From contig JADYZU010000028.1 in NCBI GenBank assembly GCA_020852925.1, positions 86,274 through 150,273 of the forward strand: 64,000 bases of DNA, read 5' to 3'. The translations under genes and the position numbers were made by a program. Position 1 is the stretch's first letter, and each line of letters starts with the position of its first letter. The stretch comes from Rubellimicrobium sp. (lineage in GTDB: Bacteria > Pseudomonadota > Alphaproteobacteria > Rhodobacterales > Rhodobacteraceae). Of the stretch, positions 1 to 64,000 are shown in pieces. The notes below the pieces were generated by a model. The model made no database searches. It worked only from the letters and a program-made list of their open reading frames with translations, and had not been told where the DNA came from.

Positions 1-808
1 CCAGCGCGGCGGCAAGGATGCCGGCGGTGCCGATGGTGGTCTGCAGTTCGCCCGGCGCGATCACGCCCGATCCGATGGTCTGGATCACGCTGTCGCCGCC
101 GCCACCCGCCACCGGGATGCCCTCGGGCAGGCCGAACAGTTGCGCCCCCGCGCGTGACACGCGGCCGGTGATCTCTTTCGACTCGGGCGCCGGCGGCAGG
201 ATGGCCGGGTCGATGCCCAGCGTCTCGATCAGGCCGGTGGCCCAGGTGCGGGCGCGCACGTCGAACAGCCCGGTGCCCGAGGCATCCGAGACCTCGCTTG
301 CCACTTCGCCGGTCAGGCGCAGGCGCAGGTAGTCCTTGGGGTTCAGCGCCAGCGTCATGCGCGCGAACAGTTCCGGTTCCCGAGTGCGCATCCACAGGAT
401 CTTGCCCCCGGTATAGCCGGGCAGCATGCGGTTGTTGGTCGCGGCCAGCAGACCCGGCAGGCCCCCGGCCGCTTCGGTCACGGCGGCGCATTCGGCCCCG
501 GTGCGCTGATCGTTCCACAGGATCGCCGGGCGCAGCACCCGATGCCCGGCATCGAGCGCGACCAGCCCGTGCATCTGCCCGGTCAGGCCGATGCAGAGGA
601 TTTCAACCCCGGGCGCGGCCGCCATGACCCCGGCCACGGCCCTGCGGGCGCCCTGGATCCACAGATCGGGATCCTGTTCGGCCCAGCCCGGATGCGGCTG
701 CGACAGCGGATAGGAGGCGGTATCGGCGGCGATCACCGCGCCGTCCGCGCCGATCAGCAGCGCCTTGCACCCCGATGTGCCGATGTCGATGCCCAGGAGC
801 ACCTGCAT
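1..808 (-). CDS. FGGY-family carbohydrate kinase, xylulokinase-like (partial, C-terminus outside window)
   Basis: This ATP-dependent sugar kinase probably phosphorylates a ketopentose or related sugar in the cytoplasm. The minus-strand reading frame starts at the ATG complementary to 806-808 and runs off base 1, giving about 269 residues of an expected ~480-500. The N-terminus has the FGGY phosphate-1 loop (LLGIDIGTSGCK), a GLTGQMHGLV motif and ILWNDQR, which is the xylulokinase pattern of substrate-binding residues. A glycine-rich GGGGDS block lies near the window edge. It starts 3 bases after the stop of the upstream aldehyde dehydrogenase, so the two are probably one operon. The ORF track omits it because it is open at the edge. 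The sugar specificity is inferred; ribulokinase or another FGGY kinase is possible. Confidence 0.8.
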   Translation of the reverse strand, partial: MQVLLGIDIGTSGCKALLIGADGAVIAADTASYPLSQPHPGWAEQDPDLWIQGARRAVAGVMAAAPGVEILCIGLTGQMHGLVALDAGHRVLRPAILWNDQRTGAECAAVTEAAGGLPGLLAATNNRMLPGYTGGKILWMRTREPELFARMTLALNPKDYLRLRLTGEVASEVSDASGTGLFDVRARTWATGLIETLGIDPAILPPAPESKEITGRVSRAGAQLFGLPEGIPVAGGGGDSVIQTIGSGVIAPGELQTTIGTAGILAAAL

Positions 809-811
809 GGC

Positions 812-2293
812 CTAGTTCCCCACGCCGTGATGCAGGCGGACATGCTTGAAGTTGAAATATTCGAGCAACCCCTCGCGGCCGTGCTCATAGCCCACGCCGC
901 TTTGCTTGCGCCCACCGTAAGGGGCGTTCATGATGCCGGCATCGACGTTGTTGATGGCGACATTCCCGTAATCAAGGCCCTGCGACAGCACCTGAATCTC
1001 GGTCAGGTCGCGCGCATAGACGTAAGAGGCAAGGCCATAGGGCGTGTCATTCGCCCGCTCGATCGCCTGTTCCAGCGTGTCGAACGGGGCCACGCCGACC
1101 AGCGGACCAAAGGTTTCTTCGGTCATCACCAGCATCTCGTGGGTGCAGTCGGCAACCACGGTCGGACGGAAGAAATGGCCGCCGACATAGCCCTCGCCCT
1201 GCGGCGCCGCGCCGCCCGCGATCAGCCGCGCCCCCCGCGCCAGCGCATCGGCCAGATGGTCGCGCGTCTTGGCCAGCGGCTCGGCCGAGGCCATGGCGCC
1301 CAGATCGGCGGCCGGATCGGTCAGGCCGTTGCCCACGGTCAGCGCATCGGCGGCCTTGCCCAGCGCGGCCAGGAATTCCTCATAGATCGGGCGTGCCACA
1401 TAGATGCGGTTGATGGCGATGCAGATCTGGCCGCAGTTGCGGAAACTGCGCCGCGCCGCGCCCTTTACCGCCGCGGCGATATCGGCGCTGGCCGTGACGA
1501 TCATCGGACAGTTGCCGCCCAGTTGCAGCGTCATCCGTTTCACCTGCGGACAGGTTTGCTGGATGTGCAGGCCGACCGCACTCGACCCGGTGAAGGCGAT
1601 CTTGTCCACGCCGGAATGTTCGACCAGCGCCTGCCCGACCTGCGACCCCTTGCCGGTCAGCACGTTCACCACCCCGGCCGGAATGCCGGCCTGCGCGCAT
1701 TTGTCGGCGATGGCCAGCGCGGTGAAAGGGGTGATCTCGGCCGGCTTGATGATGATCGCGCAGCCTGCGGCAAGACTGGCGCAGAGCTTCCAGCCGACCA
1801 GTTCCGCCGGATAGTTCCAGGGCGTGATCGCGGCCACGACGCCGATCGCCTCGCGCACGACAAGGCTCTGGAACCCGGGCTGGTCGTTCGGGACGATCTC
1901 GCCATGCACGCGGGTCGCCTCTTCGGCGTAGAAATGGCAGGCCTCGGCCAGTTTCAGGATCTCGCCCCGGGCCTCGTTCACGGGCTTGCCCTGTTCGGCG
2001 GTCATGATCCGCGCCATGCCATCGGCATCGGCCGCGATCAGGTCGCCCAGGCGGTGCAGCGCATTGGCGCGCGTGCGCGGCAGTTCGCGCGACCACAGGC
2101 GAAAGCCGCGGCGCGCGGCGGCAACGGTGTCGTCGATTTCCTGCGGTGCAGCGGCGGCGATCCGGCCGATGGTCTCTCCGGTGGCGGGGTTTTCGACCGG
2201 CAGGCGGATGCCGACCCCCGGGCGAAAGCTGCCGTCGATGAAAAGCTGTCCGTCAAGGCGGGCAAGGGATGCGGCAAGAGCGGCGTCGGTCAT
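812..2293 (-). CDS. NAD(P)-dependent aldehyde dehydrogenase, succinate/ketoglutarate-semialdehyde dehydrogenase-like
   Basis: This is a 493-residue ALDH superfamily enzyme, full length for the GabD-like group. It would oxidise an aldehyde (succinate, 2-oxoglutarate or glycol-type semialdehyde) to the acid. Visible elements are PWNYP (near 158), the coenzyme lysine in IIKPAE (near 183), FTGSSAVG (near 234), the nucleophile Cys291 in NCGQIC and EETFGP further on. The block that normally reads LELGG reads LQLGG, so the general-base glutamate (Glu268 in mammalian numbering) is Gln257. Its spacing to the cysteine, 34 residues, is canonical, so this is a true substitution in the called sequence. 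The gene is divergent from the FAH-family gene and upstream of the sugar kinase. With those neighbours, a role in oxidising a pentose-derived semialdehyde is plausible but not shown. Confidence 0.85.
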   Translation of the reverse strand: MTDAALAASLARLDGQLFIDGSFRPGVGIRLPVENPATGETIGRIAAAAPQEIDDTVAAARRGFRLWSRELPRTRANALHRLGDLIAADADGMARIMTAEQGKPVNEARGEILKLAEACHFYAEEATRVHGEIVPNDQPGFQSLVVREAIGVVAAITPWNYPAELVGWKLCASLAAGCAIIIKPAEITPFTALAIADKCAQAGIPAGVVNVLTGKGSQVGQALVEHSGVDKIAFTGSSAVGLHIQQTCPQVKRMTLQLGGNCPMIVTASADIAAAVKGAARRSFRNCGQICIAINRIYVARPIYEEFLAALGKAADALTVGNGLTDPAADLGAMASAEPLAKTRDHLADALARGARLIAGGAAPQGEGYVGGHFFRPTVVADCTHEMLVMTEETFGPLVGVAPFDTLEQAIERANDTPYGLASYVYARDLTEIQVLSQGLDYGNVAINNVDAGIMNAPYGGRKQSGVGYEHGREGLLEYFNFKHVRLHHGVGN

Positions 2294-2549
2294 TTGATTC
2301 CTGGTCCCCCGGGCGCTACGAACAGACGTGGATTGCGGGCATCATATAGCACTACTAGCTGAACGCAAGGTGTTTCTTTGCGGGGCGGAAAGGCCGCTGA
2401 TTTCGACTTCTGGCGCATATCTGTTGTTTTACAATGCATTATGCGGATTTTCAGCAAGATTGCCCAGGCTTCGCCGTCTGTCAATCGGATCTTGCTCGCC
2501 ACCCGAAAACATGCAAATATAGTTTTGCTATACATCGAGAGGAGTCGCC
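2294..2549. promoter_or_regulatory. Divergent promoter region of the polyol/sugar-acid cluster
   Basis: This 256-base gap separates divergent operons and is clearly more AT-rich than the flanking genes between about 2340 and 2530. An inverted repeat, GCAAA-6 bases-TTTGC, lies at 2513-2528, about 20 bases before the GAGAGGAG ribosome-binding site of the FAH gene. It could be an operator for a regulator that is not encoded in this window. I found no convincing sigma70 -35/-10 pair and no additional gene. Confidence 0.4.
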
Positions 2550-3692
2550 ATGCTGCCCACATCCATCGCAGACGCCAGGCTGGTCGGGCGGGCCTGGTTG
2601 CCCGGAAAGGGGCCGTCGGTGGTCATCCTGCGCGGCGGCCGATTGCTTGATGTGACGGAAACGGTCGTCTCCATGGCCGATTTCCTGGACAACGATCCGG
2701 CCGGCCGGTTCGACACGCTAACCGGGCCGGACATCGGCGCACCCGGCGACCTGATCCTTGATCCGGCGCAGATGGGCTATGACGCGGACCGGCCCTGCCT
2801 GCTTGCGCCTTGCGACTTTCAGGCGCTCAAGGCCTGCGGCGTGACCTTCGCGCGCTCGATGGTCGAGCGGGTGATCGACGAACGCACCTCGGGCAATCCG
2901 GCCCGCGCCGACGAATTGCGCAGCCGCATCGGCGCGCTGATCGGTGACAGCCTCGCCAATATCGAGGCCGGATCCGAAAAGGCCGCCGGCGTGAAGGCCG
3001 CGCTCATCGCCGAGGGGCTCTGGTCGCAATATCTCGAGGTGGGCATCGGCCCCGATGCCGAGGTTTTCACCAAATCGCAGCCGATGGCGGCGGTGGGCAC
3101 CGGGGCGCAGGTGGGCATCAACCGCATCTCGGCCTGGAACAACCCCGAGCCCGAAGTGGTGCTGGCCGTCGATTCCGCCGGCAACATCCGCGGCGCCACG
3201 CTGGGCAACGACGTGAACCTGCGCGATGTCGAAGGGCGTTCGGCGCTGCTTCTGGGCAAGGCCAAGGACAACAACGCCTCCTGCGCCATCGGCCCGTTCA
3301 TCCGGCTGTTCGACGACCGCTTTACCCTGGCCGATATCGAACAGGCCGAACTGACCATGACGGTGACCGGGGCGGACGGGTTCACGATGACCGGCCGCTC
3401 CAACATGGCGCAGATCAGCCGCAAGCCCGCGGAACTGGTGGCGCAGACGATGAACGCCTCGCACCAGTACCCCGACGGGTTCATGCTGTTTCTGGGCACG
3501 ATGTTCGCGCCGACGCAGGACCGGGGCGACAAGGGATCGGGATTCACCCACAAGCCGGGCGACGTGGTCGAGATTTCCACCCCGCTTCTTGGCACGCTGT
3601 CCAACACCGTGGTACATGCCGATGCCGCACGGCCCTGGACCTTTGGCACCCGCGCGCTGATGCGCAATCTGGCCGGACGGGGGCTTTTGTGA
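2550..3692 (+). CDS. Fumarylacetoacetate hydrolase-family protein, 2-keto-3-deoxy-sugar-acid dehydratase-like
   Basis: This 380-residue protein belongs to the FAH fold family, whose members cleave or dehydrate 2-keto acids using a Mg2+ held by an E-E-D cluster. The metal-site block NNPEPEVVL and the following GNDVNLRDVEGRSALLLGKAKD are visible around residues 190-235. This EG..xLL..AK pattern resembles 2-keto-3-deoxy-D-arabinonate dehydratases of oxidative (Weimberg-type) pentose pathways, although simple FAH hydrolases are also possible. GAGAGGAG lies just upstream of the ATG. The next gene overlaps it by 4 bases, indicating translational coupling. Together with the divergent semialdehyde dehydrogenase it could convert a keto-deoxy acid to a TCA-cycle intermediate; that pathway is inferred. 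Confidence 0.75.
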   Translation: MLPTSIADARLVGRAWLPGKGPSVVILRGGRLLDVTETVVSMADFLDNDPAGRFDTLTGPDIGAPGDLILDPAQMGYDADRPCLLAPCDFQALKACGVTFARSMVERVIDERTSGNPARADELRSRIGALIGDSLANIEAGSEKAAGVKAALIAEGLWSQYLEVGIGPDAEVFTKSQPMAAVGTGAQVGINRISAWNNPEPEVVLAVDSAGNIRGATLGNDVNLRDVEGRSALLLGKAKDNNASCAIGPFIRLFDDRFTLADIEQAELTMTVTGADGFTMTGRSNMAQISRKPAELVAQTMNASHQYPDGFMLFLGTMFAPTQDRGDKGSGFTHKPGDVVEISTPLLGTLSNTVVHADAARPWTFGTRALMRNLAGRGLL

Positions 3693-4648
3693 GCGCGCGC
3701 AGGCTGGTTGTCACCGATCAGGCGTTCGGCAACACCCGCCACGAACAGGCGGTTGCGGCGGCGGCGGGCGCGACCTTTGCCGAACACCACTGCACCGGCG
3801 AGGACGAGACCCTTGCCGCCGTCGCCGGGGCCCATGCGGTGCTGAACAACTTCGCTCCGATGACCCGGCGGGTGATGGCCGCGATGGCACCGGGGGCGGT
3901 GGTGGTGCGCTATGGTGTCGGGGTCGACAATGTCGATCTGGCCGCCGCGCGCGATCTGGGGGTGCGGGTCTGCAACGTGCCCGATTACGGCATCGACGAA
4001 GTGGCCGACCACGCCGCCGCCTTTTCGCTGGCGCTGTCACGCCGCCTGCTGCGGTTCGATCACGGCATCCGCGCCGGCGAGTGGAAGATCACTGCCATGG
4101 TCGACGGGCTGCGATCGCTGCGCGATACCACGGTCGGCCTGATCGGCATGGGCCGCATCGCCCGCGCCTATGCCGCGCGCATGGCCGTGTTCGGCTGCCG
4201 CATCACCGGCCACGATCCCTATGTGTCCGATGCCGACGCAAGCGCCGCCGGGATCACGCCGCTGCCGCTGGAGCAGGTGATCGCGGGCGCCAACATCCTG
4301 TCGCTGCACCTGCCGCTGACGCCGCAGACACGGCACATGATCGGCGCGGCTGAAATCGCCCGCCTGCCGCGGGGCGCCATCGTCATCAACTGCTCGCGCG
4401 GCGGGCTGATCGACGAAACCGCGCTGGCCGCCGCGCTGCAGGCGGGGCAGGTTTCGGGCGCGGGGCTGGATGTGTTCGAATCCGAACCGCTGCCGGCCGC
4501 ATCGCCGCTGCGCGGCTGCGCCGATGTGCTGCTGTCGCCGCATGCCGCGTTCTATTCCGGGGCTTCGGTCGACCGGCTGCAACGCCTTGCCGCGGAAGAG
4601 GCGCTGCGCGGCCTGCGGGGCGAACCCTTGCGCTGCGCGCTGACATGA
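3689..4648 (+). CDS. NAD-dependent D-isomer 2-hydroxyacid dehydrogenase (CtBP/phosphoglycerate dehydrogenase-like)
   Basis: This 319-residue cytoplasmic oxidoreductase interconverts a D-2-hydroxyacid and a 2-keto acid. The Rossmann signature GMGRIARAYAARM is central. The catalytic triad of the family is present: Arg in NCSRGGLID, Glu in DVFESEPLP and His in SPHAAF. It starts with GTG and overlaps the FAH gene stop by 4 bases; its own end overlaps the SDR start by 4 bases. No ACT domain is present, so it is unlikely to be a serine-pathway SerA; the real serA is at 25088. The substrate is unknown, and the cluster suggests a sugar-derived hydroxyacid. Confidence 0.85.
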   Translation: MSARRLVVTDQAFGNTRHEQAVAAAAGATFAEHHCTGEDETLAAVAGAHAVLNNFAPMTRRVMAAMAPGAVVVRYGVGVDNVDLAAARDLGVRVCNVPDYGIDEVADHAAAFSLALSRRLLRFDHGIRAGEWKITAMVDGLRSLRDTTVGLIGMGRIARAYAARMAVFGCRITGHDPYVSDADASAAGITPLPLEQVIAGANILSLHLPLTPQTRHMIGAAEIARLPRGAIVINCSRGGLIDETALAAALQAGQVSGAGLDVFESEPLPAASPLRGCADVLLSPHAAFYSGASVDRLQRLAAEEALRGLRGEPLRCALT

Positions 4649-5421
4649 CGGGGATGGCGATGGATTACCGGGCAAAGCAGGATCTGACCGGGCGACTGGC
4701 CCTTGTCACCGGGGCGGGTCAGGGGATCGGCGCGGCGATCGCGCAGGCTCTGGCCGCAACCGGGGCCGAGGTGGTCTGCACCGACATCCTGCCCGACCGG
4801 GCCGAGGAAACCGCCGCCTGCCTGCGCGATGCCGGAGGGCGGGCGCAGGCCCGGGCGCTGGATGTCACCGACAGCGCCGGCATCGACGCGCTCGCCGCCG
4901 AACTGCCGCCGCTGGATGTGCTGGTGTGCAACGCCGGCATCGTCACCAACACCCCGGCCGAGGACATGACCGACGACGAATGGGACCGCGTGATCGCGGT
5001 GAACCTGTCGGGCGTGTTCCGCACCTGCCGCGGCTTCGGGCGGCGCATGGTGGCGGCGGGACGCGGGTCCGTCGTCAACATCGGGTCGATGTCGGGGCAG
5101 ATCGTCAACGTGCCGCAGCCGCAATGCCATTACAACGCCTCCAAGGCCGGGGTGCATCACCTGACGAAGTCGCTGGCCGTCGAATGGGCCACGCGCGGGG
5201 TGCGGGTGAACGCGGTGGCGCCGACCTATATCGAGACGCCGCTGCTGATCGCGCTGAAGGATCAGCCGGGACTGGTGTCGCGCTGGCTCGACATGACGCC
5301 GATGGGGCGGATGGGCCAGCCGCATGAAATCGCCTCGGTGGTGCAGTTCCTCGCCTCTGACGCATCCAGCCTGCTGACCGGCGCCATCATCGCGGCCGAC
5401 GCCGGCTATACCAGCATCTAG
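4645..5421 (+). CDS. SDR-family polyol/sugar dehydrogenase (arabinitol/xylulose reductase-like)
   Basis: This 258-residue classical short-chain dehydrogenase has TGAGQGIG near residue 20 for NAD(P) binding, an acidic residue after the second strand (CTDI) that favours NAD, CNAG near 90, and the catalytic Ser plus YNASK near 150-155. The block SMSGQIVNVPQPQCHYNASK is typical of D-arabinitol, L-xylulose and sorbitol-type SDRs. It overlaps the upstream hydroxyacid dehydrogenase by 4 bases and precedes a zinc polyol dehydrogenase by 13 bases, so one transcript probably encodes two polyol oxidoreductases. The exact substrate cannot be read from sequence. Confidence 0.85.
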   Translation: MTGMAMDYRAKQDLTGRLALVTGAGQGIGAAIAQALAATGAEVVCTDILPDRAEETAACLRDAGGRAQARALDVTDSAGIDALAAELPPLDVLVCNAGIVTNTPAEDMTDDEWDRVIAVNLSGVFRTCRGFGRRMVAAGRGSVVNIGSMSGQIVNVPQPQCHYNASKAGVHHLTKSLAVEWATRGVRVNAVAPTYIETPLLIALKDQPGLVSRWLDMTPMGRMGQPHEIASVVQFLASDASSLLTGAIIAADAGYTSI

Positions 5422-5434
5422 GGGGGATCGCGGA

Positions 5435-6475
5435 ATGGCACAGGCCCTTGTCCTGGAACGGCAGCGCGTGCTGTCGCTGCGCGAGATCGACCTGCCCTGG
5501 CGGATGGGGCCGGGCATGGTGCGCATCCGCATGGATGTGGTCGGCATCTGCGGCAGCGATGTGCATTACTACCGCCACGGCCGCATCGGCCCCTTTGTCG
5601 TGGACCGGCCGATGGTGCTGGGCCACGAAGGCGCCGGCACCGTTGTGGAATGCGGCCCGGGGGTCAGCCACCTGCGCCCCGGGGACCGGGTCTGCATCGA
5701 ACCGGGCGTGCCGGATTTCTCCAGCGCCGAATCGCGCCTTGGCCTCTATAACCTTGACCCCTCGCTCACCTTCTGGGCCACCCCGCCCGAGCATGGCTGC
5801 CTGACGCCCGAGGTGATTCACCCCGCGGCCCTGGTCTGGCCGCTGCCCGAAGGTGTGTCGCAGGCCGAAGGCGCCATGGTCGAGCCGCTGGCCGTGGGGA
5901 TGCAGGCGGTGACCAGGGCCCGGGTGAGGGCGGGCGATGTCGCGGTCGTGCTGGGATCGGGGCCGATCGGCATCGTCACGGCGCTTTGTGCGCTGGCGGC
6001 GGGCTGTGTGCGGGTGCTGATCGTTGACCCGGCGCAGGAAAAGACGCGGATCGCCGCGCAATATGACGGCATCACCGCGCTGGAACCCGGCGACAGCGGC
6101 CTTGCGCCGCAGGTTCTGGCCGCGACCGGCGGGCGCGGGGCGGATCTGGTGTTCGAATGTTCGGGCGCGGCGGCGGCCTATGCGGGCGTCGCGGGCCTGC
6201 TGCGCGCGGGCGGGCAACTTGTCTGCATCGGCATGCCGGTGGCCGAAGTGCCGGTGGATCTGGTGGCGCTGATCGTCCGGGAAATCCGCGTCGTCACCTC
6301 GTTCCGCTATGCCAATGTCTATGACCGCGCGATTGCGCTGATGGCCGGCGGGCGGATCGACGTGAAACCGCTGATCAGTGCCACCTATCCCTTTGCCCGC
6401 GCCATCGAGGCGTTCGAACGCGCCGATGCCGCGCGGCCCGATGACGTGAAGCTCCAGATTGCCTTCGGGGGGTGA
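5435..6475 (+). CDS. Zinc-dependent polyol dehydrogenase (xylitol/L-iditol dehydrogenase-like)
   Basis: This 346-residue medium-chain dehydrogenase oxidises a polyol at C2 with NAD. Catalytic zinc ligands are visible as the Cys in GICGSDVHYY, the His-Glu of GHEGAGTV and the Glu in the VEPLAVG block. GSGPIGIV is the Rossmann loop. The CIEPGVPDF to GLYNLDP segment matches sorbitol/xylitol dehydrogenases but has lost the four cysteines of the structural zinc lobe, as happens in some members. It is last in the plus-strand operon and ends at a strong hairpin. With the xylulokinase-like gene it fits pentitol to ketopentose to phosphorylated ketopentose. Confidence 0.85.
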   Translation: MAQALVLERQRVLSLREIDLPWRMGPGMVRIRMDVVGICGSDVHYYRHGRIGPFVVDRPMVLGHEGAGTVVECGPGVSHLRPGDRVCIEPGVPDFSSAESRLGLYNLDPSLTFWATPPEHGCLTPEVIHPAALVWPLPEGVSQAEGAMVEPLAVGMQAVTRARVRAGDVAVVLGSGPIGIVTALCALAAGCVRVLIVDPAQEKTRIAAQYDGITALEPGDSGLAPQVLAATGGRGADLVFECSGAAAAYAGVAGLLRAGGQLVCIGMPVAEVPVDLVALIVREIRVVTSFRYANVYDRAIALMAGGRIDVKPLISATYPFARAIEAFERADAARPDDVKLQIAFGG

Positions 6476-6479
6476 AACG

Positions 6480-6506
6480 CGCGCGCCCGGTGTGACCGGG
6501 CGCGCG
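6480..6506. terminator. Bidirectional terminator hairpin between convergent genes
   Basis: An 11-bp perfect GC stem (CGCGCGCCCGG / CCGGGCGCGCG) with loop TGTGA lies between the stops of the polyol dehydrogenase and ilvE. It has no long T tract, so efficiency is uncertain. Confidence 0.65.
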
Positions 6507-6520
6507 GGATTTCCGGCCGG

Positions 6521-7390
6521 TCAGGCCCGCACGCGGCGGTCGTAGTCCGTGGCGATCTCACGCGCGAGGGCGCCCACCTCGAAATTGAAATCGCCGATCT
6601 GGCCCACGGGCGTCACCTCGGCCGCGGTGCCGGTCAGCCAGCACTGCTCGAACCCCTCGAGTTCCTCCGGCATGATGTGGCGTTCGTGCACGGTGATGCC
6701 CTTTTCCTTCAGCATCTCGAGCACGGTCTGCCGGGTGATGCCGTTGAGGAAGCAGTCCGGCAGCGGCGTGTGCACTTCGCCGTCCTTCACGAAGAAGATG
6801 TTGGCCCCGGTCGCCTCGGCCACATAGCCGCGATAGTCGAGCATCATCGCATCCGAACAACCCCTGGCCTCGGCGGCGTGCTTGGACATGGTGCAGATCA
6901 TGTAGAGGCCGGCGGCCTTGGCCTTGTGCGGGATCGTCGCCGGATCGGGGCGGCGCCACTGCGCGATGTCGAGTTTCGCACCCTTGAACTTGGCGTCGCC
7001 GTAGTAGTTGCCCCATTCCCAGCCGGCGATGGCCAGATGCACCGGGTTGCGCCGCGCCGAAACGCCCATGTCCTCGCCCGAACCGCGCCAGGCGATGGGG
7101 CGGACATAGGCCTCGGTCCAGCCGTTCGCCTTGAGCATGGCGTATTTCGCGGCCTCGATCTCGTCCACGGAATAGGGGATCTCGAAATCGAGCGAGCGGG
7201 CCGAGAAATGCAGCCGTTCGTTGTGCTGCTGGCTCTTGAAGATCCGGCCGTTGTAGCAGCGCTCGCCCTCGAATACCGACGACGCATAGTGAAGCGCATG
7301 CGTCAGGATATGCACCTTGGCCGACCGCCATTCCACCATCTGCCCGTCAAGCCAGATCCATCCGTCGCGATCGTCATAGGCACCGGCCAT
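6521..7390 (-). CDS. ilvE: Branched-chain amino acid aminotransferase
   Basis: This PLP fold-type IV transaminase catalyses the last step of valine, leucine and isoleucine synthesis. The ORF track extends to 7495, but the conserved family start (MAGAYDDRDGWIW) lies at 7390 and has GGAGG just upstream, giving 289 residues. HALHYASSVFEGER near the N-terminus and RPIAWRGSGEDMG are family hallmarks. The catalytic lysine is probably in the KAKAAG segment, and the phosphate-binding region is YVAEATGANIFFVKDG. It is divergent from the petP-like gene. Confidence 0.93.
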   Translation of the reverse strand: MAGAYDDRDGWIWLDGQMVEWRSAKVHILTHALHYASSVFEGERCYNGRIFKSQQHNERLHFSARSLDFEIPYSVDEIEAAKYAMLKANGWTEAYVRPIAWRGSGEDMGVSARRNPVHLAIAGWEWGNYYGDAKFKGAKLDIAQWRRPDPATIPHKAKAAGLYMICTMSKHAAEARGCSDAMMLDYRGYVAEATGANIFFVKDGEVHTPLPDCFLNGITRQTVLEMLKEKGITVHERHIMPEELEGFEQCWLTGTAAEVTPVGQIGDFNFEVGALAREIATDYDRRVRA

Positions 7391-7527
7391 CATGTCCTCC
7401 ATCCGGTCTGATTCGTTCACCGCAAGGTGCCATGGGGACACAATCTTGCGCAAAACCGCCCCTGCGGTAACAGCCGCCTCTTGGAGTGTCAACAAGGCTG
7501 ACGTATTCTCGGGCGCAGGAGGTGCCC

Positions 7528-8067
7528 ATGCCCGATGACCCAGAGTGCGACGAACGGCCGGGCCTGCACCGGTTCGGCGACGAGGAATTGCGCCGCGGGG
7601 TCGAGGCGCTGTTCTTTGCCTATCGCGCCTTCACCGCCGACCCCGACCGCATCCTTGCGGCCCGCGGGCTGGGGCGGGCCCATCACCGTGCGGTGCATTT
7701 CATCAACCGTCACCCCGGCGTGACGGTGACGGCGCTGCTCGACATCCTTGGCGTGACCAAACAGGCGCTGAACCGGGTGCTGCGCACGCTGATCGAGGAC
7801 GGCCTGGTGCGCAGCACGGTCGGCACCGGCGACCGGCGCGAACGCAACCTGCACCTGACCGCCACCGGGGTCGCCCTTGAACGCGAGCTTTCCGAGGCGC
7901 AGCACGAACGGGTCGGCGCGGCCTTTGATCGGGCCGGGACGGCAGCGGTGGCGGGGTTTCGTGCGGTGCTCGAGGCGATGATGGACGACGCCGGGCGGCG
8001 CCATTTCGCCGCGCCGGGCGAAGGGCAGGATCGCGCGGCGGGCGCGGCGGGCCGGGGGCGGGCATGA
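7528..8067 (+). CDS. petP: MarR-family transcriptional regulator (PetP-like)
   Basis: This 179-residue winged-helix regulator starts at the ATG at 7528, which has GGAGGTG upstream; the track start at 7486 has no site. The HTH segment reads NRHPGVTVTALLDILGVTKQALNRVLRTL and is followed by the wing GDRRERNLHLTATG. It overlaps the response regulator by 4 bases. A MarR protein coupled to an OmpR-type response regulator beside ilvE matches my recollection of the petP-petR pair of Rhodobacter capsulatus, where both are needed for respiratory and photosynthetic growth. The symbol rests on that gene order and not on alignment. Confidence 0.72.
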   Translation: MPDDPECDERPGLHRFGDEELRRGVEALFFAYRAFTADPDRILAARGLGRAHHRAVHFINRHPGVTVTALLDILGVTKQALNRVLRTLIEDGLVRSTVGTGDRRERNLHLTATGVALERELSEAQHERVGAAFDRAGTAAVAGFRAVLEAMMDDAGRRHFAAPGEGQDRAAGAAGRGRA

Positions 8068-8780
8068 ACGGGGCACAGCCCGCCGGGCCGGGGGCCCATC
8101 TGCTGATCGTCGATGACGACGAACGCCTGCGCGGCCTGCTTCAGCGGTTTCTCATGCGCAACGGGTTCCTTGTCACCACGGCGCGCAATGCCGCCCATGC
8201 GCGGCGGATCCTGGCCGGGCTGGACTTTGACCTGATCGTGCTTGACGTGATGATGCCCGGGCAGGACGGCGTGACCTTCTGTTCCGAACTGCGCGCGGGG
8301 CGCGCGGTGCTGGTCCTGCTGCTGACCGCCCGGGACGAGGCCGCGGACCGCATCGCCGGGCTTGAGGCGGGGGCGGACGATTACCTGACCAAGCCGTTCG
8401 AGCCGCGCGAACTTCTGTTGCGGATCAACGCGATCCTGCGGCGGATGCCGCAGGTGGCGCCGGTGGCCGCGGCGCCCAGGATGCTGACTCTGGGCGCGCT
8501 GCGCTATGACCTCGAGCGCGCCGAACTCTGGGACGGCGCCCGGCCCGTCCGCCTGACCGCCGGCGAGGCCCAGCTCATGCGGGCGCTGGCCGCGCGTCCG
8601 GGTCAGGCGCTTGCCCGCGCCGCGCTGGTCGAGGAACTGGGGCGCGGCGGCGATCAGGTGCAGGAACGCGCCATCGACGTGCAGATCACCCGCCTGCGCC
8701 GCAAGATCGAGACCGACCCCCGCCAGCCGCGCTACCTTCAGACGGTCCGGGGCGAGGGATACATGCTGTCGCCGGACTAG
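8064..8780 (+). CDS. petR: OmpR-family response regulator (PetR-like)
   Basis: This 238-residue two-component response regulator has a receiver domain (about 12-130) and a C-terminal winged helix (about 140-235). Receiver residues are complete: acidic pair Asp17-Asp18, phospho-acceptor Asp61 in LDVMMPG, Thr88 and Lys110 in YLTKPFEPREL. The DNA-binding domain ends with the typical VRGEGYMLSPD. No sensor kinase is adjacent, which agrees with PetR, described as orphaned in Rhodobacter. The ATGA overlap with petP implies coupled translation. Confidence 0.8.
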   Translation: MNGAQPAGPGAHLLIVDDDERLRGLLQRFLMRNGFLVTTARNAAHARRILAGLDFDLIVLDVMMPGQDGVTFCSELRAGRAVLVLLLTARDEAADRIAGLEAGADDYLTKPFEPRELLLRINAILRRMPQVAPVAAAPRMLTLGALRYDLERAELWDGARPVRLTAGEAQLMRALAARPGQALARAALVEELGRGGDQVQERAIDVQITRLRRKIETDPRQPRYLQTVRGEGYMLSPD

Positions 8781-8943
8781 ACCGGCCTGCCCGCCGGGGA
8801 TTTCGGCCGGAGCGGCCATGCGCTATGGGATCAGGCGCACAGGCCGGTGCCGGGCGGGTCGCCCCGCCCTTCGAAGGGGGCTATGATCCTGTGGCGCCGG
8901 GCCGGGCGGTGGCGGCGCATGTCGCGGAATTGATGGGGCGGAA

Positions 8944-9186
8944 ATGACCGAGAGACCGATCGAAAGCCTGAGCTTTGAAGAGGCGCTGAAGGAACTGGAG
9001 ACGGTGGTCGGCCGGCTCGAACGCGGCGAGGTCGCGCTCGAGGAATCGATCGCGCTCTATGAACGCGGCGCCGCCCTGCGGGCGCGGTGCGAGGCGAAAC
9101 TGGCCGAAGCCGAGGAGAAGGTGGCGAAAATCACCCTTTCCGCCGATGGCCGCCCGGTCGGGACCGAACCCCTTGACGCTGGCTGA
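8944..9186 (+). CDS. xseB: Exodeoxyribonuclease VII small subunit
   Basis: This 80-residue coiled-coil protein associates with XseA to form exonuclease VII, which degrades single-stranded DNA. The core SFEEALKELETVVGRLERGEVALEESIALYERG is diagnostic. It overlaps the start of ispA, as in many proteobacteria where xseB-ispA-dxs form an operon. The preceding 163 bases (8781-8943) hold a GC hairpin (GGGCGGG/CCCCGCCC) but no gene I can support. Confidence 0.95.
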   Translation: MTERPIESLSFEEALKELETVVGRLERGEVALEESIALYERGAALRARCEAKLAEAEEKVAKITLSADGRPVGTEPLDAG

Positions 9187-10030
9187 GTCGCTGACGGCCG
9201 CGCGCGCCGCGGTCGGGGACATGGTGGCGCAGCACCTGCGTGACGTCGATCTGCCGGTGGCGCAGGCGATGGCCTATGCGCTCTCGGGGGGCAAGTGCCT
9301 GCGCGGCTTTCTCGTGACCGAGGGCGCGCGCCTGCACGGGATCGCGCCTGCGGTCGCGGTCCATGCGGCGGCTGCGATCGAATGCATCCACGCCTACAGC
9401 CTGATCCATGACGACCTGCCCTGCATGGACGACGACGACCTTCGCCGCGGCCAGCCCACCGTGCACCGCAAATGGGACGAGGCCACGGCGGTTCTGGCCG
9501 GGGACGCGCTTCAGGCGCTGGCGTTCGAGCTGCTGTGCGGGGCGCAGACGCCCCATGCGCTGCGGCTTGTCGCCACACTGGCGACGGCGGCGGGGGTGCG
9601 CGGCATGGTCGGCGGACAGGCCATGGACATCGCCGCCGAAAGCGCGCCGGTGCCGCTGACGCTCGAGCAGATCACCCGGCTTCAGGCCGGCAAGACCGGT
9701 GCCCTCATCATCTGGTCCGCGATGGCCGGGCCGGTGATGGCCGGAGATGATCCGGCGCCGCTGCGGGCCTATGGGCAGGCGCTCGGGCTGGCGTTCCAGA
9801 TTGCCGACGACCTTCTCGATGTCGAGGGGGACGCGGGCACCATGGGCAAGGCCGCGCGCAAGGACGCCCGGGCCGGCAAGGCGACCTTCGTCTCGCTTCT
9901 GGGCGTCGCGGGCGCGCGGGCGCGGGCGCAGGAACTGGCCGATGCCGCCACAGCGGCCCTTGCGCCCTATGGCAAAAGGGGTGAAGGACTGGCCCGGCTT
10001 GCCCGTTTCGCGGTGACAAGGAAATACTGA
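9173..10030 (+). CDS. ispA: Geranyl/farnesyl diphosphate synthase
   Basis: This prenyltransferase condenses IPP with allylic diphosphates to make FPP for quinones, carotenoids and membrane isoprenoids. The aspartate-rich motifs are both present: DDLPCMDDDD with RRGQPT (near 80-93) and FQIADDLLDVEGD (near 205). The IPP-binding GGK is followed by CLRG instead of the common RLRP, but the Lys and second Arg are kept. The track start at 9059 lies inside xseB. I favour TTG at 9173, overlapping xseB by 14 bases and giving 285 residues, close to the usual ~290; ATG at 9221 would shorten the first helix. dxs follows 3 bases later. Confidence 0.88.
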   Translation: MTLAESLTAARAAVGDMVAQHLRDVDLPVAQAMAYALSGGKCLRGFLVTEGARLHGIAPAVAVHAAAAIECIHAYSLIHDDLPCMDDDDLRRGQPTVHRKWDEATAVLAGDALQALAFELLCGAQTPHALRLVATLATAAGVRGMVGGQAMDIAAESAPVPLTLEQITRLQAGKTGALIIWSAMAGPVMAGDDPAPLRAYGQALGLAFQIADDLLDVEGDAGTMGKAARKDARAGKATFVSLLGVAGARARAQELADAATAALAPYGKRGEGLARLARFAVTRKY

Positions 10031-10033
10031 CCC

Positions 10034-11959
10034 ATGACCGAACGCCCCGCGACCCCGCTTCTGGACCGGATCCATGGCCCCGCCGACCTCAGGACGCTGA
10101 CGGACGTCGAACTTGTGCGCCTGGCGCAGGAGGTGCGGGCCGAGACAATTTCCGCGGTGTCGGAAACCGGCGGCCATCTGGGCGCAGGGCTGGGGGTGGT
10201 GGAACTCACCGTCGCGCTGCATGCGGTGTTCGAGGCGCCGAAGGACAAGATCATCTGGGACGTGGGCCATCAGTCCTATCCGCACAAGATCCTGACCGGC
10301 CGGCGCGACCGCATCCGCACCCTGCGGCAGAAGGACGGGCTGTCGGGCTTTACCAAGCGGGCCGAATCGCCCTTTGACCCGTTCGGCGCGGGGCATTCCT
10401 CGACCTCGATCTCGGCCGCGCTGGGCTTTGTCGTCGCCCGCGATCTGGGCGGCACCTGCGAGGGCGGAATCGGCGACGCCGTGGCGGTGATCGGCGATGG
10501 CGCCATTTCCGCCGGGATGGCCTATGAGGCGCTGAACAACGCCGGACATCTGGGGCGTCGGCTGTTCGTCATCCTCAACGACAACGAAATGTCGATCGCG
10601 CCCCCGGTCGGGGCGATGTCGGCCTATCTGGCGCGGCTATACGGGCAGGGTTCGTTCCAGGATCTCAAGGCCGCGGCCAAGGGCGCGGTTTCCCTGCTGC
10701 CGCAACCGTTCCGCGATGGCGCGCGCCGGGCCAAGGACATGCTCAAGCACATGACCGTGGGCGGCACCCTGTTCGAGGAACTGGGGTTCTCCTATGTGGG
10801 GCCGATCGACGGGCACGACCTGCCGACGCTGCTTGGCGTGCTGCGCGAGGTGCGGACGCGGGCCACCGGGCCGGTCCTCATCCATGCGATCACGACAAAG
10901 GGCAAGGGCTATGCCCCAGCCGAGGGCGCGCGCGACCGTGGCCATGCCACGAACCGGTTCGACGTGGCCACCGGCGCGCAGGTCAAGGCCCCCTCGAACG
11001 CCCCGAGCTACACCAATGTCTTTGCCGATGCGCTGCTGTCGCATGCCACGCGCGATCCGCGCATCTGCGCCGTCACCGCCGCCATGCCCGACGGCACCGG
11101 CCTGTCCCGGTTCATGGAGCGTTACACCAGCCGCTGTTTCGACGTGGGCATCGCCGAGCAACACGCCGTCACCTTTTCGGCCGCCCTTGCCGCCGGGGGG
11201 ATGCGGCCCTTCTGCGCGATCTACTCGACCTTCCTTCAGCGCGGCTATGACCAGATCGTGCATGACGTGGCGATCCAGCGCCTGCCGGTGCGCTTTGCCA
11301 TCGACCGGGCCGGACTGGTGGGCGCGGACGGCGCCACCCATGCCGGGGCCTATGACATCGCCTTTCTGGCCAACCTGCCCGGATTCACCGTCATGGCCGC
11401 CGCGGACGAGGCCGAACTGGTGCGCATGGTGGCCACCGCCGCCGCGCATGACGAGGGGCCGATCGCCTTTCGCTTTCCGCGCGGCGAAGGGGTCGGGGTC
11501 GAGATCCCCGCCGACCCCGCGCCGCTCGAGATCGGCCGTGGCCGGGTGATGCAGGAAGGGTCGCGCGTCGCCCTGCTGTCGTTCGGCACCCGCCTGTCCG
11601 AAGTGATGCGCGCCGCCGAATCGCTTGGCCAGCGCGGGCTGAAACCCACCGTGGCCGATGCGCGCTTTGCCAAGCCGCTCGACCTCGATCTGATCCTGCG
11701 GCTGGCGCGCGGGCACGAGGCCCTCATCACCGTCGAGGAAGGCGCGGTCGGCGGATTCGGCAGCCATGTCGCCCAGGCTCTGGCCGAAGCGGGGGTGTTC
11801 GACACCGGGCTCAAGTTCCGCTCGATGGTCCTGCCGGACATCTTCATCGACCAGGCCGGCCCGGCCCAGATGTATGCCACCGCCGGCCTGAACGCCGCGG
11901 ATATCGAGGCGAAGGTTCTTGCGCTGCTGGGTGTGGCGCAGGTCGGGCTGCGCGCCTAG
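10034..11959 (+). CDS. dxs: 1-deoxy-D-xylulose-5-phosphate synthase
   Basis: This 641-residue thiamine-diphosphate enzyme makes DXP from pyruvate and glyceraldehyde-3-phosphate, the first step of the MEP isoprenoid pathway. The N-terminal domain has [20 protein letters not shown] and the ThDP/Mg motif [18 protein letters not shown] ending in NDNEMSI. The central transketolase domain carries the catalytic Glu in [17 protein letters not shown]. Length is typical. It closes the xseB-ispA-dxs operon, which couples DXP supply with FPP synthesis. About 90 bases of GC-rich sequence with CCCGCC/GGCGGG repeats follow before the tRNA. Confidence 0.96.
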
Positions 11960-12047
11960 GGCACCGATCCGTCCCGCCCTGCACCGCAACCCGGCCCAAC
12001 CCGGCCCGGCGGGATCGCGCCGCAGATGCAATGACATGGGGGATGGT

Positions 12048-12124
12048 TGGTCGGAGTGAGAGGATTCGAACCTCCGACCCCCTGCTCCCGAAGCAGGTGC
12101 GCTACCAGGCTGCGCTACACTCCG
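12048..12124 (-). tRNA. tRNA-Pro (CGG anticodon)
   Basis: The reverse complement folds as a complete cloverleaf. The acceptor stem pairs CGGAGTG with CACTCCG, the D arm is GCGCAGCCTGGTAGCGC, the anticodon loop is TTCGGGA (anticodon CGG, reading CCG proline codons), and the T arm has GTTCGAATC. The discriminator base is A and the 3' CCA is encoded in the DNA (12048-12050). Confidence 0.96.
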
Positions 12125-12177
12125 ACTGGGGGGCAGGTATCGCCCCGTCGGGGGATTTGCAAGGGGTCATTCGCGGC

Positions 12178-13140
12178 TCATTCGCCTTCGCTGTGGCGCT
12201 GTGCGAACCGCAGCAGAAGCGAGGTGCGCGGCGCCGAGGGGGATTCGGGACGGGCCCGGGCATGCAGCGCCGGCCGATGCGCCGAAGCATCGGTCCGCCC
12301 CTCGCGCAGCACGATGTAAAGGCCCGAGGCGATGATGACCCCGGCGCCGATCACGGTCATGCGGTCGGGGGTCTCGCTGAAGATGAACAGGCCAAAGACC
12401 GCAGCCCAGATGATCTGCGAATACTGCATCGGCGCGACGATCACCGCCTCGCCCGCGCGATAGGCGCGGATGAGGATGAGGCCCCCCGTCCAGCCCAGCA
12501 CCGACATCAGCGCCAGAAGCCCCAGATGCGTGACCGGCATCGGCACATAGACGAACGGCAGCGCCACCGCCATGATCGCAAGGTTCGCGAGCATCGGATA
12601 GAGCAGCAGCACCACCGGCCGTTCGTCCTGGCTGATCTTGCGCATGACGATCGCCGAAAAGGCCCCGCTTGCCGCCGCCAGCAGCGCGGCGAAGTGGCCG
12701 GCGCTCAGCGCGGCCTGGCCGGGGCGGATGACGATGATCACCCCCACCAGCCCGGCCAGAACCGCAAGCCAGCGGCGCACCCTGACCCGTTCACCCAGAA
12801 GCGGGATCGCCAGCACCGTGACCAGGAGCGGCGTGGCAAAGACGATGGCATAGGCCTGCGCCATCGGCAGCGTGGTAAAGGCGTAGAAGCCGGAAATGCC
12901 CGAGATCACCGCCGCCGCGGTACGCACCGCCACCCAGCCCGGATGCGCGGGCATGAGGGTGCCGGGTCGCGCGTCGCCCATGATGGTGAGCACGGCCAGC
13001 GGAAACGACAGCAGCACCGAAAAGAAGATGAGCTGGACGGTCGAATAGTCGGCGCCGAGGAATTTCACCACCGCGTCATGCGTTGCATAGACGCCGAACG
13101 ATACCAGGGCGAGCAGCGCGCCCTTCGCATTGGAACCCAT
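12178..13140 (-). CDS. EamA/DMT-superfamily transporter
   Basis: This 320-residue inner-membrane protein has about ten hydrophobic helices in two EamA repeats and a short basic C-terminus. It probably exports a small metabolite; the family includes amino acid, nucleotide-sugar and riboflavin transporters. Features include the N-terminal ALLALVSFGVYATHDAVVKFLG and PMQYSQIIWAAVFGLFIFSE in the second repeat. It lies 117 bases downstream of leuB on the same strand, and that gap contains only a small CCGCC/GGCGG hairpin. The substrate cannot be inferred. Confidence 0.85.
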   Translation of the reverse strand: MGSNAKGALLALVSFGVYATHDAVVKFLGADYSTVQLIFFSVLLSFPLAVLTIMGDARPGTLMPAHPGWVAVRTAAAVISGISGFYAFTTLPMAQAYAIVFATPLLVTVLAIPLLGERVRVRRWLAVLAGLVGVIIVIRPGQAALSAGHFAALLAAASGAFSAIVMRKISQDERPVVLLLYPMLANLAIMAVALPFVYVPMPVTHLGLLALMSVLGWTGGLILIRAYRAGEAVIVAPMQYSQIIWAAVFGLFIFSETPDRMTVIGAGVIIASGLYIVLREGRTDASAHRPALHARARPESPSAPRTSLLLRFAQRHSEGE

Positions 13141-13256
13141 TGCCCAGAGCCTCGCATCCGCCCTGAAACGGCGGAATTACGGTGTTCGCGTTGGAATGGG
13201 CCAATCGGACGGCCACGTCAATGGCCGCCCCGGACCGACCCCCTCGACCGGCCCCC

Positions 13257-14363
13257 TCAGAGGTCCGCGTCCATCGCCGCAAGGATCGCGTCGCCCATGG
13301 CCGAGGTCGAGACCGGCACCCCGCCGTCCGGCCCCATGAGATCGGCGGTGCGCAGTCCGTCGGCCAGCACCTTCTCGACCGCGCGTTCGACACGCGCCGC
13401 CTCGTCGCCAAGGTCGAAGGAGTAGCGCAGCGCCATGGCAAAGCTCAGGATGCAGGCGATCGGATTGGCCTTGCCCTGCCCGGCGATGTCGGGGGCCGAA
13501 CCGTGGACAGGTTCATAGAGCGCCTTGGGCCGGCCGTTCGCCATCGGCGCGCCAAGGCTGGCCGAGGGCAGCATGCCAAGGCTTCCGGTCAGCATCGCCG
13601 CCAGATCCGACAGCAGGTCGCCGAACAGGTTGTCGGTCACGATCACGTCGAACTGCTTGGGCCAGCGCGTCAACTGCATCGCGCCCGCGTCGGCATACAT
13701 GTGCGACAATTCGACATCCGGATATTCGCGGTCGTGCACCTCCTGCACCACCTGCCGCCACAGCACGCCCGACTCCATCACATTGGCCTTCTCCATCGAG
13801 CAGACCTTGCCCGCGCGCTTGCGCGCCAGTTCGAAGGCCGACCGCGCCACTCGGGCGATCTCGCCTTCGGTATAGCGCTGGGTGTTGATGCCCACCCGTT
13901 CGTTGCCTTCGGTGAAGATGCCGCGCGGTTCGCCGAAATAGACGCCCGAGGTGAGTTCGCGCACGATCATGATGTCGAGGCCGGCCACCACGTCGCGCTT
14001 CAGCGACGAAAAATCCGCCAGCGCGTCAAAGCATTGCGCGGGGCGCAGGTTGGCGTAGAGGTCCATCTCCTTGCGCAGGCGCAGCAGGCCGCGCTCGGGC
14101 TTCACGCTGAAATCGAGGCTGTCGTATCTCGGCCCGCCCACGGCCCCCAGCAGCACCGCATCCACCGCCTGCGCGCGCGCCATCGTCGCATCGGTCAAGG
14201 GCGTGCCATGCGCGTCAAAGGCACAGCCGCCGACCAGATCCTCGCTCAGGTCAAAGGCGATGCCGCGCCGGTCGCCCAGCCAGCGGATCACCTTCTTCAC
14301 CTCGGCCATGACCTCGGGGCCGATGCCGTCGCCGGCAAGGATCAGGATGGACGGATTTGCCAC
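13257..14363 (-). CDS. leuB: 3-isopropylmalate dehydrogenase
   Basis: This 368-residue NAD-dependent decarboxylating dehydrogenase converts 3-isopropylmalate to 2-oxoisocaproate in leucine synthesis. It starts with GTG ([18 protein letters not shown]). The substrate-binding arginines and metal aspartates are in the [28 protein letters not shown] and [29 protein letters not shown] segments. The C-terminal [20 protein letters not shown] completes the family pattern. leuC and leuD are not in the window. Confidence 0.96.
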
Positions 14364-14428
14364 GGCGGGACTCCCATTTCGCGCTGCTGCGGCGGGGCCT
14401 AGCCAATGCCCGACCCCCGGTCAAGAAG

Positions 14429-14848
14429 CTACTCCTCGCCCTGATCGGCCCGGCCGTCCTTGATTGTCGCGCGGGCGCGTTTCGCGGCCAGCCGCCGCTC
14501 GACCGAGGCGCGCGTGGGCCGGGTCGCCACCCGGCGCCTTGGCACGACCAGCGCCGCCCGGATGAGCGCGGCCAGACGTTCGCGCGCGATCTCGCGGTTC
14601 TGCGCCTGGCTGCGGGTATCCTGCACGAACAGGACGATCGCCCCTTCGGTGGTCCAGCGCGAACCGGCCAGCCGGCGCAGCCGTGCCTTCACCGCCTCGG
14701 TCAGCGCGGGCGAGCGCGCCGCCTCGAACCGCAATTCGACGGCGGAGGCGACCTTGTTCACGTTCTGCCCGCCCGGCCCCTGGGCGCGGACGAACTGTTC
14801 GACCAGTTCCCAGTCGGCAATGGCGATGTCGTCGGTGATGCGCAGCAT
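14429..14848 (-). CDS. arfB: Alternative ribosome-rescue peptidyl-tRNA hydrolase ArfB
   Basis: This protein releases nascent chains from ribosomes stalled at mRNA 3' ends. The class I release factor GGQ motif is at residues 26-28 (QGPGGQNVNK), at the same position as in Escherichia coli ArfB. The basic C-terminal tail (ERRLAAKRARATIKDGRADQ) is the part known to enter the empty mRNA channel. Choosing the ATG at 14848 instead of the track start gives 139 residues, the family length, and removes an unrelated extension. It lies 65 bases upstream of leuB on the same strand. Confidence 0.92.
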   Translation of the reverse strand: MLRITDDIAIADWELVEQFVRAQGPGGQNVNKVASAVELRFEAARSPALTEAVKARLRRLAGSRWTTEGAIVLFVQDTRSQAQNREIARERLAALIRAALVVPRRRVATRPTRASVERRLAAKRARATIKDGRADQGEE

Positions 14849-14916
14849 GGTTCCTTGACCGGCTCGGGGCGGGCGCCCATCCTGCACCGGATCGTGGCCA
14901 AAGGCGAGGGCGGGAC

Positions 14917-16764
14917 ATGCGTATCGGTCAGGCGATCCTTCCCGCGCTGGCGGCGCCTGGCGTGGCCGCCTGCCTGTGGCGCGGGGACTCGGTCACGCTG
15001 CTGGGGTTCACCTGCGCGGTCCTGATCCTTGCGCTGTGCATCTGGCTGGTGGCGGGGGTCATTTCGGCGGCGGTGGCGCTGCACAACATGCGCATCGTCA
15101 CCAGGGGCTCGGTCCTGCGGCTGTTCCTGAGCGGGCACCTGTGGCGCCTGATCGTGGCGCTGCCGCTGGCGCTGTGGTCGGCGGTCTGGATCGCGGTCTC
15201 GATCATCGCGGACCCGTGGCGCACCCTTGCGGGAGCGGCCCTGATCGCCGGACTTGTGCCGGGCGTCGCGCTTGCGTCGCGCGGGCTGTTCGGCAGCCAT
15301 GTGATCGCCGAACAGCGCCTGCGCGTCACGCTGCCCTTTGCCATTGCCGTGGCGGGCGCGCTGGCGCTCGGGGCCTCGCTCCTGCTGCCGAATGCCCCGC
15401 CGGCCTCGCTTGCCGAAGGGGTCGCCCGTGCCGTGCGCTATACCGGGCCGAGTGCGCTTCTGGGGCAGGTGTTCGATCTATACGCAGTGTCGGCCGGGGT
15501 GACGGACCTGTGGCGCGGCACGGGCTGGCGGTCGCTGTTCCTGGGCCTCCTGATCGAGGGATCGCTGTGGTTCGGCCTGGCCTCGGCCCTTGCGCTGCTG
15601 CTGGTGCCGGTGCGCGATCTGGCGCGGGTGCTGCGGCCGGGTGGCGGCGTGGGCGTGATCGGCTGGGCGCTGGCCGGGGCGGCGCTGGCGGCGGTGGCGC
15701 TGGTGCTGTTCGAGGGCGTCGCCCGGTTCGAGGACCGGGTGCGGATCGAGGCGCGGGTGCAGGTGGATACGCTTGCCGTGCCGGGGCCGGGTGCAGGGTC
15801 GGGCGCGGTTGTCGCGCCACTTCCCGATCTCGCGCCCGAAACCGGCATGCCGCCCGCGCTGTTGCCCAGCGCGATCCGCGAACGGATCGAGCGCGAGCAG
15901 ATCGGAGACCTGCTCTGCCCGCCGGGCACCGCCGAATGGATCGCCGCCGCGCGGGCGCGGGCGCAGGCCGTTGTGGCCATGCATGAAGGTGACATCACCG
16001 CCGCCGCCCAGGCCGGATTCGACCGGATGCGCGCCGGGGTGCCCGGGTTTCTTGATGCCTATTACAGCCTGACGGCCGAATACCTGCGCACTCTGAACCT
16101 GTTGACCGGCAATGCCGAGGGGCATCTTCAGGGGATTCTTGCCGAGCATCTGGACAGTGCCGCCGCCTTTGGCGCCCTTCAGGAGGCGCTGACCGGGCTG
16201 GAGACCACGCGGGCCACCCTGCTGGCGATGCAGGAGGAGGAGCGCGCGCGCCTGGCCGGATGCGACAGCGTGCTGCCGCGCGACGACGGCGAAGCCGTGA
16301 TCACGCTGGTCCTGCCCGCCACCGCGCCGGGCCTGCCCCTCCCGCCCGAAGGCGCGGCGTTCGAGCGCCGTCTTGCCACCGCCGGATTCGCCGGGATCGC
16401 GGGCGGGATCGGCGGGGCGGTCATCGGCAGCGTCGGGGCCAAGCTGGTGCTGGCGCCGCTGTTCAAGACCGCGGCATCGGCGCTGGTGAAGCTGGCCGGG
16501 GGGCGGCTGGCGGCGGCGCTGGCCGGGGCCGGGACCGGGGCCCTTGCCGGGGGCGGCGCCGGCAGCGTCATTCCCGGCGCGGGCACTGCGGTGGGCGCCT
16601 TCGTCGGCGGGGCGATCGGGTTCATCGGCGCCTGGATCGGCACCGACTATCTTCTGCTGCGCCTCGACGAAGCGGTGTCGCGCGCCGATTTCGAGGCCGA
16701 GATCCTGTCTGCCATCGACGCGACCGAGGCCGAATTCATCGCCGCGCTGACCGGTGTCCGCTGA
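14917..16764 (+). CDS. Large membrane protein of unknown function with glycine-rich C-terminal membrane region
   Basis: I do not recognise this 615-residue protein. Five to six hydrophobic helices lie in residues ~1-275 (for example 28-58, 74-126, 134-157, 206-232, 247-270). A soluble, helix-rich segment of about 210 residues follows and contains SAIRERIEREQIGDLLCPPG and a run of Glu/Arg-rich helices. The C-terminal third (about 485-590) is very rich in Gly and Ala, with GG and GxxxG repeats resembling a glycine-zipper membrane domain, and it ends in an acidic helix (FEAEILSAIDATEAEFIAAL). It may act in envelope or membrane stress, but nothing specific can be claimed. It diverges from arfB and stands alone. 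Confidence 0.7.
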   Translation: MRIGQAILPALAAPGVAACLWRGDSVTLLGFTCAVLILALCIWLVAGVISAAVALHNMRIVTRGSVLRLFLSGHLWRLIVALPLALWSAVWIAVSIIADPWRTLAGAALIAGLVPGVALASRGLFGSHVIAEQRLRVTLPFAIAVAGALALGASLLLPNAPPASLAEGVARAVRYTGPSALLGQVFDLYAVSAGVTDLWRGTGWRSLFLGLLIEGSLWFGLASALALLLVPVRDLARVLRPGGGVGVIGWALAGAALAAVALVLFEGVARFEDRVRIEARVQVDTLAVPGPGAGSGAVVAPLPDLAPETGMPPALLPSAIRERIEREQIGDLLCPPGTAEWIAAARARAQAVVAMHEGDITAAAQAGFDRMRAGVPGFLDAYYSLTAEYLRTLNLLTGNAEGHLQGILAEHLDSAAAFGALQEALTGLETTRATLLAMQEEERARLAGCDSVLPRDDGEAVITLVLPATAPGLPLPPEGAAFERRLATAGFAGIAGGIGGAVIGSVGAKLVLAPLFKTAASALVKLAGGRLAAALAGAGTGALAGGGAGSVIPGAGTAVGAFVGGAIGFIGAWIGTDYLLLRLDEAVSRADFEAEILSAIDATEAEFIAALTGVR

Positions 16765-16772
16765 GGGACGAA

Positions 16773-16800
16773 AAGGGCCGCACCTTGCGATGCGACCCTT
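16773..16800 (-). terminator. Rho-independent terminator of the small minus-strand transcript
   Basis: Read on the minus strand, AAGGGTCGCA, an 8-base loop and TGCGGCCCTT form a 10-bp stem (one G-T pair) followed directly by TTCG; counting the last paired bases, the T run is TTTT. The plus-strand reading lacks a T run, so orientation is minus. Confidence 0.7.
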
Positions 16801-16865
16801 CGAAAGCTCAGGAGGTGGAATCGGTTAGACGTGTCCACCCGGAGGTTGGGAACCCGAGGGCTGCC

Positions 16866-16922
16866 TCAGGTGCGCGACCTCCCGGCTGTCCCGACACCTT
16901 TCTCCAATGACTTTCTCGACAC
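16866..16922 (-). CDS. Predicted 18-residue basic peptide
   Basis: The frame is MSRKSLEKGVGTAGRSRT, started by GTG 7 bases after the GGAGG of an ideal AAAGGAGGTGATCC ribosome-binding site. It is too short for the ORF track. Five of 18 residues are Lys or Arg and there is no membrane segment. Strong SD complementarity argues for real translation, but coding may be secondary to an RNA function. I know of no matching family. Confidence 0.4.
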   Translation of the reverse strand: MSRKSLEKGVGTAGRSRT

Positions 16923-16982
16923 TGGATCACCTCCTTTCGATGGGTTGCAGATGCGGCCACCGTGGCATGCCCGGGGTTAAAG

Positions 16983-17630
16983 TCAAATGAATTTCCCGCC
17001 GGCCGCCCGCATCCGGAACGCGCGCGCCACCATGAGGCGGAACGGCACCAGTGCCACCAGCGCGATCCCGAGTTTCACCCCCAGATCCGCCAGCCCGAGC
17101 GACACCCACATCGGCGCCTGCGGCCCGAATGCCAGCAGCGGGGCCCCCTCTTGGGCCCAGACCACCGCCTCGCGCGCGGCAAGGGGAAACAGCGGGGCGA
17201 GCGTGGCCGAGAACGCGGTCGAGAAGAACACCGCCGTGTCCACCACCGAACTTGCCGCCGAGGCGACAAGCGGCGCGATCCACCACGACCGCCCCCGCAG
17301 CCGGTTGAACACGAGGATGTCAAAGCTTTGCGCCGCAAGGAAGGCCGCCGCCGATCCCACGGCGATGCGCAGGCTGACCGCCGGGCCGGATTCGAGCATC
17401 ACCTGCGTGCCGATCAGCGAACAGGCGATCCCGGTGGCAAAGCCGGCCAGCACCACGCGCCGCGCGGCCGCGGTGCCGTGCAGGCGGTTCACGATCTCGG
17501 TCACGAGAAAGGCGAAGGGATAGGTGAAGGCCCCCCAGGTCAGCAGCCCGTCAAGCAGCAGGAACTGCACGAGGACGTTCGACGCCACGACGATCACGGT
17601 CATGGCAAGGATGCCGGGCAGAAGGCGCAT
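16983..17630 (-). CDS. yhhQ: Queuosine precursor transporter (YhhQ/VUT family)
   Basis: This 215-residue inner-membrane protein has about six helices. It imports preQ0/preQ1-type precursors for the queuosine modification of tRNA. The family signature is the GLLTWGAFTYPFAFLVTEIVNRL block followed by a basic loop, then QSFDILVFNRLRGRSWWIAPLVAS. Length matches YhhQ. I found no clear preQ1 riboswitch in the 98 bases upstream. It probably belongs to the minus-strand run that begins with the thioesterase at 21539, or is transcribed from the preceding gap. Confidence 0.85.
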   Translation of the reverse strand: MRLLPGILAMTVIVVASNVLVQFLLLDGLLTWGAFTYPFAFLVTEIVNRLHGTAAARRVVLAGFATGIACSLIGTQVMLESGPAVSLRIAVGSAAAFLAAQSFDILVFNRLRGRSWWIAPLVASAASSVVDTAVFFSTAFSATLAPLFPLAAREAVVWAQEGAPLLAFGPQAPMWVSLGLADLGVKLGIALVALVPFRLMVARAFRMRAAGGKFI

Positions 17631-17728
17631 GGTTCAGGTCCGTTTTGGCAAGGTTGCGGCAACTTGGCCCGACCATGGCCGAAAAGGCCAAGGGGGGCGC
17701 GCCCGCTTACGCCCTGCCGCGGCCCGGG

Positions 17729-18601
17729 TCAATCCGGGATGCGGTATTCGACGATCTCGGTGCGCTGGAACCAGTTCTGGTTGTCGTCCGCCACCAGTGT
17801 GAGGCGGATGCCCTGCCCGTCGCTCCAGACCGCGATCCCCTCGAGATTGTCGTGCACGCCGACCGTGGTCTGGAGGTGTTCGCGTTCGTCCCCGCCGTTC
17901 AGGTCGAAGCTGCGCACCCGGCTGCGAAAGCCGATGCCGGCAAAGTCGCGTTCAAGCAGGTAAAGCCGCCCGTCGGGGCCGATGTCGGCGCCCACCGCCA
18001 GAAACGCCCCGCGTCGCGGGATCGTGAAGGCGATGTCCCAGGCGCCGTCGCGGAAACGGTAGACCGGAAAGGGGCGGTCGGCGCGACCGGACCGTTCGGG
18101 CAGGGTGTAGATCGCGCCATCCCGCCCGATGGCCAGCGATTCAAGCGCGGCATTGGGCTGCATCTGCGCGAAATCCGGGTGGCGGGGCAACAGCGACGGC
18201 GTGCCGTGCAGCCCGTCCTGCCGGCGCACCCGGGCATCCCCCTCGAAACTGATGTAGATGGTCCCGTCCGGGCCAAGGGCCAGTCCCTCGCTGTCGCCCT
18301 GCGACCGCGACATCGGCCGCCCGTTCCGGTCGGTGATCGCCGCCCGGTCCGTCACCTCGATCCCCGTGACCAGCCCGGCCGCATCGCGCAGGATCAGCCC
18401 CTGCACCAGCAACGCCCGGTCCGACAGGAACAGGGCCGACACGCCGTCATCCCCGATCTCGAGACCCGACAGCCCGGCGATGTCACCCCGGCCGGCGGTC
18501 CAGGTGAAACTGCCCAGCAGCACCGCATCGCCGGCCTGCACCAGGGCGGCAACAAGGGCCAGGCCGGCCGCGAGGGCGGCAGAGAGAACGGGAGGACGCA
18601 T
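17729..18601 (-). CDS. Secreted esterase-like-activity-of-phytase family protein
   Basis: This 290-residue exported protein has a signal peptide (about 1-23, ending in ALVQA). The beta-propeller-like domain contains [41 protein letters not shown] and [13 protein letters not shown], the repeated acidic pattern of the esterase-like phytase domain. It would act in the periplasm on a phosphoester or ester, but the enzymology of these proteins is poorly established. It begins 3 bases after mepA on the same strand, so they are probably cotranscribed. Confidence 0.8.
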
Positions 18602-18604
18602 CGC

Positions 18605-19561
18605 TCAGTTGCTGTCGAGCACGGCCCGGCACTGTGCCGGCAGTTCGCCCATGGTCAGGGGCGCGCGCGGCGGCGGCGGCGGGGGCGCGTCGGGATCGGG
18701 CGGCGGCGGGTTGAGGATGTTGTTCACCCACTCCTGCGCCTCGGCGCACCCATCGCCCGCGGGCACCGGATCCTGCGCCACGCAGGTGGGATCGCCGGCC
18801 GGACAGGCAAGGCGGACGTGGAAATGGGTGTTGTGCCCCGAGAGCGGCCGGATCTTGCTCAGCCACGACCGGTCGCCGGTCGCATTCGCGCACATCGCCA
18901 CCTTGGCGCCCGCAAAGACGAAGATCCGCTCGACTCGGGGATCCATCGCGGCCTGACGCAGGATCGCCTCGTGCTGCGGGGTCCAGTTCGCGTTGGTGAA
19001 GGCGCCGCCCTGCCGGTCCATGGCAATCGAGGAGATGCTCTCGCGCTCGTCACGGCTGAGGTTCAGGCGCGCGGGCGGCAGCATCCAGATATCGGCATCA
19101 AGCCCGACCTGATGGCTTGCGTGGCCGGTGAGGGCAGGACCGCCGCGCGGCTGGCCCAGATCGCCGATATAAAGCCCCTGCCAGCCGGGCTGCGTGGCGG
19201 CAAAACGCGACAGATCCTGAAGGAAACCGATCAGTTCCGGCGTCCCCCAGTTGCGGTTGCGCGACAGCCGCATCGCCTGCCAGGTGGCGCCGGTCTCGGG
19301 CATCTCGACCGCCCCGGCCAGGCAGCCGCGCGAATAGAAGCCGATGGCCCGCGACTCCTGCGCCGAAGGTCCGGGCACCGCCCCGAACAGGTTGCGGGCG
19401 ACGCGTGTATCGCCCGCGTTCTGCGCCGACAGCCGCGCCAGCACCTGATCCGGGCTTTCGCGCGCATCCGCAGCGCGCGGCGCGGCCGCAGGCGCGCCCC
19501 CGCCCCCCCCGCAGGAGCCAAGCAGAAGGACAAGCGCAAGCGCGGCGATGGGGCGGATCAT
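18605..19561 (-). CDS. mepA: Penicillin-insensitive murein endopeptidase (lipoprotein)
   Basis: This LAS-type zinc endopeptidase cuts D-Ala-meso-DAP cross-links in peptidoglycan. The track start at 19831 is inside the MFS gene; the ATG at 19561 begins a lipoprotein signal with lipobox LLGSC (Cys17), giving 318 residues. Zinc ligands are visible as His and Asp in GHASHQVGLDADIW and the HFHVRL motif near 220. Additional conserved cysteines (RGCLAG, LACPAGDPTC, GDGCAEAQEW) probably form disulfides. A proline-rich tail precedes the C-terminus. It overlaps the MFS gene end by 4 bases. Confidence 0.9.
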   Translation of the reverse strand: MIRPIAALALVLLLGSCGGGGGAPAAAPRAADARESPDQVLARLSAQNAGDTRVARNLFGAVPGPSAQESRAIGFYSRGCLAGAVEMPETGATWQAMRLSRNRNWGTPELIGFLQDLSRFAATQPGWQGLYIGDLGQPRGGPALTGHASHQVGLDADIWMLPPARLNLSRDERESISSIAMDRQGGAFTNANWTPQHEAILRQAAMDPRVERIFVFAGAKVAMCANATGDRSWLSKIRPLSGHNTHFHVRLACPAGDPTCVAQDPVPAGDGCAEAQEWVNNILNPPPPDPDAPPPPPPRAPLTMGELPAQCRAVLDSN

Positions 19562-20922
19562 GCGGGTCTCTCTCCGTCGCGGTCGACGAAGCGTAGCAGC
19601 AAAAGCCCCAGAAGGAAAAGCACGATCACCGGCGCCACTCCCAGTCGCACCGATCCGGTCGCCGCCGTGGCCAGCGTCACCAGCGCCGGCGCAAGAAAGG
19701 CCGTGGCCTTGCCGGTCAAGGCAAAGAGGCCGAAGGCCTCGGCCGGGCGGGCGGGATCGGCGTGGCGGATCATCATGGTCCGGCTGGCGGCATAGACCGA
19801 ACCGCCGGCCCCGCCGATGGCCGCGCCGCACAGGTAGAAGACGAGATCGGGAATGACCGATCCCTCGGCCAGCGGCAGGCCGAAGATCTGGTCGCGTGAC
19901 ATGCCGACGACCACCGCACTCACCACGATCAGCGCCCAGACCGAGGCCACGATCACCGGCTTTGGCCCGAATTTCGCGTCATGAAGGCCGCCGATCCAGG
20001 TCACGACCGCCGCCGTGATGGCGCCGACGATCCCGAAGATGCCGATCTGGATGATCGACCAGCCCAGCACAAGCGCGGCATAGACCCCGCCGATGGCATA
20101 GATGCCGTTCAGCGCATCGCGGTAGAGCATCGACGACACGAGGAACGCCCCGAGCGACCGGCGCTGCCGCAGCGAGGCGATGGTGGCCCACAACTCGTGC
20201 ACCACGCGCCCGATGGTCGGCGGAACGTCCGCGCGGGCGGCCGGTTCGCGCACCCAGAGGAAGAAGGGGATCATGAACACCGCACACCAGATCGCGGTAA
20301 AGGGCCCCACCGCGCGCGTTCCCTCGCGCAGCGCCGGGTCGAGGCCAAAGGCCGGTGCCTGCCCCAGAAGCGTCACCCCCGCGCTGTTCTCGGCCAGAAG
20401 CAGCAGCATCAGCGCCAGCGCGACGACGCCCCCCCAATAGCCGAACGCCGCCCCCGACCCCGAGATGCGCCCGACCGTGCGCTCGTCGCCAAGCGAGGGC
20501 AGGATCGCGTTCGAGACATTGATCCCCCCCTCGGCCGCGAAGAACCCGACCGAAAAGAGGACCAGCACAAGATAAAGCCCGGTCCCGTCCGGCAGCAGGA
20601 ACCACATCGACCAGGCGGCAAGGATGTAGATGGCGCCGAAGGCGGCGATCCACGGGATCTTGCGCCCCGAGGCATCGGCCCAGGCGCCGATGAAGGGCGC
20701 GGTGACGGCGATGACAAGGCCCGTGACGGTCTGGCCCAGGGTCCACAGGCTCTGGGCCCGGGCGTCGGCCAGATCAGGCGCCATCCCGCCTTGCATGAAA
20801 TGCCCGGACGCGACCGCGGCGAAATAGGGACCGAACACGAAGGTCAGCCCGAGGGTGAAATAGGGTTGCTGCGCCCAGTCGAAGAACATCCAGCCCCAGA
20901 TGCGGCGCCGTTCGCTGATCAT
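19558..20922 (-). CDS. UMF1/Atg22-like MFS transporter
   Basis: This 454-residue inner-membrane protein has about 12 helices. The N-terminal RRRIWGWMFFDWAQQPYFTLGLTFVFGPYF block is characteristic of the UMF1 family, the bacterial relatives of the vacuolar amino-acid effluxer Atg22. GAWADASGRKIPWI is the MFS loop 2-3 motif. The substrate is unknown in bacteria. It overlaps mepA by 4 bases, so expression of the two is coupled; a link to recycling of wall-derived peptides is only a suggestion. Confidence 0.85.
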   Translation of the reverse strand: MISERRRIWGWMFFDWAQQPYFTLGLTFVFGPYFAAVASGHFMQGGMAPDLADARAQSLWTLGQTVTGLVIAVTAPFIGAWADASGRKIPWIAAFGAIYILAAWSMWFLLPDGTGLYLVLVLFSVGFFAAEGGINVSNAILPSLGDERTVGRISGSGAAFGYWGGVVALALMLLLLAENSAGVTLLGQAPAFGLDPALREGTRAVGPFTAIWCAVFMIPFFLWVREPAARADVPPTIGRVVHELWATIASLRQRRSLGAFLVSSMLYRDALNGIYAIGGVYAALVLGWSIIQIGIFGIVGAITAAVVTWIGGLHDAKFGPKPVIVASVWALIVVSAVVVGMSRDQIFGLPLAEGSVIPDLVFYLCGAAIGGAGGSVYAASRTMMIRHADPARPAEAFGLFALTGKATAFLAPALVTLATAATGSVRLGVAPVIVLFLLGLLLLRFVDRDGERPA

Positions 20923-20996
20923 GCCCTGTCCCCCTTGGGCCTGCCCCCATGGGCCTGCCCCGCAGCAATGCCGAAAAGCGCCGGGGAGGCAAGCGT

Positions 20997-21539
20997 TCAG
21001 TCCGCGTCCCGCATCGGCGGCCAGGGCCGGGTGGCATCGGCCGCGACCCAGGCGGCAACCCAGTCCGGCATCGGCGGCGAGGCGGGATCCTGTCCCATCG
21101 CCGCGAGCACGCGGGCGGGCGGCAAGACTCCGTCAGGCCCGGTGATCGCCGCCCGCAACAGCGCATGCCCCGCGCATTCGCCATCGACCTTCCACAGCGA
21201 CTGGTCCGAATAGAGAAAGCGCCCGTCCCAGCACAGGCCGCGGCTGCGCATGGTCAGCCTCTCGAACACATGCACCCGGCGGCGCCAGCGCACCGAGGCC
21301 CCGGCAATCACCATCGCCCAGCCATTCGCGCGCAGCACCTTCATGAGCCCCATGCGCCGCGCCATCGGCAACCGCCCCAGATCATAGAGCGTGAGCGTGC
21401 GGCCGTTGTTCAGTTCGCGCCACATGTCGATATCGACCGGCCAGCACAGATGCCGGCTTTCGTGCGTATCGGTGACGGCCAGCGGCGCATCGTTGCGATG
21501 GCGCCAGAGTTGCCAGCCCAGACGAAGGAACGGATACAT
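20997..21539 (-). CDS. Thioesterase-family (THEM6-like, hot-dog fold) protein
   Basis: This 180-residue protein starts at the conserved MYPFLRLGWQLWRHR (ATG at 21539) rather than the track start. The block HLCWPVDIDMWRELNNGRTLTLYDLGRL resembles 4-hydroxybenzoyl-CoA/acyl-CoA thioesterase proteins of the THEM6 group, and RRVHVFERLTMRSRGLCWDGRFLYSDQSLW completes the hot-dog pattern. It probably hydrolyses an acyl-CoA. It precedes the MFS gene by 74 bases on the same strand. Confidence 0.75.
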   Translation of the reverse strand: MYPFLRLGWQLWRHRNDAPLAVTDTHESRHLCWPVDIDMWRELNNGRTLTLYDLGRLPMARRMGLMKVLRANGWAMVIAGASVRWRRRVHVFERLTMRSRGLCWDGRFLYSDQSLWKVDGECAGHALLRAAITGPDGVLPPARVLAAMGQDPASPPMPDWVAAWVAADATRPWPPMRDAD

Positions 21540-21676
21540 GAAAGGCACCGCCGGGGTTCGTTGACCTGCGCAAGCCATTGCCCCGGCCCGCGCCCCGGTT
21601 CAACCCGTGACGCCGGGTCGCCGGGGGATTGTCCTTCGGCCCCCGGACCACTAGGTGAGGGCGCGATGCGGCAAGG

Positions 21677-21973
21677 ATGCACGACATGCTGACGATCCTC
21701 CAGACCCTCCTGATGGTGCTGTCCATCGCGCAATTCCTGGTGCTTGCGCATTTCATCATGTCGTGGCTGATCGGATTTCAGGTGCTGAACCTGCGCCAGC
21801 CTGTGGTGGCGCAGGTCTGGCAGGGCCTGAACCGGGTGCTCGAGCCGCTCTATGGCCCGATCCGCCGCATCCTGCCGGACATGGGCGGCATCGACCTGTC
21901 ACCCATCGTCGTGCTCATCGGGATCTATGCCCTCGAGCGGCTGATCACCAACAACATGCCGGCCTTCATCTAG
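21677..21973 (+). CDS. yggT: YggT-family membrane protein
   Basis: This 98-residue protein has two hydrophobic segments (about 8-32 and 70-92) separated by the family signature RVLEPLYGPIRRILPDMGGIDLSPI. YggT proteins are associated with cell division or osmotic phenotypes, without a defined biochemical role. Its last 4 bases overlap the convergent tauE-like gene end. Confidence 0.9.
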   Translation: MHDMLTILQTLLMVLSIAQFLVLAHFIMSWLIGFQVLNLRQPVVAQVWQGLNRVLEPLYGPIRRILPDMGGIDLSPIVVLIGIYALERLITNNMPAFI

Positions 21974-22734
21974 CCCCGGAGATCCCACAGCAGCCGCAGC
22001 GCAAGCAGCGTCGATGTGGTGACAAGCAGCGGCTTGATGATCCTGGCGCCTCGCCGCATCGCCAGCCGGGACCCGAATGCGGCCCCCGCGATCTGCGCCG
22101 CCCCCATGGCAAGGCCGGTCACCCACCAGGGCGAGGCTACAAGGGCAAAGGCCACGAGCCCGCCCACATTCGAGGCCAGGTTGAGAAGCTTCGTATGCGC
22201 GGTGGCCCGCAGGACGCCGTAACCCGCCAGCGTGACGAACCCCAGCATGTAGAACGACCCCGCCCCGGGACCGATCAGCCCGTCATAGAACCCCGCCGCA
22301 GACACCACGCCCAGCGTGAAAGCCCCGGGACCAAGGCGCGCGACCCGGTCGCGATCGTCAAGACCGGGCTTCAGCGCGAAAAAGAGCGCGATGCCGATGA
22401 GGACAACCGGCAGCGCCGCCCGGATCAGACCGACCGGCAGCGCACTGGTCAGGAACGCGCCCGCGACCGAGGCAGAAAAGGCCACAAGGGCCGCGCGCCA
22501 TTGCCGGCGCAGATCCACATGCCCGGCGCGGGCATAGCTGGCGGCAGCCGCCCCGGCGCCGAACAGGCCCTGAAGCTTGTTCGTGGCCAGCGCCGTGACG
22601 GGATTGGCCCCCGCCAGCAGCAGCACCGGCACGGTGATGAGCCCGCCCCCCCCGGCGATGGAATCGACAAAGCCCGCCACAAAGGCCGCGATCACCAGAA
22701 GGGCCAGGATCTCGATCGCCACCTCGAACGCCAT
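21970..22734 (-). CDS. TauE/SafE-family anion exporter
   Basis: This 254-residue inner-membrane protein has about eight helices. It belongs to the sulfite/organosulfonate exporter family, whose substrates also include other small anions. The signature GFVDSIAGGGGLITVPVLLLAG is at residues 17-38. I chose the ATG at 22734; the longer track start lies within serB. It starts 16 bases after the serB stop on the same strand. Confidence 0.85.
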   Translation of the reverse strand: MAFEVAIEILALLVIAAFVAGFVDSIAGGGGLITVPVLLLAGANPVTALATNKLQGLFGAGAAAASYARAGHVDLRRQWRAALVAFSASVAGAFLTSALPVGLIRAALPVVLIGIALFFALKPGLDDRDRVARLGPGAFTLGVVSAAGFYDGLIGPGAGSFYMLGFVTLAGYGVLRATAHTKLLNLASNVGGLVAFALVASPWWVTGLAMGAAQIAGAAFGSRLAMRRGARIIKPLLVTTSTLLALRLLWDLRG

Positions 22735-22750
22735 GCCCGCCTCCGGCCCG

Positions 22751-23617
22751 TCAGGAAATGAAATCCGCCCGGGCGTAGCCCTGAAGGAAGAGCAGCGCCG
22801 ACAGATCGGCATGGTTGACCCGCACGCGCACCCGTTCCTGCAAGGCGGGCTTGCCATGAAGCGCAACCCCTGTGCCGGCGGCCAGCAGCATCGGCAGGTC
22901 GTTCATCCCGTCACCGACGGCCAGCGCCTCGGCAAGGGCGATGCCCTCGCGGGCGGCGATCTCGGCCAACGCGTCGCGCTTCGCTTCGCGCCCGAGGATC
23001 GGCTCGGCCACTTCGCCGGTCAGGCGCCCGCCCTCGGCAAGCAGGACGTTGGCCCGCGTCTCGTGAAAGCCGAGTCTGGCGCCGATCGGGCCGGCAAAGG
23101 CGGTGAACCCGCCCGAGACCAGGGCACAATGCGCCCCGTTCGCCTTCATCGTCGCCACAAGTTCGCGCCCGCCGGGCATGAGCGTGATACGGGTCGCAAG
23201 AACCCTGTCGATGACCCCGGCCTCAAGTCCGCGCAACAGCGCCACCCGTTCGCGAAGCGCGCCCTCGAAGCCGATCTCGCCGTTCATCGCCCGGGCGGTG
23301 ATCGCCGCCACATGGGCACCCACGCCGGCCTCGTCGGCCAGTTCGTCGATGCACTCCTGCGCGATCATGGTCGAATCCATGTCGGCGATGAGCAACCTTT
23401 TCCGGCGGCCGGCGGCAGGTTGCACGATCAGGTCGATGCCCTGATCCTGAAGTTCCTGCCAGCGTTGACCGGCATCGCCGGGAAGGACCGGCAGGTCGAA
23501 TTCCGCCGCCTCTCTGGGCGAGAGCCAGCGCGCGTCGCCGCCTTGCCAATGCGCGCGCAGGCCCTCGAGCGTGGTCGGGTCAAGGGCCCCGGGGCTGACA
23601 AGCGAGGCGATGAACAT
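22751..23617 (-). CDS. serB: Phosphoserine phosphatase
   Basis: This HAD-family enzyme performs the last step of serine synthesis. The 288-residue protein has an N-terminal ACT-like region (about 1-70) and a catalytic domain with DMDST (nucleophile Asp79, acid Asp81), VSGGFTAFAGPI and GDGMNDLPML. It is divergent from serC-serA across a 253-base region containing two palindromes and a likely serC RNA element, so all three serine genes are grouped but separately promoted. Confidence 0.94.
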   Translation of the reverse strand: MFIASLVSPGALDPTTLEGLRAHWQGGDARWLSPREAAEFDLPVLPGDAGQRWQELQDQGIDLIVQPAAGRRKRLLIADMDSTMIAQECIDELADEAGVGAHVAAITARAMNGEIGFEGALRERVALLRGLEAGVIDRVLATRITLMPGGRELVATMKANGAHCALVSGGFTAFAGPIGARLGFHETRANVLLAEGGRLTGEVAEPILGREAKRDALAEIAAREGIALAEALAVGDGMNDLPMLLAAGTGVALHGKPALQERVRVRVNHADLSALLFLQGYARADFIS

Positions 23618-23704
23618 GGTGAACTCCGGGCCAGGGCTTCGGGCGAGGCATGCGCCAGTTGCCCCCCGGGGACAAGGCGTTCCGGTGTCACCGCATGACA
23701 GAAT

Positions 23705-23752
23705 GCGTTTTTCTCGAAAAACGCGATTCCCGTGCTTTTCGCGAAAAGCACG
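23705..23752. repeat. Two adjacent intergenic palindromes (serB-serC gap)
   Basis: The first, GCGTTTTTC-TC-GAAAAACGC at 23705-23724, is an 18-base inverted repeat with a 2-base centre. The second, at 23731-23752, is a perfect 22-bp palindrome made of CGTGCTTTTCG and its reverse complement. They are 6 bases apart. The second shares the TTCGCGAA centre with palindromes at 51048, 60303 and 60363. Confidence 0.85.
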
Positions 23753-23819
23753 AAGCGACCGGCCGATTCCGGGGCGGGACGATTTGCCGCTTGTGCAGCA
23801 TCCGGCGCTGCCTTAGCAC

Positions 23820-23868
23820 TGACGGCGGGACACGCCCCCCCAACGGGGCGCGATTATCTGGAAGGGTA
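23820..23868 (+). promoter_or_regulatory. Candidate serC-motif RNA element in the serC leader
   Basis: Just before the serC start the leader can form tandem hairpins (GGCG-GGACA-CGCC, then CCCC-AAC-GGGG) or one alternative hairpin (CGCCCC/GGGGCG), followed by ATTATCTGGAAGGGTAGC and the ATG. A conserved two-hairpin 'serC motif' upstream of serC-serA in Alphaproteobacteria is established, and location and architecture agree. I could not compare with the covariance model. Confidence 0.5.
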
Positions 23869-23870
23869 GC

Positions 23871-25022
23871 ATGACCACGACCCCAAGACCGGCCGCGCGG
23901 CCGGACAACCCGCGCTTCTCGTCCGGCCCCTGTGCCAAGATCCCCGGATTCACCCTCGACATGCTTGCCGGTGCGCCCCTTGGCCGGTCGCATCGTTCAG
24001 CCCTGGGCAAAGGCAGGCTGCGCGAGGCCATCGACCTGACCCGCGACGTGCTGCGTGTGCCGCCCGAATGGCGCATCGGCATCGTTCCCGCCTCGGACAC
24101 CGGCGCGGTCGAGATGGCGCTCTGGTCGCTTCTGGGCGCGCGCGGGGTCGAGATGCTCGCGTGGGAGAGTTTCGGCGAAGGCTGGATCACGGATGTGGTG
24201 AAGCAGCTTGGCCTCGATCCGCTCGTCCGTCGCGCCGAATACGGGCATCTGCCCGATCTGGCCGCGGTCGATTTCGGCAATGACGTGGTCTTCACCTGGA
24301 ACGGCACCACCTCGGGCGTGCGGGTGCCCGACGGCGACTGGATCGCCGCCGATCGCGAGGGGCTGACCATCTGCGATGCCACCTCGGCCGCCTTTGCGAT
24401 GGACCTGCCCTGGGACCGGCTCGATGTCACGACCTTCTCCTGGCAGAAGGCGCTGGGCGGCGAGGGGGCGCATGGCGTCATCATCCTCTCGCCCCGTGCC
24501 GTTCGGCGCCTCGAGAGTTACCGGCCCGCCTGGCCCCTGCCCAAGATCTTCCGCCTGACCAAGGGGGGCAAGCTGATCGAGGGAATCTTCGAGGGCGAGA
24601 CGATCAACACGCCCTCGATGCTCTGTGTCGAGGATTACCTCGTCGCGCTGAAATGGGCGCAGGGGATCGGCGGCCTGCCCGCGCTGATCGCGCGCAGCGA
24701 GGCGAATGCGAAGGTCATCGCCGATTTCGTCGCCGCGCGCGACTGGATCGCGAATCTGGCCGCGGATCCGGCCACCGCCTCCTGCACTTCGGTCTGCCTG
24801 CGCTTTGCCGATCCACGGATCGGCGACGGGGCGGCCTTTGCCAAAGCGGTGGCCAGGCGGCTCGAGGCCGAGGGCGTGGCCCTTGACATCGGCGCCTACC
24901 GCGACGCGCCGCCGGGGCTGCGCATCTGGTGCGGCTCGACCGTCGAGACCGCGGATGTCGCCGCCCTCATGCCGTGGATCGACTGGGCCTTTGCCACGGA
25001 AATCGCGGCGCTCCGGGCCTGA
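23871..25022 (+). CDS. serC: Phosphoserine aminotransferase
   Basis: This 383-residue PLP enzyme converts 3-phosphohydroxypyruvate to phosphoserine. [15 protein letters not shown] opens the class V fold. The PLP-lysine is in [16 protein letters not shown] (about residue 200). [23 protein letters not shown] is characteristic of the alphaproteobacterial SerC type, which is somewhat longer than the Escherichia coli enzyme. It is followed by serA after 65 bases, giving the usual serC-serA operon. Confidence 0.95.
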
Positions 25023-25087
25023 CCTCCTGACTTGCCGGCGCCCCGCGGCAGGGGCGCCCCCACCGCATCCCATCGAAGGACAGACAG

Positions 25088-26683
25088 ATGGCCCCCAGGG
25101 TTCTCATCTCGGACGAATTGTCGGACGCCGCCGTGCAGATCTTTCGCGACCGCGGCATCGAAGTCGATTTCCAGCCCGCTCTCGGCAAGGACAAGGAGGC
25201 CCTTCTCGAGGTGATCGGCCGCTATGACGGCCTCGCCATCCGCTCGGCCACGAAGGTGAGCGAGAAGGTGATCGCCGCCGCCGGCAGGCTGCGCGTGATC
25301 GGTCGCGCGGGGATCGGGGTCGACAATGTCGACATCCCGGCCGCGTCGAAGAAGGGCATCATCGTGATGAACACGCCCTTCGGCAATTCGATCACCACCG
25401 CCGAACATGCGATCGCGATGATGATGGCGGTGGCCCGCCAGATCCCCGAGGCGAACGCCTCGACCCAGGCCGGCAAATGGGAAAAATCGCGCTTCATGGG
25501 CGTGGAACTGACCGGCAAGACCCTGGGCGTGATCGGCGCGGGCAATATCGGCTCGATCGTCATCGACCGCGGGCACGGGCTGCGGATGAAGGTGATCGCC
25601 TATGATCCCTTCCTCGGGCAGGAGCGGGCGGACGATCTGAAGGTCGAGAAGGTGGACCTTGACGATCTGCTGGCCCGCGCCGATTTCATCACCCTGCATG
25701 TGCCGCTGACCGAGGCCACCCGCAACATCCTCAGCCGCGAGCGCCTGTCGCAGACCAAGCCGGGCGTGCGCATCGTCAACTGCGCCCGTGGCGGCCTGAT
25801 CGACGAGGCGGCGCTGGCCGACCTGCTGAAATCGGGCCATGTCGCCGGGGCCGCGCTTGATGTGTTCGCGGTCGAGCCGGCAAGGGAAAACGTCCTGTTC
25901 GGCCTGCCCGACGTGGTCTGCACCCCGCATCTGGGCGCGGCCACCACCGAAGCGCAGGAGAATGTGGCCCTGCAGGTGGCCGAGCAGATGTCGGACTATC
26001 TGCTGAGCGGGGCGGTGACGAATGCGCTCAACATGCCTTCGGTCACGGCGGACGAGGCGCGGGTGATGGGGCCGTGGATCCGGCTGGCGGGGCATCTGGG
26101 CAATTTCGTCGGACAGATGACGGATGAGCCGATCAGCGCGGTCAATGTCCTGTTTGACGGGGTGGTGAGCACGATGAACCTGCGCGCCCTTGAATGCGCG
26201 GTGGTGGCGGGGATCATGCGCCGCGCGAATCCGGACGTGAACCTTGTTTCGGCGCCGGTGATCGCCCGCGAACGCGGGATGCAGATTTCCGTCACGCGGC
26301 AGGAACAATCCGGCATGTTCGAGGGGTTCATCAAGGTCACGGTGGTGACGAACCAGCGCGAACGCTCGGTGGCGGGGACCGTGTTCTCGGACGGCAAGCC
26401 GCGGTTCATCCAGATCAAGGGGATCAATGTCGATGCCGAGGTGGGCGCCCACATGATCTATACCACCAACGACGATTCGCCCGGCGTCATCGGCGCGCTG
26501 GGTCAGACCATGGGCGAGAACGGGGTGAACATCGCCAACTTCACCCTTGGCCGTTCTGCCCGCGGCGGCGAGGCGATCGCCATTCTCCACATCGACGATC
26601 CCGTGCCCGACGCGGTGCTGGCGCGTCTGCGCGCCACCGGCAGGTTCCATCAGGTGACCGCCCTGAGTTTCGACGTGGGGTGA
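25088..26683 (+). CDS. serA: D-3-phosphoglycerate dehydrogenase
   Basis: This enzyme carries out the first committed step of serine synthesis. The 531-residue length fits the long SerA type with a catalytic/NAD domain (1-310), an intervening ASB domain (about 315-450) and a C-terminal ACT domain (about 455-530) for serine feedback. Motifs are GAGNIGSIVIDRG, NCARGGLIDEAAL, DVFAVEP and TPHLGAATTEAQENV, carrying the Arg-Glu-His triad. The ACT domain reads YTTNDDSPGVIGALGQTMGENGVNIANF. Confidence 0.96.
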   Translation: MAPRVLISDELSDAAVQIFRDRGIEVDFQPALGKDKEALLEVIGRYDGLAIRSATKVSEKVIAAAGRLRVIGRAGIGVDNVDIPAASKKGIIVMNTPFGNSITTAEHAIAMMMAVARQIPEANASTQAGKWEKSRFMGVELTGKTLGVIGAGNIGSIVIDRGHGLRMKVIAYDPFLGQERADDLKVEKVDLDDLLARADFITLHVPLTEATRNILSRERLSQTKPGVRIVNCARGGLIDEAALADLLKSGHVAGAALDVFAVEPARENVLFGLPDVVCTPHLGAATTEAQENVALQVAEQMSDYLLSGAVTNALNMPSVTADEARVMGPWIRLAGHLGNFVGQMTDEPISAVNVLFDGVVSTMNLRALECAVVAGIMRRANPDVNLVSAPVIARERGMQISVTRQEQSGMFEGFIKVTVVTNQRERSVAGTVFSDGKPRFIQIKGINVDAEVGAHMIYTTNDDSPGVIGALGQTMGENGVNIANFTLGRSARGGEAIAILHIDDPVPDAVLARLRATGRFHQVTALSFDVG

Positions 26684-26692
26684 GGGCCGGCC

Positions 26693-26720
26693 GGCAGGGG
26701 CGCGGGGCCGCGCCCTTGCC
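26693..26720 (+). terminator. Probable terminator hairpin after serA
   Basis: GGCAGGGGCGCG and CGCGCCCTTGCC pair over about 12 bp with one G-T pair and a tight GGGC loop, 10 bases after the serA stop. No T run follows, so it may instead protect the mRNA 3' end. Confidence 0.5.
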
Positions 26721-26777
26721 GCTGGCGGGCCGAAGGCGCGATGCTTCGGGCGGAAACCGCAGGAATGGGGGCTGATC

Positions 26778-27365
26778 ATGGACCGTGGCGGCGCAAGCGT
26801 GGACGAATTTCTGGCCGGGATCACCCGCTGGCGCGAGGAGGCGGCCGCGCTTTGTGCGCTGCTCGAGGACGAGGGCCTTGCGGGCACGATCAAATGGGGG
26901 GCGCCCTGCTATGTCACCACGGGCGGCAATGTCGCGCTCATCCAGCGGATGAAGGACTATTGCGCGCTGGCCTTCGTGCGGGGGGCGCTGCTTGACGATC
27001 CGGCGGGGGTTCTGACCCGGCCCGGCACCCACAGGTCGCTGCGCCAGATCCGCCTGCGCTCTCTCTCCGAGATCGAGGCGATGGCGCCGGTGATCCGCGA
27101 CCATATCCGCCGCGCCATCGCCCTGACGCAGGAGGGGCGGCGCATCGCGCCCGTCACGGAGGGCGACATCCCCATGCCCGACGAACTGAACGAGGCGCTG
27201 GCCGCCGATCCCGATCTGGCCGGGGCCTTTGATGCGCTCACGCCGGGGCGGCGGCGGTCATGGATGTTCCATATCGGCGCGGCCCGGCAAAGCGCGACCC
27301 GCGATGCACGGATCGCGCGCGGCCGCGACCTTCTGCTGTCCGGCCGCGGGCCTGACGGGCGATAG
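26778..27365 (+). CDS. DUF1801/YdeI-family protein
   Basis: This 195-residue cytoplasmic protein has an N-terminal DUF1801-like module (about 8-110, with TIKWGAPCYVT and MKDYCALAFVRGALL) and a C-terminal YdeI/OmdA-like helix pair (LAGAFDALTPGRRRSWMFHIGAARQSATRDARI). The family has no firmly defined biochemistry; YdeI homologues have been linked to envelope stress or peptide resistance. It stands alone between serA and the convergent efp. Confidence 0.8.
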   Translation: MDRGGASVDEFLAGITRWREEAAALCALLEDEGLAGTIKWGAPCYVTTGGNVALIQRMKDYCALAFVRGALLDDPAGVLTRPGTHRSLRQIRLRSLSEIEAMAPVIRDHIRRAIALTQEGRRIAPVTEGDIPMPDELNEALAADPDLAGAFDALTPGRRRSWMFHIGAARQSATRDARIARGRDLLLSGRGPDGR

Positions 27366-27382
27366 TCGCGCCGGGGCGGCGC

Positions 27383-27952
27383 TCAGTCCTTGGCGCGCTC
27401 GACGTAGGAATCGTCGTCGGTGTTGATGACGATGCGGGTGCCCGGCCCGATATGCGGCGGCACCATGACGCGCAGCCCGTTCGAGGTCATCGCCGGCTTG
27501 TAGGACGAGGACGCGGTCTGGCCCTTCACCACGGGTTCGGTCTCGGTGATCTCGACGGTGATCTTCTGCGGCACCTCGATGGCGATGGGTGCGCCCTCGA
27601 AGGTCTTGAGCCAGCAGCGCATCCCTTCCTGGAGATACACCTTGTTGTCGCCCATGATGTCGGGGGTGACGACCAGTTGCTCGTAGGTTTCGGGCTCCAT
27701 GAAGTGGAAGCCTTCGCCGTCCTCGTAGAGGAAATCGTAGGCGCGTTCGTCCACCGTGGCCTTTTCCACCTGATCGGTGGTCTTCCAGCGTTCCGAGACC
27801 TTGGTCCCGTCCGAGATGCGGCGCATGTCGACGCTGGTCGTCGGCGTGCCCTTGCCGGGGTGGAAGTTGGTGGCGGACAGCACGACGTACAGCCGGCCGT
27901 CCATATCGACGACGTTCCCCTTGCGGAGCGAAGAGGCAATGACCTTGACCAC
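27383..27952 (-). CDS. efp: Elongation factor P
   Basis: EF-P binds the ribosome E site and relieves stalling at polyproline stretches. The 189-residue protein has the three beta-barrel domains. Domain I carries the modifiable Lys34 in the loop HPGKGTP. The C-terminal pair of domains includes [14 protein letters not shown] and [28 protein letters not shown]. The gene for the lysine-modifying enzyme, epmA, lies divergently 98 bases away and carries an in-frame stop, so the modification state of this EF-P is in question. Lys34 and not Arg marks it as an EpmA-type substrate. Confidence 0.96.
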
Positions 27953-28050
27953 GGGACGATCCCTTGCGAATGGACAGCGGGCATGGGTCGCCCGCGCGAC
28001 GGGCAGCCCCTAGCGCATTTGCGCCGCCCACACCAGCCCCGAGGTGATCC

Positions 28051-29094
28051 TTGACCGACTCCAGATGGTGGAATCCCGACCGCCACGCCGACCGCCGGCC
28101 GCTGCTGCTGACGCGCAACCGCATCCAGTCGGACATCCGTTCCTGGCTGATGGCCGAGGGCTTCACCGAGGTGGATCCGGCCGCCCTTGCCGTCAGTCCC
28201 GGGAATGAGGCGCATCTGCACGCCTTTGCCACCACGCTTCTGCGCGGCGATGGCGATGGCAAGGGGGTCACGCGCTATCTGCATACCTCGCCCGAATTCG
28301 CGATGAAGAAGCTGATCGCCGCGGGCGAGCGGCGCATCGCCGCCTTTACCCATGTCTGGCGCAACCGCGAGGGCGGGCCGCGCCACGCGGCCGAGTTCAC
28401 CATGCTTGAATGGTATCGCTGCGGCGACGACTAGACCCGCCTCATGGCGGACGCGGCCGCGATGGCCGCGATGGCCGCGCGCGCGGCCGGGGCCATGGTG
28501 CTGCGCCACGGCGCCGCCACCTGCGACCCGTTCGCGCCGTTCGAACGTCTTGCCGTGGCCGATGCCTTTGCCCGGTTCGCCGGGATCGACCTGCCGGCAA
28601 CGCTGTCCCCCGACGGCACGCCCGACGCCGCCCGCCTGCGCCGGGCGATGGAGGGCGCGGGCCTGCGTCCGGGCGCGGATGACACCTGGTCCGACATGTT
28701 CAGCCATGTCCTTGTCGCCCGGATCGAGGCGCATCTGGGCCATGGGCGCCTGACCGTCCTTGACCGCTATCCCGCGGCCGAGGCGGCGCTGGCGCGGCGC
28801 TGCCCGGACGATGCGCGGTTCTCGGAACGGTTCGAGATCTATGCCTGCGGGGTGGAACTTGCCAACGGGTTCGGAGAGTTGACCGACCCGGTGGAACAGC
28901 GCGCGCGCTTTGCCGCCGAGATGGACGAAAAGGCGCGGGTCTACGGCGAACGCTATCCGCTGGACGAAGAACTTCTGGCGGCGCTGCCGCTCATGCCGCC
29001 CACGGCGGGGATCGCGCTGGGGTTCGACCGTCTGGTGATGCTGGCCACCGGGGCGCCGCGCGTGGCAGATGTCCAGTGGACTCCTGCCGGTTGA
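28051..29094 (+). pseudogene. epmA: EF-P beta-lysine ligase gene interrupted by an in-frame TAG
   Basis: EpmA is a lysyl-tRNA-synthetase paralogue that attaches (R)-beta-lysine to EF-P. Two ORFs in the same frame (28051-28434 and 28444-29094) together make about 347 codons, near the E. coli length of 325. Class II motif 2 (FTHVWRNREGGPRHAAEFTMLEWYR) lies before the break; ERFEIYACGVELANGFGELTDP and motif 3 (GIALGFDRLVML) lie after it. The codon between RCGDD and TRLMADA is TAG at 28432-28434, where homologues commonly have an aromatic residue. A TAC or TAT to TAG change would explain it. TTG start with GAGGTGAT upstream. A true nonsense mutation, a sequencing error or readthrough cannot be separated here. 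Confidence 0.85.
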
Positions 29095-29264
29095 AACCGG
29101 CGATCCGCCCCCCCTTTTCGCGCGGCCTGCCTTCCTGTATAGCCCCGGCCCATCTGCGACGTGACGCCCTGACCCCGGCGGACGCGAAGGATAGGGGTCG
29201 GCGGCAATGGGGCCGCCATATGACAGGGCACCCGGAGGGCCGGGAACGCCCGTGAGGATATCGC

Positions 29265-31406
29265 ATGTTCAACCAAGTCAAGAAGTCGATCCGCTGGGGG
29301 CAGGAGACGCTGACCCTCGAGACCGGGCGTGTCGCGCGTCAGGCCGACGGCAGCGTGATCGCCACGCTGGGCGAGACCAGCGTGATGGCGAACGTGACCT
29401 TCGCCAAGGAGGCGAAGCCGGGGCAGGACTTCTTCCCGCTCACCGTCCACTATCAGGAAAAATACTATGCCGCGGGCAAGATCCCCGGCGGCTTCTTCAA
29501 GCGCGAGGCACGCCCGACCGAGCGCGAGACGCTGACCTCGCGGCTGATCGACCGGCCCTGCCGGCCGCTCTTTGTCGAGGGGTTCCGCAACGAAGTCCTC
29601 GTCATGGCGACGGTGCTGTCGTGCGACCTCGTCAATGACCCCGACATCGTGGCGATGATCGCCGCCTCGGCGGCGCTGACCATTTCGGGCGTGCCGTTCC
29701 GCGGTCCGATCGGCGCGGCGCGCGTGGGCTTTGCGAACGGGCAGTATGTGCTCAATCCGACCATGGATGACATGCACATGCTGCGCGCGAACCCCGAGCA
29801 GCGCCTCGACCTCGTCGTTGCCGGGACCAAGGACGCGGTGATGATGGTCGAGTCCGAGGCCTACGAGCTTTCCGAGGACGAGATGCTCGGCGCGGTCGTG
29901 TTCGCGCACGAACAGATGCAGCCGGTGATCGACCTGATCATCGACCTTGCCGAGGATGCCGCGAAGGAACCCTTCGCCTTTGCCGCGCCCGACTATTCCG
30001 CGCTCTATGCCCGCATCCGCGATGCCGGCCTCGAGAAGATGCGCGCGGCCTACGCGATCAACGACAAGCAGGCCCGCGTTGCCGCCGTCGCCGGCGTCAA
30101 GGACGGGATCCGCGCCGGCCTGACCGAAGAGGACCGCGCCGACGCGAACCTTGGCCCCGCGCTCAAGGACCTGGAATCCGAGGTGATGCGGTCGGACGTG
30201 GTGAAGTTCGCCCGCCGCATCGACGGCCGCCCCCTCGACAAGGTGCGCCCGATCGTCGCCGAAACCGGCGTCCTGCCGCGCACCCACGGCTCTGCCCTCT
30301 TTACCCGGGGCGAGACGCAGGCCCTGGTCGTCACCACGCTGGGCACCGGCGACGATGAACAGATCATCGACGCGCTGAACGGCAACTTCCGCCAGAACTT
30401 CCTGCTGCACTACAACTTCCCCCCGTATTCGGTGGGCGAGGTCGGCCGCGTGGGCAGCCCCGGCCGCCGCGAGATCGGGCATGGCAAGCTGGCCTGGCGC
30501 GCGCTTCAGGCGGTGCTGCCGGCGCCGACCGATTTCCCCTACACCGTGCGTCTGGTCTCCGAGATCACCGAATCGAACGGCTCTTCCTCCATGGCTTCGG
30601 TCTGTGGCGGTTCGCTGTCGATGATGGATGCGGGCGTGCCGCTCAAGGCGCCGGTCGCGGGTGTGGCGATGGGCCTCGTCCTCGAGGAGGACGGATCCTG
30701 GGCGGTGCTCACCGACATTCTTGGCGACGAGGATCACCTTGGCGACATGGACTTCAAGGTGGCCGGCACCGAGGCGGGGATCACCTCGCTCCAGATGGAC
30801 ATCAAGGTGGCGGGGATCACCCCCGCGATCATGAAGCAGGCGCTGGCGCAGGCCCGTGACGGGCGGATGCACATCCTGGGCGAGATGGCCAAGGCGCTTT
30901 CCTCGGTCAATGCCTTCTCGGTCCACGCGCCGCGGATCGAGACGATGCAGATCCCGACCGACAAGATCCGCGAAGTGATCGGTTCGGGCGGCAAGGTGAT
31001 CCGCGAGATCGTCGAGGTCTCGGGCGCCAAGGTCGACATCAACGACGACGGCACGATCAAGATCGCCTCCTCGAACGGCGATGCGATCAAGAAGGCCCAT
31101 GACATGATCTGGTCGATCGTGGCCGAGCCCGAGATCGGCGGCGTCTACAAGGGCACCGTGGTGAAGATCGTCGATTTCGGCGCCTTCGTGAACTTCTTCG
31201 GCAAGCGGGACGGTCTGGTGCATGTCAGCCAGATCGAGAACAAGCGCCTCAACCACCCCTCCGACGCGCTGAAGGAAGGGCAGGAGGTGTGGGTGAAGCT
31301 TCTGGGCTTTGACGACCGCGGCAAGGTGCGGCTGTCGATGAAGGTGGTCGACCAGAGCACCGGCCAGGAGATCGCCCGCGACGAGAAGGCCGAGGAAAAG
31401 GCCTGA
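29265..31406 (+). CDS. pnp: Polyribonucleotide nucleotidyltransferase (PNPase)
   Basis: This phosphorolytic 3'-5' exoribonuclease is part of the RNA degradosome. The 713-residue protein shows two RNase PH domains (about 10-215 and 310-545) joined by a helical domain, a KH domain ([25 protein letters not shown], near 570) and an S1 domain ([20 protein letters not shown], near 625). Catalytic-domain signatures include [15 protein letters not shown] and [22 protein letters not shown]. The 170-base leader holds a GGCGGC/GCCGCC hairpin that could take part in the RNase III-type autoregulation known for pnp; rpsO is not adjacent here. Confidence 0.97.
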
Positions 31407-31426
31407 TCGCCGGCACGGACAGTAAC

Positions 31427-31452
31427 GACGCCCCCGGTTCGCCGGGGGCGTC
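31427..31452 (+). terminator. Stable UUCG-loop hairpin after pnp
   Basis: GACGCCCCCGG and CCGGGGGCGTC form a perfect 11-bp stem closed by a TTCG tetraloop, 20 bases after the pnp stop. The bases after it (ATGTAGG) lack a T tract, so it may act as a Rho-assisted terminator or an exonuclease block. Confidence 0.65.
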
Positions 31453-31470
31453 ATGTAGGCGGGAACGGGC

Positions 31471-31725
31471 ATGACCGAGCTTGCGTCCTTCTGGTGCGGC
31501 GGGGCACTGGGCCCGATCGAACTGGCAAGCCTGAGGTCATTTCTCGGGCAGGGCGACAGCATCACGGTATTCTCGCCCCATCCTCTGGATCTGCCCGAAG
31601 GGGTGATCTGGCGTGATGCGCAGGAGCGCCATCCGCTGTATGGCTGGCGCAAGCAGCGCCGCCTGATGGTGGACAAGGTCCACGCCCTGCGCCACCTGAT
31701 CGCCGCGCGCCGGGACCGGGGATAG
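31471..31725 (+). CDS. Small protein resembling the N-terminus of sugar-binding DXD glycosyltransferases
   Basis: This 84-residue protein begins MTELASFWCGGALGPIELASLRSFL and continues to GVIWRDAQERHPLYGW. The arrangement (SxWxGGxLxPxExxxxxSFLxxG, then PxGVxxRDAxE) resembles the first ~60 residues of OCH1/capsular-polysaccharide-type glycosyltransferases, but the DXD catalytic part is absent. It may be a decayed gene remnant or a stand-alone small protein. It follows the pnp hairpin by 18 bases and has no obvious partner. Confidence 0.55.
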   Translation: MTELASFWCGGALGPIELASLRSFLGQGDSITVFSPHPLDLPEGVIWRDAQERHPLYGWRKQRRLMVDKVHALRHLIAARRDRG

Positions 31726-31850
31726 GCCGCCGCTCGCGCGATTGTGCACGCGGAATGTTGATTGCGCGGCCGGGCGCCTCTATCCCTTTGGTCAGGGGGG
31801 TGTGCCGGACGCACGGCCCCGTCACGCAGTCCACAAGAAGGGAAGCCCCC

Positions 31851-32495
31851 ATGCTGACCCGCCGCCATTTCATCCGGGCCTCGGCCTCTGTCGCAGCCCT
31901 TGGCGCGCTGGCGCCCGCCGTCCATGCGGCGATCGAGGATCCGCTGGCCCTGACCGTCACCCCGGACACCGTCGTGGCATCGGGTGACATCGTGCTGCCT
32001 CCGGACATGGAGGGCGACTATCCCATCCCCGAGGCCTATCGCGCCCGCATCGTGCCGGTGCGCCCGGGGCTGACCCCGAACGACATCCACCTCGTGCGGC
32101 AGAACTATCACCTCTATTTCATCCTGCCTGGCGACCGGGCGATCCGCTACGGGATCGCGGTGGGGCAGGAAGGGCTGTTCTGGACCGGCGCGGCCACCAT
32201 CGGTCGCAAGGTTGAGTGGCCCTCGTGGCGCCCGACCGACGACATGATCGCCCGCAATCCCGGCGCCTATGCGCAATATGCCAACGGAATGCCGGGCGGG
32301 CCGGGCAATCCGCTCGGGGCGCGGGCGCTCTATTTCTATCAGGGCGACCATGACACCACGATCCGCGTGCATGGCACGAACAGCCCGCGCTCGATCGGCA
32401 GTTCGGCGTCGAACGGCTGTTTCCGCATGTACAACAGCCATGTGATCGACCTGTACAGCCGCGTGCCGCTGGGTTCGCGGGCCTTCGCCTACTGA
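31851..32495 (+). CDS. L,D-transpeptidase (YkuD/ErfK family), Tat-exported
   Basis: This periplasmic enzyme forms 3-3 peptidoglycan cross-links or anchors proteins to peptidoglycan. I chose the ATG at 31851, preceded by AAGAAGGGAAG; the track extends 32 codons further. The 214-residue product has a twin-arginine signal (RRHFIRASASVAALGALAPAVHA). The catalytic block is IRVHGTNSPRSIGSSASNGCFRM, with His and the nucleophile Cys in SNGCFRM. A PSWRPTDDM segment precedes it, typical of the ErfK group. Confidence 0.9.
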   Translation: MLTRRHFIRASASVAALGALAPAVHAAIEDPLALTVTPDTVVASGDIVLPPDMEGDYPIPEAYRARIVPVRPGLTPNDIHLVRQNYHLYFILPGDRAIRYGIAVGQEGLFWTGAATIGRKVEWPSWRPTDDMIARNPGAYAQYANGMPGGPGNPLGARALYFYQGDHDTTIRVHGTNSPRSIGSSASNGCFRMYNSHVIDLYSRVPLGSRAFAY

Positions 32496-32504
32496 GGCCG
32501 GGCC

Positions 32505-33536
32505 TCAGGCCGGGTCTTCGGCCCGGTCGCGATAGCCCGCCGGGTTCCGCGACTGCCAGTTCCACAGGCTTTGCGCCATGTCGGACAGGCCATGCCGCGC
32601 CTGCCAGCCAAGGACGCGCGCCGCGCGGGTGCAGTCGGCGCGCATCTCGGCGATGTCGCCGGCGCGGCGCGGGGCGATCTCGAACGGCAGGTCGCGGCCG
32701 ACCGCGCGGCAGAAGGCCGCGTGCATTTCCTTCACCGAATAGCCCTGCCCGGTGCCGATGTTGTAGACCTCCGCCCCCGCGGTCACGGCGGCACGGTCCA
32801 GCGCGGCGACATGGGCCCGGGCAAGGTCGACCACATGGATGTAGTCGCGCACCCCGGTGCCGTCCGGCGTCGGGTAATCGTCGCCCAGGATGCGCAGCGC
32901 CGCACGCCGCCCGCTGGCCACCTGCGCAAGATAGGGCATGAGATTCTGCGGCACCCCGTCCGGATCCTCGCCGATCCGCCCCGAGGCATGGGCCCCGACC
33001 GGGTTGAAATAGCGCAGCACGATCGCCGCCGTCCCCGGCGCGGCCCGCGCCCAATCGGCAAGCACCTGCTCGGCCATGAGTTTGGTCCGGCCATAGACCG
33101 ACACCGGGGCGAGGGGGTGGTCCTCGTCATAGGGCAGGTAGACCGGCTCTCCGTAGACGGTGGCGGATGAGGAAAAGATGATCCGCCCGCATCCCGCCCC
33201 TTCCATCGCCCGCAGAAGCGAGAGCGTGCCGCCCACGTTCACGTCGTAGTAATCGACGGGACGTTCCCCGCTTTCGCCGACCGCCTTGAGACCGGCGAAA
33301 TGGATCACGGCATCGGGCGCAAAGGCCCGGGCGATGGCGGCCAGGCCCCCGGTATCGCGCACGTCCGCGACATGGCTCTCGAACGGGCGTCCGGCCAGTT
33401 CACGCACTCGCTCAAGAACCACGGGCGAGGAATTGACATGGTTGTCCACCACCGAGACCTCGTGTCCCCGCGCCATGAGTTCGACAAGGGTGTGGCTGCC
33501 GATATAGCCGGCGCCGCCCGTGACCAGAATACGCAT
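32505..33536 (-). CDS. galE: UDP-glucose 4-epimerase
   Basis: This NAD-dependent SDR-type epimerase interconverts UDP-glucose and UDP-galactose for polysaccharide synthesis or galactose use. The ATG at 33536 gives 343 residues starting MRILVTGGAGYIGSHT with the Rossmann TGGAGYIG. The catalytic region shows FSSSATVYG and the Tyr-Lys pair in PVSVYGRTKLMAEQ. Length and the LRYFNPVGAH motif are standard. It sits 67 bases downstream of hyuA on the same strand and is probably a separate function from the pyrimidine operon. Confidence 0.94.
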   Translation of the reverse strand: MRILVTGGAGYIGSHTLVELMARGHEVSVVDNHVNSSPVVLERVRELAGRPFESHVADVRDTGGLAAIARAFAPDAVIHFAGLKAVGESGERPVDYYDVNVGGTLSLLRAMEGAGCGRIIFSSSATVYGEPVYLPYDEDHPLAPVSVYGRTKLMAEQVLADWARAAPGTAAIVLRYFNPVGAHASGRIGEDPDGVPQNLMPYLAQVASGRRAALRILGDDYPTPDGTGVRDYIHVVDLARAHVAALDRAAVTAGAEVYNIGTGQGYSVKEMHAAFCRAVGRDLPFEIAPRRAGDIAEMRADCTRAARVLGWQARHGLSDMAQSLWNWQSRNPAGYRDRAEDPA

Positions 33537-33603
33537 GGCTCTCTCCCTCTGTCGCGACCCGCGCCGGGTGGTAGCGCGGGCACGGGGCCGTTTCAACCGG
33601 CGC

Positions 33604-35607
33604 TCAGGCGGCGATACGCGGGCGGCCCGATGCGGTGATGCGCAGGCGTGCCTCGATGAACATCGGGCTGCCCTCGACCGCGACCTCGTTCATCGAACAG
33701 GTTTCGGACAAGTGCAGATCGCCCACCCCGGCGGCGCGGGCGCGGGTGGTGGCCTCGAGGCTCAGGGCATCGCGCAGGGCGGCAAGGGCGCTGTCGCGAT
33801 CGGCGAACCGCACCGGCCCGTCGGGCAGATGCGCGACAAAGACGCCGGCGCCCCCGGTCGTCACCTGCCCTTCGACCGCCATCGACACCTGCCCCACCAC
33901 CGCGCCGATCGCATTGGCAACCCCGGCATGTTGGGGCAGGATCATCCGCGCCCCAAGGCGTTCGGCCACCGCGCCGTAATAGGCATGGGCCGGCGCCCCC
34001 AGGCCGATCACCGGCACGCCCAGCGCGAATCCCGGCATGGCGGCGCCCCGGTGCCCTTCAAGCGCGGCCGTGATCAGGGGATGGCGCGCCAGTTCGGCGT
34101 GATCCAGACCGTCAAAGCGCGGATCCTCGGCCAGGGCCGCCTCGATCAGGCAATCGGCGGTCTGGGCCGTCAGTTGCGCCACGATGATCCGGGCCAGGGT
34201 CGCGGCATCGGGGGCCAGCATTTCACCATTGCCGCCGCGGCGCCGCGCCATGAGCACAAGCGCCTTTTCGGCCGCCTCCCTGTCCCAGGCATCGACCAGG
34301 CCAAGGACATGGCTGGCATCGGTCGGCGTCACCCCCGCGATGATGACATGCCCGCGCGCCACCAGCCGCATGAGCGCGCCCGCCTCCATGCGGCTGCGCA
34401 CGGCCTCGGGTTGCGGCAGGGGGCCGGCCAGCACCCGTTCGGCCACCGCGATTTCGCGCGCATCAAGGCCCGGCGGCAGCCCGGTCACCAGCGGCACGAC
34501 AAACCGGCCCGCACCCTCGGGCAGGCGGTCCTGCGCCAGTTGCCGGTCAAGCGCACGATGCACCGCCGTGCCGTGATCGCGCGCCACCAGCGCCACCGGC
34601 ATGAGCCGCCGCGGCCCGAGGATCACCCCCCCGCCGATCCCCTCGCGCTGATGCACCTCGCTGTCACCGCCAAGGCCGGATGTCCGCATCGCCACCGCCT
34701 CGACCATGGTGCGCCAGCGCCCGACGCGCGCGCCCCTGGGGTCGATGGCGGGCCGCCCGCCGCGCAGCAGACAGATGTCGGTGGTCGTGCCGCCGATGTC
34801 GCTGACCAGGGCATCGCCCTCGCCTGTCAGCCAGCCCGCCCCGGCGATACTGGCCGCAGGGCCGGAAAGGATGGTCTCGATCGGCTTCTCGCGCGCGACG
34901 GCTGCGCTGATCAGGGCGCCGTCGCCCCGCACCACCATGAGGCGGCCACCGATGCCGCGCGCCTGCATATGCGCCTCGCAGGCGGCGATGAGCCGGTCGA
35001 TCATGCCGATGAGGCGGGCATTCAGCACCGCGGTCAGCGCGCGCCGCGGCCCGCCCAGCGCGGCCGACAATTCGTGCGAACAGGTGACCGGCAGGCCGGT
35101 GAGGCTGCGCACCAGATCGCGCACGGCGATTTCATGCGCAGGATTGCGCGTGGCAAAGCGGGCGGCAACCGCCACACCGCCAAGGCCCGGCGGCAGCGCC
35201 GCCAGCCGGGCGCCAAGCGCGCCCACGTCAAGGGGCGCGATCTCGGCCCCGAGGTGATCATGCCCGCCGGCGATGCAGATGACCGGATCGCCGGCCAGCG
35301 CCTCGGGCAGGCCGTCGCGGGCCAGTTCGCCCTCGTCAAAGCCGATGAACACCAGCGCCACACGCCCGCCCTGCCCCTCGACCAGGGCATTGGTGGCCAG
35401 CGTGGTGGACAGCGCGACCATCCCGACCCCCGCCGGATCGAGCGCCGCATCCGACAGCACCGCATCCATGGCTGCCCCGACGCCAAGGGCCAGATCGGGG
35501 CGGGTGGTCAGCGATTTCGCGCTGGCGATGACCCGGTTCGCGTCCTGATCAAGAAGCACCGCATCGGTATAGGTGCCGCCGGTGTCGATCCCCAGAAGTA
35601 TCGCCAT
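33604..35607 (-). CDS. hyuA: Hydantoinase/oxoprolinase HyuA-type subunit, stand-alone
   Basis: This is a 667-residue ATP-dependent hydantoinase/N-methylhydantoinase A-like protein with an actin-type ATPase fold. The N-terminal phosphate loop GIDTGGTYTDAVLLD, the middle VSDIGGTTTDICLL and the SGLGGDSEVH motif are clear. AAGGAGGCGGGAC before the ATG is a strong ribosome-binding site. It follows the ABC substrate-binding gene by 72 bases. No HyuB-type partner is present nearby, although classical systems need HyuA plus HyuB. Its role may be ring opening of a cyclic ureide imported by the adjacent transporter; that is inferred. Confidence 0.85.
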   Translation of the reverse strand: MAILLGIDTGGTYTDAVLLDQDANRVIASAKSLTTRPDLALGVGAAMDAVLSDAALDPAGVGMVALSTTLATNALVEGQGGRVALVFIGFDEGELARDGLPEALAGDPVICIAGGHDHLGAEIAPLDVGALGARLAALPPGLGGVAVAARFATRNPAHEIAVRDLVRSLTGLPVTCSHELSAALGGPRRALTAVLNARLIGMIDRLIAACEAHMQARGIGGRLMVVRGDGALISAAVAREKPIETILSGPAASIAGAGWLTGEGDALVSDIGGTTTDICLLRGGRPAIDPRGARVGRWRTMVEAVAMRTSGLGGDSEVHQREGIGGGVILGPRRLMPVALVARDHGTAVHRALDRQLAQDRLPEGAGRFVVPLVTGLPPGLDAREIAVAERVLAGPLPQPEAVRSRMEAGALMRLVARGHVIIAGVTPTDASHVLGLVDAWDREAAEKALVLMARRRGGNGEMLAPDAATLARIIVAQLTAQTADCLIEAALAEDPRFDGLDHAELARHPLITAALEGHRGAAMPGFALGVPVIGLGAPAHAYYGAVAERLGARMILPQHAGVANAIGAVVGQVSMAVEGQVTTGGAGVFVAHLPDGPVRFADRDSALAALRDALSLEATTRARAAGVGDLHLSETCSMNEVAVEGSPMFIEARLRITASGRPRIAA

Positions 35608-35679
35608 GTCCCGCCTCCTTCACGGCAAGGGGCGCGGGCCCTGCCGGAACCGCGCCCCCCCTTTGTCACCTGACCCGGT

Positions 35680-36669
35680 TCAGCCGCCGAGCGCCAGATC
35701 CGTCACCGCATGGGTGAAGGCCCCGGTCGGCGGGCCGCTGATGACCGGCGCCTCGGACGTGTTGTTCAGAAGCGTGTCAACCGTGCGCTGATAGGCCGCC
35801 TCGTCCAGAACGCCGTCCGAACCCTGGGTCAGCAGGGCGACCTCGGACATCATGCGCCGCTGGTGCTCTTCGGTCTGGGCGCCGGTCTCGTCGTTGTCGA
35901 GCACGATCTGCGCCGCTTCCTCGGGGTGCTCCTCGGCCCAGCGCCAGCCCTGCATCGTGGCACGCACGAAGCGGGCCATGCGGTCGACGAAGGCCGGATC
36001 GTTCAGGTTCTCCTCAAGGACATAAAGCCCGTCCTCAAGGGTATCGACCCCGTAGTCGGCATAGTGGAAGGTCACGAGTTCCTCGGCCGGCACGCCCGCC
36101 TCGATGAGCTGCCAGTATTCGTTGTAGGTCATCGTGGTGATGCAGTCGGCCTGACGCTGGATCAGCGGATCGACGTTGAAGCCGATCTTCTGCACCGTCA
36201 CCCCCTCGGCCGAACCGTCGGTCGGGATGCCAAGCTGGGCAAGCCAGTTGAGCAGCGGATATTCGTTGCCGAAGAACCACGACCCAAGGACATGGCCGCG
36301 GAAATCCTCGGGCTTCTCGATCCCGGCATCCTTCCAGCAGGTCATCATCAGGCCCGACCGGTCATAGATCTGGGCGATGTTCACCAGGGGCACGCCCTGT
36401 TCGCGCGCGGCAAGCGCCGAGGGCATCCAGTCGACCATGACATCGGCGGCACCGCCGGCCATGACCTGCGGCGGGGCGATGTCCGGGCCGCCCGGCAGGA
36501 TCGTGACATCGAGGCCCTCGGCCTCGTAGAAGCCCTGGTCGAGCGCGACGTAGTAGCCCGCGAACTGCGCCTGCGTGACCCACTTGAGTTGCAGCGTCAC
36601 GCTGTCGCCGGCGAATGCCGGGGCCGCCAGCCCGGCCAGCGCGGTAGCGGCAAGAAGGTGTTTCTTCAT
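35680..36669 (-). CDS. ABC transporter substrate-binding protein, NMT1/THI5-like (pyrimidine/ureide uptake)
   Basis: This 329-residue periplasmic binding protein has a signal peptide (MKKHLLAATALAGLAAPAFA). It begins with the NMT1/THI5 pattern VTLQLKWVTQAQFAGYYVALDQGFYEAEGLDVTI, which is typical of pyrimidine-precursor, nitrate and taurine-type importers. The MMTCWKDAGIEKPEDFRGHVLG block follows. With two permeases, an ATPase, dihydropyrimidinase and N-carbamoyl amidase in one operon, uracil, thymine, hydantoin or a dihydro derivative is the likely ligand. Confidence 0.87.
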   Translation of the reverse strand: MKKHLLAATALAGLAAPAFAGDSVTLQLKWVTQAQFAGYYVALDQGFYEAEGLDVTILPGGPDIAPPQVMAGGAADVMVDWMPSALAAREQGVPLVNIAQIYDRSGLMMTCWKDAGIEKPEDFRGHVLGSWFFGNEYPLLNWLAQLGIPTDGSAEGVTVQKIGFNVDPLIQRQADCITTMTYNEYWQLIEAGVPAEELVTFHYADYGVDTLEDGLYVLEENLNDPAFVDRMARFVRATMQGWRWAEEHPEEAAQIVLDNDETGAQTEEHQRRMMSEVALLTQGSDGVLDEAAYQRTVDTLLNNTSEAPVISGPPTGAFTHAVTDLALGG

Positions 36670-36711
36670 GTCAGTTCTCCCAGTTGCGAAATGCCGGGCC
36701 TTGTTCCGGCC

Positions 36712-37566
36712 CTAGCCCCTTTGTGACGGATGCCAGAATGTCAGCCGTCTTTCGATCCACACGATCAGCCCGTAGGTGACGCTTCCCGCCAGTGCGCCGA
36801 CCAGGATGGCCGACCACACCATGTCGAGTTGCAGCCGCCCGTTCGAGGCCGAGATGCGGAACCCCACGCCCTCGGTCGGAGAGCCGAAGAATTCGGCAAC
36901 GATGGCGCCGATCATCGCCAGCGTCGAGGCGATCTTGAGCCCGTTGAAGAAGAAGGGCAGCGCCGCCGGCAGGCGCAGCCTGAGCAGCGTCTGCCAGTAA
37001 CCCGCCGCCCAGGTGCGCATCTGGTCGCGCTGCATCTGCGTGGTGTCCTTGAGGCCGGCGACGATGTTCACCAGCATCGGGAAGAACACCATGACGACGA
37101 CCACCGCCGCCTTGGATTCCCAGCCGAATCCATACCACATGACAAAGATCGGCGCCGTGCCGACGATGGGCAGCGCCGCCATGAAGCTGGCCACCGGCAG
37201 CAGGCCGCGGCCCAGGCCGGGAAAGCGGTCCACGAGGATCGCGGTGACAAGGGCCGCGGCCGTGCCGATCAGCAGACCGCTGAAGGCGCCCTTCACGATG
37301 GTCTGGACAAAATCGGCCCACATCATCGGCAGGTTGCCGAAGAAGGCCGCGGCGATGTCGGTGGGCGCGGGCAGGATCACCCGCGGCACGTCAAGGGTGC
37401 GCACCACCATCTGCCAGACGATCAGGACGCCCGCCCCGAAGATCAGCGGCACCGCCAGACGCACCCACGCCTGGCGGTGCCCGCTCCCTGCCGTCAGTTG
37501 CACATTGAGCGCCCAGAGCGCGAGCCACACCACCAGGACCGGAAGAAGCGCCTGCATCGTGCTCAT
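36712..37566 (-). CDS. ABC transporter permease (NitT/TauT type), second subunit
   Basis: This 284-residue inner-membrane protein has about six to seven helices. The coupling-loop EAA motif is visible in the segment KDTTQMQRDQMRTWAAGYWQTLLRLRLPAALPFFFNGLKIAS (AAG-9-LRLP). It overlaps the upstream permease by 4 bases and precedes the binding protein by 42 bases. It forms the transmembrane channel with its partner for the putative pyrimidine importer. Confidence 0.88.
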   Translation of the reverse strand: MSTMQALLPVLVVWLALWALNVQLTAGSGHRQAWVRLAVPLIFGAGVLIVWQMVVRTLDVPRVILPAPTDIAAAFFGNLPMMWADFVQTIVKGAFSGLLIGTAAALVTAILVDRFPGLGRGLLPVASFMAALPIVGTAPIFVMWYGFGWESKAAVVVVMVFFPMLVNIVAGLKDTTQMQRDQMRTWAAGYWQTLLRLRLPAALPFFFNGLKIASTLAMIGAIVAEFFGSPTEGVGFRISASNGRLQLDMVWSAILVGALAGSVTYGLIVWIERRLTFWHPSQRG

Positions 37567-38513
37567 GCCGGGGCCCCCATGATCCGGCCGAGGCGCCGCT
37601 CGATCCAGCCGATGAGCGCGACCAGAAGCGCCGCGATCACCGCCGCAACCAGAAGCGCGGCCCAGATCTTGGCAGTCTGACCATAGTAACTGGCCGAGAA
37701 GATCTGCGCCCCAAGGCCGCCGCGCTGCACCGGCAGTTCGCCGACGATAGTGCCCACCAGGCTGGCCGCGATCCCGACCTTGAGCGAGGCGAACAGATAG
37801 GGCACCGAGGCGGGCAGGCGCAGGTTCCAGAACTGTTGCGGCCCCGAGGCATTCCAGGTGCGCATCTGGTCAAGCTGCATGGAATCGGGGGCGCGCAGCC
37901 CCTTGACCATGCCGACGACCACCGGAAAGAACGACAGATAGGCGCTGATGATCGCCTTGGGCATGAGTCCCTGCACGCCCATGGAATTGGCGACGACGAT
38001 GATCATGGGCGCAAGCGCCACGATCGGCACCGTCTGGCTGATGACCGCCCAGGGCATCACCGACAGGTCCATGGCCCGGTTGTAGACGATGCCGATGGCC
38101 AGCGCGATGCCAAGGCCCGCGCCGATCAGGAAACCGGCCACCGTGGCGGCAAGCGTGACACCCGTATGATAGACCAGCGACCGGTTGGACCAATGCCCGG
38201 ATTCGACGATGCCGCGGCGCGAGAACAGTTCTTCGGCGATGGTCGATTCGTAGAACTCCGCCGCGATCTGCTGGGGCGAGGGCAGCGCCGGGCGCTCCAC
38301 GCTCCAGCTTCCGCCCAGGGCGCCCAGGTTGTTCAGCACCAGCGACCAGGTGCCCGCCTCCTGCCGCGCGCGCGCGCCTTCGGGGGTGATGACGGCGCCC
38401 GCGCGTTCGGCGGCGGTCAGCGTGTCGCGCACGTTCATCGGCACGCAGGCCAGATACCACAGCGCGACCAGCGCGACGATGACGGCAAGGACGGGTCCGA
38501 GCGCACCCTTCAT
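37563..38513 (-). CDS. ABC transporter permease (NitT/TauT type), first subunit
   Basis: This 316-residue permease starts at the ATG at 38513, not the longer track start, because the small two-TM gene ends at 38510 with a 4-base ATGA overlap. The first helix is VLAVIVALVALWYLACVPM, followed by a periplasmic loop of about 100 residues. EAA-type sequence: MRTWNASGPQQFWNLRLPASVPYLFASLKVG. It pairs with the 284-residue permease. Confidence 0.88.
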   Translation of the reverse strand: MKGALGPVLAVIVALVALWYLACVPMNVRDTLTAAERAGAVITPEGARARQEAGTWSLVLNNLGALGGSWSVERPALPSPQQIAAEFYESTIAEELFSRRGIVESGHWSNRSLVYHTGVTLAATVAGFLIGAGLGIALAIGIVYNRAMDLSVMPWAVISQTVPIVALAPMIIVVANSMGVQGLMPKAIISAYLSFFPVVVGMVKGLRAPDSMQLDQMRTWNASGPQQFWNLRLPASVPYLFASLKVGIAASLVGTIVGELPVQRGGLGAQIFSASYYGQTAKIWAALLVAAVIAALLVALIGWIERRLGRIMGAPA

Positions 38514-38692
38514 CCGCGCCTCCGCCAGGCATGAACCGCCCAGGCCGCGATCCCCGCCAGCATGAGCCAGCCTGCCGCCGCCTCGACTGGCCGCAGCGGC
38601 GCATCGCGCCACAGCAGCGTCCAGAGCAGCAGCGCCGCCGCCACCGCGGCGCCGATGCCGGTTGCCTTGCTGCGACGGTCAATCATCGACAT
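38510..38692 (-). CDS. Small two-helix membrane protein within the ABC operon
   Basis: This 60-residue frame encodes a basic N-terminus (MSMIDRRSKATG), a helix (IGAAVAAALLLWTLLW), a short loop and a second helix (AAGWLMLAGIAAWAVHAW) ending in WRRRG. It overlaps the ATPase end by 14 bases (8 if translation starts at the third codon) and the permease start by 4 bases, so it is tightly coupled on both sides. The coupling and plausible membrane topology argue that it is real. It may be an accessory subunit of the importer; I know of no named family. Confidence 0.65.
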   Translation of the reverse strand: MSMIDRRSKATGIGAAVAAALLLWTLLWRDAPLRPVEAAAGWLMLAGIAAWAVHAWRRRG

Positions 38693-39479
38693 GCCCCGCC
38701 CGCAGCCCCTCGCGCACGCGGTGGGAAATGGCGATGAATTCGGCCGAATCGCGGATGTCGAGCGGCCGCACCCGGGGCAGCGTGCTCTCGATCACGTCGG
38801 TGATGCGGCCGGGGCGCGGTGACATGACCACGATCTTGGTGGACAGATAGACCGCCTCGGGGATCGAATGGGTGACGAAACCGATGGTCTTGCCGGTCCG
38901 GTCCCACAGGCGCAACAGTTCCTCGTTCAGGCGGTCGCGCACGATCTCATCAAGCGCGCCAAAGGGTTCGTCCATGAGCAGGATATCGGCGTCAAAGGCC
39001 AGCGCGCGCGCGATGCTGGCGCGCTGCTGCATGCCGCCCGACAGTTGCCAGGGGAACTTCTTCTCGAACCCGGCAAGTTCCACAAGTTCGAGAACCCGCT
39101 GCATCCGCTCCATCCGCTCGGCCTTGGGGAACCCCATGATCTCGAGCGGCAGGCGGATGTTGCCGCCGATGGTGCGCCAGGGATAGAGGCCGGCCGCCTG
39201 AAAGACATAGCCGTAGGCGCGACTGCGGCGGGCCTGATCCGGGGTCATGCCGTTCACATGCAGGCCGCCCCCCGTGGGTTCCTCAAGCCCGGCGATGCAA
39301 CGCAGGAGCGTGGTCTTGCCACAGCCCGAAGGGCCGATGAAGCTGACGAATTCGCCCTTGCCGATCGCCAGGTTCACATCGCGCAGCGCCTGCACCGGAC
39401 CGTCGCCGGTCTGGAACACCAGGTTGAGGTTCTCGGCGGTGATGACGGGTTCGGACAACCGGGGGGCCATGTCACGCAT
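38679..39479 (-). CDS. ABC transporter ATP-binding protein (NitT/TauT type)
   Basis: This 266-residue ATPase energises the putative pyrimidine importer. Walker A is GPSGCGKTT (near 50), the Q-loop is in GYVFQAAGLYPWRT, the signature is LSGGMQQRASIARAL, Walker B is ILLMDEPFGALDE, and the switch His is in FVTHSIPEA. It lies 72 bases after hydA on the same strand. The start may be ATG1 or ATG4 (39479 or 39470). Confidence 0.92.
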   Translation of the reverse strand: MRDMAPRLSEPVITAENLNLVFQTGDGPVQALRDVNLAIGKGEFVSFIGPSGCGKTTLLRCIAGLEEPTGGGLHVNGMTPDQARRSRAYGYVFQAAGLYPWRTIGGNIRLPLEIMGFPKAERMERMQRVLELVELAGFEKKFPWQLSGGMQQRASIARALAFDADILLMDEPFGALDEIVRDRLNEELLRLWDRTGKTIGFVTHSIPEAVYLSTKIVVMSPRPGRITDVIESTLPRVRPLDIRDSAEFIAISHRVREGLRAGHVDD

Positions 39480-39551
39480 CGTCGTGTCCGCGGTGGGTCA
39501 TCGGCATGGCACGATCCCTGTGCCGGGAAAGGTTCTGATCCGGAGCACCGC

Positions 39552-41003
39552 CTATACCCCGCTGGCCGGAATACCGCTGCGCGCGACCGGGCGGGGGTTG
39601 GTCAGTTCCTTCCAGGCCGAGAGCGCCCGGTTCACCGGGGTGTTGGCCTCGCGCCGGACGAATTCGCCGTGGCCCTCGCCGCCGGTGACGCGCCCGTCCT
39701 CGAACACCACCTTGCCGCGCGACAGAGTAAAGCGCGGCAGGCCCGTCACCTCCTGTCCCTCGAACACGTTGTAGTCGATGACCGACTGCTGCGTGCTGGC
39801 CGAGATCACCTTGGACTTCTTCGGATCCCAGACCACGATATCGGCATCCGCGCCGACGATGATCGCGCCCTTCCTTGGATAGCAGTTCAGGATCTTGGCG
39901 ATGTTGGTCGAGGTGACGGCCACGAATTCGTTCGGGGTGAGCCGTCCGGTATTCACCCCATGTGTCCAGAGCATCGGCATCCGGTCCTCAAGCCCGCCGG
40001 TCCCGTTCGGGATCTTGCGGAAGTCGCCGATGCCGGTGCGCTTCTGCGCGGTGGTGAAGGCGCAATGGTCGGTCGCCACGCAGGACAGCGACCCGGACTG
40101 AAGCCCGGCCCACAGGCTGTCCTGATGGCGCTTGTTGCGGAACGGGGGCGACATGACGCGCCGGGCGGCGTGATCCCAGTCGGGGTTGAAATACTCGCTC
40201 TCGTCCAGGGTCAGATGCTGGATCAGCGGCTCTCCCCACACGCGCTTGCCGGCGGCGCGGGCGCGGCGGATGGCCTCGTGGCTGTCCTCGCAGGAGGTGT
40301 GCACCACATAAAGCGGCACCCCCGCCATGTCGGCGATCATGATGGCGCGGTTCGTCGCCTCGCCCTCGACCTGGGCGGGGCGGGAATAGGCATGGGCCTC
40401 GGGGCCGGTGTTGCCCTCGCGCATGAGGCGGGCCGAAAGCTCGGCCACCACATCGCCGTTCTCGGCATGGACAAGGGCGATGCCCCCCAGTTCGGCCAGC
40501 CGCTGGAACGAGGCGTAAAGCTCATCGTCATTGACCATGAGCGCGCCCTTGTAGGCCATGAAATGCTTGAAGGTGGTGATCCCCTCGGCGATCACCTTCG
40601 GCATTTCCTCAAAGACCTGCTCGCCCCACCATGTCACCGCCATGTGAAAGGAATAGTCGCAATGGGCGCGGGCGGTCTTGTTGTGCCAGATCTTCAGCGC
40701 ATCCAGAAGCGACTGTCCCGGGTCGGGCAGGGCGAAGTCCACCACCATCGTGGTGCCGCCGGCAATGGCCGCGCTGGTGCCCGAGCCGAAGTCGTCGGCC
40801 GAATAGGTGCCCATGAACGGCATCTCGAGATGGGTGTGCGGGTCGATCCCGCCCGGCATGACATAGCAGCCGGCTGCGTCCAGAATGGTGTCGCCCTTCA
40901 GATCCCGGCCGATTTCCACGATCCGCCCGCCCTCGATCCGGACATCGGCGGCATGGGTGAGGTCATGGGTGACAACGGTGCCGCCCTTGATGACTGTGCT
41001 CAT
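39552..41003 (-). CDS. hydA: Dihydropyrimidinase / D-hydantoinase
   Basis: This binuclear-metal amidohydrolase opens 5,6-dihydrouracil, dihydrothymine or hydantoins to N-carbamoyl amino acids, the second step of reductive pyrimidine catabolism. The ATG at 41003 gives 483 residues. Metal ligands: His56 and His58 in DPHTHLEMP, carboxylated Lys152 in FMAYKGALM, His179 in VHAENGD, the His of YVVHTSCED and the Asp in CVATDHCAF. It sits between the N-carbamoyl amidase and the transporter in an operon facing a RutR-like repressor. Confidence 0.94.
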   Translation of the reverse strand: MSTVIKGGTVVTHDLTHAADVRIEGGRIVEIGRDLKGDTILDAAGCYVMPGGIDPHTHLEMPFMGTYSADDFGSGTSAAIAGGTTMVVDFALPDPGQSLLDALKIWHNKTARAHCDYSFHMAVTWWGEQVFEEMPKVIAEGITTFKHFMAYKGALMVNDDELYASFQRLAELGGIALVHAENGDVVAELSARLMREGNTGPEAHAYSRPAQVEGEATNRAIMIADMAGVPLYVVHTSCEDSHEAIRRARAAGKRVWGEPLIQHLTLDESEYFNPDWDHAARRVMSPPFRNKRHQDSLWAGLQSGSLSCVATDHCAFTTAQKRTGIGDFRKIPNGTGGLEDRMPMLWTHGVNTGRLTPNEFVAVTSTNIAKILNCYPRKGAIIVGADADIVVWDPKKSKVISASTQQSVIDYNVFEGQEVTGLPRFTLSRGKVVFEDGRVTGGEGHGEFVRREANTPVNRALSAWKELTNPRPVARSGIPASGV

Positions 41004-41097
41004 CTTTCTTCCCCTGTCGGTCCGGCCGTTCCGGCCGGTTTTCATTGTGCCGGGTTGACGGCGGCGGGGGCCGTTCGTGGCCCCCTGCCCCTGTTTC

Positions 41098-41394
41098 TCA
41101 GGCCCCCGCCCCCTGCGGGGCCGGGCAGATCTGGTTGCCGTTGTGGTCGCGCACCGGAAATCCGCTGGGCGGATCGGTCTGTTCGACCGAAAAGACGTAG
41201 CAGCCGTTCACGTCGATCATGACCAGCGATCCGGGCACCCCCGGCGGCAGATAGGGCGCGACCTCGGGCGGGACCGGCTGCGGGCCTTCGGGCGCCGGAG
41301 CGGCTGCGGGTCCGCCAAGTTCGGGCGGCAGGACGAAATCCTCGGCGCAGGCGGCAAGGAAAGGCAGAAGGACAAGAGGCAACAGGCGCTTCAC
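41098..41394 (-). CDS. Small lipoprotein of unknown function
   Basis: A GTG start at 41394 gives 98 residues with a lipoprotein signal (MKRLLPLVLLPFLAACAED; lipobox LAAC, Cys16). A proline-rich linker follows and then a short domain with VMIDVNGCYVFSVEQTDPPSGFPVRD. The track start at 41595 lies inside the amidase gene. It is in the pyrimidine operon between hyuC and hydA, with 94-base gaps on both sides, so it may be only a passenger. Confidence 0.7.
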   Translation of the reverse strand: MKRLLPLVLLPFLAACAEDFVLPPELGGPAAAPAPEGPQPVPPEVAPYLPPGVPGSLVMIDVNGCYVFSVEQTDPPSGFPVRDHNGNQICPAPQGAGA

Positions 41395-41488
41395 GGGCAC
41401 ACTCCGATGGCAGGGACTCTCGACGAGCCTAGCGCGCCACAGGGGCGAACGGAAACAGCGAAATCGCCTGTGCCGCCCTGCGCCGCGG

Positions 41489-42739
41489 TCACGCCACCAC
41501 CTCGGCAGTTTCCAGAACGGCATGGAACAGCACATCCGCCCCCGCCTTGGCCCACTCAAGGGTGATGTCCTCGGCCTCGTTGTGCGAAAGGCCATCGACG
41601 CAGGGGCACATCACCATGACCGTGGGCGCCACCCGGTTGATCCAGCAGGCGTCATGTCCCGCGCCCGAGACGATGTCCATGTGGCTGTAGCCCAGCCTCT
41701 CGGCCGCGCCGCGCACGCGGCGGACCAGATCGGGGTGGAAGGTGACGGGATCGAAATGGCCCACCGCCTCGATGCTGCACCCAAGGCCCAGTTCGCGCGC
41801 CACGGCATGGGCGGCGCGTTCGACCTCGGCGCGCATGGTGTCGAGCTTCGCCTGATCGGGGCTGCGGATGTCGACGGTAAAGACCGTCTTTCCGGGGATC
41901 ACGTTGCGGCTGTTGGGAAAGTGGAACAACTGCCCGACCGCACCCACGGCGGCGGGCTGATGCGCCATGGCGATCTGATGCACCCGTTCGGTGATCCGCG
42001 CCGCGCCCAGCCCCGCATTCACCCGCATGTGCATGGGCGTGGAGCCGGTATGCGCATCCTTGCCCGTCAGCGTGATTTCCAGCCACCAGAGCCCCTGCCC
42101 GTGCGTGACCACGCCGATGTCGCGGCCCTCGGCCTCGAGGATCGGGCCCTGTTCGATATGCAGTTCGAACATGGCGTGGATCGGACGCTTGCCCACCTCC
42201 TCCTCGCCGACCCAGCCGATGCGCCGCAGTTCGTCGCCGAAACTCTTGCCCTCGGAATCCTTGCGGCCATAGGCATAGTCGATGCTGTGCAGCCCCGCGA
42301 ACACGCCCGAAGCCAGCATCGCCGGGGCAAAGCGCGCGCCTTCCTCGTTCGTCCAGTTCACCAGCACGATGGGCCGGCGGGTGCGGATGTTCATGTCGTT
42401 GAGCGTGCGGATCACCTCGAGCCCGCCGAGAACGCCCAGCACCCCGTCGAACTTGCCCCCGGTGGGCTGGGTATCGAGGTGGCTGCCGATATAGACCGGA
42501 TCAAGCCCGGGCTCGGCCCCCTCGCGGCGGGCGAACATGTTGCCCATGCGGTCCACCCCCATGGTCAGGCCCGCCGCCTCGCACCAGGCCTTGAACCGGT
42601 GCCGCCCCTCGTTGTCCGCATCCGTCAGGGTCTGGCGATTGCAGCCACCGGCCACGCCGGGGCCGATCAGGGCCATCTCCATCAGGCTGTCCCACAGCCG
42701 CTGGCCGTCGATCCGCAGATTTGCCCCCGGCACGCCCAT
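41489..42739 (-). CDS. hyuC: N-carbamoyl amidase (beta-ureidopropionase / HyuC-like, M20 family)
   Basis: This 416-residue zinc-dependent hydrolase removes the carbamoyl group from N-carbamoyl-beta-alanine or related amino acids, the third step of reductive pyrimidine catabolism. GSHLDTQPTGGKFDGVLGVLGG holds the first metal ligands, NEEGARF the catalytic glutamate region, HIEQGPILE and SGAGHDACW the remaining ligands. The TQPTGGKFDG form is what I associate with beta-alanine synthases more than allantoate amidohydrolase (AllC), but AllC activity cannot be excluded. It is first in the operon, behind the promoter carrying a RutR-type operator. Confidence 0.85.
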   Translation of the reverse strand: MGVPGANLRIDGQRLWDSLMEMALIGPGVAGGCNRQTLTDADNEGRHRFKAWCEAAGLTMGVDRMGNMFARREGAEPGLDPVYIGSHLDTQPTGGKFDGVLGVLGGLEVIRTLNDMNIRTRRPIVLVNWTNEEGARFAPAMLASGVFAGLHSIDYAYGRKDSEGKSFGDELRRIGWVGEEEVGKRPIHAMFELHIEQGPILEAEGRDIGVVTHGQGLWWLEITLTGKDAHTGSTPMHMRVNAGLGAARITERVHQIAMAHQPAAVGAVGQLFHFPNSRNVIPGKTVFTVDIRSPDQAKLDTMRAEVERAAHAVARELGLGCSIEAVGHFDPVTFHPDLVRRVRGAAERLGYSHMDIVSGAGHDACWINRVAPTVMVMCPCVDGLSHNEAEDITLEWAKAGADVLFHAVLETAEVVA

Positions 42740-42843
42740 CCTGTCCCTCCGCTGTCCGGCGTCCCCGCCTGTCGCCGCATCGGCCCTGCCCCCGGGGGGC
42801 GCACGGGCACTCTCCCACGGCCGGATTTCCGGCCGAACCCGTT

Positions 42844-42859
42844 TTGACCAATCGGTAAA
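42844..42859. promoter_or_regulatory. Candidate RutR operator
   Basis: TTGACCAATCGGTAAA matches the RutR consensus TTGACCANNTGGTCAA at 12 of 14 defined positions, with a perfect left half. It lies in the hyuC-rutR intergenic region immediately downstream of the predicted hyuC -10 element and 130 bases upstream of rutR. Confidence 0.65.
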
Positions 42860-42863
42860 ACGC

Positions 42864-42891
42864 AGGCTAGCAGAGGCCTATTGCCAGTCAA
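42864..42891 (-). promoter_or_regulatory. Candidate sigma70 promoter of the pyrimidine operon
   Basis: On the minus strand TTGACT, a 16-base spacer and TAGCCT precede the operator by a few bases. The -35 is strong and the -10 is weak. A repressor on the operator would cover the transcription start. Confidence 0.5.
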
Positions 42892-42989
42892 GCACGGCCT
42901 GCACCGGGCCCGATACGCCGGGCCTGCCGACATTGCCACTGGACGCAGGCCCACCGCGCGGTGATCCTGCACCGACAGGAGAAGGACCG

Positions 42990-43601
42990 ATGGACGACTC
43001 GCCGCCCCGCACCCGCATCCAGGCCCGCAACCGCGAAAGCATCCTTGACGCCGCGCTCGAGGTATTCTCGCAGCACGGCTTCCGCGGCGCCACCCTGGAC
43101 CAGATCGCCGAGGGCGCGGGGCTGTCGAAGCCGAACCTGCTTTATTATTTTCCGTCCAAGGACGCGATCCACGAGGCGCTGCTGTCGCAACTGCTCGATG
43201 CCTGGCTTGATCCGCTGCGCGAACTCGACGAGGCGGGCGAACCCGTTGACGAAGTGCTGACCTATGTGCGCCGCAAGCTGGCCATGTCGCGCGATTTCCC
43301 GCGTGAAAGCCGCCTGTTCGCCGGGGAAATCCTGCGCGGCGCCCCCCGTCTGCGCACCGCGATCGAGGGCGAGTTGCGCGATCTGGTGGCGGAAAAGGCC
43401 GTGGTCCTGACCCGCTGGATGGACGAAGGGCGAATCGCCCGGCTGCATCCGGTGCACCTGATCTTCTCGATCTGGGCCCTCACGCAGCACTATGCCGATT
43501 TCGAGGCGCAGGTTTCCGGCGTTCTGGGTCAGGGAAGCGACCCCTACGACGATGCCGCCGACTATCTGCGCACGCTCTTTACCCGGCTGCTGGCCCCCTG
43601 A
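42990..43601 (+). CDS. rutR: TetR-family regulator, RutR-like
   Basis: This 203-residue repressor has an N-terminal HTH (ATLDQIAEGAGLSKPNLLYYFPSKDAIHEALL, about 35-65) and a RutR-type C-terminal domain with SRLFAGEILRGAPRLRTAI and HLIFSIWALTQHYADFEAQV. RutR senses uracil/thymine and controls pyrimidine degradation in E. coli. Divergent placement from the pyrimidine operon and a near-consensus operator support this assignment. The ATG at 42990 has AGGAGAAGG upstream; the track's longer start extends into the regulatory region. Confidence 0.88.
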   Translation: MDDSPPRTRIQARNRESILDAALEVFSQHGFRGATLDQIAEGAGLSKPNLLYYFPSKDAIHEALLSQLLDAWLDPLRELDEAGEPVDEVLTYVRRKLAMSRDFPRESRLFAGEILRGAPRLRTAIEGELRDLVAEKAVVLTRWMDEGRIARLHPVHLIFSIWALTQHYADFEAQVSGVLGQGSDPYDDAADYLRTLFTRLLAP

Positions 43602-43640
43602 GCGCAACGCAAGGGGCCCGCCGTTTCCGACAGGCCCCGC

Positions 43641-43656
43641 CCGGACATCCGTCCGG
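43641..43656. terminator. Hairpin between convergent rutR and a small ORF
   Basis: CCGGAC-ATCC-GTCCGG forms a 6-bp perfect stem 39 bases after the rutR stop and 19 bases beyond the end of the small minus-strand frame. It is short and lacks a T run. Confidence 0.4.
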
Positions 43657-43675
43657 CGTTCAGCGTGCGTGGTCC

Positions 43676-43807
43676 CTAGTCAACCAGTGCGGTCTTGCGC
43701 ACATCGGGCTGATGGGGAATGCGAATTGCGGCCGCCGATGCGATGGCGGCCCCCACCACGCCCAGTGCGCGCCCGAGCTGTGTCAGGCTGCGTGTCAGGG
43801 CGATCAT
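43676..43807 (-). CDS. Small 43-residue hydrophobic protein
   Basis: The frame starts MIALTRSLTQLGRALG, continues with an Ala/Val-rich segment (VVGAAIASAAAIRIP) and ends RKTALVD. It is below the ORF-track cutoff. AAGAG about 8 bases upstream is a weak ribosome-binding site. Short Ala-rich proteins of this type occur in Rhodobacterales near regulators, but I cannot name a family. It is divergent from the LacI gene and shares its operator region. Confidence 0.4.
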   Translation of the reverse strand: MIALTRSLTQLGRALGVVGAAIASAAAIRIPHQPDVRKTALVD

Positions 43808-43938
43808 GATAAGACTCTTGCTGTTCGGGCCGTTGGTGGCCTGCCTTCAAAGGCATCCTGCACATGGGCCCTTCGCCCGCATCGGGCAAGCCCGGCCGCC
43901 GCATGGCAGCCATGCGCGGCCTTCATGCCCGGCAACAT

Positions 43939-43952
43939 CCGAAACGTTACGG
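43939..43952. promoter_or_regulatory. LacI-type operator O1
   Basis: CCGAAACGTTACGG is an almost perfect 14-bp palindrome (13 of 14) upstream of the LacI gene. It matches the sites at 43971 and 45141. Confidence 0.7.
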
Positions 43953-43970
43953 GCGCGCATCGCCGCTTGT

Positions 43971-43984
43971 CCGAAGCGTTTCGG
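43971..43984. promoter_or_regulatory. LacI-type operator O2
   Basis: CCGAAGCGTTTCGG lies exactly 32 bp centre-to-centre from O1, about three helical turns, and 58 bases before the LacI ATG. This suggests autoregulation. It overlaps a possible -35 (TTGTCC, 43967-43972). Confidence 0.7.
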
Positions 43985-44041
43985 AATGCAAGATGACCGG
44001 GAAAGCGGCCGCGCACGGCCCGACTGCCGAGGGGAAGGACC

Positions 44042-45067
44042 ATGATCACGCTGCGCGATCTGTCGCGCCATCTGGGCCTGTCGGTCACGCAGGTCAGCCG
44101 CGCACTGAACGGCCACAGCGACGTCAGCGAGGAAACCCGCGCGCGCGTGCTTCAGGCCGCCAAAGATCTGAAATATCATCCGAATCTTTCGGCGCGCAAG
44201 CTTGTCACCGGAAGGTCGGGCATGGTCGGCCTGGTCCTGCCGGGCAAGCCGGTCAGCCCCGGAGACAGTTTCTTCGTGCAGATGGTCGCCGGTCTTTCGG
44301 CCTATTTCTCGCGCCGCGAACGGCAGTTCGTCCTGCATATCGCCGATGGAAGCGGCGACATCGTCGATGCCTACCGACGCCTGATCGACGGCGGCGGCCT
44401 TGACGGTTTCATCCTGCTGTCGCCGATGGTGGACGATTCGCGCGTGGCCTATCTGCGCCAGCGCAAGGTGCCCTTCGTCATCCACGGCCGCACCGTGCCC
44501 GCGCCGGACTATCCGTTCTTCGACATCGACAACGAGACCGTGGGTCACACCCTGACCCGGCTTCTGATCGAGCGCGGGCATCGCCGGATCGCCTTTCTCA
44601 ACGGGCCGCGGCGGCACACCTTTGTCGAATGGCGGCGCGACGGCTATCTGCGCGCGCTGGCCGAATCGGGGATCGCCGCCGATCCCGACCTGCATCTGGC
44701 GGATGAGATGACCGAAGGTTTCGGCATGATCGGGGGGCTGCGACTCATGACTTCGGGAGCGCCGCCTACGGCGGTCATTTGTGGCAATACATTGATATTG
44801 AAGGGTCTGATCCAGACCCTTGGCGCGCTTGGCCTTGAGGTGCCGCGCGATGTCTCGGTCGTGGCACATGACGATGCGCTGCCGGGGCTGCGGGCGGCGG
44901 GCTTTGACCCGGCGGTGACGGTGACGCGCTCTCCACTTGAAATGTCATGGCAACCGCTGGCGGAAATCCTGCTTGGGCACATGGACGGCCAGCCGGTGGA
45001 CGGGCTTCAGATCTGGGGCCCGGTCGAGGTGATCGAGAGGGGGTCGATCGCCGAAATCATGGGTTGA
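44042..45067 (+). CDS. LacI-family sugar-responsive regulator
   Basis: This 341-residue regulator has the LacI HTH (ITLRDLSRHLGLSVTQVSRALNGHSDVSEETRARVLQAA) with hinge helix NLSARKLVTG, and a periplasmic-binding-like ligand domain (about 60-335). It precedes a sugar ABC operon, and palindromes of identical type lie in front of both, so it probably represses its own gene and the importer until the sugar binds. The inducer is unknown; alpha-glucoside or amino-sugar systems are candidates. Confidence 0.9.
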   Translation: MITLRDLSRHLGLSVTQVSRALNGHSDVSEETRARVLQAAKDLKYHPNLSARKLVTGRSGMVGLVLPGKPVSPGDSFFVQMVAGLSAYFSRRERQFVLHIADGSGDIVDAYRRLIDGGGLDGFILLSPMVDDSRVAYLRQRKVPFVIHGRTVPAPDYPFFDIDNETVGHTLTRLLIERGHRRIAFLNGPRRHTFVEWRRDGYLRALAESGIAADPDLHLADEMTEGFGMIGGLRLMTSGAPPTAVICGNTLILKGLIQTLGALGLEVPRDVSVVAHDDALPGLRAAGFDPAVTVTRSPLEMSWQPLAEILLGHMDGQPVDGLQIWGPVEVIERGSIAEIMG

Positions 45068-45109
45068 CCGTATCCGCGCATGCGCCACCATGGCGGGACA
45101 AAGACTCAG

Positions 45110-45139
45110 TTGACGGATGGGGACTGGTAGCGCTATCAT
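45110..45139 (+). promoter_or_regulatory. Sigma70 promoter of the sugar ABC operon
   Basis: TTGACG (45110-45115), an 18-base spacer and TATCAT (45134-45139) form a strong promoter. It lies directly before the operator at 45141 and about 80 bases before the binding-protein start. Confidence 0.7.
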
Positions 45140-45140
45140 T

Positions 45141-45154
45141 CCAAAACGTTTCGG
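45141..45154. promoter_or_regulatory. LacI-type operator O3 at the ABC promoter
   Basis: CCAAAACGTTTCGG shares 12 or 13 of 14 positions with O1 and O2 (consensus CCGAAACGTTTCGG). It covers the expected transcription start, the classic position for steric repression. Confidence 0.75.
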
Positions 45155-45221
45155 ATGCCCGGTCAACGGGCGGGAACTACAGAACCCGGCGGTGAACCGC
45201 CGTGATTACCGGGAGGACAAC

Positions 45222-46502
45222 ATGTCTGCATTCAAGAAGTCGGCCGCGCTGCGGTCGACGGCGGCTCTGTCGCTTGTGCTGGTCGCCGGATCCGCATTCG
45301 CCGAGGGCGTCGAGGTCACGATCGTCTCTGGCGCGGTCGGCAATGCCGTCGCCAATTTCGAGGCGCTGGTCGCCCCCTGGGAAGAGGCCACCGGCAATAC
45401 CGCCGTGCTCGTGCCGATGCCCGCCTCGACCACCGACCAGTTCGGTCAGTATCGCCTGTGGCTTGCTGCCCAGAACGGCGACATCGACCTTTACCAGACC
45501 GACGTGATCTGGGCGCCGCAACTGGCCGAACACTTTGTCGACCTGACCGAAGCCGCGGCCGCGGCCGGGCTGATCGACGCCAACTTCCCCTCGATCATCG
45601 AATCGCAGACCGTCGATGGCAAGCTGGTGGCGCTGCCGCTCTTCACCGACGCGCCGGCGCTCTATTTCCGCACCGACCTGCTCGAGAAATACAACGCCTC
45701 GGTCCCCACCACCTGGGAAGAACTGACCGCGACCGCGCAGATGATCCAGGACGGCGAACGTGCTGCGGGCAACGCCGAAATCTGGGGCTTCGTCTGGCAG
45801 GGCAATGCCTATGAGGGCCTGACCTGCGATGCGCTCGAATGGGTCAAGTCCTTTGGCGGCGGCCAGATCGTCGAGGCCGACGGCACCGTGTCCATCAACA
45901 ACGACAACGCGGCCGCCGCCCTCGAGATGGCGCGTGGCTGGGTCGGCACCATCAGCCCCGAAGGCGTGCTTGCCTATCAGGAAGAAGAGGCGCGCGGCGT
46001 CTGGCAGACCGGCAATGCCGTGTTCATGCGCAACTGGCCCTATGCCTATCTTCTGGGTAATGGCGACGATTCGGCGGTGAAGGGCCTCTTTGACGTGGCG
46101 CCGCTTCCGGCGGGTCCGAACGGCTCTTCGGCGGCGACGCTGGGCGGCTGGAACATCGCCGTGTCGCGCTACGGCGACCAGCAGGAAGCAGCGATCAGCC
46201 TTGCGCTCTACCTCGGATCGGCCGAGGCGCAAAAGCAGCGTGCGATCAACGAAGGCAACCTGCCGACGATCGTCTCGCTCTACGAGGATGCGGATGTGCT
46301 GGCCGCCAACCCCTACATGGCCCGCTGGCAGGACGTGTTCCTGAACGCGGTGCCGCGTCCCTCGGCGCCGGTCGGTTCCGACTACAACGAAGTGTCGACC
46401 CTGTTCTTCACCGCGGTGCACAGCGTGATCTCGGGCCAGTCCGAGGCCGCTGACGCGCTGGCCGATCTTCAGGACGACCTCGACGACCTTCTGGGCAACT
46501 GA
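45222..46502 (+). CDS. Sugar ABC transporter substrate-binding protein
   Basis: This 426-residue periplasmic protein begins at the ATG at 45222 (GGGAGGAC upstream) with a signal peptide ending SAFAEG. The cluster-1 binding-protein fold is indicated by LWLAAQNGDIDLYQTDVIWAPQLAEHFVDLT and FTDAPALYFRTDLLEKYN, resembling trehalose/maltose-type (ThuE/AglE) proteins. A conserved hairpin after its stop probably keeps its mRNA abundant. The sugar is not identifiable from sequence. Confidence 0.88.
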   Translation: MSAFKKSAALRSTAALSLVLVAGSAFAEGVEVTIVSGAVGNAVANFEALVAPWEEATGNTAVLVPMPASTTDQFGQYRLWLAAQNGDIDLYQTDVIWAPQLAEHFVDLTEAAAAAGLIDANFPSIIESQTVDGKLVALPLFTDAPALYFRTDLLEKYNASVPTTWEELTATAQMIQDGERAAGNAEIWGFVWQGNAYEGLTCDALEWVKSFGGGQIVEADGTVSINNDNAAAALEMARGWVGTISPEGVLAYQEEEARGVWQTGNAVFMRNWPYAYLLGNGDDSAVKGLFDVAPLPAGPNGSSAATLGGWNIAVSRYGDQQEAAISLALYLGSAEAQKQRAINEGNLPTIVSLYEDADVLAANPYMARWQDVFLNAVPRPSAPVGSDYNEVSTLFFTAVHSVISGQSEAADALADLQDDLDDLLGN

Positions 46503-46513
46503 GCCAGGAGTGA

Positions 46514-46538
46514 GGGGCGGTCCCGCAAGGGCCGCCCC
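46514..46538 (+). terminator. Intercistronic hairpin after the binding-protein gene
   Basis: GGGGCGGTCC-CGCAA-GGGCCGCCCC has a 10-bp stem with one T-G pair, 12 bases after the stop. In ABC operons such hairpins commonly stabilise the upstream mRNA or partly terminate transcription. Confidence 0.65.
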
Positions 46539-46639
46539 GCCCTGCCTGCATCGGGGCCGCCGGCCCCGTCCGGTCACGATCGGCCGTGTTGCGTGGCGGG
46601 CAGGGCACCATCCAGACAATCCGAGGGGAGCCGGCTGAC

Positions 46640-48570
<1,931 letters not shown>

Positions 48571-48574
48571 GCCC

Positions 48575-49582
<1,008 letters not shown>

Positions 49583-49591
49583 CGGCGGACC

Positions 49592-50533
49592 ATGGCTGAG
49601 CCTTTTGTTGCAGTTGTCGACAGCGGCGGGTCCAAGACCGCCGCCGCTGTTGCCTTCCGCGACGGGAGTGTCCGGCTCGCACCCCGCCGCGCCGGCTCCA
49701 ACCCGCAGGACAACCCCGACTGGTCCGAGGTCCTCGATACCGTCTACGGGCCGCTGGCCGGGGCGGAGCATGCGGTGCTGGCGCTGGCAGGCTATGGCGA
49801 GGTGCCGTCGATCGACGCGGCCCTTGCGCGCAAGACGCTCGACATGCTCGGGCCGGACGTGACGCTGCTGAACGACGTGGCGCTGGCGGCACGGTCGGCC
49901 TTTCCCAAGGGGGGTGGCGTCCTCATCCTGTCGGGCACGGGGTCGATGGCGGTGGCGACCGGACCCGACGGCACGGTGCGCACCGGGGGCTGGGGCGATC
50001 TCTTTTCCGACGAGGGTTCCGCCTACTGGATCGGCCGCGAGGCCCTGGCCCGCGCCAGCCACGAACGCGACGGAAGGGCCGAGGATCGCGGCCTGGCCCT
50101 CGCGCTCGAGACGCGGCTTGGTCTGACGGGCGGGGGGCGCTTTGCCCTGCTGGGCTGGGCCCTGGGCCAGAGCCACCCGCGCGCCGGCATCGCCAGCCTT
50201 GCGCTCATGATCGACACGCTGGCCGAGACCGGCCTGGCCCCGGCGCGCGACATCCTGGACGGCGCGGCGCGCGAACTGGCGCATCTGGGCCGGTCGGCCG
50301 CAGGTCAGGCAGGACTGGCGGGGCCCTTTGCCTGGGCACCGGCCGGTTCGGTGTTTCGCAGCCGCATCATGCGCCGGTCGCTGGCCGAGTTGTTGCAGAG
50401 CGAACCGGTGGAACCGGCGGCCTCGGCCCTGGCCGGGGGGCTGATCCTTGCGGCCGAAACCGCCGGCTGGCCGACCGGCGGGGACTGGCAGGCGCGGGTC
50501 GTCGCCGCCTGCCGCGACGGGGCTGCCTCCTAG
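49592..50533 (+). CDS. BadF/BadG-type ATPase, N-acetylglucosamine-kinase-like
   Basis: This 313-residue actin-fold protein opens VAVVDSGGSKTAAAVA (phosphate loop) and contains LSGTGSMAVATGPDGTVRTGGWGDLFSDEGSAYWIGR, a pattern typical of N-acetylglucosamine and glucosamine kinases of the BadF group. It follows the ATPase by 9 bases and closes the sugar operon, so it may phosphorylate the imported sugar. That points to an amino sugar, but no deacetylase or deaminase gene is present in the window. Its last bases overlap the convergent allA end. Confidence 0.8.
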   Translation: MAEPFVAVVDSGGSKTAAAVAFRDGSVRLAPRRAGSNPQDNPDWSEVLDTVYGPLAGAEHAVLALAGYGEVPSIDAALARKTLDMLGPDVTLLNDVALAARSAFPKGGGVLILSGTGSMAVATGPDGTVRTGGWGDLFSDEGSAYWIGREALARASHERDGRAEDRGLALALETRLGLTGGGRFALLGWALGQSHPRAGIASLALMIDTLAETGLAPARDILDGAARELAHLGRSAAGQAGLAGPFAWAPAGSVFRSRIMRRSLAELLQSEPVEPAASALAGGLILAAETAGWPTGGDWQARVVAACRDGAAS

Positions 50534-51009
50534 CGCTGGATGCGCCGGGGCGGGTCTAGCGGATATTCCTCGAGATTGTTGCCGGACCCGATCCGGTCGA
50601 TCACCGCGAACAGTCCCGGCGGCGACAGCGGCGTGAGCACGCCATGCCAGACATTGCGCAGCAGGTTCACCCCCTGGCCGGGCGCGGTCAGGAAGGCGCG
50701 GATGCCGTCGGGCCGGCCGTCGCGGTCATGGGCGACCACCACGAGGAACGGATCGGGCGACATCGGGATGAAGGCCTGCGACCCGAGCGGGTGGCGTTCG
50801 AGCAGGTCGAGATCGAGCGGCAACTCCCGCGCCATCGAGCGGAACATGCTGATGCCGGCCTGCCCCTCGGGCCCGAAGTCGAGCCGGGCGCGGTCATGCC
50901 AGCGGCCGCAGCGGCCGGCATTGATGAGGCGGTCGGGTTCCCCGGCGCAGTCGAGGACATCGCCGAAGGGGGCGAAGGTTTCGGGGGTAAGGGGTTCCGT
51001 GCGGATCAT
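50530..51009 (-). CDS. allA: Ureidoglycolate lyase
   Basis: This 159-residue cupin-like enzyme cleaves (S)-ureidoglycolate to glyoxylate and urea. LTPETFAPFGDVLD, SQAFIPMSPDPFLVVVA and PGQGVNLLRNVWHGVLTPL with the catalytic His are typical. It is the terminal gene of the minus-strand ureide set. The upstream gap to allE carries a 26-bp perfect palindrome. Confidence 0.93.
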   Translation of the reverse strand: MIRTEPLTPETFAPFGDVLDCAGEPDRLINAGRCGRWHDRARLDFGPEGQAGISMFRSMARELPLDLDLLERHPLGSQAFIPMSPDPFLVVVAHDRDGRPDGIRAFLTAPGQGVNLLRNVWHGVLTPLSPPGLFAVIDRIGSGNNLEEYPLDPPRRIQR

Positions 51010-51047
51010 GCATCCTCTCTGGCGCGCATCGGCCGAACCGGGCGGCG

Positions 51048-51073
51048 GGAAGGAATTTCGCGAAATTCCTTCC
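51048..51073. repeat. Perfect 26-bp palindrome between allE and allA
   Basis: GGAAGGAATTTCG is followed directly by its reverse complement, giving an uninterrupted 26-bp palindrome centred on TTTCGCGAAA. It abuts the allE stop codon. Confidence 0.85.
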
Positions 51074-51898
51074 TCAGCCGATGGACAGCGACGGGTGGCG
51101 GTTCACATCCTTGTAAAGGAGATAGCGAAAGTCCTCGCTTCCCGTGGCGAAACAGGCCTGCGGGCAGAAGGCACGCAGCCACATGAAATCGCCCGGGCCG
51201 ACCGTCACCCAGTCGCGGTTCAGCAGATAGCGCGCGGTTCCTTGCAGCACATAGAGCCCGTGTTCCATCACATGGGTCTCGGCCAGGGGGATGCGGCCGC
51301 CGGGGCGGAAGGTGACGATGTTCACATGCATGTCGTGGCGCAGGTCGGCCGGGTCGTGAAACCGGGTCGTGCCCCAGAGATCGGTGTTTTCCATCCAGTG
51401 CACCGGATTTCCCGCGTCCGAGGCGATGACCGGATCGGGCGGGGTCAGGCCCGGCGCCGGCTGCCAGCGCTTGCGGATCCAGTGAAAGCGCAGCGGGGTA
51501 GTGCCGGCGTTGCGCAGGGTCCAGCCGCTGCGGGGCGGGACATAGGCATAGCCGCCACGGGTGAGGACATGGACCTCGCCGGCGATGGTGATCGTGGCCT
51601 CGCCCGCAACGATCAGGAGCGCGGCCTCGCTCCCGGGATCGGGATCGGGCGCGGTGGATCCGCCGCCGGGGGTCACTTCCATCGCGTATTGGGCGAAGGT
51701 TTCGGCAAAGCCGGACAGCGGACGGGCCAGGATCCAGCCATGTGCCCCCTCCCAGCCCGGGAACAGCGAGGTGACGATCGAACATTGCACCGCCGCCGGG
51801 ATGAAGGCGTAGGCCTCGGTGAAGATCGCGCCGGACTGGGCGGGCTCCTCGGTCTGGGCGGGAAGGCCGCCGGGCGGGAAGGCGTAGGTTCTGGTCAT
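51074..51898 (-). CDS. allE: (S)-ureidoglycine aminohydrolase
   Basis: This 274-residue bicupin converts ureidoglycine to ureidoglycolate with release of ammonia. The N-terminal cupin shows SEAALLIVAGEATITIAGEVHVLTRGGYAYVPP; the C-terminal metal cupin has RIPLAETHVMEHGLYVLQGTARYLLNRDWVTVGPGDFMWL, with the His/Glu/Gln ligands. It overlaps the puuE-uraD gene by 4 bases. Confidence 0.92.
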   Translation of the reverse strand: MTRTYAFPPGGLPAQTEEPAQSGAIFTEAYAFIPAAVQCSIVTSLFPGWEGAHGWILARPLSGFAETFAQYAMEVTPGGGSTAPDPDPGSEAALLIVAGEATITIAGEVHVLTRGGYAYVPPRSGWTLRNAGTTPLRFHWIRKRWQPAPGLTPPDPVIASDAGNPVHWMENTDLWGTTRFHDPADLRHDMHVNIVTFRPGGRIPLAETHVMEHGLYVLQGTARYLLNRDWVTVGPGDFMWLRAFCPQACFATGSEDFRYLLYKDVNRHPSLSIG

Positions 51899-53316
51899 GG
51901 CAGGATCGCTTTCAGTCTCAGTTCGGCAATGCGTTCCACCTGTGCGCAGGCGGTGGCGAATTCGGTGGCGCTGTCGTGGTCGATCCTTGCGCGCATGGCG
52001 GCAAGGATGCCGTCCTTCGAATGGTCGCGCACGGCGATGATGAACGGGAATCCGTGGCGTGCAACATAGGCCGTGTTCAGCGCGCCGAAGGCGGCGCGTT
52101 CGTCGTCGGTGAGGGCGTCGAGCCCGGCGCTTGCCTGTTCGGCGGTCGATTCGGGGGTGAGCCTGCGCGCCGCGGCCAGCTTGCCCGCAAGGTCGGGGTG
52201 GGCGCGCAGCACGCCCATGCGCAGGGCGTCATCGCCCCCGCGAAAGGCCCGCGCCATGGCATTGGCAAGCCCGGTCGCGGTGTCATGCGCCGGGCCGAGT
52301 TCCAGCGCGAAGGCGCGTTCGGCCACCCAGGGGCTGTGTTCGTAGATGCCGCCGAACCGGGCAAGAAATTCGTCGCGCCCCATCCGAGAGGGGCACAGGC
52401 GCACGGCCGGAGGGTTCACCGCGGCCCAATGCGCCGCGATCTCGCCGCGGGTGGCGAACCAGGCGCCGCCCTTTTGCCGCGCGTGGTCGAGAAAGCGGCG
52501 CAGGCCCGCGGTCTTGCCGGGACGACCCGCCAGCCGGCAATGCAGCCCGACCGAGAACATGCGCCCGCCTTCGGCATGCAATTCGTTGTAGGTGTCGCAC
52601 AGATAGTCGCCGAACTGCGCCCCGGTGACATAGCCGGGCGCGGTGGCGAACCGCATGTCGTTGGCCTCGAGCGTGTAGGGGATCACCAACTGGTCGCGAT
52701 CGCCGTAGCGGCGCCAGTAGGGCAGGTCGTCGTCATAGGTGTCCGAGACCCAGTCGAAGGCGCCGGTCTCGGCGGTCAGGCGCAGGGTGTTGACGCTGCA
52801 CCGCCCGGTATACCATCCGCGCGGGGCCGTGCCCACGACCTCGGTGTGCAGGCGGATCGCCTCGCGGATGGCGGCGCGTTCCTCGTCCTCGGGCATGTCG
52901 CGGTGTTCGATCCACTTGAGCCCGTGACTCGCGATTTCCCAGCCGGCCTGTTTCATCGCCGCCACCTGGAGCGGCGCGCGCGCCAGCGCGGTGGCGACGC
53001 CGTAGATCGTCACGGGCAGGTCCATTCCGGTGAACAGCCGGTGAAGCCGCCAGAACCCGGCGCGCGCGCCGTAGTCGTAGATCGATTCCATGTTCCAGTG
53101 ACGCTGGCCGGGCCACATCGCCGCGCCGGCGATGTCCGACAGGAACGCCTCAGACGCGGCATCGCCGTGCAGGATCGAATTCTCGCCCCCCTCCTCGTAG
53201 TTGAGAACAAGGCTGATGGCGACGCGGGCGCCGCCCGGCCAGCGCGCATCGGGCGGAGTGGGGCCGTGGCCGGCGAAATCGCGGGGATAGCGGGGGGGGG
53301 TCCGGTCGGGGTTCAT
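51895..53316 (-). CDS. puuE-uraD: Allantoinase (PuuE) fused to OHCU decarboxylase (UraD)
   Basis: The ATG at 53316 gives 473 residues; the longer track start runs back into uraH. Residues ~1-305 form a polysaccharide-deacetylase-type PuuE allantoinase ([65 protein letters not shown]). Residues ~310-470 form OHCU decarboxylase, with the catalytic His in [10 protein letters not shown] and [16 protein letters not shown]. One chain would therefore decarboxylate OHCU to (S)-allantoin and then open it to allantoate. It is divergent from uraH across 94 bases. Confidence 0.92.
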
Positions 53317-53410
53317 GGCACCATGGATAGGCCCCGGCCGCGCCCCCTTGCAAGACGCAAGCGGGGCCTTAGGCTGGCCGGCACGGGGGCAGCACGGGGA
53401 GGGCCGGAGG

Positions 53411-53767
53411 ATGGCCGCAGGGTATCTGACGACGCATGTTCTGGACACCGCGCGGGGCTGCCCGGCGGCGGGGATGCGCATCACGCTCTTTCGCCTCGCG
53501 CCGGAGGGGCGGGTGGTTCTGGCGCAGGTGCGGACCAACGGGGACGGGCGCACCGATACGCCGATCCTGCCACGCGAGGGATTCGCGCCCGGGCAATATG
53601 AACTGGTGTTCCACGCCGGCGATTATCTGCGCGACAGCGGGCAGGCCGGGCCGGAGCCGCTGTTCCTGGACGAAATCCCGATCCGTTTCGGCCTGGCCGA
53701 GGAGGCGCATTACCATGTGCCGCTGCTGCTTTCGGCCTATGGCTATTCGACCTACCGCGGAAGCTGA
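53411..53767 (+). CDS. uraH: 5-hydroxyisourate hydrolase
   Basis: This 118-residue transthyretin-like enzyme hydrolyses 5-hydroxyisourate to OHCU. His9 in [11 protein letters not shown], the arginine in [22 protein letters not shown] and the C-terminal YRGS tetrapeptide are diagnostic. The ATG at 53411 has GGAGG directly upstream; the track start is too long. Confidence 0.95.
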
Positions 53768-53828
53768 GCGCCCTTGACGCCGCACCGGGGCTGGTGAACG
53801 GTCGTGAAAACGAAAAGACGGGGATGGA

Positions 53829-55043
53829 ATGGACGCGACACTCATTGCGGTCTGGGCCGAGTTTGCCGTGCGCTGGCTGCATGTCATCACGGCGATCGCC
53901 TGGATCGGCTCTTCGTTCTATTTCATCGCCCTCGATCTGGGCCTGCGGCGGGACCGCGCACTCGGGTCGGGCGCCGACGGCGAGGAATGGCAGGTCCATG
54001 GCGGCGGATTCTACCACATCCAGAAATACCTTGTGGCCCCCGCCAGCCTGCCCGAGCACCTGACCTGGTTCAAATGGGAGAGTTACTGGACCTGGATCTC
54101 GGGGTTCCTGCTGCTCACGCTGGTCTACTGGCACGGGGCGGAACTGTTCCTGATCGACCCGGCGGTGATGGAACTGTCGGTCTGGCAGGCGGTGGCGATC
54201 TCGGCCGCGTCGCTGGCCTTCGGCTGGATCGTCTATGACCTGCTGTGCAAGGCGCTGCTGAAATACGACATGATGGTGCTGATGGCGGTGCTGTTCGTCG
54301 TCATCCTCGCCATGGCGCTGTTCTACACCAGCGTCTTCAGCGGGCGCGCGGCGCTCTTGCATCTGGGGGCCTTCACCGCCTCGATCATGACCGGCAACGT
54401 GTTCTTCGTCATCATCCCCAACCAGAAGATCGTGGTTGCCGACCTCAAGGCAGGGCAGAAACCCGATCCGAAATTCGGCAAGATCGCCAAGCAGCGGTCG
54501 ACCCACAACAACTATCTGACGCTGCCGGTCATCTTTCTCATGCTGTCCACCCACTATCCGCTGGCCTTCGGCGGCGAGAATGCCTGGCTGATTGCCGCGC
54601 TCGTGTTTCTCATGGGGGTGTCGATCCGGCATTTCTTCAACTCCATGCATGCGCGGAAGGGCCGGCCGTGGTGGACCTGGGGGCTGACGGCGGCAATCTT
54701 CGCGACGATCGTCTGGCTGTCCTGGCCGCCGCCCCTGCCGCCCGAGGAAGAGGCCGCGCTGACCCCGGCGGCCACGCATTTCGCCACCGCGCCCGGCTTC
54801 GAGGAGGTGCAGGACATCGTTCTTGTCCGTTGTTCGATGTGCCACAGCGCCGAACCGGGCTGGAACGGGATCATCGCCCCGCCGCGCGGCGTGCGGCTTG
54901 ATTCTCCGGGGCAGATTGCGGCACATGCGCGGGAAATCTGGATGCAGGCCGGACTGACCCATGCCATGCCCCCCGCGAACGCAAGCTACATGGAACCCGA
55001 GGAACGCATCGCCATCCGCCGCTGGTTCGAAGGCGCATCCTGA
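53829..55043 (+). CDS. puuD: Membrane urate oxidase with C-terminal cytochrome c
   Basis: This 404-residue inner-membrane protein oxidises urate to 5-hydroxyisourate without oxygen as direct acceptor. The N-terminal PuuD domain has about eight helices (WLHVITAIAWIGSSFYFIALDLGLR onward). A periplasmic cytochrome c domain at about 320-404 carries CSMCH (Cys335, Cys338, His339) and the probable axial Met380 in THAMPP. Electrons would go to the respiratory chain. It lies 61 bases after uraH; xanthine dehydrogenase genes are not in the window. Confidence 0.94.
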   Translation: MDATLIAVWAEFAVRWLHVITAIAWIGSSFYFIALDLGLRRDRALGSGADGEEWQVHGGGFYHIQKYLVAPASLPEHLTWFKWESYWTWISGFLLLTLVYWHGAELFLIDPAVMELSVWQAVAISAASLAFGWIVYDLLCKALLKYDMMVLMAVLFVVILAMALFYTSVFSGRAALLHLGAFTASIMTGNVFFVIIPNQKIVVADLKAGQKPDPKFGKIAKQRSTHNNYLTLPVIFLMLSTHYPLAFGGENAWLIAALVFLMGVSIRHFFNSMHARKGRPWWTWGLTAAIFATIVWLSWPPPLPPEEEAALTPAATHFATAPGFEEVQDIVLVRCSMCHSAEPGWNGIIAPPRGVRLDSPGQIAAHAREIWMQAGLTHAMPPANASYMEPEERIAIRRWFEGAS

Positions 55044-55097
55044 CCGGACGCGGGCTGCGAACGCGGACCAGAAATGCGGGCCGCGCAAGAGGACGCA

Positions 55098-55979
55098 ATG
55101 ACAGACTGGATCGCCGTAGACTGGGGCACGTCGAACGTCCGGGCCTGGGCCATGCGGGGCGGCAGCCCGATGGCACAGGCATCCTCGGACCGCGGCATGG
55201 GTCGGCTTGACCGCGACGGGTTCGAGGGCGCGCTTCTCGACCTGATCGGCGGATGGGCGGGACAGGGCGACGTGATCGCCTGCGGCATGGTCGGCGCGCG
55301 TCAGGGCTGGATCGAGGCACCCTATGCCATGACCCCCTGCCCGGCCCTGCCCCGCGGCCTGATCACGGCGCCGGCCCGCACGCCCGGCCTGCGGGTGCGC
55401 ATCATCCCCGGCGTGGCCCAGTCCGCGCCCGCCGACGTGATGCGCGGCGAGGAAACCCAGATCGCCGGTTTCCTGCGGCTGAACCCCGGCTGGGACGGCA
55501 CGCTCTGCCTGCCGGGCAGCCATACGAAATGGGTGCAGGTGAGCGCGGGCGAAATCGTTTCGTTCCAGACCTTCATGACCGGCGAGATGTTCGCCGCGCT
55601 GGGCAGCCAGACCGTGCTGCGCCACTCTCTGAACGGCGAGGGCACCGACGAGGACACGTTCGCCGCTGCCGTCGATGACGCGATGGCGCATCCCGCGCGC
55701 CTCGGGGCGCGGCTGTTCTCGATCCGGGCCGAGGGGTTGTTGCACGGCCTGACCGCGGCGCAGGCGCGCGGGCGCCTGTCGGGCCTGCTGATCGGGCTGG
55801 AACTGGCCGGGGCGCGGCCCTACTGGCTTGGGGCGCGAGTGGCGGTGATCGGCGCGGGCGCCCTTGCCCGGCGCTATGCGGCCGCGCTGCTGCGGCAGGG
55901 CCTGACCCCCGCCATGGCCGACAACGATTCCGTCACCCTTGCCGGCCTGATCGCCGCGCATGAAGGAGCCACGCCATGA
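55098..55979 (+). CDS. dgoK: 2-dehydro-3-deoxygalactonokinase
   Basis: This 293-residue kinase phosphorylates KDGal in oxidative D-galactose (De Ley-Doudoroff) catabolism. [13 protein letters not shown] is the phosphate loop; [12 protein letters not shown] and [16 protein letters not shown] are family features. Start at 55098 behind AAGAGGA. It overlaps dgoA by 4 bases. Confidence 0.93.
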
Positions 55980-56596
55980 CCCGCCCGCTCATCGCCATCC
56001 TGCGCGGCATCACCCCGGACGAGGCCGTTCCCGCGGCCGAGGCGCTGATTGCCGCCGGCATCACCATGATCGAAGTGCCGCTGAATTCGCCGCATCCGAT
56101 GACCTCGATCGCCGCCATGGTGCGCCATTGCGGCAGTCGCGCGCTCATCGGGGCGGGCACGGTGCTGTCGGTGCATGACGTGCAGGAGCTGCGCGACGCG
56201 GGCGGCCGCCTTGTGGTGTCGCCCGACTGCAACCCCGAGGTGATCGCCGCCACCCGCGCCGCCGGAATGGAAAGCTGGCCCGGCGTCATGACCCCGACCG
56301 AATGCTTCGCCGCCCTGCGCGCGGGGGCGACCGGGCTCAAGCTGTTTCCCGGCTCGCTGCTGGGGCCTGACGGGCTTCGGGCCATCCGCGTGGTGCTGCC
56401 CAGGGGCACGCGGGTCTTTGCCGTGGGCGGGGCCGGGCCCGAGAATTTCGACCGATGGATCGCCGCCTCGGCGGACGGGTTCGGGATCGGATCGGCCCTT
56501 TACCGGCCCGGGATGCGCGCGGCCGAAATCGGCGACCGCGCGCGCGCCATCGTCGCCGCCTATGACCGCGCCGCCACCGGAGAGATCACCGCATGA
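55976..56596 (+). CDS. dgoA: 2-dehydro-3-deoxy-6-phosphogalactonate aldolase
   Basis: This 206-residue KDPG/KDPGal-type aldolase yields pyruvate and glyceraldehyde-3-phosphate. [23 protein letters not shown] opens the barrel; Glu in MIEVPLNS, the GAGTVLS strand and the Schiff-base Lys in [10 protein letters not shown] are visible. It overlaps dgoK and the lactonase gene by 4 bases each, so all three are coupled. Confidence 0.93.
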
Positions 56597-57444
56597 GCCC
56601 CTCCGCGATCCACGACGACACGATCTGCCTTCTGGGCGAGGGGCCGATGTGGCATCCGCTGCGCGGCGAACTCTTCTGGTTCGACATCCTGGGCCGCACC
56701 CTGCACCGCCGCGGGCAACACTGGCGGTTCGACCGGATCGTGACCGCGGCGGGCTGGATCGACGAAGACCGGCTGCTGATCGCCTCGGACCGCGCGCTGT
56801 CGGTGTTCACCCTCTCTACCGGAAAGGATGCGGAACTCTGCCCGCTCGAGGCGGATGTGCCGGGCAACCGCTCGAACGACGGGCGGGCCGATCCGCAGGG
56901 CGGGTTCTGGATCGGCACGATGGGCCTTGATGCCGAACAGGACGCGGGCGCGATCTGGCGCTGGTATCGCGGTGAATTGCGCCGGCTGTTCGCGCCGATC
57001 ACCATCCCGAACGCGATCTGCTTTGCCCCCGACGGGCGCACCGCCTATTTCGCGGACACGCCGCAACAGGTGATCCGGCGCGTGACCCTGGACGATCAGG
57101 GCTGGCCCGTGGGCGAGAGCGCGATCCATATCGACCTGCGCGGAACCGGGCATTTCCCCGATGGTGCCGTGGTGGACAGCGCGGGCGTCCTGTGGAACGC
57201 ACAATGGGGATCCTTCCGCGTCGCCGCCTATGACGCTGCCGGGCGCGAGATGGCGGCGATCCCGTTCCCGGCCGAACAGACCAGTTGCCCCGCCTTTGGC
57301 GGCGAGCGGATGCGCACGCTGTTCTGCACCTCGGCCGCCGCCGGCAAGAGCCAGCGTCACCTTGTCGATCATCCCGAAAGCGGGCGCACCTTCGCCGCCC
57401 GTGTCGATGCAGTGGGTCAGGCCGAACACCGGGTCATCCTCTGA
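56593..57444 (+). CDS. SMP-30/gluconolactonase-family sugar lactonase
   Basis: This 283-residue beta-propeller hydrolase would open galactono- or glucono-lactone. [20 protein letters not shown] carries the metal Glu, and [19 protein letters not shown] and [21 protein letters not shown] the Asn and Asp ligands. With dgoK and dgoA it fits the lactone step of oxidative galactose catabolism; the dehydrogenase and galactonate dehydratase are not in the window. Confidence 0.88.
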
Positions 57445-57459
57445 CCCGGCGACCGCCCC

Positions 57460-58851
57460 TCAGACGCGGTGCAGGTAAAGGTCGTATTCGACCTCGGTGA
57501 CGATGCGGGCCACTCGGGCATGTTCGGCCGCCTTGATCGCGGTGAAGGTGCGGTGCATCTCGTGGCCCAGCGCCTCTTGCAGAAAGGCCGACCCCTGCGC
57601 CGCCCGGATCGCGCTGCGCCAGTCGGCCGGGATATCGCCGGCATCGGCGCCCTCATAGGCATTGCCGGTGGCTTCGGGGCCGGGGTCGATGCGGTGTTTC
57701 AGCCCGTGGCGGATCCCGGCCAGCACGGTCGCGGCGACAAGATAGGGATTCGCGTCCACGCCGGCGGGACGATGTTCGATCCGCCGCCCCTCGATGGCAC
57801 CGGCGGGGATGCGCAGCGCGACCGAACGGTTGTTCACACCCCACGAAGGCGACACGGGCGCATAGCTCTGGCTGGCAAAGCGGCGCCAGGAATTGGCATG
57901 CGGCGCAAAGACCAGCATGCTTTCCCCCATCGTCGCCCTGAGCCCGCCCAGCGCATCGAGCAGGCGCGGATGCCAGGTGCCGGGAGTCTCCTCGACGAAC
58001 AGGTTGCGCCCGGCGCCGTCGCGCAGGCCCACATGGAAATGCATCCCCGACCCGGCATAATCGGCATCGGGTTTCGCCATGAAACAGGCCACCACCCCAT
58101 GCGCCCGTGCCGCCGCGCGCACGATCCGCTTGAGCCGCACCAGATCGTCCGCCGCCTGCATCACATCGGTGCGATAGCGCAGGGTCAGTTCGTATTGCCC
58201 CGGCGCATATTCGGAGATCGCCGTCTCGGCCGTGATCCCGGCCAGCGCCGCGCCCGCATAGACATCGGACAGAAGCGGCAGCATCCCGTGCAGCATGTCC
58301 ACGGAATAGACCTCGGTCGCGGGCGAAATCCGCCCGTCGATCAGGTCGCGCGCCGGGCGCAGATGGCCGTCGGGGCCGCGCTCGCGCTCGAAGAGGAAGA
58401 ATTCGAGTTCGAACGCCCCGGTCGGATGAAGCCCCTCCTGCGCCAGCGCCCCGACCTGCCGCGCCAGCGCATGGCGCGGATCCGATCCCATCGGCCGCCC
58501 GTCGAGTTCGTGCATCGACATGAACACCTCGGCCCGCGCCGGCCTGGTGCCGTGCAGCCGCTTCAGCGTGCCGGGAATCGGCCAGGCGATCAGGTCGCCG
58601 TCGCCCTGGTCCCAGATGAGGCCGGTCTCGTGCACATCCTCGCCCAGGATGTCGAGGCCGAGGATCGAGATCGGCAGATGCCGCCCGCCCTTGTAGAACG
58701 CCTCGAGTTCGTGGCGGCGGATGATCTTGCCGCGGCCGATGCCGTTGGCGTCGTGCAGGACGATGTCGATGGCCTCGATATCCGGGTTGGCAGCCAGGAA
58801 ATCCTGCGCCTCGCTCCAGTCCGCGCCCGAGGGGCTGTGATGGGTGGTCAT
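57460..58851 (-). CDS. Glutamine-synthetase-family ligase (gamma-glutamylpolyamine synthetase-like)
   Basis: This 463-residue protein has the GS catalytic fold. The N-terminal beta-grasp (IEAIDIVLHDANGIGRGKIIRRHELEAFY) and the metal/ATP segments (FELEFFLFER, GSGMHFHVGLRD, NRSVALRIPAG, EHRPAGVDANPYLVAATVLAGI) are present. It differs from housekeeping GlnA in its N-terminus and resembles PuuA-like enzymes that ligate glutamate to amines. It starts 10 bases after the aminotransferase, forming a two-gene unit that suggests amine catabolism. Confidence 0.83.
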   Translation of the reverse strand: MTTHHSPSGADWSEAQDFLAANPDIEAIDIVLHDANGIGRGKIIRRHELEAFYKGGRHLPISILGLDILGEDVHETGLIWDQGDGDLIAWPIPGTLKRLHGTRPARAEVFMSMHELDGRPMGSDPRHALARQVGALAQEGLHPTGAFELEFFLFERERGPDGHLRPARDLIDGRISPATEVYSVDMLHGMLPLLSDVYAGAALAGITAETAISEYAPGQYELTLRYRTDVMQAADDLVRLKRIVRAAARAHGVVACFMAKPDADYAGSGMHFHVGLRDGAGRNLFVEETPGTWHPRLLDALGGLRATMGESMLVFAPHANSWRRFASQSYAPVSPSWGVNNRSVALRIPAGAIEGRRIEHRPAGVDANPYLVAATVLAGIRHGLKHRIDPGPEATGNAYEGADAGDIPADWRSAIRAAQGSAFLQEALGHEMHRTFTAIKAAEHARVARIVTEVEYDLYLHRV

Positions 58852-58861
58852 GTCGCGATCC

Positions 58862-60262
58862 TCATTCGGGTGCGGTCAGTTCGGCCAGCGTCTCGTCGAA
58901 GGCGGCGATGAGCCGGTCGATCTGCGCGCGCCGGGTCACGGGACTGACCAGCATCATGTTGTGGAACGGCGCAATCAGGCAGCCGCGGTTCAGAAGGCAC
59001 AGATGCACCGTGCGCTCGATGTCGGGGCGGTGGGCGGCGGCGGCATCGGCGCTGGTGGTCAGGGGGCCGGCGGCGCAGATGAACTCGACCCGCGCGCCCA
59101 CCCGCACCACATGCCACAGCAGGCCGTGCCGCGCGATCGCCGCCGCCAGCCCGCGCTCAAGCCGCGCCGCCCCCCGCTCCATCCGCGCATAGGCGGCCGG
59201 GGTCGCCACTTCCTCGAGCGTGGCGACAAGGCAGGCGAACTGCATCGGATTGGCCGAGAGCGTGGTGCCCATGCCCGAATGCCCCGCCGGCCGCGTGGCG
59301 TCCCAGGCGGCAAACCGTGCCGCCACATCCTCGCGCAGACCCCAGACCGCCATCGGCATCCCGCCCGCGATGCATTTGCCGACCACGATCATGTCGGCCT
59401 CGATCCCGTGCATGCGGGCATAGCCGCCGGGACCGGAACTCTGGGTATGGGTCTCGTCGATGATGAGCAGCGCGCCGTAGCGACGGGTCAGATCCCGGAT
59501 CCCCTCGAGAAAGCCGGGCGCAGGCAGGACCATGCAGGAATTGGTCATCACCGGCTCGGTCAGGACGGCGGCGATATCGCCCGCGGCCAGCGCCTCCTCG
59601 ACCGCGGCGAGATCGTTGAATCCGACGGCAACCGCACCGGCGGCCGGATCATGGACCACGCCGATCAGGCCCGGACGCGCCACGGTGCGGCCATCCTCGA
59701 CGGTCACCATCAGGTCGTCGACGGTGCCGTGATAGGATCCGTCGAAGACAAGGATGCGGTTGCGCCCCGTCACCGCGCGGGCGACCTTGATCGCATAGCG
59801 GTTCGCATCGGTCGCGGTGGCGGCCGCCTGCCAGCGGAACAGGCCGAACTGCCGGTCGAGCAGCGCCCCCGCGCGCAGTGCGGCGCGCGACGGCAACATG
59901 TAGGTCAGCCCCCGCCCCGCCTGCGCCCGGATGGCACGGGCCACGGCGGGCGGTGAATGGCCGAACATCGAGCCGGTGTCGCCCAGGCAGAAATCGTCGA
60001 TCTCGTTACCGTCCACATCCCGGATCACCGCAGCGGCGGCCCGTTCGATCACGAGGGGAAACGGCATCGGCCAGTCGCGCATCCAGTGCATCGGCACACC
60101 CGAAAGCCAGGCCTGCGCCCCGGCATCGAGAGCGGCACGGGTCTCGGGGCGCGATTGCGCAAAACGCGCGGATTCGTGCGCAAAGACAGCGGCGACGCGA
60201 CGTGGATCGGGACCGAGATCGGGATCGGCGGACGCAGAAGGGCGGGCGGCAGGAGCATTCAT
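58862..60262 (-). CDS. Class III PLP aminotransferase (glutamate-1-semialdehyde mutase-like)
   Basis: The ATG at 60262 gives 466 residues; the track start at 60715 lies in the DUF1489 gene. The fold type I signature is ALLIIDETHTQSSGPGGYARM and the PLP lysine is in IVVGKCIAGGMPMAVWG. GDTGSMFGHSPPAVARAI and DGSYHGTVDDLM are typical of the HemL-like branch. A biosynthetic HemL is unlikely because these organisms use 5-aminolevulinate synthase. Pairing with a GS-like ligase suggests transamination of an amine or beta-amino acid. Confidence 0.85.
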   Translation of the reverse strand: MNAPAARPSASADPDLGPDPRRVAAVFAHESARFAQSRPETRAALDAGAQAWLSGVPMHWMRDWPMPFPLVIERAAAAVIRDVDGNEIDDFCLGDTGSMFGHSPPAVARAIRAQAGRGLTYMLPSRAALRAGALLDRQFGLFRWQAAATATDANRYAIKVARAVTGRNRILVFDGSYHGTVDDLMVTVEDGRTVARPGLIGVVHDPAAGAVAVGFNDLAAVEEALAAGDIAAVLTEPVMTNSCMVLPAPGFLEGIRDLTRRYGALLIIDETHTQSSGPGGYARMHGIEADMIVVGKCIAGGMPMAVWGLREDVAARFAAWDATRPAGHSGMGTTLSANPMQFACLVATLEEVATPAAYARMERGAARLERGLAAAIARHGLLWHVVRVGARVEFICAAGPLTTSADAAAAHRPDIERTVHLCLLNRGCLIAPFHNMMLVSPVTRRAQIDRLIAAFDETLAELTAPE

Positions 60263-60302
60263 CCCTGCCTTATGCCAGCGCCGCCGCAAAAGGCAAAGGG
60301 CA

Positions 60303-60326
60303 CGGTGCGTTTCGCGAAACGCACCG
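60303..60326. repeat. Perfect 24-bp palindrome
   Basis: CGGTGCGTTTCG followed by its reverse complement, centred on TTTCGCGAAA, 40 bases upstream of the aminotransferase start. Confidence 0.85.
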
Positions 60327-60362
60327 CGACGGCCGGTCGGTGCGTGGTGGATCCCGGCCAGG

Positions 60363-60399
60363 GCGGGACAGAAAATTCGCGAATTTTCGTCCCCGCCCG
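60363..60399. repeat. TTCGCGAA-centred palindrome with GC-rich outer stem
   Basis: The core GAAAATTCGCGAATTTTC (60372-60389) is a perfect 18-bp palindrome; outer arms GGCGGGAC and GTCCCCGCC extend it with one bulged C. It lies 10 bases beyond the DUF1489 gene stop, a position suitable for transcription termination. Confidence 0.8.
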
Positions 60400-60408
60400 G
60401 CGGCGGCG

Positions 60409-60840
60409 TCAGAGCAGGCCGATCTCCGCCAGCGCCCGCGACAGGGCGGGGGGCAGTGCGTCGTCGCCCGCCTTGCCCGCGCCCAGATCGGGCGGCGCAT
60501 CCCCGGGCTTCAGATAGCGCCAGCCCTGGAACGGCTGGCGCGGCACCGGTGCCACCCGTACAAGCGCAGGGTCGAGGACGATGGCACAACGGGCGATTCC
60601 GTCCTCGCCCGTCACCGGATCGAGGCGCAGCACCTTCTGCCGGCAGAGCACCATCCCCTTGATCACCCAGTAGATCGACCCTCCGCCAAGAACCTCGGCC
60701 TCGCGGCGCGGCCACATCCGCGTGACATGGCGCGGCAGCCCGTCCGCGGTCTGCGCCTGCCGCTGTTGCTGCCAGTCGGCCAGATCGGCGACATCCTCGG
60801 TCCCGACGGAAAGCTTGATCAGGTGCAGAAGGCCGGTCAT
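60409..60840 (-). CDS. DUF1489-family protein
   Basis: This 143-residue cytoplasmic protein starts MTGLLHLIKLSVGTEDVADL at the ATG at 60840. HVTRMWPRREAEVLGGGSIYWVIKGMVLCRQKVLRLD matches the DUF1489 family, which is widespread in Alphaproteobacteria and has no known function. It is divergent from nrdJ across 89 bases. Confidence 0.88.
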   Translation of the reverse strand: MTGLLHLIKLSVGTEDVADLADWQQQRQAQTADGLPRHVTRMWPRREAEVLGGGSIYWVIKGMVLCRQKVLRLDPVTGEDGIARCAIVLDPALVRVAPVPRQPFQGWRYLKPGDAPPDLGAGKAGDDALPPALSRALAEIGLL

Positions 60841-60860
60841 TGCGTTAGGTTCTCGATTCA

Positions 60861-60876
60861 CCCCCAGATGTTGTGA
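60861..60876 (+). promoter_or_regulatory. Possible NrdR box upstream of nrdJ
   Basis: CCCCCAGATGTTGTGA matches the NrdR box consensus (ACACTATATATAGTGT) at 9 of 16 positions, including the AT core and right-hand TGTTGTG half. Only one box is clear; genuine sites usually come in pairs. Confidence 0.35.
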
Positions 60877-60929
60877 TAGCCTAGGCTTCCTGACGCGATT
60901 CTGCCAGAACCCCCGACGCCGAGGTGCCC

Positions 60930-63245
60930 ATGTCCCGCTTTGCCGCGCCCATCGCCGAACAGATCTGGGACATGAAATACCGCTTTCGTGCCGCCGACGG
61001 CGCTCCGATCGACCTGACCCTCGAGGACAGTTGGAGACGCGTCGCCCGTGCCCTGGCCGCTGTGGAATCCGACCCCTCGCACTGGGACGAGCGGTTCTAT
61101 CGCGCGCTCGAGGATTTCCGTTTTCTTCCGGCCGGGCGGATCATGGCCGGTGCGGGTACGGCGCGGCAGGTGACGCTGTTCAACTGCTTTGTCATGGGCA
61201 CGGTCCCCGACAGCATGGGCGGCATCTTTGACGCGCTGAAGGAGGCGGCGCTGACCATGCAGCAGGGTGGCGGGATCGGGTATGACTTCTCGACCATCCG
61301 CCCGCGCGGCGCGCCGGTGCGCGGGGTCGGGGCCGATGCCTCGGGACCGCTCTCGTTCATGGATGTCTGGGATGCGATGTGCCGCACCATCATGTCGGCA
61401 GGATCGCGGCGCGGGGCGATGATGGCCACCATGCGCTGCGATCATCCCGATATCGAGGATTTCATCGCCGCCAAGGCCGATCCGGCCCGCCTGCGCATGT
61501 TCAACATGTCGGTTCTTGTCACCGATCCGTTCATGGCCGCCGTCAAGGCCGACGAGGACTGGGATCTGCTGTTCGACGGTCACGTCCTGCGCACCCTGCG
61601 CGCCCGCGACCTCTGGGACCGGATCATGCGCGCCACCTACGATTATGCGGAACCGGGAGTCATCTTCATCGACCGCATCAACCGCCTGAACAACCTCTCC
61701 TATGCCGAGACCATCGCCGCCACCAATCCCTGCGGCGAACAGCCCCTGCCGCCCTACGGCGCCTGCCTGCTCGGCTCGGTCAACCTCGCGCGGCTGGTGA
61801 GCGATCCCTTCGGGCCGCAGGCCGCACTCGATGTTGCGGCGCTCGACGAACTCGTGGCCGTCGCGGTGCGCATGATGGACAACACCATCGACGTGTCGAA
61901 CTTTCCGCTGCCGCAGCAGGCGGCCGAGGCGCAGGCCAAGCGGCGCATCGGTCTCGGCGTCACCGGGCTTGCCGATGCGTTGCTCATGGTCGGTCTGCGC
62001 TACGGCTCGGACGAGGCGGCGGCCGCCACGCGCGACTGGCTGCACCGTATCGCCCGCGCCGCCTATCTGGCCAGTGTCGGCCTCGCGCGCGAAAAGGGGG
62101 CCTTTGCGCTCTTTGACCGCGACGCCTATCTGGCGTCCGGCACGCTGGCCACCATGGACGCGGATGTGCGCAAGGCGATCGCCAGACACGGGATCCGCAA
62201 CGCCCTCCTGACCTCGATCGCGCCGACGGGGACGATCTCGCTCTTTGCCGGCAATGTCTCGAGCGGGATCGAGCCGGTCTTTGCCTACAGCTACAGCCGC
62301 AAGGTGCTGCGCCCCGATGGCAGCCGGATCGAGGAGGAAGTGGTCGATTACGCCGTGCAGATGTGGCGCGACCGCATGGGCGACGCGCCGCTGCCCGCGC
62401 ATTTCACCGATGCCCAGACGCTGGCCCCGCTCGATCATGTGAAGATGCAGGCGGCGGCGCAGGAATGGGTCGATTCCTCGATTTCCAAGACCATCAACTG
62501 CCCCGAGGACATCTCGTTCGAGGATTTCCGCGAGGTCTACATGGCCGCCTGGGATCTGGGCTGCAAGGGCTGCACCACCTATCGCCCCAATGCGGTCACG
62601 GGGTCAGTCCTGACAGCGACTCCGGCGCCGGGGGCGGTCGCCGACGGCGTGCCGGTGCCCGGACCCGGGGCCGCGCCCGGACACGCGCCCGGGCCGGAGG
62701 CGGACAGCGCCGCCGCGCTGCCCGCGCTGAGCGTGCCCCTCGACCGGCCGCCCTCGCTCGAGGGAGCGACCTACAAGCTGAAGTGGCCCGACAGCGAACA
62801 CGCGATCTACATCACCATCAACGACATCCTTCAGGACGGGCAGCGCCGCCCGTTCGAAATCTTCATCAACTCCAAGAACATGGAGCATTTCGCCTGGACC
62901 GTCGCGCTCACACGGATGATCTCGGCGGTGTTCCGCCGCGGTGGCGATGTCAGTTTCGTGGTCGAGGAACTGAAGGCCGTGTTCGATCCGCGCGGCGGGG
63001 CGTGGATGGAGGGGCGCTATATTCCCTCGATCCTTGCCGCGATCGGCGGCGTGATCGAACGACACCTGCTTGCCATCGGCTTCATGACCGCGCCGGGGAC
63101 CGGGCTGAAATCCGATCCTTCAGCGGAAATCGTCACCCTCTCGCCGCGCCGGGGCAAGGCCTGCCCCGCTTGCGGCAGTCATGACCTGCGCATGATCGAG
63201 GGGTGCCTCACCTGCTCTGCCTGCGGCCATTCGCGCTGCGGCTGA
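60930..63245 (+). CDS. nrdJ: Adenosylcobalamin-dependent ribonucleotide reductase (class II)
   Basis: This 771-residue enzyme reduces ribonucleotides to deoxyribonucleotides using vitamin B12 and no oxygen. Start at ATG 60930 behind GAGGT; the track's GTG is two codons earlier. LFNCFVMG and NPCGEQPLPPYGACLLGSVNL carry active-site Cys and Glu. GGGIGYDFSTIRPRG and IAPTGTISLFAGNVSSGIEPVF are family blocks. A Pro/Ala-rich linker (about 565-605) precedes a C-terminal domain ending in a four-Cys motif (CPACG...CSACGHSRCG), probably the re-reduction or zinc-binding tail. Confidence 0.94.
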   Translation: MSRFAAPIAEQIWDMKYRFRAADGAPIDLTLEDSWRRVARALAAVESDPSHWDERFYRALEDFRFLPAGRIMAGAGTARQVTLFNCFVMGTVPDSMGGIFDALKEAALTMQQGGGIGYDFSTIRPRGAPVRGVGADASGPLSFMDVWDAMCRTIMSAGSRRGAMMATMRCDHPDIEDFIAAKADPARLRMFNMSVLVTDPFMAAVKADEDWDLLFDGHVLRTLRARDLWDRIMRATYDYAEPGVIFIDRINRLNNLSYAETIAATNPCGEQPLPPYGACLLGSVNLARLVSDPFGPQAALDVAALDELVAVAVRMMDNTIDVSNFPLPQQAAEAQAKRRIGLGVTGLADALLMVGLRYGSDEAAAATRDWLHRIARAAYLASVGLAREKGAFALFDRDAYLASGTLATMDADVRKAIARHGIRNALLTSIAPTGTISLFAGNVSSGIEPVFAYSYSRKVLRPDGSRIEEEVVDYAVQMWRDRMGDAPLPAHFTDAQTLAPLDHVKMQAAAQEWVDSSISKTINCPEDISFEDFREVYMAAWDLGCKGCTTYRPNAVTGSVLTATPAPGAVADGVPVPGPGAAPGHAPGPEADSAAALPALSVPLDRPPSLEGATYKLKWPDSEHAIYITINDILQDGQRRPFEIFINSKNMEHFAWTVALTRMISAVFRRGGDVSFVVEELKAVFDPRGGAWMEGRYIPSILAAIGGVIERHLLAIGFMTAPGTGLKSDPSAEIVTLSPRRGKACPACGSHDLRMIEGCLTCSACGHSRCG

Positions 63246-63273
63246 GGGGGGCGGGGTCGTCACCCTGAGAAAT

Positions 63274-63297
63274 CCCGGAATTTTTTTCCATTCCGGG
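63274..63297 (+). repeat. Hairpin with T-rich loop after nrdJ
   Basis: CCCGGAAT and ATTCCGGG form an 8-bp stem around TTTTTTTCC, 29 bases after the nrdJ stop. The T run lies within the loop, not after the stem, so it is not a standard terminator. Confidence 0.5.
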
Positions 63298-63358
63298 CAA
63301 AAATGGTTCCACCTTACCCATCCTTTTCTTCCACGGTGGTCTAACCCATTGAAATGAA

Positions 63359-63391
63359 AAGGCCCACCTTGTTGCGCACAAGGTGGGCCTT
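63359..63391. terminator. Bidirectional Rho-independent terminator
   Basis: AAGGCCCACCTTGT-TGCGC-ACAAGGTGGGCCTT is a perfect 14-bp stem; T-rich bases follow on the plus strand (TGAAATTT) and TTTTC on the minus strand when the stem edge is counted. It separates nrdJ from the convergent small gene. Confidence 0.88.
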
Positions 63392-63454
63392 TGAAATTTG
63401 CAGGGTCGTGCGGAATATCTTCCGCGTTTGATGCCTGACCTTCGCCGGTCCTGT

Positions 63455-63682
63455 TTATTCGTCACCATTCGATGGTGGTGTGTCGTCCTTACCATCGGTC
63501 TGCCGCTTGATCTTCCGCGCGTATTTCGGCTTCAGGCCGAGCTCTCCCTTCTTGAAGCCCCGGAACACCAAATTTTCCTGCTGGAGCTGGGACGGGGTGA
63601 TTTCGCCCCGACGAAGGCGCTCTTCGTCCCTTTCGCGGGCGCGGGCCTTCTCGGCGGCTCGGTTCTTGAACAGATCTGACAT
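63455..63682 (-). CDS. Small charged conserved protein of unknown function
   Basis: This 75-residue protein starts MSDLFKNRAAEKARARERDEERL at the ATG at 63682 and is rich in Lys, Arg and Glu, with a helical first half and a GFKKGELGLKPKYARKIKRQTD tail. No signal or membrane segment is seen. I recognise no named domain; small basic proteins of this size may bind nucleic acid. The track start 53 codons upstream has no supporting site. Confidence 0.65.
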   Translation of the reverse strand: MSDLFKNRAAEKARARERDEERLRRGEITPSQLQQENLVFRGFKKGELGLKPKYARKIKRQTDGKDDTPPSNGDE

Positions 63683-63877
63683 GACGGTCTCCTGATTGAT
63701 GTGTAATGGAAAACCCCGGCTGCAACGCGTCGTCTGGATGGTCGGACCGGGTCTGGTCGTCGGTGAATGGGGCCGGTTGTGGCGTGAACGGGCACCCGTT
63801 CTGTTACGTCTCCTCGGTGCCGGACCCGGTCCGGTTGTCACCTTCGCGGTCTTCGTCCCGGTGCGCCTGACTAGTTA

Positions 63878-64000
63878 GTGTCCGAGGACATGGTGTAATT
63901 TCATCGGCTCGTCCGGTGTGATCCCGGGTGGCCATCGAGGTGTATGGTCGAGGTGGAGTTTCGACGCTTCAACCACAGACCTTACGGAGACCCCGATGAC
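63878..64000 (+). mobile_element. Probable left end of an insertion sequence (IS256-like), truncated by the window
   Basis: From about GTGTCCGAGGACATGGTGTAA the sequence changes to a non-coding leader of about 118 bases ending CTTACGGAGACCCCG and ATGAC at 63996, which would start an ORF leaving the window. IS256-family ends commonly contain a GTGTAA-type motif about 20 bases in, followed by a short leader to the transposase. The other end is not visible, so the family and exact boundary are uncertain. The bases between 63695 and 63877 hold no gene I can support. Confidence 0.4.

Follow-up and report, generated by a model that had tools for sequence, protein, structure and literature searches.

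rreR of Rubellimicrobium, probably a small mRNA that closes its own extended ribosome-binding site, and its relatives in Alphaproteobacteria

Why do Alphaproteobacteria conserve a gene of less than 60 nt that has the strongest possible ribosome-binding site and is listed as non-coding in Rfam? The question is raised by a locus in the 64,000-nt stretch of Rubellimicrobium sp. DNA that was analysed here (the window). On the plus strand, positions 16922–16938 read CTGGATCACCTCCTTTC, so that the minus-strand RNA carries GAAAGGAGGUGAUCCAG, an extended Shine-Dalgarno (SD) element that is a perfect 17-nt complement of the 16S rRNA 3′ end and whose final base is the G of a GTG start codon. This start, 7 nt downstream of GGAGG, opens an ORF of 18 codons (16866–16922, minus strand) with the peptide VSRKSLEKGVGTAGRSRT and a TGA stop. 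Further downstream on the same strand lie an internal anti-SD, CACCUCC (16811–16817), and an intrinsic terminator consisting of a hairpin and a U run (16771–16801), which is supported by sequence, by folding and by many compensatory changes in its stem among 88 sequences. The initial annotation had described the maximal SD, the GTG mini-ORF of 18 codons at good spacing, and the downstream anti-SD with its terminator, and both sequence and coordinates turned out to be correct. The draft assembly to which the window belongs shows no 16S 3′ end; this end was read in a relative, whose rRNA locus, fetched with CTGCGGCTGGATCACCTCCTTTC, scores 1545 bits with SSU_rRNA_bacteria and continues with tRNAs and LSU. 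The 15-mer GAAAGGAGGTGATCC occurs only once in the whole 2.99-Mb assembly, and a scan of the window with AAAGGAGGTGATCC, allowing up to three mismatches, gave 15 matches, of which the rreR element is the sole exact one.

The gene is already named and described. The small mRNA rreR/rreB has been published (Hahn et al., 2017, RNA Biol 14:1353, PMC5711450). In genes of this kind, at least 16 nt of 16S complement directly precede a small ORF, and in the window 17 nt were found. The length of the ORF is also as expected, with 18 codons in 83 of 88 Rhodobacteraceae and 14 codons in four Bradyrhizobium species. The Bradyrhizobium gene rreB is said to encode 14 residues behind a 17-nt SD, and its RNA reportedly sediments with the 30S subunit, is weakly translated, and becomes more stable upon removal of the start codon. 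For rreR, the gene of the Rhodobacter/Roseobacter lineage, 18 encoded residues are reported. By these SD and ORF lengths, we take the window element to be the published rreR gene.

The comparison with Rfam models returned no match of the cuckoo or CcsR type, which the initial annotation had brought into play, but a sub-threshold match to CC2171 (RF01867; 42.7 bits, E = 1.4e-7, gathering cut-off 75), in which the 5′ 24 nt are identical to the consensus. The window has the 5′ motif GAAAGGAGGUGAUCCAGUGUC and the terminal hairpin of CC2171. Pairing of the CAUUGUC:GACAAUG type between codons 2–6 and the sequence before the terminator, another feature of CC2171, is absent in the window, where closure is predicted to occur via the SD and the anti-SD. 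A class-wide search with RF01867 returned loci that carry an extended SD and an ORF. Judged by sequence, CC2171 is the wider alphaproteobacterial family of rreR. BjrC68 (RF02353) was discarded as a candidate, with a sub-threshold match confined to the terminator and no match over the cut-off in 190 genomes of the class. Elsewhere in the window, a serC leader RNA (RF00517, 69.4 bits) was found at 23823–23874 on the plus strand.

The initial annotation had named conservation in relatives as a means to check the element. A DNA search found it in 119 of 150 sampled genomes of the family. The exact pattern AAGGAGGTGATCCNRTG was present in 47 of 289 alphaproteobacterial genomes, once per genome, and a reversed control pattern gave zero; in a phylum-wide sample, nearly all pattern matches were again alphaproteobacterial. 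For the comparative analyses, an alignment of 88 homologous loci was used, in all of which the core of the SD is invariant. The upstream neighbour, a Vut_1/queuosine precursor transporter gene (yhhQ-like; 16983–17630, minus strand; Pfam PF02592, TIGR00697), is retained in 87 of the 88 loci. Overlapping its stop codon is the −35-like sequence TTGACT (16981–16986, minus strand), for which no clear −10 element was seen; in 46 of 72 relatives, a −35-like TTG[AC] precedes the SD by 47–49 nt, and the TTGACT of the window is at the expected spot. A −35 element of its own together with the terminator points to a stand-alone transcription unit, so that rreR is probably a small mRNA that has a promoter and a terminator to itself.

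The comparative set allowed us to assess the ORF. Exactly 18 codons are found in 83 of the 88 homologous ORFs, which end with TGA (42), TAG (32) or TAA (9), and never with TGG, though both purine positions vary. The absence of TGG yields p = 3.6e-15 in Fisher's test, a figure that is inflated by the kinship of the sequences, while the absence itself is clear. At codons 2 and 11, variation is mainly of the synonymous type, that is, at the third base. A pattern scan of named genomes of the wider class revealed the start codons GTG (45) and ATG (35) in 80 loci, a set that includes two probable chance matches (L166, from an actinobacterium, and L237) and a locus cut by the end of its stretch (L172). 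The four Bradyrhizobium loci with ORFs of 14 codons, in agreement with rreB, were recovered with this pattern, too. The fixed length, the use of three stop codons and the lack of TGG indicate that rreR is coding, and the comparison argues firmly that the frame is translated, or selected to stay translatable; the mini-ORF of the initial annotation appears to be real. The frame contains the rare codons AGA, TCA, TTG, AAA, ACA and AGG, each of which is used at most 3.6 times per 1000 codons in neighbouring genes. Among the 83 homologues, AGA at codon 3 is retained in 75 and ACA at codon 12 in 81.

These observations bear on the alternative that survives best, namely that the RNA is a non-coding ribosome decoy, with a 16S complement that captures 30S subunits or masks the 16S tail and an ORF that is incidental. 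The complement does extend into GAUCCAG, far past the needs of initiation, and its duplex energy is −32.4 kcal/mol, compared to −10.2 kcal/mol for a plain GGAGGU. However, an incidental ORF would hardly keep a constant length with all three stops in use and no TGG, nor start with either GTG or ATG across orders. In addition, the RNA conceals its own SD, as described below, which would blunt a decoy. Taken together, we regard this reading as unlikely.

The closed fold is the second part of the preferred explanation, that is, of an rreR mRNA that hides its own ribosome-binding site. The minus-strand RNA of the element folds with −83.7 kcal/mol (z = −4.3), a value equalled by none of 200 shuffled sequences, whereas z is only −1.5 for the plus strand. 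RNAalifold, applied unprompted to the 88-locus alignment, predicted three helices. P1 pairs SD bases 16928–16934 with the anti-SD at 16811–16817, SL1 is a hairpin around the start codon (UCCAGU...AUUGGA, 16903–16926, minus strand), and P2 pairs codons 10–11 (UCGG, 16891–16894) with CCGG or CCGA beside the anti-SD (CCGA at 16821–16824 in the window). In the minimum free energy fold of the element, the closing helix is longer, since CUUUC (16802–16806) pairs with GAAAG within the SD. Of the 1495 alignment cells that should be paired in P1, SL1 and P2, 97.0% are paired, compared to 33–56% in versions in which the structure was slid along the alignment, a comparison in which the structure has an advantage because it was derived from the same alignment; none of 500 shuffles reached any of the measures.

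The three helices differ in the kind of evidence that supports them. In P2, both sides change at all four pairs in a compensatory manner. The changes in SL1, for which pairing was followed in the 88 sequences, include C-G to U-G and G-U to G-C. In P1, the SD side is nearly invariant, so that variation is confined to the anti-SD side and leads almost always to bases that the fixed SD accepts, G-U pairs included. The mean probability of SD pairing with the region behind the ORF is 0.91, versus 0.50 with shuffled tails, and in the window closure of the SD requires a transcript of about 140 nt. By this comparative evidence, the SD-sequestering fold is genuine, and Rhodobacteraceae have conserved it. 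Conservation and covariation, with which the initial annotation had proposed to check the element, favour the minus strand. Of the toggle between SD-exposed and SD-sequestered forms that it had envisaged, the closed form has gained comparative support, while regulated switching would be an additional step that stays conjectural. The 5′ arm of SL1, UCCAGU, belongs to the extended SD, so that full pairing with 16S rRNA and formation of SL1 are mutually exclusive. This exclusion may be the reason why the complement reaches past GGAGG.

To what extent are these features shared by other orders of Alphaproteobacteria? The ORFs of the wider class mostly have 14–26 codons, and their peptides are lineage-specific, with only Met/Val-Ser common to all. 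Closure of the 5′ end recurs in another form, in which codons 2–6 pair with bases just before the terminator (CATTGTC:GACAATG, ATGAGATT:AATCTCAT, CACCAAA:TTTGGTG and CATAGT:ACTATG); the CAUUGUC version is already contained in the Rfam consensus of CC2171. Measured as the longest exact helix, since duplex energies were uninformative in GC-rich tails, the average was 5.48 with the RNA's own 3′ end and 4.08 with swapped 3′ ends (21 distinct 5′ types; 0 of 20000 permutations). A start-codon hairpin as a universal feature had to be abandoned; it is clear in Rhodobacteraceae and was not seen in every order. No conserved downstream gene was found in the other orders, where the orientations are mixed. 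In five loci with ORFs of the CC2171 type (L092, L095, L098, L099 and L117), the frame includes an imperfect 16S-tail copy, CUGGAUC..CGCCUCC, which encodes TWI(V/L)AS and could pair with the SD from inside the frame.

The second alternative is that the 18-residue product itself is functional, while the RNA structure does no more than restrict the dose. The Rhodobacteraceae consensus VSRxxLExGVGTxxxxxx speaks for this micropeptide, as its conserved N-terminus, SRxxLExGVGT, is also compatible with a functional peptide and in this respect counts against the preferred explanation. However, the six C-terminal residues are freely variable although the length is constant, the peptides of other orders share the first two residues only, and several conserved third positions indicate a constraint at the RNA level. 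We therefore consider a bioactive peptide improbable. In our view, the fact that the peptide is wholly different between orders, while the short frame and the 5′–3′ clamp recur, suggests that ribosome binding and translation as such outweigh the peptide.

A third alternative concerns the next gene. The initial annotation had stated that no gene on the minus strand is available to be controlled, which is correct for the immediate surroundings of the element in the window, but arfB (alternative ribosome-rescue aminoacyl-tRNA hydrolase; 14429–14848, minus strand; NF006718, 178.6 bits) follows about 1.9 kb further on, and it is close to rreR in relatives. In 73 of the 88 loci, arfB comes next on this strand, no more than a few hundred bases away; it lies a median of 52 nt behind the U run of rreR, and in 29 of 66 loci the distance does not exceed 45 nt. 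A congeneric species (L003) retains the uninterrupted order rreR-arfB-leuB. In the window, rreR and arfB are split by an opposite-strand ORF of 615 codons (14917–16764, plus strand; no Pfam match) that is missing from almost all relatives, including L003. At one locus (L006), a partial relative of this ORF with 44% identity occupies the same place. Between the rreR terminator and arfB, L020, L037, L041, L043 and L089 contain short direct repeats (GTATGG/GTATGC type) that may be operator sites. The arfB gene was present in all 61 genomes of the order that were searched.

The proximity of arfB would fit an rreR that serves as its leader, an attenuator in which the behaviour of the ribosome on the mini-ORF sets the read-through of the terminator, and an antiterminator, CCGGCCC:GGGCCG, can indeed be drawn. 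However, its covariation did not exceed that of shuffles. In 20 of 72 loci, the TA of a −10 element is positioned at −12 relative to the arfB start, compared to 0–5 loci at other offsets, so that arfB often looks leaderless with a promoter of its own. The upstream gene yhhQ is equally conserved, and the synteny may thus reflect descent; in the window, moreover, the inserted gene parts rreR from arfB. Finally, the downstream gene varies in other orders, and no ArfB match was obtained in the flanks of CC2171-type loci there. Because of the missing antiterminator covariation, the leaderless signature and the loci of other orders without ArfB, rreR is treated here as independent of arfB, and we give the attenuator only a slim chance.

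The weakest alternative, a trans-acting sRNA of the cuckoo/CcsR type whose CCUCC motifs block the SDs of other mRNAs, is highly improbable, and the likeness drawn by the initial annotation was not borne out, since the CCUCC motifs that are indeed present are paired with the SD of the same RNA, the neighbouring genes encode Vut_1 and ArfB and not a DUF1127 protein, and Rfam yielded no match of that type.

We thus return to the self-closing mRNA as the probable explanation: the SD of rreR is complementary to 16S rRNA and is followed by a frame for a peptide of 18 residues, and the complete RNA would close its own ribosome-binding site. In the full-length RNA, the SD would be bound to the anti-SD before the terminator, with codons 10–11 paired alongside and the start codon held in a hairpin. 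The 30S subunit would then gain access only while the RNA is nascent or after it has reopened, and the 16S tail would pair with all 17 nt and thereby strip open the start-codon hairpin. Initiation would be slow as a consequence, with the 30S subunit retained, the early run of rare codons would slow elongation further, and translation might expose the RNA to decay. Our guess is that the likeliest role of rreR is that of a sensor or a sink, which senses or titrates free 30S subunits, that is, initiation capacity. A more far-reaching proposal can be put forward tentatively, and we think it rather less probable than not: rreB, rreR and CC2171 might constitute one class-wide family of mini-mRNAs, in which the 3′ end imitates the 16S tail or clamps the 5′ end in some other way, the SD is contested between the RNA itself and the 30S subunit, and translation of an arbitrary frame of 14–26 codons reports the level of free ribosomes, so that frame, SD and clamp would persist while the peptide changed freely.

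The present analysis adds comparative support for the closed fold, a link between an Rfam family listed as non-coding and a coding one, and the arfB synteny together with its test. The gene rreR offers a clean test of why cells would join an over-strong SD to a buried start codon and to rare codons, and if CC2171 is merged with rreB/rreR, existing transcriptome and Ribo-seq data from Caulobacter and Rhizobium become usable for the question of free-30S sensing.

How does rreR compare with known systems? With the rreR/rreB genes it shares the SD of 16–17 nt complementary to the 16S end, the GTG start, the tiny ORF and the stand-alone transcript; the anti-SD closure, the start-codon hairpin and their covariation come from the present analysis. 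CC2171, which spans the Alphaproteobacteria, has the same 5′ motif AUCGAAAGGAGGUGAUCCAGUGUC, a 5′–3′ clamp and a terminator; it is typed in Rfam as a non-coding sRNA, whereas the members examined here carry an ORF of about 14–26 codons. The cuckoo/CcsR RNAs of Rhodobacter resemble rreR in being small alphaproteobacterial RNAs with CCUCC motifs; their position behind a DUF1127 gene and their several tandem copies were not found for rreR, which is a single-copy gene in its genome. Leader-peptide attenuators such as rnTrpL/peTrpL also combine a short ORF, alternative structures and a terminator, often with a gene following; in contrast to them, rreR has no supported antiterminator, and its downstream gene often has a leaderless-promoter signature of its own. 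Type I toxin mRNAs are likewise self-sequestered small mRNAs: once full-length, they mask the SD of their tiny ORF by long-range 5′–3′ pairing. The SD of rreR appears to be hidden in the same way, but the rreR peptide is basic and not hydrophobic, and there is no homology.
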